Source of the DNA: an uncultured Spirochaetales bacterium
GTDB taxonomy: Bacteria > Spirochaetota > Spirochaetia > Sphaerochaetales > Sphaerochaetaceae
Assembly: GCA_949285145.1 (NCBI GenBank)
Contig: CASDXQ010000014.1
Span: 1-39,151 of the forward strand
Direction: 5' to 3'
DNA length: 39,151 nt
The position numbers and the translations under genes were made by a program. Position 1 is the first letter of the stretch. Every line of letters starts with the position of its first letter. Below the pieces are notes generated by a model. That model saw nothing but the letters and a program-made list of their open reading frames with translations, did no database searches and was not told where the DNA came from. Positions 1 through 39,151 of this stretch are shown piece after piece.

Positions 1-213
1 TCCTTGTTTTCTTTTCTGTTTTGCACCAATGATACTGCATCAGGTGTGCCAACTTATTCATTTCTTTTAATTACAACAACTTACTCTTAAACCTGCCTCG
101 CTGTTCCCCTTTTTCTCCCTCCACTATGGGTCATTCTGATACACCGTGCGCACCTAAGATTGCCACACGTGTCATCCTGACCCTGCAGCTGAGAGCAGAA
201 ACAAAAAATTGTA
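1..213. other. Intergenic region left of the first gene
   Basis: No open reading frame of convincing length or composition is visible here on either strand, and no tRNA-like cloverleaf was seen. The only structure I can point to is a long imperfect hairpin at 128-183 (listed separately). The region follows the 3' end of the unrecognised gene at 214-918, so it would be its downstream region. The left edge is the window boundary, so a gene or promoter further left cannot be judged. Confidence 0.5.
128..183. other. Long imperfect inverted repeat (hairpin)
   Basis: GGGTCA at 128-133 pairs with TGACCC at 178-183. After a 3x3 internal loop a second block of about six pairs follows (137-142 with 169-174, one wobble), and GTG/CAC pairing continues further in. 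Neither orientation is followed by a T-run, so it is not an ordinary intrinsic terminator. It lies just downstream of the stop of the minus-strand gene at 214. It could be a 3'-end stabilising hairpin or a small structured RNA; this is read by eye and not folded by a program. Confidence 0.35.
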
Positions 214-918
214 TCAGGAAAAAGCGGTACAGGATAGAAAGGACTCAAGGGTATAACTTCTGATACCTGAGAAATTGATTACCGGACTCTGAGGTGAAAC
301 AAGTATTTTTGCGGCCTTCTCCTGAATAGTGTTCAGCGGGTCTATATCCTGTGCAACCGCCAGCAGAGAAGAACCAAGACGCGCTTTTATCAGGGAAGTG
401 GAGAATGACACCTCATAGCCGAGCGAGAGAAGATGTCTTATAGCAAGAACCCTTGCATCATCTCCTTCATAATAATAAGGAATTAGACAGATACGCCCTT
501 TCTCCCCGCAAACCGGAATGAAAAGTCCTGATGAAGCGAAGCTTTCAATGATGGACCGGGCTTTATAAAAAGATGAGAGGTGGAATTTTCTCATGAACGA
601 CTTTGTTGAAATATTGAAAACCGCACCTGATCTCAATTCAGAATAGAAATCGCGGGCACATCTGCCATCCAGGCAGAGCGGACCGATTATTTTCATAAGC
701 AGGAGGTGGGATGTGATAAGCTCTTCATCCTTTGATGAATAACAGACCATGTTGCACCAGAGACTGTCATTTTTCCACTCTCTTCCTTCTTCAAGAGTCA
801 GTCCCCTGAAGCCGCAGCCAAGTATTCTTTCCTTTACTCTGGCGCTGCAACGAACATCAGGTGCAACAAGGTTGATATTCCGGATTCCGTTTTTCAGTAT
901 CGTCTTTATATGTTCCAT
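214..918 (-). CDS. Unrecognised 234-residue protein
   Basis: I do not recognise this family. The protein is 234 residues, soluble-looking, without a signal peptide, membrane segment or repeated motif. It has seven scattered cysteines (for example near residues 24, 35, 54 and 58) but no clear CxxC metal cluster. The middle (about residues 100-135) reads like a helical region of the type found in small DNA-binding or regulatory domains, but no helix-turn-helix can be claimed. It follows alaS by 42 bases. The ATG at 918 has no Shine-Dalgarno; a poor -10-like TGTACT lies 7 bases upstream of it, so it may be read from alaS or be leaderless. Codon use looks like its neighbours, so I believe it is a real gene, with function unknown. 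Confidence 0.6.
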   Translation of the reverse strand: MEHIKTILKNGIRNINLVAPDVRCSARVKERILGCGFRGLTLEEGREWKNDSLWCNMVCYSSKDEELITSHLLLMKIIGPLCLDGRCARDFYSELRSGAVFNISTKSFMRKFHLSSFYKARSIIESFASSGLFIPVCGEKGRICLIPYYYEGDDARVLAIRHLLSLGYEVSFSTSLIKARLGSSLLAVAQDIDPLNTIQEKAAKILVSPQSPVINFSGIRSYTLESFLSCTAFS

Positions 919-932
919 ATAAAACAGTACAC

Positions 933-960
933 AAAAATTCCGGAATCCGGCTAACAGCCG
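933..960 (-). terminator. Possible weak terminator after alaS
   Basis: Read on the minus strand directly after the alaS stop, CGGCT-GTT-AGCCG (960-948) can form a 5-bp hairpin, and an alternative CCGG-ATT-CCGG hairpin overlaps it. A run of five T (at about 933-937) follows. The stem is short and the two hairpins compete, so termination would be partial. The next gene begins only 15 bases further on. Confidence 0.3.
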
Positions 961-2754
961 TCATTTTTCAAGTACTGCCTTGATTCTTCTCACTCCCGCG
1001 CTTGATGACTGTTCCTTCACGATTCTGAAGTGCCCCATCGTTCCTGTGTGTTCAACATGAGGTCCGCCGCAGACTTCTTTTGAGAAATCTCCGATTGAAT
1101 ACACTTTGACAAGTTCTCCGTACTTTGCGTCAAACTGGGCAACAGCCCCCTGTTCACGAGCCTCTTCCACTGTCATAGTCTCGCATGTCACAGGAAGATC
1201 CTTCCGGATCTGCTCATTTACAAGATCCTCAATCTGCTTAAGCTCATCTTTAGTGAGAGCACATGGATGGTTAAAATCAAATCTGAGACGTTCTGCTGTG
1301 ATATTTGAACCGAGCTGCTTTACATAACCGCCCAGAACATCGCACAGTGCCTTATGAAGCAGATGAGTTGCCGTATGAAGTGCCGTCGTTGCTTCACTGT
1401 GATCTGCAAGACCTCCCTTGAACTGTCCTTCAGCTCCGGCACGGCTGACTTCCTGATGTTTCTGGAAAGCTTCCTCGAAACCTTTCACATCCACAGAAAA
1501 ACCATGTTCCTTTGCAAGTTCAACTGTAAGCTCAATCGGGAAACCGTATGTATCATAAAGCTTGAAAGCAAGCCGGCCTGATATGATCCGGCTGTTTCCC
1601 TTCATGAGATTTGGAAGCATTTTCTCAAATTCCTTCTCGCCTTTCACAAGCGTGTCGGAGAATTTCGCCTCTTCCTTCTTCAGCTCATCGAAAATGAAAT
1701 CCTTTCTTTCCTTCAGTTCCGGATATGCACACTCATAAAGAGAGAGCACGACTACAGCAATATCGGAAAGGAATGCATGGCCGATGCCGAGTTTTCTGCC
1801 ATGACGTACCGCTCTTCTTATCAGACGGCGCAGGATATAGCCCTGTCCGACATTTGACGGGGCCATGCCTCTCTGATCACCGAGAATGAAAACACTTGTC
1901 CTTATGTGATCGCAGATAATTCTTATTGAAGTGTCATCATCCTCGTTTTCACCGTATTTTCTGCCTGTAAGCTCCTCCACTTTCGCAATAAGCGGAGTGA
2001 AGACTTCTGTCTCATATACGCTTTTCTTGCCCTGGAGAATGGCGATTGTCCTCTCAATGCCCATGCCGGTATCGATACACTTTCTCTCCATCTCGTTGTA
2101 CGAGCCTTTCTCATCCTTCCTGTAGCCCATGAAAACGTCATTCCAGATTTCGAAATACTTGCCGCAGGAGCAGCCCGGTCTGCAGTCAGGCCCGCATGCC
2201 GGACGTCCCGTATCGATGAACATCTCGGAATCAGGGCCGCAGGGTCCTGTTTCTCCGGCCGGCCCCCACCAGTTATCTTCCTTGGGCATGAAATGGATTC
2301 TTTCTTCCGGGATTCCAAGAGATCTCCAGACAGATGCGGCCTCATCATCACGCGGAGCGTTCTCATCTCCGGCAAATACCGTGACCGAGAGTTTTTCAGG
2401 ATCTATCTCAAGATACTTTGTAAGAAACTCGTAGCTGTACTGAATGGCTTCCTTCTTGAAATAAGCTCCAAGAGACCAGTTGCCGAGCATCTCGAAAAAT
2501 GTCAGATGATGAGGATCTCCCACACTGTCGATATCACCGGTGCGGATACACTTCTGGTAATCGACAAGCATCTTTCCTGCCGGATGCTCCGCACCCAGAA
2601 TATAAGGTACGAGCGGGTGCATGCCGGCTGTTGTGAAAAGTACGGTCGGATCATTTTCCGGAATCAGTGAAGCACCTGAAATCTGTCTGTGCCCCTTGGA
2701 GACGAAGAAATCAATATAAAGTTTTCTTAATTCGTTTGCTGTCAATGCCTTCAT
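961..2754 (-). CDS. alaS: Alanyl-tRNA synthetase, compact form
   Basis: Charges tRNA-Ala with alanine and clears mischarged Ser/Gly in cis. The class II catalytic core is at the N-terminus (LFTTAGM, YQKCIRTGDID and FEMLGNWS motifs within the first 95 residues), followed by the tRNA-recognition helices and the editing (SAD) domain with HTATH near residue 460 and CGGPH near residue 565. The protein stops right after the editing domain at 597 residues, so the C-terminal C-Ala domain of the usual 870-residue enzyme is absent; Borrelia and Treponema enzymes are similarly short. The second editing motif is CGGPH rather than the common CGGTH. Start: ATG at 2754, with AGGA 10 bases upstream; an in-frame TTG six bases earlier sits too close to that site. 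Own promoter predicted at 2786-2815. Confidence 0.97.
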   Translation of the reverse strand: MKALTANELRKLYIDFFVSKGHRQISGASLIPENDPTVLFTTAGMHPLVPYILGAEHPAGKMLVDYQKCIRTGDIDSVGDPHHLTFFEMLGNWSLGAYFKKEAIQYSYEFLTKYLEIDPEKLSVTVFAGDENAPRDDEAASVWRSLGIPEERIHFMPKEDNWWGPAGETGPCGPDSEMFIDTGRPACGPDCRPGCSCGKYFEIWNDVFMGYRKDEKGSYNEMERKCIDTGMGIERTIAILQGKKSVYETEVFTPLIAKVEELTGRKYGENEDDDTSIRIICDHIRTSVFILGDQRGMAPSNVGQGYILRRLIRRAVRHGRKLGIGHAFLSDIAVVVLSLYECAYPELKERKDFIFDELKKEEAKFSDTLVKGEKEFEKMLPNLMKGNSRIISGRLAFKLYDTYGFPIELTVELAKEHGFSVDVKGFEEAFQKHQEVSRAGAEGQFKGGLADHSEATTALHTATHLLHKALCDVLGGYVKQLGSNITAERLRFDFNHPCALTKDELKQIEDLVNEQIRKDLPVTCETMTVEEAREQGAVAQFDAKYGELVKVYSIGDFSKEVCGGPHVEHTGTMGHFRIVKEQSSSAGVRRIKAVLEK

Positions 2755-2785
2755 AATCAAAGCTTCCTATAAAACATTCCTTGAG

Positions 2786-2815
2786 AGTATAATGATTTTC
2801 ATCAGAACAGTTCAA
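2786..2815 (-). promoter_or_regulatory. Predicted sigma70-type promoter for alaS
   Basis: On the minus strand TTGAAC (2810-2815), an 18-base spacer and TATACT (2786-2791). The -35 box overlaps the last codons of the dprA-like gene, and the predicted start of transcription is about 25 bases before the alaS ATG. Confidence 0.5.
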
Positions 2816-3722
2816 GCTGTCCGTCATCTTTCTTTTTTCCTCTTTTTCCAGCCGTATCAGCTGAGAACATCTTCTTCAGATCGTTCTTTCTGTATATTCC
2901 TGCCCCTTTTTCCCTGTACGCGGAAGCATATGTATAAACCGGATTGGACACACAGCTGCCGGCAATCAGTATCCTGCAGCCGCCTTCGCGAGCCATGTCA
3001 CAGAGTTTCCACAGCGGTCCCCCGTCCTTTTCTTCGATTACGACGATCAGACGGCTCAGTGCGGCTATGGTCTCATTGCGCAGAACCGCAAACCACTTCT
3101 GTGCTCTTCTGCAGGGAGCGAAAGGAGAGACAAGAAGGCCGAGTTTTCCGGAATTCGCGATATTCACCATAAGATCCTGCTGGCTTTCAGGAACGCACTG
3201 GTGCAGAGGTGAAGCCAGCACGACAATCTGCTTCAGCTGCTGGTTGAAGGCATAACGGGAAATATAAGCATCAAGGCCGGTATCCAGAGTTGTCATGACA
3301 GTGACATCCGCCGCCTTGAGCTCTGTCACAGCATGAACGGCATCAAAGCGTGCATCCTCTCCAGGCCCCCTCATGCCAAGCAGCGTCACATATTCCCCTT
3401 CCAGCAGAGAGGTGTTTCCGAATAAATAAAGAAAATGAACATTCCTGAGAGAATGCGGAAAACAGGAGTCTTCATGCGATAGTATCTCATATTCGAACGG
3501 ATAGGCATCAAAACTGTGTTTCACGGCATTATATGCTATGCTTACAGAGCTGTCCGGCAATCCAGTGACAGCCATCACTTCTTTCATGATTTCAACAAGC
3601 GGAACCGATACGCTGCATCTGGATGCACACTCGCCATACATAGTCCAGGCTTTTTTCTCATTTCCGCCGCATATGCTGCAGAGAGTCTCATACAGAAGTG
3701 CTTCGTTAACATGTCCCCGCAT
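2802..3722 (-). CDS. Divergent DprA/Smf-family DNA-processing protein
   Basis: DprA proteins bind single-stranded DNA and load RecA during transformation or recombination. The Rossmann-like core can be followed by eye: LLGMRGPG replaces the usual IVGSR motif, TLDTGLDAYISRYA replaces GLARGIDAAAH, and RNETIAALSRLIVVIEEKDGGPLWKLCDMAREGGCRILIAG matches, in shorter pieces, the conserved RNRIIAGLS...VVEA...SGSL...A...GR.V.AVPG stretch. Many signature positions are changed, so the identification is at family level only. Start: ATG at 3722 with GGAGG eight bases upstream, giving 306 residues and a 17-base overlap with panE; a longer frame reaching 3845 would lie inside panE and is unsupported. The C-terminus is Lys-rich and ends QLELF. 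It is likely co-transcribed with panE. Confidence 0.7.
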   Translation of the reverse strand: MRGHVNEALLYETLCSICGGNEKKAWTMYGECASRCSVSVPLVEIMKEVMAVTGLPDSSVSIAYNAVKHSFDAYPFEYEILSHEDSCFPHSLRNVHFLYLFGNTSLLEGEYVTLLGMRGPGEDARFDAVHAVTELKAADVTVMTTLDTGLDAYISRYAFNQQLKQIVVLASPLHQCVPESQQDLMVNIANSGKLGLLVSPFAPCRRAQKWFAVLRNETIAALSRLIVVIEEKDGGPLWKLCDMAREGGCRILIAGSCVSNPVYTYASAYREKGAGIYRKNDLKKMFSADTAGKRGKKKDDGQLELF

Positions 3723-4605
3723 TCGATTTCGCCTCCACGAGCTGATAGAGAAAATCACAAAGGGGCGTGGCAATTGAATGCCGCCGTCCCATATCTGAAA
3801 GAGAAAGGGAGAAATAACGGTTCTCCGTAGGTCTGTGCGCTTCAATATCCTGCAACATGCTCGTCTTTCCGGGACCCTCCATATTCCTCAGCACTTCAAA
3901 ACACCTTTCTTCATCCCTGTCGTCAAGAATAATTCCCTCAGCGGCGCTGACAGTTCTGATTTCCCTGTAAAGCATTCTTACAAGGCGGTGGAAATTCTGA
4001 TTTGAATTCATATCGCTGTATGTGAGATTCATGACTGAAGAAAGAGAATTCACGCAGATGTTGAATGCGAATTTCCACCACATATCGTGCATGATGTCAT
4101 GCGGAATATCATGCCATATTCCTGCGCACGTGAAAAGCTCGTCAATTCTGTCAATACGTTCAGTACGCACGCTGTCTTTCTCATTGAAAAGCACAAGTCC
4201 TCCCCTTGGAGAAAAACAGTCAATCCTGCTGCCGTTTCTCACAGATGACAGATTCGTGATGAATGAGTAAATCACATTTGAAGGCCGGAATCTGGCACTG
4301 ATCACCTTCTCGCTTTCAATTCCGTTCAGCAGGCTCATGATCAGCGTGCTCTCTCCGACATGAGGAGCAACTGTATCAAGGGCTGCAGCAAGATCCGTAT
4401 TCTTGCAGGCAATGATGATCAGATCGGCACTCTCCTTTTCCCTTATTACAGGAAAATCATAACGCACGCCGTTGACAGTACAACCTTCTTTCTCATATTT
4501 TCCAATTCTGTCATCAGATAGAAGAACACCGAATGATGACACAGGAGCAAGCCTGACGGCAAGCGGAGCTCCGACTGCTCCAAGTCCAAGCAAACGTACA
4601 ACCAT
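3706..4605 (-). CDS. panE: 2-dehydropantoate 2-reductase family protein
   Basis: NADPH-dependent reduction of ketopantoate to pantoate in pantothenate/CoA synthesis is the family function. The N-terminal dinucleotide-binding motif is GLGAVGAPLA (residues 7-16). The C-terminal ApbA domain has the conserved KFAFNICVNSLSSVMN (catalytic Lys region) and the family signature TSMLQDIEAHRPTENRY near residue 250; the last residue block usually reads E-I-D/N-x-x-x-G. At 299 residues it is full length. The ATG at 4605 has no Shine-Dalgarno but lies seven bases after a good -10 box, predicting a leaderless mRNA. No other pantothenate genes are nearby, so use on another 2-keto acid is possible. It overlaps the dprA-like gene by 17 bases. 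Confidence 0.9.
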   Translation of the reverse strand: MVVRLLGLGAVGAPLAVRLAPVSSFGVLLSDDRIGKYEKEGCTVNGVRYDFPVIREKESADLIIIACKNTDLAAALDTVAPHVGESTLIMSLLNGIESEKVISARFRPSNVIYSFITNLSSVRNGSRIDCFSPRGGLVLFNEKDSVRTERIDRIDELFTCAGIWHDIPHDIMHDMWWKFAFNICVNSLSSVMNLTYSDMNSNQNFHRLVRMLYREIRTVSAAEGIILDDRDEERCFEVLRNMEGPGKTSMLQDIEAHRPTENRYFSLSLSDMGRRHSIATPLCDFLYQLVEAKSNAGTC

Positions 4606-4612
4606 ATCAGGA

Positions 4613-4641
4613 ATATTAGAACTTATGAAAAACAGTGTCCA
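4613..4641 (-). promoter_or_regulatory. Predicted sigma70-type promoter for panE, leaderless
   Basis: On the minus strand TGGACA (4636-4641), a 17-base spacer and TAATAT (4613-4618). Only seven bases separate the -10 box from the panE ATG at 4605, so transcription should start at or within a base or two of the start codon. Confidence 0.6.
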
Positions 4642-4658
4642 TAAAGGAACAATTTCCT
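4641..4658 (-). terminator. Weak terminator-like hairpin after the XRE gene
   Basis: Read on the minus strand, AGGAA-ATTG-TTCCT (4658-4645... four-base loop) is followed by TTTAT. The stem is only five pairs. It ends directly at the -35 box of the panE promoter, so it may separate the XRE transcript from panE. Confidence 0.3.
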
Positions 4659-4692
4659 CACGGCTTCAGGGAAGGGAGAATAAAGCTTACTA

Positions 4693-5046
4693 TCAGTCAT
4701 CCTTCGCTTTCATCCGGTATCTTTTCCTCTCAACTTCATGTATGGAGACAACACCGGCTTCAAGCAGGATATCAGGATAAGCATTCAGAATATCGAGAAG
4801 ACGGGCACAGGCTCCGGATGGAGAATTGACTCCATGCTCCCATGCAATCACAGTTGCCTTGCTGACACCCATGATATCGGCAAGAACCGCCTGGGAAACA
4901 TGCAGAGAGGAGCGTAGTTTCCTGAGTCTGGCAGGATCCCACTTTCCAGCAGGTACAACTCTTACAACTTCATTCTTTTTCGTGCACTGGCGGGCCTTTC
5001 TGAAAAGGACATCCCTTACTTCATCTCTGAATATACTTGCCGGCAT
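4693..5046 (-). CDS. XRE-family helix-turn-helix regulator (antitoxin-like)
   Basis: A 117-residue protein with a Cro/C1-type helix-turn-helix at about residues 38-75: LRKLRSSLHVSQAVLADIMG followed by VSKATVIAWEHGVNSPSG. The form W-E-x-G-x-x-x-P-S-G-x-A with a following LLDIL helix resembles HigA/MqsA-type antitoxins, which repress their own operon. No toxin gene of the HigB/RelE type lies next to it. It starts 12 bases after nifU (AAGGG eight bases before the ATG), so it seems to be the third gene of a nifS-nifU-XRE transcript. It could be an orphan antitoxin or a regulator tied to Fe-S assembly; the second is inference from position only. Confidence 0.75.
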   Translation of the reverse strand: MPASIFRDEVRDVLFRKARQCTKKNEVVRVVPAGKWDPARLRKLRSSLHVSQAVLADIMGVSKATVIAWEHGVNSPSGACARLLDILNAYPDILLEAGVVSIHEVERKRYRMKAKDD

Positions 5047-5057
5047 GCCTCAAGCCC

Positions 5058-5672
5058 TTATCTGCTGTAGATATGCTTATATTCTTCAAGAGCCTCGATA
5101 ATTCTGTTTCTGCATTTCCCGCAGGCTGTGGAACAGCCTGTTTCGGCACTGAGAGCGTCAAATGTAAGACATCTGCCGCTCTTCACAAGCTCTTCGATCT
5201 GCACATCCGTCACACCTTTGCATTCACAGAGAATCTTTGCTGTACTGTTCCTGTATGGATTCGGCATATTGTTCTTCTCAAGATAATCATCAATGGCAGC
5301 CCTGAGTGCCTTGTCTCCCAGCACCGAGCAGTGGAACTTGTGCTCGGGAAGACCTCCGAGTGCACTGGTGATCATATCGGGAGTCAGATGATAAGCCTCT
5401 TCCAGACTCATGCCGACCGCCATCTCGCTCATCATTGAAGTGGAGGCTATGGCACTGGCACATCCGTATGTGAGCCATCTAAGATCACTTATCTTTCCAT
5501 TCTCAACCTTTATGCCGACTCTCATCTGGTCACCGCAGGCAAGAGAACCGACTTCGCCGATACCGTCCGGAGAAAAGTTCTCGCCATCTTTCCAGAGATT
5601 ACGTGGATTCATGAAATGATCCTTGACTGTATCCGTATATACCCACTGGGCAACAAAACTCCTGTTTTCCAT
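5058..5672 (-). CDS. nifU: NifU-like Fe-S scaffold with BFD-type [2Fe-2S] domain
   Basis: Scaffold on which new Fe-S clusters are built from sulfur delivered by NifS. The IscU-like N-terminal domain (residues 8-130) holds the three conserved cysteines in LACGDQ, YGCASAIASTSM and HKFHCSVLG. A second domain (about 147-200) has CECKGVTDVQIEELVKSGRC and GCSTACGKC, the four-cysteine pattern of bacterioferritin-associated ferredoxin-like domains. The C-terminal Nfu domain of classical Azotobacter NifU is missing, as in many anaerobes. The ATG at 5672 has AAGGTG upstream and sits one base beyond the nifS stop, so the two are translationally linked. In an anaerobic spirochaete this pair would serve general Fe-S assembly rather than nitrogenase. 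Confidence 0.95.
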   Translation of the reverse strand: MENRSFVAQWVYTDTVKDHFMNPRNLWKDGENFSPDGIGEVGSLACGDQMRVGIKVENGKISDLRWLTYGCASAIASTSMMSEMAVGMSLEEAYHLTPDMITSALGGLPEHKFHCSVLGDKALRAAIDDYLEKNNMPNPYRNSTAKILCECKGVTDVQIEELVKSGRCLTFDALSAETGCSTACGKCRNRIIEALEEYKHIYSR

Positions 5673-5673
5673 A

Positions 5674-6834
5674 TCACACCTTCCTTGTTGACATAGCTCT
5701 CACTTTCTTTATGATACCCGGCAGCTTCTCAACTACCGTATCGACATCGCTGACGGTATTGTACCTGCCCAGAGAGAACCTGATGGAGCCATGAGCGAGT
5801 TCGACATCAAGGCCGCAGGCAAGCAACACATAGCTCGGTTCAAGGCTGCCGGTGGCACATGCGGATCCTGTAGAGACTTCGATTCCCTCCATATCAAGAT
5901 AAAGCAGAATTGATTCACCTTCCGCACAAGGGAATGATACGTTGAGCGTACCGGGCAGGCAGTGTTCCCGGTTTCCGTTTATGACAACATCAGGAATATT
6001 CTTTTCTATCCCTTCCCTCAGCCGCTCTCTCAGCGACCAGAGATGATCATGCTCTTTCTGAAGATCTTCTCTGGCGAGCCGGGCCGCCTCTCCCATGCCG
6101 ATGATGCCCAGATTGTTATATGTACCGGCTCTGTATCCCTTTTCCTGATGCCCTCCGTGAACAAAAGGAGTGAGAGCTTTGCCATGACGTACATACAGGA
6201 CACCTGTACCTTTCGGGCCATAGAATTTGTGTGCGGACAGAGACAGATAGTCAAGATCCATATCTTTCACGCTGACAGGAATCTTTCCGATCGCCTGAGT
6301 GGCATCAGAATGCATGAAGGCACCTGCCTTATGGGCAAGAGCGCTTATCTTTTTTACAGGCTGTATCGTTCCTGTCTCGTTGTTGCCGGTCATGACACTG
6401 ACAAGAAGGACATCGTCACCAAGCATCTTCTCCAGCTCGTCAAGTCTCACCATACCGCTTTCGTCAACGGGTGCCAGATCTACACTGTATCCTTTCTCCC
6501 GGAGATATTTAACCTCTTCCATGATAGACGGGTGTTCTATTGTCGTGGTGATGATCCTGTTTCTCACGCTTCCCGAGTCAATGATATCTCGCATGGTATT
6601 GAAAACAGTATTGTTTGACTCGCTTGCTCCGCTTGTGAAGTATATCTCATCCTCTTGTGCATCAATGAGAAGAGCACACATCTTTCTTGCCCAGTCGATT
6701 CCGCTGCATGCGTTCCGGCCCAGAGCATGCATTGAAGATGCGTTGCCATACAGCTCAAGATTGTCTGCCATGATTCCGGCCACCTGAGGTGCAAGCTGTG
6801 TGGTCGCATTGTTATCCATATATATAGTTGACAT
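5674..6834 (-). CDS. nifS: Cysteine desulfurase, NifS type
   Basis: PLP enzyme converting cysteine to alanine and a persulfide that feeds the NifU scaffold. N-terminal MDNNATT motif, PLP Schiff-base lysine in SLSAHKFYGPKGTGVLY (around residue 203), and active-site cysteine in STGSACATGSLEPSYVL (around residue 325), the short-loop form typical of NifS/IscS group I enzymes. Full length at 386 residues. AGGAG lies about seven bases before the ATG. A weak promoter candidate overlaps the end of the preceding ykgJ-type gene, and nifU follows after one base. Confidence 0.96.
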   Translation of the reverse strand: MSTIYMDNNATTQLAPQVAGIMADNLELYGNASSMHALGRNACSGIDWARKMCALLIDAQEDEIYFTSGASESNNTVFNTMRDIIDSGSVRNRIITTTIEHPSIMEEVKYLREKGYSVDLAPVDESGMVRLDELEKMLGDDVLLVSVMTGNNETGTIQPVKKISALAHKAGAFMHSDATQAIGKIPVSVKDMDLDYLSLSAHKFYGPKGTGVLYVRHGKALTPFVHGGHQEKGYRAGTYNNLGIIGMGEAARLAREDLQKEHDHLWSLRERLREGIEKNIPDVVINGNREHCLPGTLNVSFPCAEGESILLYLDMEGIEVSTGSACATGSLEPSYVLLACGLDVELAHGSIRFSLGRYNTVSDVDTVVEKLPGIIKKVRAMSTRKV

Positions 6835-6869
6835 ATTATCTCCTGAAAAATGCCGTGAAGCGCTTTAAA

Positions 6870-6896
6870 GTTATAGCTAATACTACAACTCGTCAA
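6870..6896 (-). promoter_or_regulatory. Weak promoter candidate for nifS-nifU
   Basis: On the minus strand TTGACG (6891-6896) lies inside the last codons of the YkgJ-type gene, followed by TATAAC (6870-6875). The spacing is 15 bases, shorter than ideal, so this is tentative. No IscR or Fur-type operator was recognised. Confidence 0.3.
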
Positions 6897-7185
6897 GTTC
6901 AACAGTCCACTCGCAGCGGGGAGCAAATCTGAGATGATGCCTTTCAGCCCATCTGACATAAGAACAGGAAGGTGGGAGCCACTGTGCGAACATCGCTCTG
7001 AGAAGCGTCATCTTTCTGCAGGAAGGGCATTTTCTGAACCGGTCTGCGTAGACCCTGCATTTATTACCTCCGGTGAGAAAAGGGCACCTGCTGTTCATAT
7101 ACAGGACATATGAACGGGGGGCAATCTTTACCTTATCATGGCAGCACAGTCCGCAGCCTGTACATATGTCTTCCCACCATTTCAT
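6883..7185 (-). CDS. YkgJ/YcgN-type cysteine-cluster protein
   Basis: A 100-residue protein of the CxxCxxCC family, thought to bind zinc or iron-sulfur; biochemical role unknown. The start has CTGCGLCC, followed by RCPFL, KCRVYADRFRKCPSC and a last cysteine in PRCEW, the normal spacing for this family (YDxRPxxC-type region replaced by YADRFRKCPSC). The ATG overlaps the surE stop in an ATGA arrangement, so translation is probably coupled to surE. It ends 48 bases before nifS, and its last codons contain the nifS promoter candidate. Confidence 0.8.
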   Translation of the reverse strand: MKWWEDICTGCGLCCHDKVKIAPRSYVLYMNSRCPFLTGGNKCRVYADRFRKCPSCRKMTLLRAMFAQWLPPSCSYVRWAERHHLRFAPRCEWTVELDEL

Positions 7186-7937
7186 GAAAAAGAAAGCTCC
7201 TTCAGTGCACAGCGGGCGCTCATGTCCACTTCAGGATTGACCTTCAATACCGACAGTGCGATTTTTCCTTCCATGCAAACTTCAATATCAGTCTTCACTC
7301 CCCCGCTGGTGAGCTCCCTTCTGACATCTCCAGCCTTGAGACGCAGAAGTTTCTTTCCGTCTTTCTCTTCAACTATCTCGGGAATATCATTATAGAATAT
7401 ACGGCCGACAGATGCATATTCCACTTCTTCCCGGAAATGAGGAGGAAAGTTCATATTCAGATAACAGTCGTCTCCCGTGAGACTGTAAAGCTTATCCAGA
7501 TTCCTTGCAACAAATGCCGCGATCCGGTCAAATTCATAGCCTCCCTCACTGTCAGCTTCCTGAGACAATGCAATGCCGCGCGTTCCCTGCAGCACAGCCT
7601 CACAGGCAGCACCGCATGTGCCTGAATACAGAATGTCGCTTGAACAGTTATAGCCGTAATTGATTCCGGAAATGACAAGATCGGGAACCGAATCGAAAAC
7701 ATGTCCCTTGATTGAATACAAAATGCAGTCCGCAGGAGAGCCCGAACAGTGATAGCGATCCTGAGCATAACACGTCATCTCGATCACACCGCTCAGGCTC
7801 ATAGAATGACTCTGTGCGGATCTGTTTGAGGAAGGAGCAGCGACCCAGACTTCATGACCGGCCTTGCTCAGGGCTTTGTCAAGTGCTGTTATTCCTTCCT
7901 TTGAATATCCATCATCATTAACCAGCAGTATTTTCAT
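7182..7937 (-). CDS. surE: 5'/3'-nucleotidase SurE
   Basis: Metal-dependent phosphatase acting on nucleoside monophosphates. Residues 7-10 are NDDG (metal ligands), NRSAQSHSMS (38-47) holds the conserved Ser, and SGINYGYN supplies the conserved Asn; the order and spacing match the family. Length 251 residues, normal. The ATG at 7937 is preferred; a GTG directly before it at 7940 is also possible, and neither has more than a weak GGA upstream. The start lies 20 bases inside the end of the GHMP-like gene, and the stop overlaps the next gene, so the three form one tight operon. Confidence 0.95.
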   Translation of the reverse strand: MKILLVNDDGYSKEGITALDKALSKAGHEVWVAAPSSNRSAQSHSMSLSGVIEMTCYAQDRYHCSGSPADCILYSIKGHVFDSVPDLVISGINYGYNCSSDILYSGTCGAACEAVLQGTRGIALSQEADSEGGYEFDRIAAFVARNLDKLYSLTGDDCYLNMNFPPHFREEVEYASVGRIFYNDIPEIVEEKDGKKLLRLKAGDVRRELTSGGVKTDIEVCMEGKIALSVLKVNPEVDMSARCALKELSFS

Positions 7938-9099
7938 CACGATCCATCAGAACTGCCGCAGATCCGCCGGGATTGAAAGGTCTTGTCGAGGGAGTGAAAT
8001 CGAAAATCCTCTTGAATTCATCCATGCAGCTCTTAATCGCAGCTTCCCCGTCCTCTTCAAGTATCATGAAGATCGATCCGGAAGCGCCATTGCTCACATA
8101 AGACGCACCATAGACACCTTCTGCTTCGCCGGCTCTCTTGATCAGCCAGTCCACCTCCGGACATGTTACATCAAAAACATCCCTCATTCCAATATAAAGA
8201 TCATTGAGATAACGTCCAAAGGATTTTGCTTTCCTCTCTTTTATCGCACTGCATGCTCTTTGCACGATCTGACTTTCAGTTATCACATACTCACAGGTGT
8301 GACGGACATGTTCATCAAGATCTTTTATTATGTGGCTCTTCAGATCCTTTACGGGATAGTTTCTGAGTTTATAATCAGACGGCAGTCTTTTTTTCAGTTC
8401 CTTGCAGCAGAGTCTGGCATCGATTCTTTTCTCCTCCAGTTCCTCACGCAGTATCTGCGGGGGAAGCGACGGATCAAGAATCATACCATACTGGCTGTCT
8501 GTGAACGGCCAGTCAATGAGCTCGTAGGAAACACTCTGAAGATCAAAATACAGAACCTTGCCCTGCTGAGCATACATAAGGGTCACAAGATCGCGCAATC
8601 TTATGGAAATTCCGCAGTATGCGGTTGCGGCACGGTAGGAAAGCCTGATCCAGTCTTTCTTGCTGAATCCCAGGGAAAGCGCATTGTCAACAGCCATCAT
8701 CGTACCCATGATGACAGCAGATGATACGGTGAGCTGGTCGCAGAAAAGCAAAGCGCCTTTCAGAGTGATGTCGAATCCATGGGGAAAGGAGACTCCTTCT
8801 TCCGATAACGTGAAGAAGACTGCCTTTACATAGTTTGCCCAGCGGTCTTCCTTCCTGTATTTGAGCGAAGTGAGGCTGAAATGTTTCTTGTCGCTTTTCG
8901 TCGCATCATAAACACGTACAAGGTTATCTTCTCTTGCACTCATCGCAACTCTGAGACCAAGTGCCCCTGTACCGGCGATACAGTATCCGTTGCAGAAGTC
9001 TGAAAAAGCTCCCATAAGAGTCACAACTCCCGGAACCTGGGCAAGAACTTCCACTTTTTTCTTGTAGTTCAGCTCATGGAAGGCTTCTACTTTCTCCAT
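7918..9099 (-). CDS. Galactokinase-like GHMP-family protein, probable pseudoenzyme
   Basis: Length (393) and the order of motifs match galactokinase, but key residues differ. The sugar-binding motif PGRVNLIGEHTDY reads PGVVTLMGAFSDF (residues 23-35): Arg, Glu and His are replaced by Val, Ala and Phe, with Asp34 kept. The phosphate loop PLGAGLSSSA reads LFCDQLTVSSA (118-128), so the Gly-Ala-Gly is lost. The CGIMDQ catalytic region reads CGISIRLRDL (162-171), where Asp170 may align with the catalytic base after a short insertion. The glycine-rich C-terminal loop is SNGASG. I infer a GHMP fold that no longer acts on galactose and may not bind ATP. GAGGGG precedes the ATG by seven bases; a promoter lies at 9124-9153. 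First gene of the operon with surE. Confidence 0.75.
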   Translation of the reverse strand: MEKVEAFHELNYKKKVEVLAQVPGVVTLMGAFSDFCNGYCIAGTGALGLRVAMSAREDNLVRVYDATKSDKKHFSLTSLKYRKEDRWANYVKAVFFTLSEEGVSFPHGFDITLKGALLFCDQLTVSSAVIMGTMMAVDNALSLGFSKKDWIRLSYRAATAYCGISIRLRDLVTLMYAQQGKVLYFDLQSVSYELIDWPFTDSQYGMILDPSLPPQILREELEEKRIDARLCCKELKKRLPSDYKLRNYPVKDLKSHIIKDLDEHVRHTCEYVITESQIVQRACSAIKERKAKSFGRYLNDLYIGMRDVFDVTCPEVDWLIKRAGEAEGVYGASYVSNGASGSIFMILEEDGEAAIKSCMDEFKRIFDFTPSTRPFNPGGSAAVLMDRDENTAG

Positions 9100-9123
9100 T
9101 TCATCCCCTCTTCGTTTTTTTTA

Positions 9124-9153
9124 ATTCTAATATGCCCTGCATCAGTTTTGCAA
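9124..9153 (-). promoter_or_regulatory. Predicted promoter for the GHMP-like/surE operon
   Basis: On the minus strand TTGCAA (9148-9153), an 18-base spacer and TAGAAT (9124-9129), about 25 bases before the ATG at 9099. It follows directly after the rpmE terminator. Confidence 0.45.
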
Positions 9154-9179
9154 ACATAAAATCAATACAGGGAAAACAC

Positions 9180-9215
9180 AAAAAAACAGCGGAGCATGAA
9201 TTGCAGCCGCTGTTT
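9180..9215 (-). terminator. Intrinsic terminator after rpmE
   Basis: On the minus strand AAACAGCGG (9215-9207) pairs with CCGCTGTTT (9192-9184), a 9-bp stem with a 14-base loop, followed by more T (run of seven at 9180-9186). It begins 17 bases past the rpmE stop. Confidence 0.85.
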
Positions 9216-9231
9216 CTTTCTCCGTAAGCTA

Positions 9232-9435
9232 TCAGTTTTTCTTGCCGTATCTCTTGTTAAAGCGTTCAACACGTCCTGTTGAGTCAACAAGTTTCTGAGT
9301 ACCTGTAAAGAACGGATGGCAGGCAGAACAGATTTCAACTGTAAGATTTCTGGCTGTTGATTTTGTCTTGATCACATTGCCGCAGGAGCACTTGATCTCC
9401 TGAAGCTGATAGTCCGGGTGAATGTCCTTCTTCAT
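9232..9435 (-). CDS. rpmE: 50S ribosomal protein L31
   Basis: Large-subunit protein at the subunit interface. The 67-residue product has [10 protein letters not shown] at the start, and the zinc-binding form with CSCGN and [24 protein letters not shown]. The cysteines are kept, so this is the zinc-containing type. Start chosen at the ATG at 9435 because AAGGAG lies seven bases upstream; the reading frame extends further upstream but without support. It follows rho by 55 bases with only a non-terminating hairpin between, a rho-rpmE order that is common in bacteria. Confidence 0.97.
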
Positions 9436-9462
9436 TTTTTTCTCCTTAACATCTATCATAAT

Positions 9463-9484
9463 GCGTTCTGCTTTCACAGAACGC
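9463..9484 (-). other. Hairpin between rho and rpmE without T-run
   Basis: GCGTTCTG (9463-9470) and CAGAACGC (9477-9484) form an 8-bp perfect stem with a six-base loop. It starts seven bases after the rho stop. In the direction of transcription it is followed by ATTATGAT and not by a T-run, so it probably protects or processes the mRNA rather than ending it. Confidence 0.5.
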
Positions 9485-9490
9485 CTGACA

Positions 9491-11401
9491 TCATTTGTAA
9501 TATGAGCTTGCAGTGAACGAAGTGCTGCTGACAGCACTGGCGCTCATGGAACCCAGGAATTCCTTATTATTATGAGTTTTCCTCATCTTGTCAATCAAGA
9601 ATACCGACATGTCATTGTCATCCATATTCGACACCGCATTCCTCAGCAGCCAGAGACGAGCCAGTTCATCCTTCGTCAGAAGAAGATCATCACGGCGTGT
9701 TCCAGACTTTTTGAGATTGATTGCAGGGAACTTGCGGCTGTCAGCCATGCGTCTGTCAAGGACGATCTCATTGTTGCCAGTACCCTTGAACTCTTCAAAG
9801 ATGACTTCATCCATGCGGCTTCCCGTTTCGATCAGGGCTGTGGATATGATGGTAAGGGAACCGCCGTTCTCAATATTCCTCGCAGCGCCGAAAAAACGCT
9901 TGGGCTTGTGAAGAGCATTGGAATCAACACCTCCGGAAAGGATCTTTCCGGATGCAGGAACTGTCTGGTTGTAAGCGCGGGCAAGACGAGTGATGGAATC
10001 AAGGAGGATAACAACATCCTGATGCAGCTCGACAAGGCGTTTGGCCTTCTCTATGACCATTTCTGCTACCTGAACATGACGTGTGGCCTGCTCATCAAAT
10101 GTGGATGCCACAACTTCTGCCTTTACATTGCGTCTCATGTCCGTAACCTCTTCCGGACGTTCATCAACAAGCAGGACAATAAGCTTCACCTCAGGATGGT
10201 TCGTGGTTATTGCGTTTGCGATTTTCTGCATGAGGACAGTCTTTCCGGTTCTTGGAGGTGCAACTATCAGGGAACGCTGCCCTTTTCCTATCGGACAGAA
10301 AAGATCAACAACCCTTGTTGAAATATCCATTTCATCCGGATTATCCGGAGAGGAGGGATACTCAAGATGAAGTTTCTCATCCGGGAAAAGCGGGGTGAGC
10401 GAATCAAAAGGAACACGGAGCTTTGCTTCCTGTGGACTCAGTCCGTTCACAGTGATCACCCTGATCATCGCAATGAACCTCTCGTTGTCACGCGGCGAAC
10501 GCACCTGTCCGTAAACAGTATCACCGGTTCTCAGGCCGCAGGTCTTTATCATATTGTGGGAAACATAGACATCCTCAGTTCCGCCGATATAACTGTTCAC
10601 TGCATATCTTATGAGACCATAGCCTTCGCTGAGGACTTCAAGGACACCCTCGGTCATCAGGGCGCCTCCGGATGCGGCATGCAGCTTGGCCATCTCACGG
10701 ATCAGATCCTGTTTGCGGCAGTCGAGAATCGTATCTTCGCCTATTCCCTTCTCACGCGCAAGCGAGCGCAGGGTGTCAAGAGGGAGAACAGTGAGATCGG
10801 AGATGAAAAGCTTAGGAGCATCAGGATTCTCATCAAGATTCACGTCAGGAACAGCAGGCTCTGTCTGTTTCTGGATCTTGTCACCCTTCTTGCCTTTCTT
10901 CTGGAATTTTGAATAGCGGTTTTTCCTCTCACCTCCGCTCTGTCCCTGGTTATCATCCGCACTTTCTGCGGAATCTTCTTCAGCAGCGGCCTCTGCATTC
11001 TGTGATGATGCAGTCTCTGCGTCATATCTGCTTTGCGCAGCAGCTTCCCTATCATCTGATGCTTCATAAACTTTATCAGATGCTGCTTCTCCAGCATTCT
11101 CCGTCATCCGGACAGCAACTTCCGCCTCAGCGGGAGGTGCGGCGTTTTCATCATTTTGGAAAAGATCCGGCGTGGAATCTTCCTTTTCACTTATTTTCAC
11201 ATTTTTAGGCTTTCTGCCCCTTCTGCGCGGAGCCGGAGCATCATCTGGGACACGCTTCTCTTCAGCCTGAGAAGCTTCTCCGTCTTTTGCTTTCACTTTC
11301 ACCTTGACACTGCGAGTTTTACGCACTACCTTCACCTTTCTGGCAGCTGCGTTTTCGTTACCTGCCTGTTCTTCACTTTCAAACAATTCGTCTGAGGACA
11401 C
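9491..11401 (-). CDS. rho: Transcription termination factor Rho with long N-terminal extension
   Basis: Hexameric RNA helicase that ends transcription. Core domains: Rho N-terminal helical domain (about residues 200-240), cold-shock RNA-binding domain ([14 protein letters not shown]), and the RecA-like ATPase with Walker A APPRTGKT near residue 385, Walker [17 protein letters not shown] and R-loop [23 protein letters not shown]. Before the core is a roughly 190-residue insertion-like tail alternating basic ([34 protein letters not shown]) and acidic Ala/Glu/Asp stretches, apparently disordered. Start: GTG at 11401 with GGAG eight bases upstream is preferred; a TTG at 11434 lies in an AT-rich stretch without a ribosome site. 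636 residues against about 420 in E. coli. Promoter and a 112-base leader lie upstream. Confidence 0.95.
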
Positions 11402-11490
11402 CTGGTAAACTCCAAAATTATATAAAGATTTCAATTTCTGCTTTTTTATCAGGAAAAAATAATCTGTATGGATTTATTATTGCCGAATAA

Positions 11491-11511
11491 GAGCCGGCTT
11501 TCTGCCTGCTC
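11491..11511 (-). promoter_or_regulatory. Hairpin in the rho leader
   Basis: GAGC/GCTC and GGC/GCC, separated by one mismatch, form a hairpin with an AGAAA loop just after the predicted transcription start of rho. TTATT follows. Rho synthesis is autoregulated by attenuation in several bacteria; whether this hairpin takes part is inference. Confidence 0.3.
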
Positions 11512-11519
11512 ACACCCAG

Positions 11520-11548
11520 TTTATACACCATGTCCGGTTTTGTTTCAA
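11520..11548 (-). promoter_or_regulatory. Predicted promoter for rho-rpmE with overlapping palindrome
   Basis: On the minus strand TTGAAA (11543-11548), a 17-base spacer and TATAAA (11520-11525), a strong sigma70-type match. The -35 box is one half of an inverted repeat TTTCAA-N7-TTGAAA (11543-11561), which could be an operator. The rest of the gap between rho and cinA (11562-11664) is T-rich on the minus strand and holds a weak CAGG/CCTG hairpin near 11600 that may end the cinA transcript; no gene is visible there. Confidence 0.6.
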
Positions 11549-11664
11549 TAATTATTTGAAAAAAATAACATGAAAAACATGAACCAGGTACAATATCCTG
11601 TAACAGATATTCCGTCTGAAAGCAATATGTTCCTGCCTTTTCATGCAGAACGCTTCCAGTTTCC

Positions 11665-12909
11665 CTAAATATATTTCCAGCTGCCGCTTATTGCTGCAAC
11701 ATCACGTCCTGAAAGGTATTCCCTCATGAGAATGAGAGCTGCATTCACACTCTTGCGGCGCACAGATTCCCTTCCCCATGAAGAGAAATGGAGACACACA
11801 GCACAGCTTTCCCTGTTTTCCGCACTGAAAGAAAAACACACAGTACCCGCTTTCTTTGCCTCGCTCTCGCCGGGACCTGCGACACCGGTGATGGAAAAAG
11901 AGCAATTGCTGCCTGTAAGAGCCAGAACTCCCTCGCTCATTTCCATTGCGCATTCATTGCTTACTGCGCCGTACTTTTCTATCGTCTGTTTTCTGACTGA
12001 AAGAACATTCTCCTTGACTTCATTGGAATAGCTGACAACAGAACCGCAGAAAAAAGAGGAAGAGCCGGCAAGATGTGTCAGCATTGCCGAAGCAAGCCCT
12101 CCCGTACAGCTTTCCGCACAGGAAATTGTCAGATTCTTTTCCCTGAGCACTCCGGCAAGAAGTTCAAGAGCCGAAGTGTTTCCATCGGCAATGAGCTGAC
12201 TGCCGCACATGTGCCTCAGTTTTGAGACCGCATCATCCTTATCCTGATCGCTCCCGCCCGACAGGTATAATGATATCTTGTAATCCTGAAAACGTGTTGC
12301 CCAGGAAAGAGAGGGGTTTATCAGGCGGGTGAGGTCTTCAAGCTTGGCTTCAGCTATGATGAAAGAAGAATATTCACGCCTCTCCTCTTCTCCGCGCCCC
12401 GAAAGCTCACGGAGAAGCGGCACCACCACATCTTCAAACATCGGATTCATTTCCCCGGGCGGACCGGGAAGGGAGATAATAAGACAGCCATCAGGGGTTC
12501 TTCCGTAAAAGCCGTCCGCAGTACCGTTATTATTCTTTATTCTCGTAAAACCGCGCGGGATATAACATTGTTTTTCATTTGCGCCTTTCAGCCTGTCGCC
12601 GAGCTTCCTGGACAGATCATTCCAGCTGTCAGAATTCACTTCAAGAGGACAGCATGCGACATCTGCAATACACTGCCGTGTAATATCATCGCTTGTAGGC
12701 CCCAGCCCGCCTGTAATGATCACGATATCATTTTTTCTGACTATCGCAGAAAGGATACTTTCAATTGTCCCGTCGTCAGGGACTGCGGCAATCTGGCTCA
12801 CATGAATGCCTAAGGCAGTCAGACTCCTGCCCACAAGCTGCGAATGCTTATCCTGAATTATGCCTCGTGTCAGCTCGCTGCCTACCAGAATGAGCGCTGC
12901 ATTATCCAT
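11665..12909 (-). CDS. cinA: CinA-family protein with NMN amidohydrolase domain
   Basis: Two-domain protein. The N-terminal MoCF-like/COG1058 domain (residues 1-170) begins ALILVGSELTRGIIQDKHS and has TGGLGPTSDD, linked to pyrophosphatase action on ADP-ribose and similar compounds. The C-terminal PncC/CinA domain (about 245-400) has CAESCTGGLASAMLT and SITGVAGPG, the family signature of nicotinamide-nucleotide amidohydrolase. Together they recycle pyridine nucleotides; the competence link of the name applies to some Gram-positives only. Full length at 414 residues. The ATG at 12909 lies eight bases inside lnt, with AAGGA ten bases upstream, so it is the last gene of an rpsT-HU-lnt-cinA series. 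Confidence 0.95.
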   Translation of the reverse strand: MDNAALILVGSELTRGIIQDKHSQLVGRSLTALGIHVSQIAAVPDDGTIESILSAIVRKNDIVIITGGLGPTSDDITRQCIADVACCPLEVNSDSWNDLSRKLGDRLKGANEKQCYIPRGFTRIKNNNGTADGFYGRTPDGCLIISLPGPPGEMNPMFEDVVVPLLRELSGRGEEERREYSSFIIAEAKLEDLTRLINPSLSWATRFQDYKISLYLSGGSDQDKDDAVSKLRHMCGSQLIADGNTSALELLAGVLREKNLTISCAESCTGGLASAMLTHLAGSSSFFCGSVVSYSNEVKENVLSVRKQTIEKYGAVSNECAMEMSEGVLALTGSNCSFSITGVAGPGESEAKKAGTVCFSFSAENRESCAVCLHFSSWGRESVRRKSVNAALILMREYLSGRDVAAISGSWKYI

Positions 12910-14596
12910 TCCGTTCTTCCTTCTTACGTGAAACTTTCCTGTATGACATCAGGCCAAGTCCGGCCGCCACGGATACAGCTGCAGCTGCAATCGAAACATA
13001 GGCAAAAAGGTCGGTATGCGCTACATAGAATGTGTAATCATCCGCACTCTTTGTCTCGTAAACAGGCACGTCATATATATGATAGGTCATCTTGAACTGT
13101 TCCACAGGATCCACAATCTCTCCGGTGGGCAGAATCATGCATGTATAGCCGCTGTTCGTGGATCTGACCATGGTCTTGCGTGTCTCGACTGAACGGAACG
13201 TTGCTATTGCGGCATGCTGCACAGCAGCTTCGGCGCATCCCGACCAGCGGTCATTCGTCATGTTTATTATGAGATCCGCACCGTTTCTCACAAAATCAGC
13301 AGAGATATCACCGAACACATCCTCATAACAGATCGGAGTTGAGAATTTCACTCCGTCGCTGTCAAACACAACCGGCTCATCGCCTTTCTCCCACCAGTTG
13401 AAGTCAAGAGATACAAGTATGTTGTAAAGCCAGGGCATGCTGTCCTTATAAGGGAAGTGTTCTGTGAAAGGAACAAGATGCTGTTTTGCATAGCTCTGTT
13501 TTATCGTACCATCATCAAAAAGGATGACTGTATTGTAGTCGGTTCTGTTGAGTTCCCCGGTGACGGGGTCTATAGGCGGTTTGCTTTCATCTTTCAACAC
13601 ACCGCGGGGATTGCCGGTGAGAAGAGGCTTGCCCAGTTCTTCTGCGAAAGAAACGAAACGGCGTACAAGCTCTGCAGTTTCGCTGTTTCCGATTGTGTTG
13701 CCCACTCCTTCATAAGAGTAATTCATATGCCACCAGACAGAAGGGACAAATGCAGTCTCTGACCATACTACGATATCAGGATCATAGCGCAGGGCTTCCA
13801 GCGACAGACGCCTCAGATTGTTGAAGTTCTTGAGATAAGTCTGATATCCGCCTTCCCATGAATCGTGATTGTGCTGTATCGTCGCAACACTCCAGTATCT
13901 GTCCGCCTCTCTATCCTCCTGAGAACTCAGAGATACGAATCCGTATCCGATCCACAGTGCAAAAAGAAGTGCATAAACAATTATGAATGCCAGACTTTTC
14001 CTGAAGTAATGCAGAATATCCGGATCCGATCCCGTGAATATGCCAGCCACATAATATCCAAGCCATGCCTGCGGCAGAATCATCATTATGATAATTCCCC
14101 AGATGCCTGTGATATCGGCAATCTGAATAAGAGGCAGATACTCGTAAAGAGCATAACATATGGTTCCATATGGATAACCAGCAAACCAGTTCTGCGACAG
14201 ATACGCATAGGCGGCCCATATGAAAGCCTGAGGGATGAAAGCGAACCCTTCAAAAGCACTGGCTGCAACCTTGAGCGCCAGGAAAAGAAGCAGCATTTCG
14301 CCGCCTTTTATGATTGTCACAATATAAATTGCCCCGGGGTGGAAACCGGGCAGCCAGTAATTGAAAAAACAGTAGAATGTGACTCCGAAGAGAAAACCAT
14401 ATGCCCATACAGCCTTGTAGCTTGTGTTCCTGATTACTGCAAACACCGGTATGAGCGCAAAGAAGGCAATCCAGCCCCACCCCGAACTTGTTACGAAACC
14501 GGGGAATGCAAGAGACAGGATGAACGCACTGATAATTAAAACCAAAACCTCAGAACAATACGTTCTGAGGCCTTTTCTGACATAAAAGTTCTTCAA
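12902..14596 (-). CDS. lnt: Apolipoprotein N-acyltransferase
   Basis: Inner-membrane enzyme adding the third acyl chain to lipoproteins. Six or more membrane helices fill residues 15-225, followed by the nitrilase-like periplasmic domain with the catalytic triad Glu280 (VVWSETAF), Lys371 (YAKQHLVPFTEHFPY) and Cys423 (PICYEDVFG), and a last helix near 530-550. At 564 residues it is somewhat longer than the E. coli enzyme. The best start is a TTG at 14596 with GGAG seven bases upstream inside the end of the HU gene. That start places a perfect terminator hairpin within codons 9-17, which is unusual. Starts beyond the hairpin have no ribosome site and would clip the first helix. Its presence implies triacylated lipoproteins. 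Confidence 0.95.
   Translation of the reverse strand: MKNFYVRKGLRTYCSEVLVLIISAFILSLAFPGFVTSSGWGWIAFFALIPVFAVIRNTSYKAVWAYGFLFGVTFYCFFNYWLPGFHPGAIYIVTIIKGGEMLLLFLALKVAASAFEGFAFIPQAFIWAAYAYLSQNWFAGYPYGTICYALYEYLPLIQIADITGIWGIIIMMILPQAWLGYYVAGIFTGSDPDILHYFRKSLAFIIVYALLFALWIGYGFVSLSSQEDREADRYWSVATIQHNHDSWEGGYQTYLKNFNNLRRLSLEALRYDPDIVVWSETAFVPSVWWHMNYSYEGVGNTIGNSETAELVRRFVSFAEELGKPLLTGNPRGVLKDESKPPIDPVTGELNRTDYNTVILFDDGTIKQSYAKQHLVPFTEHFPYKDSMPWLYNILVSLDFNWWEKGDEPVVFDSDGVKFSTPICYEDVFGDISADFVRNGADLIINMTNDRWSGCAEAAVQHAAIATFRSVETRKTMVRSTNSGYTCMILPTGEIVDPVEQFKMTYHIYDVPVYETKSADDYTFYVAHTDLFAYVSIAAAAVSVAAGLGLMSYRKVSRKKEERNG
14538..14570 (-). terminator. Intrinsic terminator inside the start of lnt
   Basis: On the minus strand CCTCAGAAC (14570-14562) pairs perfectly with GTTCTGAGG (14556-14548), nine pairs with a five-base loop, followed by TTTTGGTTTT. 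It lies 42 bases past the HU stop, exactly where a terminator for the rpsT-HU transcript would be expected, but within the lnt reading frame from its TTG start. Confidence 0.75.
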
Positions 14597-14611
14597 TTAA
14601 AGCTCCGACAA

Positions 14612-14932
14612 TCATTCAAAATCTCTGGAACCGGAATCTCTGAGATTCCATACTGCATCTTTCAGCTCCTTGCCGGGGCGGAAGATCGCAACTCCATGTG
14701 TTTCAACGGAAACGAGATCACCGGTTTTGGGATTCCGGGCTTTCTCACGGCCTTTGCGGGTTCTGATTTCAAATGTTCCGAAGCCCCTGAGCTCAATCAC
14801 GCGATCCTCTTTGAGACCATCCTTTATCTCTTCGAAAAGTTCATCGATGACTTCATGAATATCTGTACGTGAAAGTCCGAGCTTGTTGTGCAGGCTTTCA
14901 ATCATCGCGGCTTTTGTTAATTTATCTTCCAT
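14612..14932 (-). CDS. HU/IHF-family DNA-binding protein
   Basis: Small nucleoid protein that bends and compacts DNA. The 106-residue chain has the family layout: helices at 1-45, then GFGTFEIRTRKGREKARNPKTGD, the conserved beta-arm with the Arg-Asn-Pro tip, and FRPGKELKDAV. A short tail (NLRDSGSRDFE) follows the core. Position alone cannot separate HU from IHF-alpha-like; the arm sequence GREKARNPKTG is shared by both. GGAG lies eight bases upstream of the ATG at 14932. It sits 50 bases after rpsT and is followed by the terminator that overlaps lnt. Confidence 0.92.
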   Translation of the reverse strand: MEDKLTKAAMIESLHNKLGLSRTDIHEVIDELFEEIKDGLKEDRVIELRGFGTFEIRTRKGREKARNPKTGDLVSVETHGVAIFRPGKELKDAVWNLRDSGSRDFE

Positions 14933-14982
14933 TTCAAGTTCTCCTGAGAAAGTTCAAATTTTTTGTCCCATGAAAAACTATA

Positions 14983-15243
14983 TCAGGCAAGTTTTGCGAA
15001 AGCCTTGTACATGCGGGACTTTTTCCTGCTTGCAGTGTTTCTGTGAAGCACACCATTACCTGCGGCAGTATCGAGAAGCTTGAAGCTGAGAGCCATTGCC
15101 TCCTGTGCAGCAGCCTTATCCTTTGCCGCTACGGCAGCTTCGAACTTCTTGATTGCTGTACGAACTGTACTCTTTGCCTGACGATTATGCATTCTGCGCT
15201 TTGCGTTCTGGCGTTCTCTCTTTTCAGCAGATTTATTAGACAC
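14983..15243 (-). CDS. rpsT: 30S ribosomal protein S20
   Basis: Small-subunit protein binding the 5' domain and helix 44 of 16S rRNA. The 86-residue product is Lys/Arg/Ala-rich, opens SNKSAEKRERQNAKRRMHNR and ends HRNTASRKKSRMYKAFAKL, which is typical of the family. The start codon is GTG at 15243 with GGAGG six bases upstream. E. coli rpsT also uses a non-ATG start (TTG) and is controlled at translation, so a weak start may serve the same purpose here; that is inference. Its promoter and a short leader hairpin lie at 15291-15343. Confidence 0.96.
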   Translation of the reverse strand: MSNKSAEKRERQNAKRRMHNRQAKSTVRTAIKKFEAAVAAKDKAAAQEAMALSFKLLDTAAGNGVLHRNTASRKKSRMYKAFAKLA

Positions 15244-15290
15244 GCTATTCCTCCGTTTCTATATCATAGAAATTTCATTATTTTTCTCAG

Positions 15291-15306
15291 GCAGTCTCAT
15301 GACTGC
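15291..15306 (-). promoter_or_regulatory. Hairpin at the predicted 5' end of rpsT mRNA
   Basis: GCAGTC and GACTGC form a 6-bp stem with an ATGA loop. It starts within a few bases of the predicted transcription start, so it would cap the 5' end of the message and may protect it from decay or act in S20 control. Confidence 0.35.
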
Positions 15307-15314
15307 GATTATGT

Positions 15315-15343
15315 AAACTATCATAAAGCCTAACTTCGGTCAA
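15315..15343 (-). promoter_or_regulatory. Predicted promoter for rpsT
   Basis: On the minus strand TTGACC (15338-15343), a 17-base spacer and TAGTTT (15315-15320). The -10 box is imperfect but the -35 box and spacing are good. It lies in the gap after ricT, before a 60-70 base leader. Confidence 0.5.
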
Positions 15344-15371
15344 TACAATATTTTAAGAAAATCGTATTTGT

Positions 15372-16412
15372 TTAGTCAGGGCTGAACAGGTCGTCCTGAT
15401 ACTCCTCATTGACGCACCAGTGACCATTCTCATCATCAAAATAAAACTCATCAAAAGGAATATAAAGAGTACGGTTCTCGCTGGCACTCAGGACAACCTG
15501 ACGGGACAGAATATTGACTTCGCTGACTCTCCACAGATCGTGGTCAATCCTTATTTTCGTACCCTCGGCAGGCATGTTGGCTTTTTCCTCGACATAATAG
15601 TCATACTCATATGCCAGGCAGCACAGCAGACGCCCGCAGGGACCTGAAATCTTCATTGAATTCAACGACAGATTCTGTTCTTTTGCCATCTTTATCGACA
15701 CAGGCTGCATTTTGTCTGTGATGCAGTGGCAGCAATAATCCCTTCCGCATACGGAAAGTCCTCCGATAAGGCGGCTCTCATCTCTTACACCGACCTGCCG
15801 CAATTCAATCCTCATCTTGAAGACCGCGACAAGATCCTTGACAAGGTCACGGAAATCCACCCTTTCGTCCGCTGTGAAAAAGAATATGACTTTGGGTTCG
15901 CCCAAAAGGAAATGACTTGTTATGAGCTTCATGCTCAGACCATGCTTTGCTATTTTCTCCTTGCAGATGCTGCTTGCTCTCTCTTCCCTTGCACTGTTTT
16001 CGTTGTATTTTGCCATTTCTGATGGTGTTGCCAGATGATCAAGCCAGGGAACATCTCCTTCAACTTTCATTTTCTCAGGCTCTTTTGCAACCTGACAGCC
16101 CATGCAGTACTCACACTGATGTACATCACGACCTTCAGTATCCGTTTCTTCTGCCGCACCATCGTCTTCCTCATCTTTGAAGCGCAGGCATGCACCATGT
16201 ACATCCGCATCAGGGACAGAACTGGAATACCCGGGACGGGGCGCGGGGCCAAGCACGAATCCGAGATCAAGGCCGTAACGTGTATCATAAATGACCGGTG
16301 TTCCGGCATAAAGCACAGAGTCCCATGCTGCAAGAGTTATATCATTATATGAAGGGTTTTTCACTACATATACGTAAGCGAAATCTTCACTGTTATCTCT
16401 TTTCTGTTTCAT
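15372..16412 (-). CDS. ricT: PSP1/RicT-family regulatory iron-sulfur protein
   Basis: RicT (YaaT) in Bacillus forms a complex with RicA and RicF that carries [4Fe-4S] clusters and steers RNase Y in mRNA maturation. The PSP1 domain is clear: VIFFFTADERVDFRDLVKDLV, RIELRQVGVRDESRLIGGLSVCGRDYCCH and MKISGPCGRLLCCLAYEYDYY, with the conserved Cys residues. An extra Cys-rich stretch (HQCEYCMGCQVAKEPEK) lies in an insertion near residue 100, within an acidic loop (residues 85-95). RNase Y is encoded in the same window (31240-32769), so a functional link is plausible. The ATG at 16412 has no Shine-Dalgarno. It is divergent from dusB. Confidence 0.88.
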   Translation of the reverse strand: MKQKRDNSEDFAYVYVVKNPSYNDITLAAWDSVLYAGTPVIYDTRYGLDLGFVLGPAPRPGYSSSVPDADVHGACLRFKDEEDDGAAEETDTEGRDVHQCEYCMGCQVAKEPEKMKVEGDVPWLDHLATPSEMAKYNENSAREERASSICKEKIAKHGLSMKLITSHFLLGEPKVIFFFTADERVDFRDLVKDLVAVFKMRIELRQVGVRDESRLIGGLSVCGRDYCCHCITDKMQPVSIKMAKEQNLSLNSMKISGPCGRLLCCLAYEYDYYVEEKANMPAEGTKIRIDHDLWRVSEVNILSRQVVLSASENRTLYIPFDEFYFDDENGHWCVNEEYQDDLFSPD

Positions 16413-16453
16413 ATCATGTGAAAATTAACATATGATGAAGGAGCTTTCAAGGC

Positions 16454-16483
16454 TTCACAACAAATCCCTTTTCGATGTATACA
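16454..16483 (+). promoter_or_regulatory. Predicted promoter for dusB, leaderless
   Basis: TTCACA (16454-16459), an 18-base spacer and TATACA (16478-16483), followed by exactly seven bases before the dusB ATG at 16491. No Shine-Dalgarno is present between them. Confidence 0.5.
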
Positions 16484-16490
16484 GAATAGC

Positions 16491-17450
16491 ATGAAAATCA
16501 AGAATCTGAATTTCCGTTCCCCTTATTTTCTCGCACCTCTTGCAGGGTATTCCGACGCACCATTCAGGAGAATCGCCCGTGAATGGGGTGCAGCCTGCGC
16601 CGTAAGCGAGATGGTAAGCGCGGAAGGACTGGCAAGAAACAGCGGTAAAACAGAAGAGCTGCTGAAACGTTATGACGGAGAAGATCAGTTCATAATACAG
16701 ATATTCGCCCCGTGTCTGGATCCGGTCAGCCGTTGTCTTGACAAGCTTCTTGAATACAACCCCACAATGATCGATATCAATTGCGGCTGTCCTGTTCCGA
16801 AAGTCGTAAAAACAGGCGCAGGTTCCGCAATGATGAAAAATCCTGACGAGATAAACCGCATTGTATCATTTCTGACGAGGAACACAGATATTCCGGTAAG
16901 CGTGAAATTCCGTCTCGGCTGGGACTCATCCTCAATGAACTACAAGGAATTCGCAGATGCTGCCTACAGCGGAGGCGCATCCATGATGACACTGCACGCA
17001 AGAACCAGAAGCCAGCTTTATTCCGGAAGTGCCGACTGGAGTCATATCAGAAACCTCAAAGACCATTTCAAGGATAAAGATGTGAGCATTTTTGCCTCCG
17101 GAGATATTTTCAGTGCGCAAGATGCCATTGAAGTGATGAAGGTGAGCGGATGTGACGGTGTGATGTTTGCCCGCGGGGCAATTGGCAATCCTTTCATATT
17201 CCGGCAGACAGAAGAAGCTATGAAAGGAAACATTTTCGAGGTCTCCATTGAAGACAGGATAAACACACTGCTTACTCATCTTTCATATATGATCAGCTGG
17301 TACGGCAGCGATACAGCATGCAGGGATATGAGAAAGCATGCGGCAAACTATGTTAAAGGAATCAAGGGCGCAAGCCGTGCAAAACAGCTTATAAACACAG
17401 CAGCAAGCTATGATGATTACAGAAGGGCGCTGGAAACTCTTGGCAGATGA
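16491..17450 (+). CDS. dusB: tRNA-dihydrouridine synthase
   Basis: FMN enzyme reducing uridines in the tRNA D-loop. A TIM-barrel with APLAGYSDAPFRRIAREWGA at residues 15-34, IDINCGCPVPKVVKTGAGSAMM with the catalytic Cys100, the RNA/FMN-binding ARTRSQLYSGSADW, and FMN-phosphate motifs SGDIFSAQDA and DGVMFARGAIGNPFIF. The helical C-terminal domain has MRKHAANYVKGIKGA, usual for DusB. Length 319 residues, normal. The ATG lacks a ribosome site and is predicted leaderless. No Fis gene follows, unlike E. coli. DusB versus another bacterial Dus is a call by general resemblance. Confidence 0.93.
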   Translation: MKIKNLNFRSPYFLAPLAGYSDAPFRRIAREWGAACAVSEMVSAEGLARNSGKTEELLKRYDGEDQFIIQIFAPCLDPVSRCLDKLLEYNPTMIDINCGCPVPKVVKTGAGSAMMKNPDEINRIVSFLTRNTDIPVSVKFRLGWDSSSMNYKEFADAAYSGGASMMTLHARTRSQLYSGSADWSHIRNLKDHFKDKDVSIFASGDIFSAQDAIEVMKVSGCDGVMFARGAIGNPFIFRQTEEAMKGNIFEVSIEDRINTLLTHLSYMISWYGSDTACRDMRKHAANYVKGIKGASRAKQLINTAASYDDYRRALETLGR

Positions 17451-17502
17451 AAACAGGCATATGCGTGCCATGCATGGGAAAATGAAAAAATGAAGATTTT
17501 GT

Positions 17503-17531
17503 TTGAGTTTCACCTTCCTTGGTCTTAAAAT
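17503..17531 (+). promoter_or_regulatory. Predicted promoter for the purD-like gene
   Basis: TTGAGT (17503-17508), a 17-base spacer and TAAAAT (17526-17531). The predicted leader is about 39 bases, with a small GCGG-CTGTT-CCGC hairpin (17541-17553) and a strong AAGGAGGG ribosome site before the ATG. No purine riboswitch fold is visible in so short a leader. Confidence 0.55.
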
Positions 17532-17576
17532 GTAGATAAAGCGGCTGTTCCGCAATCTTCAGCAAGGAGGGATTGT

Positions 17577-18854
17577 ATGCGGGTTCTGGTTCTGGGTTCC
17601 GGTGCTAAAGACCACGCAATAGCATGGTGGTTCTCAAAAAGCAGCTATCTGAGCGAACTGTTCATTGCACCTGGCAATGTCGCAACAGATCAGTTTGCGA
17701 TTAATCTGGGCTCGATTGATCCTTCCGATCCTGTTGAAGTTTATGAAGCCTGTGTGGAAAACAGGATCGAATATGTCTTCATCGGTACGGAGGCCCCTCT
17801 CTTCACCGGAGTCATTGATTACCTTAACGAACGTGGTATTCAGACATTCGGAGCCCCGCGCAGGGCAATAAAACTTGAATCTGACAGAAATTTCGCACGG
17901 GCTTTTACGGACAGACACAATATCCCGACACCGCGAAGAAATCTGTTTGAAGACAAAGACTCGCTTGAAAAATTCCTGAAGCGTAACAGAGGCGAACATT
18001 TCGTGTTGAAATCCAACACGCTGGCACCAAGCCGGATAATGCTTGATTCAAGCAATACAGACGATCTGATCGCTTTCGCTTCCAGACTTTTCGAACGCGG
18101 ACCTGTTCTGCTTGAAGAGCATGTCAGAGGAATGCATCTTACAGCAACTCTTCTGATTGACAGAAACGGGTATCTCGCCCTGCCGGTCACATCTGATTAT
18201 ATGTACACCAGTGATGAGAAAGGAATACCTACAGGCGGAATGGGATCAGTCTGTCCGATTCCTCTTGCGGATGATATCATCAAGGCAACAAGAGAACTTG
18301 TGATTGAACCTACAATATACGGCATGAAAGTAGAAGGCCTTTCATACAAAGGGGTTCTCACAATTTCCATAATAATAAATGAGAACAATACTCCAGTGGT
18401 TGTGGATTACCATATCCGTTTCAACGACCCCGCGACACAGGCAATGATACCGCTGATTCAGAACGACATCATAGATCTGCTGACAGCAATGAAAGAAGAC
18501 AGACTTTCGAAAGAGAAACTCAGACTCAGACACGGCAATACCGTTGCGGTGGTGATTGCAAGTGAAAACTATCCTATGAATCCGGTTACAGGCAGAAAAG
18601 TTGAAAGCGTAAATCCGATTCTTCTTTACAATACTCTTTCAGAACTTCCGCTTATCTATACAGGCGCAGTCAAAGGACGCAATGCCGATGACTTAGTCAC
18701 ATCAGGGGGCAGATGCTTTACCGTGGTAGGCAGAGGGAATACTATCAATGAGGCGAATATAAATGCCTACCGGTATGTCGACAAATTCAAGTTTGAAGGT
18801 TCCTGGTACAGAGAAGACATCGGGAATGCCTTCATGATACAGAACGAGAACTAG
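17577..18854 (+). CDS. PurD-like (GAR synthetase family) protein, probable pseudoenzyme
   Basis: The 425-residue chain follows glycinamide ribonucleotide synthetase from end to end: N-domain VLVLGSGAKDHAIAW (usually GSGGREHAL), ATP-grasp core, GGMGS, and the C-terminal AIR-binding-type domain. Catalytic sites are altered. The nucleotide loop VIKADGLAAGKGV reads VLKSNTLAPSRIM (143-155), keeping Lys145 only. The DHKR motif reads SDYMY (207-210 region). The metal-binding EFNxRFGDPE reads DYHIRFNDPA (277-286), changing Glu to Asp, Asn to His and Glu to Ala. I infer loss or change of GAR synthetase activity. A strong ribosome site AAGGAGGG and own promoter suggest it is expressed. No other purine gene is near. 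Its stop overlaps the convergent rlmB stop by three bases within CTAG. Confidence 0.75.
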   Translation: MRVLVLGSGAKDHAIAWWFSKSSYLSELFIAPGNVATDQFAINLGSIDPSDPVEVYEACVENRIEYVFIGTEAPLFTGVIDYLNERGIQTFGAPRRAIKLESDRNFARAFTDRHNIPTPRRNLFEDKDSLEKFLKRNRGEHFVLKSNTLAPSRIMLDSSNTDDLIAFASRLFERGPVLLEEHVRGMHLTATLLIDRNGYLALPVTSDYMYTSDEKGIPTGGMGSVCPIPLADDIIKATRELVIEPTIYGMKVEGLSYKGVLTISIIINENNTPVVVDYHIRFNDPATQAMIPLIQNDIIDLLTAMKEDRLSKEKLRLRHGNTVAVVIASENYPMNPVTGRKVESVNPILLYNTLSELPLIYTGAVKGRNADDLVTSGGRCFTVVGRGNTINEANINAYRYVDKFKFEGSWYREDIGNAFMIQNEN

Positions 18855-19597
18855 CGGGGCTTTCTCCTGAACTCATAAAGCAGTATACCGGCGGCAACAG
18901 AGACATTGAGTGAATCAATGTGACCTTGCATCGGAATGCTTGTTATTATATCGCAATTCTTTCTCACCAGCTGGCTGATACCATCTCCTTCTGACCCCAT
19001 GACAATCACAGAGCGTCTGGAAAAATCGGTATCATATGATGATGTTCCGGACATATCTGCGCCGTAGACCCAGAATCCGTTTTCCTTGAATGTCCCGATT
19101 TCCCTTGCTATATTTGTCACCACCGCAATGTTCACATACTGTGCGGCTCCGGAAGAGACTTTGATAACTGTCTCATTTGCCTGAACGCTGCGTCGTTCAG
19201 GAATAACCACAAGATCAACCTTGAACTGATCCGCAGAACGCAGGATCGCACCAAGATTATGAGGATCGGTTATTCCGTCAAGCACCAGTACCAGATAATC
19301 TCTGTCTTCCCTGAGCGAAGAACAGAAATCCCGGACAGATAGCTCAGTAAGTCTTGAGGCTCCCCTTCTCGGCCCCCCCATATCAAGAATGGCATCACGC
19401 ACATCAGTACCGGGAAGCATTCGCTCAAGTTCCTGTTTCGAGACCTTTCTGACAGCAACCTTTCCTGTAAAACGTGCCATCTGTTCAAGCTGCGAAACCC
19501 TGTTTCCGCCGGAACGGACAATATAGAGCGTTGAGCCGGCAGCTGCTTTTTTCAATGCCTCCTCAATCGCATGAAATCCATAGACCTTTTCACCCAT
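18851..19597 (-). CDS. rlmB: 23S rRNA 2'-O-ribose methyltransferase, TrmH/SpoU family
   Basis: SPOUT-class enzyme; RlmB methylates G2251 in the 23S P-loop. The N-terminal substrate-binding domain begins MGEKVYGFHAIEEAL, and the SPOUT domain has the three motifs LDGITDPHNLGAILRSA, VIVMGSEGDGIS and IPMQGHIDSLNVSVAAGILLYEF, with the trefoil-knot residues in place. 248 residues, normal for RlmB. The ATG at 19597 is chosen because the longer frame to 19678 would run through the dnaJ terminator. The exact rRNA target is taken from the family. It ends inside the stop codon of the purD-like gene, so the two convergent transcripts have no terminator between them. Confidence 0.9.
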   Translation of the reverse strand: MGEKVYGFHAIEEALKKAAAGSTLYIVRSGGNRVSQLEQMARFTGKVAVRKVSKQELERMLPGTDVRDAILDMGGPRRGASRLTELSVRDFCSSLREDRDYLVLVLDGITDPHNLGAILRSADQFKVDLVVIPERRSVQANETVIKVSSGAAQYVNIAVVTNIAREIGTFKENGFWVYGADMSGTSSYDTDFSRRSVIVMGSEGDGISQLVRKNCDIITSIPMQGHIDSLNVSVAAGILLYEFRRKPR

Positions 19598-19607
19598 AAT
19601 ACAATAT

Positions 19608-19636
19608 ACGCTACCTGCAAACGCTGCTTTCGTCAA
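19608..19636 (-). promoter_or_regulatory. Tentative promoter for rlmB
   Basis: On the minus strand TTGACG (19631-19636), a 17-base spacer and a poor TAGCGT (19608-19613). A TATATT slightly closer to the start is at a poor spacing. The start of transcription would be only a few bases before the ATG, and no ribosome site better than CAGG is seen. Confidence 0.3.
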
Positions 19637-19642
19637 CGCATG

Positions 19643-19670
19643 AAAAAGGACTCCCGTTTCAGGAGTCCTT
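19643..19670 (-). terminator. Intrinsic terminator after dnaJ
   Basis: On the minus strand AAGGACTCC (19670-19662) pairs with GGAGTCCTT (19654-19646), nine pairs with a seven-base loop, with a T-run that continues to 19643. It starts five bases after the dnaJ stop and closes the grpE-dnaK-dnaJ operon. Confidence 0.9.
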
Positions 19671-19674
19671 ATGA

Positions 19675-20790
19675 TCATCTGTCAAACGGTACCGGCGACG
19701 GTGAAGAATCTTCTCCAAGTGCTGCAGCCAATTCTTTCATCAGGCCTCTTGCCTTGAGACCCAGATGCTTCGGAGTTTCGACTATGACAGTCAGATACAT
19801 ATCACCGCGGTCATCAGGATTGCCCTTGAATGCAGGCACCCCGCGGTTTTTAAGACGGAGACTCTTACCTGACTGGATACCGGATGGAATAGACACCCTT
19901 ACTTTCCCGCCCTCCACGACAGGAACCTCGATTTCACATCCGAGTGCCGCCTGAGTAAAGGAAATGGGAACCTGCAGGAAAACATTACGTCCTTCCCTGA
20001 CAAAATACTTATCATCCTGAACTCTGACAAAAACAATCAGATCTCCTGCTGGGCCTCCATTGGGGCCTGCATTGCCTTTTCCCCTGAGAACGAGTTTGGT
20101 TCCATCTTCTGTTCCGCATGGGATGGTCACTGAAAGCTTCTCACTTTTCTTTTTAAGACCCGTTCCATGGCATGCTGAACATGGATTGTCAATAACCTGT
20201 CCTCTGCCCTGACAAGAAGGACAGGTAGATGCCATCTGGAAAAAGCCGTTGCCGCGTGTGACCTGACCTGTACCATGACATGTCGGACAGGTTTTTGAAC
20301 CTGTTCCTCCGCTGCCGTGGCAAGAATCACACTCATCATCATGCGAATATGAAACATCAACTTTTGTTCCGAAAATTGCATCCCTGAAGGAAATCGTTGC
20401 CGTATACTGCAGTGAAGAACCCCTCACAACATTAGAAGAACGTGAATGAGAACGTGAGGAACCTCCTCCGAAAAAGGAGTCAAAAATATCGCTGAAGCCG
20501 CCAAAACCACCTGAAAAGAGATCCGAGAAATCCCTGTAAACATTGGAATAGTTTCCTGCCCCGCCTTCAACACCTGCAAAACCGAACTGATCGTAATTCT
20601 GTCTCTTGGTCTTGTCGGAGAGAACCTCGTAAGCCTCACTGGCCTCCTTGAAACGCTCTTCTGCGTCTTTGTCGTTTGGATGGGTATCAGGATGGTTTGC
20701 CATTGCGATTTTACGGTAGGCTTTCTTTATCTCCTCCTCCGTTGCATTCTTTCCAACCCCGAGTACCTCGTAATAATCACGTTTTGCCAT
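19675..20790 (-). CDS. dnaJ: Chaperone DnaJ (Hsp40)
   Basis: Co-chaperone that brings unfolded substrates to DnaK and stimulates its ATPase. J domain at residues 1-70 with the HPD tripeptide (NHPDTHPND), then a Gly/Phe/Ser-rich linker ([19 protein letters not shown]), four CxxCxGxG zinc repeats ([32 protein letters not shown]) around 150-225, and the C-terminal substrate domains with [13 protein letters not shown] and RGDMYLTV. Type I DnaJ of normal length (371). AAGGGG lies seven bases before the ATG. A hairpin in the gap from dnaK may reduce read-through. Confidence 0.98.
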
Positions 20791-20803
20791 TTATTACCCC
20801 TTA

Positions 20804-20835
20804 CAAAACATGCCGGATAATATCACCCGGCATGT
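20804..20835 (-). terminator. Hairpin with short T-run between dnaK and dnaJ
   Basis: On the minus strand ACATGCCGG (20835-20827) pairs with CCGGCATGT (20816-20808), nine pairs with a ten-base loop, followed by TTT and G. The short T-run suggests a leaky terminator or an RNA-processing site that lowers dnaJ relative to dnaK. Confidence 0.5.
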
Positions 20836-20858
20836 CTGTCTCCCGATTGAGCTTATGC

Positions 20859-22784
20859 TTATTTGACTTCTTCAAAGTCTGCATCAACAGCATCATCTCC
20901 TGCATTGCCAGAAGACGATCCCGCATCAGATGTATTTCCTGCTGCAGAAGAAGAACCGGCCTGCTGCTGTGCCTGAGCAGCCTCATACACCTTCTGTCCA
21001 AGTTCCATTGAAGCCTGCTGTACAGCCTCTGTCCTGGACTTAAGCTCGTCGGCCGAGGCATTGGAATCAGCCAGTGTATCCTTGAGTTCCTTGAGAGCAG
21101 CTTCAATCTTGCTCTTCTCGCTTTCAGATACCTTATCGCCGTAATCCTTCAAAGCCTTTTCAGTTGCATATACAACACTCTCTGCATTGTTCTTGGCCTC
21201 GATAGTCTCCCTGAGCTTCTTGTCTTCTGCCTGATGTGCCTCAGCATCTTTGACCATCTTCTCAATCTCGGATTCAGAAAGACCGGAAGAAGACTCGATC
21301 CTGATCTTCTGCTCCTTGCCCGTGCCAAGATCCTTTGCACTTACATGAACGATGCCATTCGCATCGATATCGAATGTGACCTCAATCTGAGGAACTCCTC
21401 TAGGTGCGGCTGGAATTCCGACAAGGTCGAACTTGCCAAGTGTCCTGTTCTGACTTGCAAGCTCTCTTTCACCCTGAAGGACGTGAATGGAAACAGCTGT
21501 CTGGCCGTCTGCTGCTGTTGAGAAGATCTGACTCTTCTTTGTAGGAATTGTCGTGTTCCTCTCAATGAGCTTGGTGTTCACACCGCCGAGAGTCTCGATA
21601 CCAAGCGAAAGCGGGGTGACATCAAGAAGCAGGACATCCTTGACATCTCCCTTGAGAATGCCGCCCTGAATTGCAGCACCGACAGCAACAACCTCATCAG
21701 GGTTCACGCCCTTGTGCGGTTCCTTCTTGAAGAGCTGCTTCACAAGCTCCTGCACAGCAGGAATTCTTGTTGAACCGCCGACAAGGATGACCTCGTCAAT
21801 GTCATCTGCAGTGATTCCGGCATCTCTGAGCGCGTTTACACAGGGAGTCTTTGTCTTCTCGATGATCGGAGCGATCATCTGCTCGAACTTAGCACGTGAA
21901 AGTGACATCTGGAGGTTTTTCGGGCCTGTTGCATCAGCAGCGATGAACGGCAGGTTGATATCTGTGTTCTGAGATGATGAAAGCGCGATCTTTGCATTCT
22001 CTGCAGCTTCCTTCAGTCTCTGAAGAGCCATTTTGTCCTTTGTGAGGTCAATTCCGGTCTCCCCTTTGAAGCTTTCAGCCATCCAGTTGATAAGCATCTG
22101 GTCGATGTTGTCACCGCCGAGGTGGGTATCACCGTTTGTGCTCTTTACCTCAAAGACTCCGTCTCCGAGCTCAAGGATGGAAATATCGAATGTACCGCCG
22201 CCAAGGTCATATACTGCGATGATCTCATCCTTGGAAGTATCTTTGCCGAATCCATATGCAAGAGCAGCTGCAGTCGGTTCGTTCACGATTCTCTTCACTT
22301 CAAGGCCTGCGATTCTGCCGGCATCCTTTGTTGCCTGTCTCTGGGCATCATTGAAATAGGCAGGTACCGTAATTACAGCTTCCGTAACCGGCTCACCAAG
22401 ATAATCCTCAGCTGTCTTCTTCATCTTCATGAGGACTTCAGCTGAAATCTCCTGCGGTGAGAGAAGCTTGCCGCGGATGTCAACCTTGATCTCATCATTC
22501 GCTCCGCATACAACCTTGTACGGTGTAAGCTTGATCTCTTCAGTGACTTCATGGTACTTGCGGCCCATGAATCTCTTGATTGAATATACTGTGTTCTCAG
22601 GGTTTGTGACCATCTGGTTCTTTGCAGGACGGCCCACAACACGCTCTGTCTCACTCTTGTAACCCACAACTGACGGAGTTGTCCTGTCCCCTTCAGCATT
22701 TGTAATAACCTTCGGCTCATTACCTTCCATTACAGCAACACAGCTGTTGGTGGTGCCGAGGTCGATTCCAATAATCTTTCCCAT
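20859..22784 (-). CDS. dnaK: Chaperone DnaK (Hsp70)
   Basis: ATP-driven chaperone. The N-terminal ATPase domain has [14 protein letters not shown] at the start, [27 protein letters not shown] and [13 protein letters not shown]; the substrate-binding domain has [17 protein letters not shown] and the linker VLLLDVT near residue 390. The C-terminal helical lid ends in a low-complexity Gly/Ser/Ala tail and EVK. Length 641, usual for bacteria. GAGG lies about nine bases before the ATG. Middle gene of the heat-shock operon, 79 bases after grpE; an inverted repeat CAAGCT-N10-AGCTTG is in that gap (22833-22854) without a T-run. Confidence 0.98.
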
Positions 22785-22832
22785 ATTTATAATCCTCTCT
22801 TTATCTCAAAATAAAATCTTTTCCCGATTCCG

Positions 22833-22854
22833 CAAGCTAATTTAATAAAGCTTG
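22833..22854 (-). repeat. Inverted repeat between grpE and dnaK
   Basis: CAAGCT (22833-22838) and AGCTTG (22849-22854) are separated by ten AT-rich bases. It does not match CIRCE (TTAGCACTC-N9-GAGTGCTAA), and no T-run follows it. Its role, if any, is unknown. Confidence 0.3.
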
Positions 22855-22863
22855 ATGCAATCG

Positions 22864-23502
22864 TCAACTCTTAGGCTTGCCTACTTTCACCTTCGCCGGC
22901 CTGATGACTCTGCCGTTGAGCTTGTAGCCCTTCTGAAGCATCATCGTGACAGTGTCTTCATCAAGACCGTCAACCTCTTCCATGAGGCAGGCTTCATGTT
23001 CATCGGGGTTAAACGGGACATTGCGCTCATCAATCACCTCAAGACCCCAGTTGGTCTTGAGAATCGTATAGAGACGGTCCTCAATCATTCTGACACCTTC
23101 TTTCAGGGCATCAAAATTACTGCTCTGCTCTGCTGCGTCAAGCGCTCTTGAGAAATCATCAAGAGGCCCGATGAGATCCTTTACGAGAGCAGTATTGGCA
23201 TAACGCACCGCATCTTCCTTGTCACGCTGCAGACGTTTCTTGTAGTTCTCTGTATCGGCAGCATTGCGGATAAGCTTGTCCTTGAGAGAGGCAACCTCTT
23301 CCCTCAGTTCCTTGTTTTCTGCTTCAAGCCTGTCACAGGCCTCTGCCGCCTTGTCAGTTGCAGGCTCTTCTTTTTTCTCATCTCCTGCAGAAGCGGAAGC
23401 CTCATCGTCCATTGTTTCGGCAATCACTTCCTCGCGGATCTCTTCTTTGTCTTTTTCCATAGTCGTACCACCAGTAGGTTTCTTATTCTTTTTCTTGTTC
23501 AT
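22864..23502 (-). CDS. grpE: Nucleotide exchange factor GrpE
   Basis: Releases ADP from DnaK. Residues 1-70 are charged and acidic (KEEIREEVIAETMDDEASASAGDEKKEE), then a long coiled coil (ACDRLEAENKELREEVASLKDKLIRNAADTENYKKRLQRDK), and the beta-domain with VIDERNVPFNPDEHEACLMEEV and VTMMLQKGYKLNGRVIRPAKVKVGK. 212 residues from the ATG at 23502, chosen because AGGAG lies about nine bases upstream; a later ATG at 23460 lacks one. That ribosome site can pair with an upstream CTCC, discussed separately. First gene of grpE-dnaK-dnaJ; hrcA, often in front of grpE, is not here. Confidence 0.95.
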   Translation of the reverse strand: MNKKKNKKPTGGTTMEKDKEEIREEVIAETMDDEASASAGDEKKEEPATDKAAEACDRLEAENKELREEVASLKDKLIRNAADTENYKKRLQRDKEDAVRYANTALVKDLIGPLDDFSRALDAAEQSSNFDALKEGVRMIEDRLYTILKTNWGLEVIDERNVPFNPDEHEACLMEEVDGLDEDTVTMMLQKGYKLNGRVIRPAKVKVGKPKS

Positions 23503-23511
23503 AAAAAAACT

Positions 23512-23527
23512 CTCCTGTATCAGGGAG
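23512..23527 (-). promoter_or_regulatory. Hairpin covering the grpE ribosome-binding site
   Basis: In the grpE leader CTCC-C-TG, loop ATA, then CA-GGAG can fold so that the GGAG of the Shine-Dalgarno is fully paired (four plus two pairs with one bulged C). The fold is small and could melt with heat, which would suit a heat-shock operon, but this is speculation from sequence. Confidence 0.3.
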
Positions 23528-23563
23528 TATATGCAGCCTGATGTCATTTTCAGGTGCAAATGT

Positions 23564-23592
23564 AACATAATAATAGTTTTACAGAGGGTCAA
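23564..23592 (-). promoter_or_regulatory. Predicted promoter for grpE-dnaK-dnaJ
   Basis: On the minus strand TTGACC (23587-23592), a 17-base spacer and TATGTT (23564-23569), giving a leader of about 55 bases. No CIRCE operator and no sigma32-type -10 (CCCCAT) was found nearby. Confidence 0.6.
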
Positions 23593-23641
23593 GTATCTGA
23601 AAGAGCAGAGGTTGCAAAATTACAGTCTTCGATTCATTGTC

Positions 23642-25816
23642 TCACTCATCATCCAGAGGAATTTCCTCCTCATCCCCCATGTATTCGTCTTCCAGGATAT
23701 TCTTATGAGCTGCAGGAGCAGGTTTTTCGGAATTACGCTTTGAAGCCTCAAGCTGAAGCTTCACGAGACGGGCTTCCTCATCCTGTCTCTCGCGTTTCGC
23801 ATTCTGCGCCTGAGCGCGGAGGCTCTCAAGCTCCTTACGGGCGCTTGTCACTTCATCAGCAATGCTCTTATGTTCCTTCTGGAGATTGAAAAGCTCTTCT
23901 TTGGCTATTGTGACTTTATTCTGAGTCTCGTTCAGGCTGGCCTCGGAATTCGCAAGACGGGACTGGATCTGACTGATCTTCTCGCTTGTGCGGGAAAGGC
24001 TCTCACTCATACCCTGATTGAGCATTGAGACAGCCTCCTTGATCTCTGTCAGCTTTCTTGTGAAATTGCCAAGCTGCTCGGTGGAAGTCTGGAGCATTGA
24101 ATCAAAAACGGCACTTACACGGCTGACCTCACTGTCCATGACAGTTCTCAGTTCTTCCCTGCACTTATCGACATACCTTTCCTCTTCTTCCTGTATGAGA
24201 TTTTTCTGTTTCTCATGATTCTCTTCAAACACCTTTTCCGCTTCATCAATTTCACTGAATATGGTACGGCTTGAAGATTCAAACTTCGCAATAAGATCCG
24301 AAGAAAGCTTCGTCAGATTGTTCTCAGCTTCAACAAGATAAGATGAGAGACTTGATTCCCCTGCACTTGACATATCTCCGATTCTTGTCCGGAAATCATC
24401 GTATACCGCATCGCTTGCGCTTTTCAGGGCAGAAGTCTGCCTCTCAATCTTGTTTTTCTCCTCACAAATGGATTCAAGTGTGTCTTTCAGCTTCTGCATG
24501 AATGCTTCAAGTTCTCTGCTGCGGACATCAAGATTATTTTCAAAAGAAGATTTTTTCTCAGCAAGAGAGGCTCTGAAAACAGACTCAGTCTCTTCAAGTT
24601 CGGCTTTGAGCGCACTGAATGAGGATTCAAGTTCACTGTGAATGCTTTCTTCTTTTTCAGCAAGAGAGGCTTTCTGCTCCTCGACATCTTTCTCCACCTC
24701 TCCTTTACAGGCTTCAAGCCGCAGGCGTTCATTCTCAAGTTCCGCCTTGAGAAGTGCAGATGAAGAAGAAAGATCTGACGTTGTTTTTTCCGCTGTCTGC
24801 TCGATCGAAACCCTGATTCTCTCAGCTTCACTGTCAAGTGCTGTTATCTGGGCATCTGCGCCTTTCTTTATTTCATTGAAATGCTCATCCAGTGCATCAC
24901 GCAGTCTGTCACATGAATCGCTGAACTCGCTTGAAATGCGTTTCCGCTCGTTTTCAAATATATTTCTTTCCGTTTCAACAGCAGCTTTTATCTCATTCCT
25001 GTAGCTTTCAAGATCATCTCTCATGTCTGCCAGTTTTTCTTCATTCTGTTCAAAAACTGAAGAAAGGCTGTCTTTTTCGTCCGCGAGAGTGGAGAGTGCA
25101 TCATTGCTCTGTTTCATGACTTCATCTTTTTTTTCTTCAAGCTTCTGCAGGGAATCGCTTACATATGACTTGAAATCGTTGTGGCTGCTGTCAAGCTTGC
25201 TGCGCAGCTCTGAGACGAATGAGCTGAAATCATCACGATTCCTCTGAATCTCAGAAGAAAAACGATCAAGCATCTCATCTGCACTCGCCTGATGATTATC
25301 CGCAATGGCCTTCAGTTTTTCTGCCGTCTGCTCTTCAAGAGTCCTGCAGTCTTCTGCAAGGCTTCCCAGATTCTGCTCAACGGCTTTTGCCTCAACCCGG
25401 AAAGATTCTATGAGATCATTTACCTGATGTGCCTTTTCAACCTGAGCCTGCACTGTGCGGATTCTGTCCTCCGCATGTTCCGTCTGCACCCTGAGTTTAT
25501 CAAGCGCAACCTCATATGAACGGCAGATGGACTCAAGCGACACAAGATCATTTTTATGATTTGAAAGGTTGTTCAGGCTTGAATCAAGCGAAGCGATAAG
25601 TTCCATGACTTCCTTTTTTTTCGCTTCCACTCTTTCGCTTGCGTCCTTTGATGTTTCATTTATTCTCGCCATTGTCTGCTGGCTTTCCGTCCTGAACATG
25701 GATATCTTTTCCTTGACAGTCTGCAGACTGCGGCTTTTCCTGTCTTCTGCCCTGAATGCAAGAATTATAATCAGAGTAACAACAAACAGCGCAACAGGTA
25801 CAATATAAGCAACCAT
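23642..25816 (-). CDS. Membrane-anchored long coiled-coil protein, SpiroCoCo-like
   Basis: A 724-residue protein with one N-terminal membrane helix (VAYIVPVALFVVTLIIILAF, residues 2-21) and then almost 650 residues of heptad-rich coiled coil, dominated by Glu, Lys, Ser, Asp and Leu, ending in an acidic tail (EDEYMGDEEEIPLDDE). Spirochaetes have a conserved family with exactly this layout, annotated as spirochaetal coiled-coil proteins; membership is my recollection, not a search. The role may be structural, for instance in cell shape or envelope-to-filament contact, but is unknown. The Ser content (the repeats S-x-L/E-x-S) is high for a coiled coil. GGAG lies 11 bases before the ATG. Last gene of ptsI-der-HAD-coiled-coil. 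Confidence 0.7.
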   Translation of the reverse strand: MVAYIVPVALFVVTLIIILAFRAEDRKSRSLQTVKEKISMFRTESQQTMARINETSKDASERVEAKKKEVMELIASLDSSLNNLSNHKNDLVSLESICRSYEVALDKLRVQTEHAEDRIRTVQAQVEKAHQVNDLIESFRVEAKAVEQNLGSLAEDCRTLEEQTAEKLKAIADNHQASADEMLDRFSSEIQRNRDDFSSFVSELRSKLDSSHNDFKSYVSDSLQKLEEKKDEVMKQSNDALSTLADEKDSLSSVFEQNEEKLADMRDDLESYRNEIKAAVETERNIFENERKRISSEFSDSCDRLRDALDEHFNEIKKGADAQITALDSEAERIRVSIEQTAEKTTSDLSSSSALLKAELENERLRLEACKGEVEKDVEEQKASLAEKEESIHSELESSFSALKAELEETESVFRASLAEKKSSFENNLDVRSRELEAFMQKLKDTLESICEEKNKIERQTSALKSASDAVYDDFRTRIGDMSSAGESSLSSYLVEAENNLTKLSSDLIAKFESSSRTIFSEIDEAEKVFEENHEKQKNLIQEEEERYVDKCREELRTVMDSEVSRVSAVFDSMLQTSTEQLGNFTRKLTEIKEAVSMLNQGMSESLSRTSEKISQIQSRLANSEASLNETQNKVTIAKEELFNLQKEHKSIADEVTSARKELESLRAQAQNAKRERQDEEARLVKLQLEASKRNSEKPAPAAHKNILEDEYMGDEEEIPLDDE

Positions 25817-25837
25817 AACTTTAAAACTCCTACACCT

Positions 25838-26533
25838 TCAATCAATGATGATTCTATCAAATGATTGCCAGCTCGTTAATAGCAAATCTGCAAGAGGGTA
25901 TTTTTCTTTTTTTACGGCATCTTTACGTATAAGAAGAGTATGCATGCCCGTATTCCCGGCCCCGATGATATCCTTGCTGTAGCTGTCACCGGCATAAAGC
26001 GTCTCCTCAGGTTTCACATCAAGTTCACTGAGCATCTCGATAAAAGGTCTTGCATTCGGCTTGAGGTATCCATAATCTTCCGTAGATGCCGCAAAATCAA
26101 AAAGCCCGTCAAGGCCGAGAGCCTCAAGTTTTCCTTCAATCGGGAAATCAGACAAAGCGGCTGTAATGTAGCCGCATTCCCTGAGCCTGCGCACAGACGT
26201 TCTGACATGATCAAATGGAGAAAGCATGCCATAGCTGCTCTGCCAGGGAGCAAGCATGTATTTCTCATATTTCCTGATATAACTGTCGATATCCGTTTTC
26301 ATTCCGGACAGTCTCAGTTCTTTGGCCCTGAATTCACGCAGATTCAGAAGCGGCCCTGCATCGAGTCCGTCTTCTTCTCTCATTTTCTGTCTCATGCGGT
26401 TGTAACGCATGGAAAAAAAAGGATGTTTCAGTGCACATCTGATAAGATACATATCTGTCTGCCATTTCGGATAGAATGTGCCATCTATGTCAAAGCACAC
26501 TGCCTTTATTCCATTTTCAGCAAGATATCCCAT
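25838..26533 (-). CDS. HAD-family hydrolase (phosphatase)
   Basis: A 231-residue haloacid-dehalogenase phosphatase with motif I FDIDGTFY (nucleophile and acid Asp at residues 15 and 17), a helical cap (about 25-105), motif II LSDFP, motif III Lys in YLKPNARPF, and motif IV AGDSYSKDIIGA. The overall form matches the HAD-IA/phosphoglycolate-phosphatase-like group; substrate cannot be predicted. Its ATG overlaps the der stop by one base (TGATG), implying coupled translation. The coiled-coil gene follows after 21 bases. Confidence 0.85.
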   Translation of the reverse strand: MGYLAENGIKAVCFDIDGTFYPKWQTDMYLIRCALKHPFFSMRYNRMRQKMREEDGLDAGPLLNLREFRAKELRLSGMKTDIDSYIRKYEKYMLAPWQSSYGMLSPFDHVRTSVRRLRECGYITAALSDFPIEGKLEALGLDGLFDFAASTEDYGYLKPNARPFIEMLSELDVKPEETLYAGDSYSKDIIGAGNTGMHTLLIRKDAVKKEKYPLADLLLTSWQSFDRIIID

Positions 26534-28080
26534 CAGAACGCCTTCTTTTTCTGTTTCGTGTTTCTCACGATTTTCTCAGCTCTCTCACGCTGTTTCCCGA
26601 GCCGCGCCTTACCTCCGGGCTTGCGGCTGATTCCCTTTGCCTTTGCTTTGGGCGCTGCACTTTTCTTTATTACATTATCAATTTCGATCTCGCTTTTCTG
26701 AGGGCCTTTCTCATTCAGTGAAGGATTTCTTCTTCTTTCTCTCAAGGATATCTCGATCGGTATGTAAGGAAGTCCTAGATCCCTCCGCATGCAGTTCTTC
26801 AGATAATTTATATAAGTCTCTGGAAAATCCTTTATTCTGTTGACAAAAAGAAGAAAGCGGACAGGGGTCACTGACACCTGTGTCGCATAAAGCACTTTAT
26901 AGTGACCGGCGGCTCCTCGCGGCGGCTGGTACTCTTCTCCCCATGCCTTCAGCTGCTCATTCAAAGAAGATGTGTCAACTCTCTTGTTAAGCTGTCTCCA
27001 TACAACCCATGCAGTATCAAGAAGAGTTCCCACCTCATCTCCAGTAAGGGCACAGACAGGAACAATCGGAGCGAAATTCAGTACAGGAAACAGGAAACGG
27101 ACTCTGTCCTTTATAGCTGCGATTTCATTACCGACACCCTTAAGAAGATCAATTTTGTTCAGACATATGATGACACCCTTGCCACGCCGCACGATAAGTG
27201 CGGCAATTTTCTTGTCCTGTTCTGACAATCCTTCTTTCACATCAACCATCAGAAACACTATATCTGCTTCGTCTATTGTCTTTATCGCCCTGTTCACGGA
27301 ATAGTACTCAACATCTTCTTCTACTTTGCTCTTTCTTCTGATGCCGGCAGTATCAAGTACAGTATAGTCGGTTCCTTTATATGTAAATGTCCCCCTCATT
27401 ACATCTCGGGTAGTACCGGCTATATCGCTTACAATGGAAACACTGCGGCCAGTAAGAAGATTTGTGAGAGTGCTTTTACCTGTATTCGGTTTTCCAAGAA
27501 CTGCTATCTTTATTGTCTCGTTCTCCTGAGGAGCCTCATCAATACGCTCAAGGCTCAGCATACCGAGAAGAGTATCTTCCAGCTCTTCAATGCCCAGTCC
27601 GTGCTCAGCGGAAATTCCGACAATGCGCTGATAGCCGAAATTATAGAAATTCCATATGAGATCCTCATGTGACACATCATCTATTTTGTTGACGGCAAGC
27701 ACAAGTTTGTCTGTATAAGGACGCAGTGTTTTCAGCAACATCTGATCTTCGCCTGTGACTTCGTTGCAGTCCATCATGAAAATAATGCAGTCACTCTGAT
27801 CAAGCAGCGAAAGGCTTTTCTGTGCGACAAGCGAATCCATACTGTCTTTCTCTATCTTGATTCCACCGCTGTCCACCAGGGTAACAGGGTGATTTCCCAA
27901 AAGCCAGCGTTCAGGTATCGGATCGCGGGTCACTCCGGGAGTTGGATCCGTGATCGCCCTTCTCTTTCCGATAAGACGGTTGAAAAGCGTGGATTTACCT
28001 ACATTCGGGCGTCCTATTATGCTGATAAGAGGAAGCGCTGTATCAATGTCGGCTTTATTCTGTATATCCAATTTCTGCAT
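26533..28080 (-). CDS. der: Ribosome biogenesis GTPase Der (EngA)
   Basis: Double GTPase needed for 50S assembly. G domain 1 has GRPNVGKSTLFN, DSGG and NKID; G domain 2 has GKPNTGKSTLTN, DTAG and NKID; then the KH-like domain (about 370-455) with YATQVSVTPVRFLLFVN. After it comes a basic tail of about 50 residues (KKSAAPKAKAKGISRKPGGKARLGKQRERAEK) that extends the usual 440-490 length to 515 and probably touches rRNA. GGAG seven bases before the ATG. Overlaps the end of ptsI by 26 bases. Confidence 0.96.
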   Translation of the reverse strand: MQKLDIQNKADIDTALPLISIIGRPNVGKSTLFNRLIGKRRAITDPTPGVTRDPIPERWLLGNHPVTLVDSGGIKIEKDSMDSLVAQKSLSLLDQSDCIIFMMDCNEVTGEDQMLLKTLRPYTDKLVLAVNKIDDVSHEDLIWNFYNFGYQRIVGISAEHGLGIEELEDTLLGMLSLERIDEAPQENETIKIAVLGKPNTGKSTLTNLLTGRSVSIVSDIAGTTRDVMRGTFTYKGTDYTVLDTAGIRRKSKVEEDVEYYSVNRAIKTIDEADIVFLMVDVKEGLSEQDKKIAALIVRRGKGVIICLNKIDLLKGVGNEIAAIKDRVRFLFPVLNFAPIVPVCALTGDEVGTLLDTAWVVWRQLNKRVDTSSLNEQLKAWGEEYQPPRGAAGHYKVLYATQVSVTPVRFLLFVNRIKDFPETYINYLKNCMRRDLGLPYIPIEISLRERRRNPSLNEKGPQKSEIEIDNVIKKSAAPKAKAKGISRKPGGKARLGKQRERAEKIVRNTKQKKKAF

Positions 28081-29782
28081 GAAACTTCTCCAGTAATTTC
28101 TCTATGTCACGACAGCTTGTCATATTAAGCGCCTCTTTTGCAAGAGACAGGCAGTCGGAATAATTTATGCTTCTTATGATCTTACGTGCATTCAACAGGC
28201 TCGCAGGATTCATGCTGAGCGTATTATAGCCGAGGCCGATCACAAGAGGGATGTACAGAGGATTGCCTGCCATCTCTCCGCAGATTGCAAGTCCTATATC
28301 TTCCTTTTTTGCGTTTTCAGCAGTCAGGCGCAGCAGGCGCAACAATGCTATGTGATGTTCTTTGTACAGATATGCCGTCTTCTCATTACCCCTGTCCACA
28401 GCTATCGTATACTGAGTCAGATCATTAGTTCCAACAGAGAAAAAATCAACTTTTCTTGCAAGAATATCACTTGCAAGGGCGGCAGAGGGAACCTCAATCA
28501 TTGTCCCCACTTTCATATTCTCATCAAAGGCAAGTCCCTCATTCCTGCATTCCTGCCTGACCTCATTGAAAAAAGCAATCACCTCATCAAGCTCGTCACT
28601 GCCGGAAATCATCGGAAACATGATCCGGATCTTTCCTTTTGCGGATGCCCGCAGAATTGACTTGATCTGAGTGCGGAAAATATCCTTCCGGCTCATGCAG
28701 AAGCGGACTGCTCTCCATCCGAGAACCGGATTATCCTCTCCGCCTTGCATGTCTTTCACTATTTTATCTCCACCCACATCGTACGTACGGATTGTAACGG
28801 ATCCCCTTTTCCCGAACATCGCTGCAAGTTTGCCGTAAACAGCGGTCTGCTCTTCTTCAGAACAAGTCTTTCCTTCTTCCATAAGCAGGAATTCCGTCCT
28901 GAAGAGTCCGACTCCTTCTGCTCCGTTTCTCAGACCCGTCTGCACGAAATCCAATCCTTCTATATTGCATTCAAGATATATTCGTCTGCCGTCTTTCGTT
29001 ATGGCGGGCAGCACTGCCTCTTCACTCATTTCCTTTTCTTCCGCCTGGGCGTATGCTCTCAGCAGTTCTATACGTCTTGAAGTCTCCTCATCAGGATTTA
29101 TATAGAGGATGCCGCTACAGGCATCAAGCGCAACCATGTCTCCGGTTGAGACAAGAGAGCTGGCTTCCCTGAGTCCCATGATACAGGGGATGTTCATCGC
29201 ACGGGCAAGAATCGCAACATGGGAGGTCTGAGCGCCGCCATCAAGGCAGATAGCAGCTATGTATTCCCTGTTCAGCGACATGAGCTCACTTGGGAGAATG
29301 GTATCGGCAACCAGAACGGATTTCTCTTCCAGACGGAGTTTCAGAAGACTTTCTTTCGTAAGACATGATATGATTCTTACAGCAATATCCTGAATATCGC
29401 TTATATTCTCCCTTGCTCCGTGGGTCAGAGAAGAAGCAAGCATATTAATGAGATTCTGTGCGGCAGCCTCCACAGCAGGCCCTGCTTTGTAATGTTCCTC
29501 TGTGATCAGTCTTATTATCTGCCTGTGGAATTCCGGATCCTGAACCATGAAGCTCTGAGCTTCAAGTATGGAGACCTCATCATCACCAGAAGCTTTATCC
29601 ATAAGCTGGTGAAGAGCCGAAATTACTTGGGAACATGCGTTATGGAAAGCAGCAAGCTCGGTTTTGCACTCCTCACTGTCTTTGCATTTTTCCTGCGCAA
29701 ACACAGGCCTGTCATGTCTTACGGACAATGCTTTCATGCACACATACCCTGTGAAGATGCTTTTACCTTGTAATACTTGCAT
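28055..29782 (-). CDS. ptsI: PTS enzyme I (phosphoenolpyruvate-protein phosphotransferase)
   Basis: Transfers phosphate from PEP to HPr. The HPr-binding and phosphohistidine domain holds His188 in GGAQTSHVAILARAM (E. coli His189), and the PEP-binding barrel has GVGLFRTEFLLME, MIEVPSAAL, FFSVGTNDLTQYT and the active-site Cys in AICGEMAGNP. Full length at 575. No HPr or EII gene is close by, so a regulatory phosphorelay as in other spirochaetes is possible. The N-terminus MQVLQGKSIFTGYVCMKAL aligns with other EI starts, and the ATG at 29782 has no Shine-Dalgarno but lies six bases after a TATTAT box, so leaderless translation is predicted. Confidence 0.95.
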   Translation of the reverse strand: MQVLQGKSIFTGYVCMKALSVRHDRPVFAQEKCKDSEECKTELAAFHNACSQVISALHQLMDKASGDDEVSILEAQSFMVQDPEFHRQIIRLITEEHYKAGPAVEAAAQNLINMLASSLTHGARENISDIQDIAVRIISCLTKESLLKLRLEEKSVLVADTILPSELMSLNREYIAAICLDGGAQTSHVAILARAMNIPCIMGLREASSLVSTGDMVALDACSGILYINPDEETSRRIELLRAYAQAEEKEMSEEAVLPAITKDGRRIYLECNIEGLDFVQTGLRNGAEGVGLFRTEFLLMEEGKTCSEEEQTAVYGKLAAMFGKRGSVTIRTYDVGGDKIVKDMQGGEDNPVLGWRAVRFCMSRKDIFRTQIKSILRASAKGKIRIMFPMISGSDELDEVIAFFNEVRQECRNEGLAFDENMKVGTMIEVPSAALASDILARKVDFFSVGTNDLTQYTIAVDRGNEKTAYLYKEHHIALLRLLRLTAENAKKEDIGLAICGEMAGNPLYIPLVIGLGYNTLSMNPASLLNARKIIRSINYSDCLSLAKEALNMTSCRDIEKLLEKFHAEIGYTE

Positions 29783-29788
29783 AGCTTA

Positions 29789-29818
29789 ATAATACAATTC
29801 GTATTCCCCTGTGGTAAA
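29789..29818 (-). promoter_or_regulatory. Predicted promoter for ptsI-der, leaderless
   Basis: On the minus strand TTTACC (29813-29818), an 18-base spacer and TATTAT (29789-29794), six bases before the ptsI ATG. It faces away from the promoter of the GerMN gene in the same gap. Confidence 0.55.
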
Positions 29819-29877
29819 GACTCATTTTCCCAGATGAAATCTCTCTGTCATAGATGGTGTCCTCTTGCTGATTTTTA

Positions 29878-29886
29878 TGCTAGAAT
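29878..29886 (+). promoter_or_regulatory. Extended -10 box before the GerMN gene, leaderless
   Basis: TGC-TAGAAT is an extended -10 (29878-29886), ending seven bases before the ATG at 29894. No good -35 is seen, as expected for extended -10 promoters. There is no Shine-Dalgarno before the ATG. Confidence 0.45.
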
Positions 29887-29893
29887 TCACCTC

Positions 29894-30502
29894 ATGATTG
29901 AAGATGATGACAGCTTCAGGCAGAAAGAAGGACTTGATCACAGGAATGAAGAAGACAGTTCCAGATCGAGAAGCCTTGTCGTCTGTTCCGCTGTATTGAT
30001 CATCTGGATTCTGTGGAGTTTTTTCTGCTTTCTTTTCTTCAGGGAAAAAATAATCACAGCAATCGTGGATAGCGGCGTCATTGCCCTTATTCAGGAAATG
30101 AATGATGAAGAAGAGACTCTCTCAACCAGAAATGTCGAGCTGATATATCCGTTTTACGACGGATCGACAGTAATGGTAAGGCTGAGGGCGGAAAGGCACG
30201 GAAGTGATATCTATCACGATACAGTAGAAGCTCTCATAAACGAGTATGCTTATGAAGCATATGCTCTCGGAGCGGTAAATCTCGTCAGCAGTGAATGCTC
30301 TCTCATAGGTCTGACAGCATGCGAAGGAATCTGCTATGTGGATCTTAGCAGGGAAATACTGGACAGCCCCTCTCTTGAAGGCTACACAGCATTCAATCAG
30401 ATTGAAGATACACTGATGCTTTTTGACGACATCGAAAAAGTTGAATTCCTTATAGAAGGGGAAAAACTAGATCCTGACAATACTCAGAGCAGAAAGACTT
30501 GA
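29894..30502 (+). CDS. Membrane-anchored GerMN-domain protein
   Basis: A 202-residue protein with a charged N-terminus (about 30 residues, Asp/Glu/Arg-rich), one membrane helix (LVVCSAVLIIWILWSFFCFLFF, about residues 31-52) and an extracytoplasmic GerMN domain (about 80-195). The GerMN signature is in the C-terminal half: GLTACEGICYVDLSREILDSPS, FNQIEDTLMLFDDIEKVEFLIEGEKL, which parallels V.V.DGVAYVDFS...L...L..FP.V..V.FLVDG in GerM. GerM is a sporulation lipoprotein in Bacillus; in non-spore-formers the domain probably binds envelope glycans. Start at 29894 is the only ATG before the domain that fits the promoter; an earlier frame to 29777 would overlap ptsI. It ends 36 bases inside ymdB on the opposite strand. 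Confidence 0.75.
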   Translation: MIEDDDSFRQKEGLDHRNEEDSSRSRSLVVCSAVLIIWILWSFFCFLFFREKIITAIVDSGVIALIQEMNDEEETLSTRNVELIYPFYDGSTVMVRLRAERHGSDIYHDTVEALINEYAYEAYALGAVNLVSSECSLIGLTACEGICYVDLSREILDSPSLEGYTAFNQIEDTLMLFDDIEKVEFLIEGEKLDPDNTQSRKT

Positions 30503-31240
30503 TGTATCAATTGTGATCAGCACGCCTTTTATCTCCCCGCTTCCTTCACATATCTCGCTTTTATATGGAATCTGCGTCAACTGACGTCTGACCGCAACTT
30601 CGCTCCTGGATCCTATTACCTGATGCTGGACACCGCTCATGCCCAGATCCGTAATATACGCAGTGCCGCCAGGAAGTATTTTCTCATCCATTGTCTGAAC
30701 GTGAGTATGAGTACCGACAACAGCACTTGCTATTCCATCAAGATAAAACCCCATGGCCTCTTTTTCCTGAGCGTTTTCCGCATGGAAATCAACAAGAACA
30801 ATATAGCCTTGTTTCCTTAATTTCTCAGCTGTTTCCCTCACTGCGGTGAAAGGACAGTCTGCAATGACAAGATCCACTCTGCCCTGTGCATTTATAACAG
30901 CCCATTTCACACCGTTTTTCTCAAGTGCAACATATCCGTGTCCGGGGACCGATCTGGGATAGTTGACAGGTCTGAGGAGACAGGGTTCGCTATCCAGAAG
31001 CGGATATATTTCGTATTTCTGCCAGATATGGTTCCCGGATGTAACGACATCAGCTCCATATGTTCTTATTTTTTCCCAGTCGGAAACAGAAAGACCGAAC
31101 CCTCCAGCGGCATTTTCGCCGTTGACAACAACAAAATCCGCATGAGTCTTCTTTATCAGAGACGGCAGGGACAGGAAAAGAGCCCCCATCCCTGCATCTC
31201 CGCTTACGTCTCCGATCATGAGAACTTTAACGTCAGACAC
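30467..31240 (-). CDS. ymdB: YmdB-family metallophosphoesterase
   Basis: Dinuclear-metal phosphodiesterase; in Bacillus YmdB acts on 2',3'-cyclic nucleotides and affects biofilm and motility switches. Metal ligands are in place: IGDVSGDAG (residues 9-17), VNGENAAGG, TSGNHIWQ, LVDFHAE and GTHTHVQT. Normal length at 257. The start is a GTG overlapping the rny TAG by one base (TAGTG), a layout that also exists in Bacillus (rny-ymdB), supporting a shared role in RNA turnover. The 3' end overlaps the convergent GerMN gene by 36 bases with no terminator visible. Confidence 0.94.
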   Translation of the reverse strand: MSDVKVLMIGDVSGDAGMGALFLSLPSLIKKTHADFVVVNGENAAGGFGLSVSDWEKIRTYGADVVTSGNHIWQKYEIYPLLDSEPCLLRPVNYPRSVPGHGYVALEKNGVKWAVINAQGRVDLVIADCPFTAVRETAEKLRKQGYIVLVDFHAENAQEKEAMGFYLDGIASAVVGTHTHVQTMDEKILPGGTAYITDLGMSGVQHQVIGSRSEVAVRRQLTQIPYKSEICEGSGEIKGVLITIDTSSLSALSIVRI

Positions 31241-32769
31241 TATTTTGCGTACTCCACGACTCTTGTTTCTCTGATGATTGTAACCTTGATCTTGCCCGGA
31301 TAACGCAACTCGGCTTCTATTCTGCCCGCGATGCCTTTTGCAATTTCCTTTGCATCTTCATCAGATACAGTGTTGTTATTCACCATGATTCTGAGTTCAC
31401 GTCCTGCCTGAATTGCAAAGGCATTATCAACGCCGTCAAAACTCTTTGCAATTCCCTCAAGATTCTCAAGACGCTTTATGTAGTTGTCAAGGCTCTCCCT
31501 GCGTGCGCCAGGGCGTGCCGCAGAAATGGCATCTGCAATCTGTACAATGATTGACTCGACACATGAGGGTTCAACATCACCGTGATGTGCATGAACCGCA
31601 TTGACAACTCTGGGGTCTTCACCAAGTCTCTTGACAAGATCCGCACCCATTTCAGCATGGTTGATCTCGCTTTCAGTCTCAGCACCTTTGCCGATATCAT
31701 GGAGAAGGCCTCCGCGCATGGCAATTTCACTGTTCGCACCGACCTCACTCGCAATCATACCGGCAAGAACTGCAACTTCCTTGGAATGGAAAAGGACGTT
31801 CTGGCCATAGCTGGTTCTGAAATACAGACGCCCGAGAGCTCTGATCAGCTCAGGTCCCATATTATGTATGCCAAGATCAAAAGCAACTTTCTCGCCTTCA
31901 TCGACAATAATGCGGCCCACTTCTCTGCTGACCTTATTCACCATCTCCTCGATGCGAGCAGGATGAATACGTCCATCCTGAACAAGACGCTCAAGTGCAA
32001 CGCGTGCAATCTCCTTTCTGACAGGATCAAAACAGGAAATCACAACCGCCTCTGGTGTATCATCAATAATAATGTCAACACCGGTAAGCGTTTCCAGCGT
32101 ACGGATATTACGTCCTTCCCGTCCGATAATTCTGCCTTTCATTTCATCTGATGGGAGAGAGACGGAGGCGGTCGTGACCTCACCGCTCACTTCTGTCGCA
32201 AGCCTCTGTATTGATTCAACAATGATATCCCGTGCGACTTTGTCAGCAGAAAGCTTTGTCTCGCTTTCAATCTTATTGATATAGACCTGTCCATCATGAC
32301 GGGCTTTCTGCTGCATCTGCTCAATAATCACAGATTTAGCCTCTTCCTGGCTCATACCTGCAATCTTTTCCAATTCACTGATAAGGCCTGCTTCTCTTTT
32401 TTCCAGTTCTCTCTCTTTGCTGGTTACAGCCTCATCTCTTTCACCTAGTTGCTTTTTTATCGCATCAAGCTCGTTCTGCTTGTGTTCCAGATTCTCTTCT
32501 TTCTGCAGCAGCCGGCGTTCTGTCTTCTGCAGTTCTGATCTTCTTTCCCTTGCCTCCCGCTCGCTTTGCTGGGTTTCTTTCAAAATCCTGTCACGGGCTT
32601 CAAGCTCAATCTCACGTGCATGAGATTCAGCTTCGGCAACAGCTTCCTTATCCAACCGGACAGCTTTCTGTTCGATAGACGAAAGCTTGAACTTGGCCCA
32701 AATCCATCTGCCGGTATAGCCGATGGCGATGCCTGCAAAACAACTAAGGAAGATATACAACAATGTCAT
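31240..32769 (-). CDS. rny: Ribonuclease Y
   Basis: Membrane-bound endoribonuclease starting mRNA decay. N-terminal membrane helix (LLYIFLSCFAGIAIGYTGRW), a long coiled coil (about 35-185), a KH domain (GRIIGREGRNIRTLETLTGVDIIIDDTP) and an HD domain with HDIGKGAETE and the later VHAHHGDVEP. 509 residues, normal. GGAGG lies about six bases before the ATG. Promoter predicted at 32799-32828, right after the ribosomal operon terminator. RicT, its known partner in Bacillus, is in the same window. Confidence 0.97.
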   Translation of the reverse strand: MTLLYIFLSCFAGIAIGYTGRWIWAKFKLSSIEQKAVRLDKEAVAEAESHAREIELEARDRILKETQQSEREARERRSELQKTERRLLQKEENLEHKQNELDAIKKQLGERDEAVTSKERELEKREAGLISELEKIAGMSQEEAKSVIIEQMQQKARHDGQVYINKIESETKLSADKVARDIIVESIQRLATEVSGEVTTASVSLPSDEMKGRIIGREGRNIRTLETLTGVDIIIDDTPEAVVISCFDPVRKEIARVALERLVQDGRIHPARIEEMVNKVSREVGRIIVDEGEKVAFDLGIHNMGPELIRALGRLYFRTSYGQNVLFHSKEVAVLAGMIASEVGANSEIAMRGGLLHDIGKGAETESEINHAEMGADLVKRLGEDPRVVNAVHAHHGDVEPSCVESIIVQIADAISAARPGARRESLDNYIKRLENLEGIAKSFDGVDNAFAIQAGRELRIMVNNNTVSDEDAKEIAKGIAGRIEAELRYPGKIKVTIIRETRVVEYAK

Positions 32770-32798
32770 ATTAACCTCCCAAAGTCATATTATTTCTC

Positions 32799-32828
32799 AT
32801 GATAATAATTCAACGCAGATTCGGTCAA
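32799..32828 (-). promoter_or_regulatory. Predicted promoter for rny-ymdB
   Basis: On the minus strand TTGACC (32823-32828), an 18-base spacer and TATCAT (32799-32804), with a leader of about 25 bases before the ATG at 32769. Confidence 0.55.
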
Positions 32829-32884
32829 GAAGGTATTTTTTACAAAAAGCATCAGTAAATAAGTTTTTCAGGATTCAAGATGTG

Positions 32885-32915
32885 AAAAAAAAAGACCGCC
32901 ACACACTGTGACGGC
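32885..32915 (-). terminator. Intrinsic terminator after rplQ
   Basis: On the minus strand GCCGTCACA (32915-32907) pairs with TGTGGCGGT (32903-32895) around a GTG loop, with two G-T wobble pairs, followed by C and nine T (32885-32893). It ends the long ribosomal protein operon about 20 bases past rplQ. Confidence 0.92.
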
Positions 32916-32934
32916 TCGCAGGAAATATCCTGTC

Positions 32935-33351
32935 TTAAGCTTCCTTGCTGTCCTTTTTGGAAGCTTTCTTCTCAGCTTTGGCTTCTTTTTTCTCTGTCTT
33001 CTCGACAAGTTCAAGAATAACCATTTCCGCTGCATCCCCTAACCTGTTGCCAGTCTTGAGGATTCTTGTGTAACCACCCTTGCGTTCTGTGAACATCGGA
33101 GCGATTTCCTTGAAGAGCTTTGCGACGACTGCTTCATCATAAATATCAGAAGCGATGACTCTGCGGTTGTGGACATTATCAACCTTTGCTCTTGTAATCA
33201 TCTTCTCAGCCATCTTTCTCACTTCAAGAGCTTTTGCTTTTGTGGTCTCAATTCTCTCATAGCGGAAGAGGGATGTGACCATGTTGCGCTTGAGCGCCTT
33301 GCGCTGGCTAGACTTTCTAGAAAGCGCATTGAAACCAATCTTATGCTTCAT
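32935..33351 (-). CDS. rplQ: 50S ribosomal protein L17
   Basis: Binds 23S rRNA near the tunnel exit. The core is typical ([50 protein letters not shown] and [22 protein letters not shown]); a Lys/Glu/Ala-rich tail of about 20 residues ([22 protein letters not shown]) follows. AAGGAAG lies upstream of the ATG, which is 11 bases inside rpoA, so it is translated from the same message. Last gene of the cluster. Confidence 0.97.
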
Positions 33352-34399
33352 TTTTTTCTTCCTTTGACTCTGGAACTTTTATAGCCTGTTTTAAAACACT
33401 GTAGTCTGTCATGCCGAGACTAAGATTCCACTCCTTGAGCTTTTCCTTGATCTCAGACAGAGACTTCTTGCCGAAGTTTCTTGTCTTTGCAATCTCATCC
33501 TCAGTTTTCTTTGTAAGATCCCCAATAGTCCTGATATTGGCATTCTTGAGGCAGTTTGAAGAACGAACTGTGAGTTCAAGTTCTTCAACTGAAGTATCGA
33601 GAATCTTTCTGATTCTGGCTTCTTCCTCATCTACATCTTCACTGCTTGTAATCTGACTTTCGTCAAAATTAATGAAGATCGTGAAGTGCTCCTTGATAAT
33701 CTTTGCAGCCTGAGCAAGAGCATTCTCCGGAGAGATTGTTCCATCAGTTGTGATCTCAAGAATAAGCTTGTCATAATCGTTTCTCTGACCAACTCTGGTC
33801 GGCTCAATTGAATACTTTACTCTCTTCACAGGAGAGAAGAAAGCATCAACAGCGATCACACCAGGTTCCTCAGAATACTTTTCATTCAGTTCAGAAGGGA
33901 CATAACCACGACCGAGATTGATCTCTACTACCATCTCCAGATCGCAATCATCCATCATCGTGAAAATTTCCAGATCCGGATTGAGAATTGTGACGGTATC
34001 TCTGTCAAGAGTCTTGCCCGTAACAAGGCCAGGCCCCTGGCAGGCAATTGTAAGAGTCGTGCCTTCACTGTCTTCAGGCATTGCGATCTCAAGTTTCTTA
34101 AGGTTCGCAATGATATCAGCGATATCTTCACGCACACCTGGAATTGACTCGTATTCGCTTGTCACGATATGAGGCTCTCTTCCCTCTGTTGCAGCAAATG
34201 TAGTGAACTGAACAGCTGTTACAGCATAACCCTGAATGGAAGAAAGAAGAACACGTCTCAGAGTGTTTCCAACTGTAGTCCCAAACCCCCTCTCAAACGG
34301 ATAGGCTATGAACTTGCCATACTTAGGATCTGATACACTGTGATCATATGTAACGCCTGAAGGTCTTTTAAAACCTTTAAGAAGGTTCTTGCGTGCCAT
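33341..34399 (-). CDS. rpoA: RNA polymerase alpha subunit
   Basis: Assembles RNA polymerase through its N-terminal domain and contacts promoter DNA and regulators through the C-terminal domain. Residues 1-235 form the dimerising part ([35 protein letters not shown]), and after an acidic linker ([12 protein letters not shown]) the alpha-CTD (about 265-335) has [22 protein letters not shown] and ARNFGKKSL-like [16 protein letters not shown]. 352 residues. AAGGAG before the ATG. rpsD does not lie between rpsK and rpoA. Confidence 0.98.
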
Positions 34400-34456
34400 G
34401 ATTACTCCTTATTTAACTAATACTGCGTTCAACGAACGATTTCTGAGAAAAGACAG

Positions 34457-34482
34457 GGGACAGACAAGCTGTCCCTTTTTTT
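34457..34482 (+). terminator. Terminator facing the plus strand between rpsK and rpoA
   Basis: GGGACAG (34457-34463), loop ACAAG, CTGTCCC (34469-34475), then seven T (34476-34482). This is a textbook terminator for plus-strand (antisense) transcription. In the minus, coding direction the same stem is followed by CTGTCTTTTC, so partial termination before rpoA is also possible. Confidence 0.75.
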
Positions 34483-34484
34483 CA

Positions 34485-34862
34485 TCAGACACGGCGAGTC
34501 TTGCGAGGACGGCATCCGTTATGAGGGATAGGAGTGACATCACGGATCGTGCGCACTTTGAGTCCGAGAACTCCAAGTGTCCTGATTGCGCTCTCACGTC
34601 CTACACCCGGTCCTTTCACGAATACATTTACACTCTTAAGACCGAAATCCATAGCCTTCTTGACTGCTGTTTCACAAGTTGTCTGTGCAGCGTAAGGAGT
34701 AGACTTCTTAGCACCTCTGAAACCAAGTCCACCGGCAGAAGCCCAGGAAAGAGCATTTCCTGTCAAGTCTGTTACGGTGATAATGGTATTGTTGAAGGTT
34801 GCCTGAATATAGACATTACCTTCTACAACAGTCTTCTTAACTTTACGTTTTACATTAGCCAT
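34485..34862 (-). CDS. rpsK: 30S ribosomal protein S11
   Basis: Part of the mRNA platform of the 30S subunit. The 125-residue chain has the family signatures [40 protein letters not shown] and [50 protein letters not shown] lies about 11 bases before the ATG. Directly after its stop is the terminator-like hairpin before rpoA. Confidence 0.98.
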
Positions 34863-34877
34863 AATTACACCCGCTCC

Positions 34878-35243
34878 TTATTTCTTCTTTCCGGCAACGG
34901 TCTTCTTCTTACCCTTGCGGGTACGAGCATTGGTCTTGGTTCTCTGACCACGTACAGGAAGTCCCTTTCTGTGTCTGAGACCACGATAACAACCGATATC
35001 CATCAAACGCTTGATATTGAGAGCTACCTCTGTTCTGAGGTGACCTTCAATGTTGTACTCTTCTTCAATTACTTTTCTCAGAAGAGCAATGTCATCAGCA
35101 CTGAGCGTGTTGATTCTCACGTTCGGATCAATATTTGTCTTGGCACAAATTTCCTCAGCGGAGGTTCTGCCAATACCGTAAATATAAGTCAGGGCAATCT
35201 TAACTGCCTTATTAGGCAGGTCAACACCTGCAATACGTGCCAT
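34878..35243 (-). CDS. rpsM: 30S ribosomal protein S13
   Basis: Head protein of the 30S subunit touching the P-site t[36 protein letters not shown] and the conserved [36 protein letters not shown] tail identify it; 121 residues is normal. AGGAGG precedes the ATG. Confidence 0.98.
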
Positions 35244-35260
35244 ATATAAGGCCTCCTAGA

Positions 35261-35374
35261 TTATTTTTGTCTCTGCTTGTGCTTCGGATTCTCACAGACA
35301 ATGCGTACAACTCCTGCACGTCTGATAACCTTGCACTTGTCACAAATTGGTTTAACACTTGCTCTTACTTTCAT
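35261..35374 (-). CDS. rpmJ: 50S ribosomal protein L36
   Basis: A 37-residue protein translated by hand: [19 protein letters not shown], then [18 protein letters not shown]. The zinc-binding Cys11, Cys14, Cys27 and His32 (C-x2-C-x12-C-x4-H) are all kept. GGAG lies eight bases before the ATG at 35374. It sits between secY and rpsM, the usual place for rpmJ; infA and map are not in the gap. Confidence 0.97.
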
Positions 35375-35385
35375 AGTAAAAACTC

Positions 35386-36664
35386 CTAAATTTTCTTGAT
35401 CTTACGACCACTGGTCATAAAACCATCATGGTGATGCAACTTCATAAGGGAGTCAAGCTGACGGACTGTCTCCAGACATACACCAACCATGATAATGAGA
35501 GATGTACCGCCGAAGAGCATTGCAACATCAGCAGGGAAGTTGAAGAACTTCTGTATCAGAGTAGGAATCAAAGCGATGAATGCAAGAAAAAGAGAACCGG
35601 GCAGAACGATTCTGTTGAGAACCTTTCTAAGATACTTCTCCATATTGTCATTGCTGACCTGAGGAATGGTACCACCGTTATCTCTGATGTTCTTTGCAAT
35701 TTCTTCCGGATTAAGACTTACCTGAGTATAGAAGAAAGCAAAACCTATAATCAACAGGGTGTAGATAATTAGATAGGGGGCACCCTGGGGATTGAGGAAG
35801 TTTTGTGGCAATCTGCAACGGAAAACTAAGCAGTGCAGAGGCAAAGATGACAGGAATAACACCTGAGGGGTTGATTTTGAACGGAATGTAGTTGGAACCA
35901 CCCTGATACATCTTATTTCCTATAACACGCTTTGCATACTTTACAGGGATCTTTCTCATACCCTTCTCTTCATAAACAACCATGATGACAACAAAGACAT
36001 ACATGACCACAACAACAATAACTGCAAGCCAGTTGAGGCTGCCGTTTGCAATGCTGGAGAAGAGAGTGGAGAATGCGCTCGGCATTCTTGCAACGATACC
36101 TGCAAAGATAAGGAGTGAAATACCATTACCCACTCCGTACTGGGTAATCTTGTCACCAAGCCACACAAGGAACATCGAACCGGCAGTTACAGTAACCATT
36201 GCAACCAGAGTAAATGGCAGACGATCCATGATAATAGCTTCAGGGATAGTTGTCGCATACACTGAAACCGCAAATGACTGAATGAGACATACAACGATTG
36301 TACCCCACCTTGTATACTGCTGGATTTTCTTGCTTCCATGAGGATCCTGGGCAAGCTTCTTGAGAGACGGTACAACAAGCATCAGCAGCTGTACAATGAT
36401 CTGTGTGCTGATATACGGCATTACACCGAGCATAAACAAGCTGAAATTGCTGAAAGCACCACCTGAGAAAAAGTTCAGATACTCAGTGAAACCTATTGTC
36501 GAAGACTGTGCACTTGACAAGAAATAGGCTTCGAGAATGACAGGATCAATGCCAGGAATAGGAACCACTGTTCCGATACGGCTTACAATAAGCAAGCCGA
36601 TCGTGATCAGAACCTTTTTCCTGACATCATTCATTCTCATCATATCTACAAGATTGTTTGACAT
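35386..36664 (-). pseudogene. secY: Protein translocase SecY, split by a one-base frameshift
   Basis: Central channel of the Sec translocon. The N-terminal 300 residues read normally in one frame (MSNNLVDMMRMNDVRKKVLITIGLLIVSRIGTVVPIPG, plug region, helices to FKINPSGVIPVIFASALLSFPLQIAT). The C-terminal third (NFLNPQGAPYLIIYTLLIIGFAFFYTQVSLNPEEIAKNIRDNGG to GRKIKKI) continues in another frame, overlapping the first frame. One extra base is needed near 35776-35804; taking one A from the AAAA at 35801-35804 joins IAT to NFLNPQGAPY and restores a 425-residue SecY. As secY is essential, a sequencing or assembly error is most likely; a +1 recoding site is a remote alternative. GAAGG precedes the ATG. 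Confidence 0.9.
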
Positions 36665-36678
36665 GATAACCTTCTTTG

Positions 36679-37110
36679 TTATTTAACAGAGCCTCCGGCC
36701 TTCTCTACTGCTTCTTTTGCAGACTGAGAAACCTTGATGCCTTCAATAGCGAGTTTCTTGGTGACTTCTCCGTTGTTGAGAATCTTCACCTGAACATCCT
36801 TACCTTTTACAAGTCCTTTTTCCTTGAGAGTCTCAAGGCTTACTGTCTCGCCATCAGCATATGCCGCATCAAGCACAGAAAGAGAAATTGCTGTGTAGGT
36901 TACCTTGAAAGGATAGTTGGAGAAACCACGACGAGCAATACGTCTGTAAAGAGGCATCTGTCCGCCTTCAAATCCAAGGCGGACACCACCGCCGGAGCGG
37001 CTGTTCTGACCGTCATGACCGCGGCCGCAGGCTCTGCCTTTGCTGGAAGCTCCGCGACCTACAATGGTCTTCTTTGTATTAGCACCGAATGGTGCGTTGA
37101 TCTGTCCCAT
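36679..37110 (-). CDS. rplO: 50S ribosomal protein L15
   Basis: Early-assembly large-subunit protein. The Gly/Arg-rich N-terminal tail (GRGASSKGRACGRGHDGQNSRSGGGVRLGFEGGQMPLYRRIARRGF) and the C-terminal domain with LAIEGIKVSQSAKEAVEKAGG are typical; 143 residues. GAGGAG lies seven bases before the ATG, within the last codons of rpmD. Confidence 0.97.
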   Translation of the reverse strand: MGQINAPFGANTKKTIVGRGASSKGRACGRGHDGQNSRSGGGVRLGFEGGQMPLYRRIARRGFSNYPFKVTYTAISLSVLDAAYADGETVSLETLKEKGLVKGKDVQVKILNNGEVTKKLAIEGIKVSQSAKEAVEKAGGSVK

Positions 37111-37111
37111 C

Positions 37112-37297
37112 TTAAATCTCCTCGACCTTCACCATGTGAGCTACTGTGCGAACCATACCGAGTGTGGCAGGTGTTGCAGCATGTACAACAGAACTGTGCA
37201 TTCTACCAAGACCGAGAGCCTTGATTGTAGCCCTCTGTTTGGGAAGTGAACCAGCTACTGAACGAACCAATGTGATTTTAATGTTCTTCTCTGCCAT
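37112..37297 (-). CDS. rpmD: 50S ribosomal protein L30
   Basis: A 61-residue protein starting MAEKNIKITLVRSVAGSLPKQRATIKALGLGRM, the usual L30 sequence with the VRS.AG...KQR..LKALGL pattern. The ATG at 37297 is chosen over an in-frame GTG at 37309, which overlaps the rpsE coding end without its own ribosome site. It is one base from rplO. Confidence 0.96.
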   Translation of the reverse strand: MAEKNIKITLVRSVAGSLPKQRATIKALGLGRMHSSVVHAATPATLGMVRTVAHMVKVEEI

Positions 37298-37299
37298 AA

Positions 37300-37806
37300 T
37301 CAACCCCACATTTCCTTAAGAGATTTACCTCTGTTCTTTGCGATCTCCTTTGCATCAAAGAGATTCTCAAAGGCGGCAAAGGTAGCCTTTACTGTGTTGA
37401 TACTGTTCTTGGATCCCAGAGACTTGCTGAGCATGTCTTTGATTCCTGCAGCATCTGCAACAGCTTTCACGGCTCCGCCTGCGATAACACCTGTACCGGG
37501 AACTGCAGGACGGACAAGAACGCTTGCACTCTTGAACTGTCCGAGCATTTCATGCGGAATCGTTGTGCCCTTAAGAGGTACTGTAATAAGACTTGACTTG
37601 GCCTTCTCTGTTGCCTTGCGGATTGCATCAGTAACATCGTTAGCCTTTCCGAAACCGTAACCAACTCTTCCGTCACCGTAACCAACAACAACAAGAGCTG
37701 AGAATGACATATTCTTACCACCCTTAACAACCTTGGTAACACGGTTGATCTTGATGAGCTTTTCTACGTATCCGTCTTTAACTTCTTTATCTTTTGCTCT
37801 TTCCAT
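37300..37806 (-). CDS. rpsE: 30S ribosomal protein S5
   Basis: Decoding-fidelity protein. The N-terminal double-stranded RNA-binding domain has VTKVVKGGKNMSFSALVVVGYGDGRVGYGFGKANDVTDAIRKA, and the C-terminal domain has VRPAVPGTGVIAGGAVKAVADAAGIKDMLSKSLGSKNSINTVKAT. 168 residues, normal. AAGGGG lies before the ATG. Confidence 0.98.
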   Translation of the reverse strand: MERAKDKEVKDGYVEKLIKINRVTKVVKGGKNMSFSALVVVGYGDGRVGYGFGKANDVTDAIRKATEKAKSSLITVPLKGTTIPHEMLGQFKSASVLVRPAVPGTGVIAGGAVKAVADAAGIKDMLSKSLGSKNSINTVKATFAAFENLFDAKEIAKNRGKSLKEMWG

Positions 37807-37816
37807 ACAAAACCCC

Positions 37817-38176
37817 TTAGAACTTTACACCGGCCGAACGTGCACCATCTGCAATAGCCTTGACGATACCATGGTAGATATAGCCATTACGATCAAATAC
37901 TACCGTTGTAATATTCTTCTCAAGCATTCTCTTGCCAACAGTCTCCCCAAGCTTTGCAGCATCCGCCACACAGTTCTTAAGACCCTTGAGTTCAGCTTCG
38001 ACAGTAGATGCAGAGACAAGTGTCTTTCCTACAGTGTCGTCAATAACCTGAACATACATGTGAAGGTTGCTTCTGAAAACTGTCATTCTCGGTCTTTCGC
38101 TGGTACCGGAAACTCTCTTTCTGATATGAGCCTTACGTCTTGCGGCTTTGCGATTCTTTTCGACAATTCTATTCAT
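37817..38176 (-). CDS. rplR: 50S ribosomal protein L18
   Basis: Binds 5S rRNA together with L5. The 119-residue protein has the basic start [39 protein letters not shown] and the C-terminal [28 protein letters not shown], both characteristic. AAGGGG is upstream of the ATG. Confidence 0.98.
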
Positions 38177-38187
38177 CTCGCTACCCC

Positions 38188-38727
38188 TTATTTCTTACCA
38201 CCGGACTTACCGACCTTGCGGCGGATATTCTCGGTTTCGTACTTGATACCCTTGCCCTTATACGGTTCAGGACCGCGGAGGGAACGGATTTCAGCACATA
38301 CCTGACCAACCTGCTCCTTGCTGATACCGGAAATGGTCACCTTGTTGCCATCAACCGCAGCCTGAATTCCTTCCGGGATAATGTAGTCAATGATTGTGGA
38401 ATAACCAAGAGAGAGTGTGAGCACATTCTTGCTCAGATCTGCCTTGTAACCTACACCATTGATAAGCAGGCTCTTGGAGAAGCCCTGGCTTACACCAATG
38501 ATCATATTGCTGATCAGCTGGCGGTACAGGCCATGATAGCTTCTGCTTGCGATCTCATTGTTATGACGGGTAACTACGACTTCATTGCCATTAACAGTAA
38601 CAGCGATATCGCCATTGATATTCTGAGTCAATGTGCCCTTGGGGCCTGTTACAGTTACGATATTGTCAGCAACAGACACCTTGACACCTGCAGGGATGCT
38701 TACAGGCAATTTACCAATACGTGACAT
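38188..38727 (-). CDS. rplF: 50S ribosomal protein L6
   Basis: Lies near the sarcin-ricin loop. [15 protein letters not shown] at the start and the C-terminal signature [29 protein letters not shown] identify it; two L6 repeats fill 179 residues. GGAGG lies nine bases before the ATG. Confidence 0.98.
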
Positions 38728-38742
38728 AACCTATAACCTCCC

Positions 38743-39141
38743 TTACCAGATTGTACAGATCAGCTCGCCGCCGACCTTTGCTTCTGCTGCTTTTCTACCG
38801 GTAATGATACCTGTAGATGACGATACTACCACAACGCCATAGCCATTGTAGACTCTTGGCATATCCTTATAACCGCTGTAAACACGGCGGCCCGGAGTGG
38901 AGATACGCTCAATACCATGAATGACAGGAGCCTGCGACTCATCGTATTTGAGGTAAACACGGATATAAGAAAGATTATCTTTAGTAATCTTCTTGAAATT
39001 CTTGATGAAACCTTCATTCTTCATGATCTTGACAATCTGAAGCTTCATCTTACTTGTAGAAATATCTACTTTCTCATGCTTTGCCTGACTAGCATTTCTA
39101 ATCTTAGTCAGCATATCTGCAATTGGATCACTTACTGCCAT
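38743..39141 (-). CDS. rpsH: 30S ribosomal protein S8
   Basis: Primary 16S rRNA-binding protein; in E. coli it is the translational repressor of the spc operon. The 132-residue chain starts [17 protein letters not shown] and ends with [54 protein letters not shown], the standard C-terminal domain with SSSTG. GGAG is upstream of the ATG and just inside the window, so the gene is complete; upstream genes are beyond the right edge. Confidence 0.98.
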
Positions 39142-39151
39142 ATCTCACTCC

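Follow-up and report, generated by a model that had tools for sequence, protein, structure and literature searches.

Why should a hairpin with the features of an intrinsic terminator lie within the first codons of lnt, just behind the genes of a ribosomal protein and a HU-like protein? The question is raised by a stretch of 39,151 nucleotides from an uncultured Spirochaetales bacterium of the Sphaerochaetaceae (assembly GCA_949285145.1, contig CASDXQ010000014.1, positions 1 to 39,151), which as a whole is called the window here. The order of the genes on its minus strand is rpsT, HU, lnt, cinA, rho. The rpsT gene for ribosomal protein S20 (14983-15243; TIGR00029, 92 bits, cut-off 33) has a GTG start according to a mechanical ORF call, and is followed by a gene for a HU/IHF-family DNA-binding protein (14612-14932), the best model of which is IHF-alpha with 83.7 bits, under the cut-off of 111. 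Directly downstream of HU lies lnt (12902-14596; TIGR00546, 272.1 bits, cut-off 132.9), which encodes an apolipoprotein N-acyltransferase of 564 amino acids with a TTG start. The end of lnt overlaps by 8 nt with cinA (11665-12909; TIGR00200, 254.8 bits, cut-off 243.15), and the next long ORF downstream of cinA encodes the transcription termination factor Rho (9491-11434; TIGR00767, 646.9 bits, cut-off 509.45).

A preliminary description of this DNA had claimed a 9-bp stem with a five-base loop and a U-run in codons 9-17 of lnt as read from the TTG, and this hairpin is indeed present at 14570-14538 and lies within the lnt reading frame, so that its existence at the beginning of the gene is confirmed. 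On the minus strand the core stem-loop reads CCTCAGAAC-GTATT-GTTCTGAGG (14570-14548, 9 bp, 5-nt loop), the 5' arm opening with base 3 of codon 9 (GGC) and the 3' arm closing with base 1 of codon 17 (GTT), when codons are numbered from the TTG at 14596-14594. An extended stem (AAGG...TTTT, 14574-14544) comprises 14 pairs with a loop of 3 according to the scanner, and with -13.3 kcal/mol for the core stem and 9-14 pairs the element is a stable, G+C-containing RNA hairpin. From the end of the HU stop codon (14614-14612) it is 42 nt to the start of the stem, which is followed by the U-tract TTTTGGTTTT (14547-14538). This tract overlaps codons for hydrophobic residues in what, as read from the sequence, is presumably the first transmembrane helix. 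The TTG also has the ribosome site that had been ascribed to it, a Shine-Dalgarno-like GGAG at 14606-14603 with a 6-nt spacer, and a TAA stands in frame immediately before the TTG, which therefore makes an in-frame start further upstream impossible. A start of Lnt downstream of the hairpin is very probably not used, since both the reading frame and the peptide that it encodes are kept (LRTxxSEV in the window, with variants in relatives) and all 90 lnt orthologues compared have a possible start codon 5' of the stem.

The hairpin is kept in relatives, a check that the preliminary description had proposed. Within the genus lnt was found in 15 of 16 genomes and within the family in 136 of 139, the order comprising the same 139 genomes. 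From these 136 loci, 90 orthologues belonging to 20 genera were compared over their N-terminal part, and they align without gaps when anchored at a conserved Glu codon. When the 14 pairs of the window hairpin were scored in each locus, a mean of 12.6 pairs was observed versus 8.5 expected from synonymous codons, and 81 of the 90 loci have p<=0.05 against this synonymous null, the p-values ignoring relatedness. Among the nine loci with p>0.05, seven belong to genera classed as hairpin-lost, a set made up of every locus read from g4, g8, g15 and g20 plus one of the two from g5; the other two (L072 and L093, genus g10) keep 12/14 pairs with p-values of 0.09 and 0.07. As to the gene context, HU was detected upstream of lnt in 88/90 loci, and of the two others one is ended by the contig edge and one has rpsT directly 5' of lnt (L090, G016, genus g2), where HU is absent and the stem is kept. 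A motif search in eight relatives found rho behind lnt in seven, six of them with cinA also detected and one with rho alone; in the eighth, L271 (G122) of a hairpin-lost genus, rho was not found behind lnt. Judged from these comparisons, the hairpin extends through the family and predates the genus.

A covariance model built on these loci matches 132 of the 139 family genomes at E<=0.01, counted wherever in the genome the match lies. Its scores are weak in g4, g8, g15 and g20, whose rows belong to the model, and no match was obtained in G003, G018, G087, G088 and three g22 genomes. Four matches outside lnt (L125-L128, in G304, G272, G005 and G011) turned out on reading to be other hairpins. 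A scan of 84,980 species genomes with the pattern CCTCAGRACN5GTTCTGAGGT yielded 86 stretches, 84 of which lie in a lnt-like frame by a motif rule, 83 of these 84 with a HU-like sequence upstream. The records are those of Sphaerochaeta, Sphaerochaetaceae and Candidatus Ornithospirochaeta, most of the metagenome-assembled genomes being named only as Spirochaetales or Spirochaetaceae, and include Sphaerochaeta halotolerans (L188), Sphaerochaetaceae (L167) and Candidatus Aphodenecus pullistercoris (L191). Two stretches, in records titled Taklimakanibacter (L173) and Lachnospiraceae (L232), carry the exact motif outside lnt, which by a rough estimate is about the number expected by chance. One lnt-like locus stands under a Sutterellaceae title (L176) and is perhaps a mis-binned contig.

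What has been kept in these loci is above all the pairing. In 86 distinct rows 90.0% of the cells are paired versus 33-56% in slid registers, and covariation amounts to 0.306 versus 0.209 +/- 0.008 after shuffling. Two-sided changes occur at 8/14 pairs (5.6 in shuffles, 11/500 of which reach 8) and in 79 cells versus 26.7 in shuffles, a number reached by 0/500. On a tree of 88 loci, for the building of which the hairpin codons were left out, parsimony counts 29 two-sided changes that preserve pairing versus 6-9 for slid partners; it also gives 43 pair breaks, 26 of them at three end pairs. Covariation among relatives is strongest for the pair 14573/14545 (A-U, G-C, C-G): the corresponding alignment columns 15/43 contain AU in 25 of 86 rows, GC in 18, CG in 16, GU in 4 and UG in one, the remaining 22 being unpaired. 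Furthermore, in a comparison of 30 full-length genes synonymous choice in lnt is most restricted at codons 9-16, which rank first among 556 windows (z 6.0). Their identity is 0.81 versus 0.32 expected, and CTC at codon 10, TCT at codon 15 and GAG at codon 16 are invariant in 30/30 genes. The compensatory changes thus support one helix, as is expected of a conserved structured cis-RNA, and the comparative sequence data give good support for a conserved RNA structure. A second Lnt, here Lnt2, is present in 12/16 genomes of the genus, 44-51% identical among the matches listed, and the genome of the window itself encodes one that is 50% identical (L002, G000:C17:8679-10226, minus strand). None of the 11 Lnt2 paralogues examined has the stem, with 5-10/14 pairs in register, and no HU-like motif was found in the stretch analysed upstream of these 11. 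A division of labour between the two Lnt enzymes is conceivable.

In a sample of the class, 32/248 genomes have a covariance-model match; outside the family, those in G304 and G272 are unrelated hairpins, and G141 and G167 (family f4) share the motif at the same lnt codons after HU. Folding was tested against synonymous nulls for 30 lnt loci from 40 outer-family genomes searched, and six loci were judged to bear a hairpin (L130-L133, L135, L148). The two f4 loci (L130, L131) have the exact motif with 13/14 pairs in both, yet reached p-values of only 0.295 and 0.055. Hairpins that are equivalent but differ in sequence occur in G166 and G140 of family f3 and in G154 of family f17 (p 0.015, 0.005 and 0.04, respectively); they score poorly as terminators. 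The f18 locus (G155, L148) forms a strong hairpin at the same codons of lnt. Its sequence is unrelated, 0 of 200 synonymous samples fold as well, and it is possibly convergent. L138 beats its null (p 0.005) but with another structure, L134 was rejected as a misplaced locus that is not a lnt start, and 22 of the 30 loci were no better than their nulls (p>0.05). Taken together, the alignments and folding tests show that the hairpin is kept in most Sphaerochaetaceae genera read and in some related families.

Is the conserved structure a terminator? Scored with our own simplified d'Aubenton-Carafa-type code, which allows one mismatch and no bulges, the window hairpin reaches 10.2. In the congener G013 10/74 gene ends score above 0 (median of the positives 16.6) and 0/250 random CDS windows, in the congener G008 with 58% GC 4/58 and 0/262, and in the window itself 2/14 and 0/56, respectively, gene ends having been scanned over a longer stretch than CDS windows. 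Among the first 100 nt of ORFs 0/154 and 0/159 score above 0 in two congeners, and 2/154 lie between -15 and 0. Since 10.2 is within the range of the gene-end terminators of G013 and neither CDS windows nor ORF starts exceed 0, the hairpin resembles a terminator whose strength is ordinary and whose location is unusual. A simple consensus scan of the window, which found 10 terminator-like sites versus 5.1 +/- 2.3 in shuffles, is alone not decisive.

Because the U-run overlaps hydrophobic codons, T counts were compared with the synonymous expectation, and T in the U-tract was in excess of codon choice in hairpin loci. At positions +3 to +11, 30 full-length loci show an excess of +1.40 and 52 other hairpin loci one of +1.37, versus -0.38 in eight loci of hairpin-lost genera (both g5 loci included) and +0.61 in 10 Lnt2 paralogues, in tests that ignore relatedness and to which short loci contribute thin codon tables. 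The values at +12 to +20 are +0.82, +0.84, +0.38 and -0.06, respectively. Farther in, the full-length loci give +0.37, +0.63, +0.31 and -0.10, with +0.63 at +30 to +38, and an excess of +1.02 in the 30 full-length loci is also present at -51 to -43, away from the tract; other genes of two congeners range from -0.03 to +0.24 at similar depth. Counted by genus at +3 to +14, T exceeds expectation in 14/15 hairpin genera (all except g19) and in 2/5 without hairpin (g8, g15); some of the T next to the stem is imposed by base pairing and by codons for hydrophobic residues. As the excess is found in hairpin loci and on average not in the eight hairpin-lost loci, it supports a role in termination, although one subclade combines the stem with a poor U-tract and only 34/90 orthologues score above 0 as terminators.

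We therefore favour, with moderate confidence, the reading that the stem-loop and U-rich tract, a second message in codons 8-20 of lnt, form an intrinsic-terminator-like attenuator embedded in an ORF, which would separate rpsT-HU from lnt-cinA and perhaps rho. Some of the RNA polymerases leaving rpsT-HU would be halted at the hairpin, which would give the rpsT-HU mRNA a 3' end, keep lnt-cinA and perhaps rho low and go along with a presumably high output of rpsT-HU. The start of the core stem lies beyond the usual extent of the ribosome initiation footprint. An initiating ribosome, with the stem 26 nt away, would thus not reach the core stem, and a ribosome that has advanced by a few codons would melt it. 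With the stem placed 26 nt into lnt, read-through would follow the initiation of lnt translation, and relief by lnt ribosomes is plausible from this geometry. The proposal in the preliminary description, by which most rpsT-HU transcripts would end at the hairpin and ribosomes on lnt might unfold it, is supported in part. As rho lies behind lnt in seven of the eight relatives, there is also the possibility that the dose of Rho is set at the lnt hairpin. Only tentatively do we extend this to a self-gated attenuator over several spirochaete families, in which polymerase would continue only once a ribosome has begun lnt, and transcription of lnt-cinA and possibly rho would be set by lnt initiation together with ribosomes arriving from HU. 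If true, coding and termination signals would have been co-selected over a long time across the family, and spirochaetes would offer a natural system for translation-gated transcription.

The alternative that survives best, rather unlikely as we judge it, is a stem that directs processing of the mRNA or protects its end, where an endoribonuclease would cut at the stem or nearby or an exonuclease would stop at it after decay of the lnt mRNA, leaving a stable rpsT-HU and a short-lived lnt mRNA. This would fit the pairing of both arms as the constrained feature, and it would fit seven congeneric loci (L005-L011) in which the stem is kept or even lengthened and the U-tract is degraded, TCTT or TCCT following GAGG instead of TTTT. 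All seven have a C at +5 and six have another at +6 opposite a G, so that the stem stays paired with a poor U-tract, and among them only L010 scores above 0 as a terminator. Since in addition only 34/90 orthologues have a score above 0 in our scheme without bulges, a simple terminator is in part disfavoured. Precedent comes from the cip-cel operon, where intergenic stem-loops direct cleavage and stability and set an unequal stoichiometry (PMC10311766); there cleavage has been demonstrated and the stem-loops are intergenic, whereas the lnt stem lies inside a CDS. However, a U excess after the stem is unnecessary for such a role, and lnt ribosomes would melt the stem on translated copies.

A hairpin acting on translation only, by slowing early elongation or by binding a repressor and thus keeping the dose of Lnt low, is unlikely. 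It would agree with the position of the stem, which begins 26 nt downstream of 33 of the 65 starts that have an SD, and with the TTG plus SD that is the best-supported start in 61/90 orthologues by a simple rule, starts that are in line with a low Lnt output. On the other hand, the stem begins past the usual initiation footprint, its distance from the start varies with a standard deviation of 15.9 nt, the 11 Lnt2 genes examined do without it, and the U excess would be left unexplained. Very improbable is a coincidence of coding, in which a conserved peptide and hydrophobic codons mimic a terminator: the peptide is fairly conserved and the hydrophobic codons are U-rich, which partly explains the U-tract, but for the stem this explanation is refuted by the synonymous nulls, the compensatory changes and its absence in Lnt2. 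Least credible of all is a DNA operator bound by a dimeric regulator, for even though the core arms in the window form a perfect inverted repeat and the exact pattern stands at a single place, lnt, in each of the 13/16 genus genomes that have it, 217 of 1083 paired cells (20%) are G-U and break the symmetry of the half-sites, and the sequence changes while pairing stays, so that the constraint is on RNA. The same restriction of the exact pattern to lnt led us to reject a regulon of this motif. Likewise rejected were a small out-of-frame peptide ending at the U-tract (MSEKASERIVLRFWF, translated by eye), whose ATG L006, L010 and L013 lack, a programmed frameshift, as by eye no conserved slippery run precedes the stem, and a sequestered internal Shine-Dalgarno sequence (GAGG in the 3' arm), for which no conserved start was seen by eye at the right distance.

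Among the open-licence papers listed for lnt and for Sphaerochaeta, no title or abstract opening concerned the lnt element, and no Term-seq or transcriptome data set of Treponema or Sphaerochaeta was among the records listed. The Lnt motif of Rfam (RF01711) sits in 5' UTRs. It takes its name from lnt, is a candidate RNA structure and is listed for Chlorobi (PMC2864571). The window has no RF01711 match at the gathering threshold and the region 14400-14720 none at E<=5; sub-threshold Rfam matches to SNORD20 and His_leader were discarded, as they are far under the cut-offs. Terminators inside operons set gene dosage, and E. coli has such attenuators in rplL-rpoB and rpsU-dnaG, where, as proposed for lnt, a terminator-like element separates a gene of ribosomal type from a gene of another kind downstream of it. 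The same likeness holds for the ioTTS of the archaeal RP-RNAP operon, with intra-operon termination below ribosomal-protein genes that was tested by experiment (PMC10450193). The lnt element, known here from comparative genomics, differs from these intra-operon terminators in that it lies inside the downstream CDS, is dual-coded and has a structure conserved over the family. RNA 3' ends inside ORFs as such are present in E. coli (PMC7815308), and in the spirochaete B. burgdorferi 59.1% of the 3' ends are ORF-internal, 15.2% of those with a significant intrinsic-terminator score (PMC10319736); the main text of the latter does not contain the words lnt or hbb. Those ends were mapped, each set in a single species, whereas the lnt site is recognised by its comparative signature.
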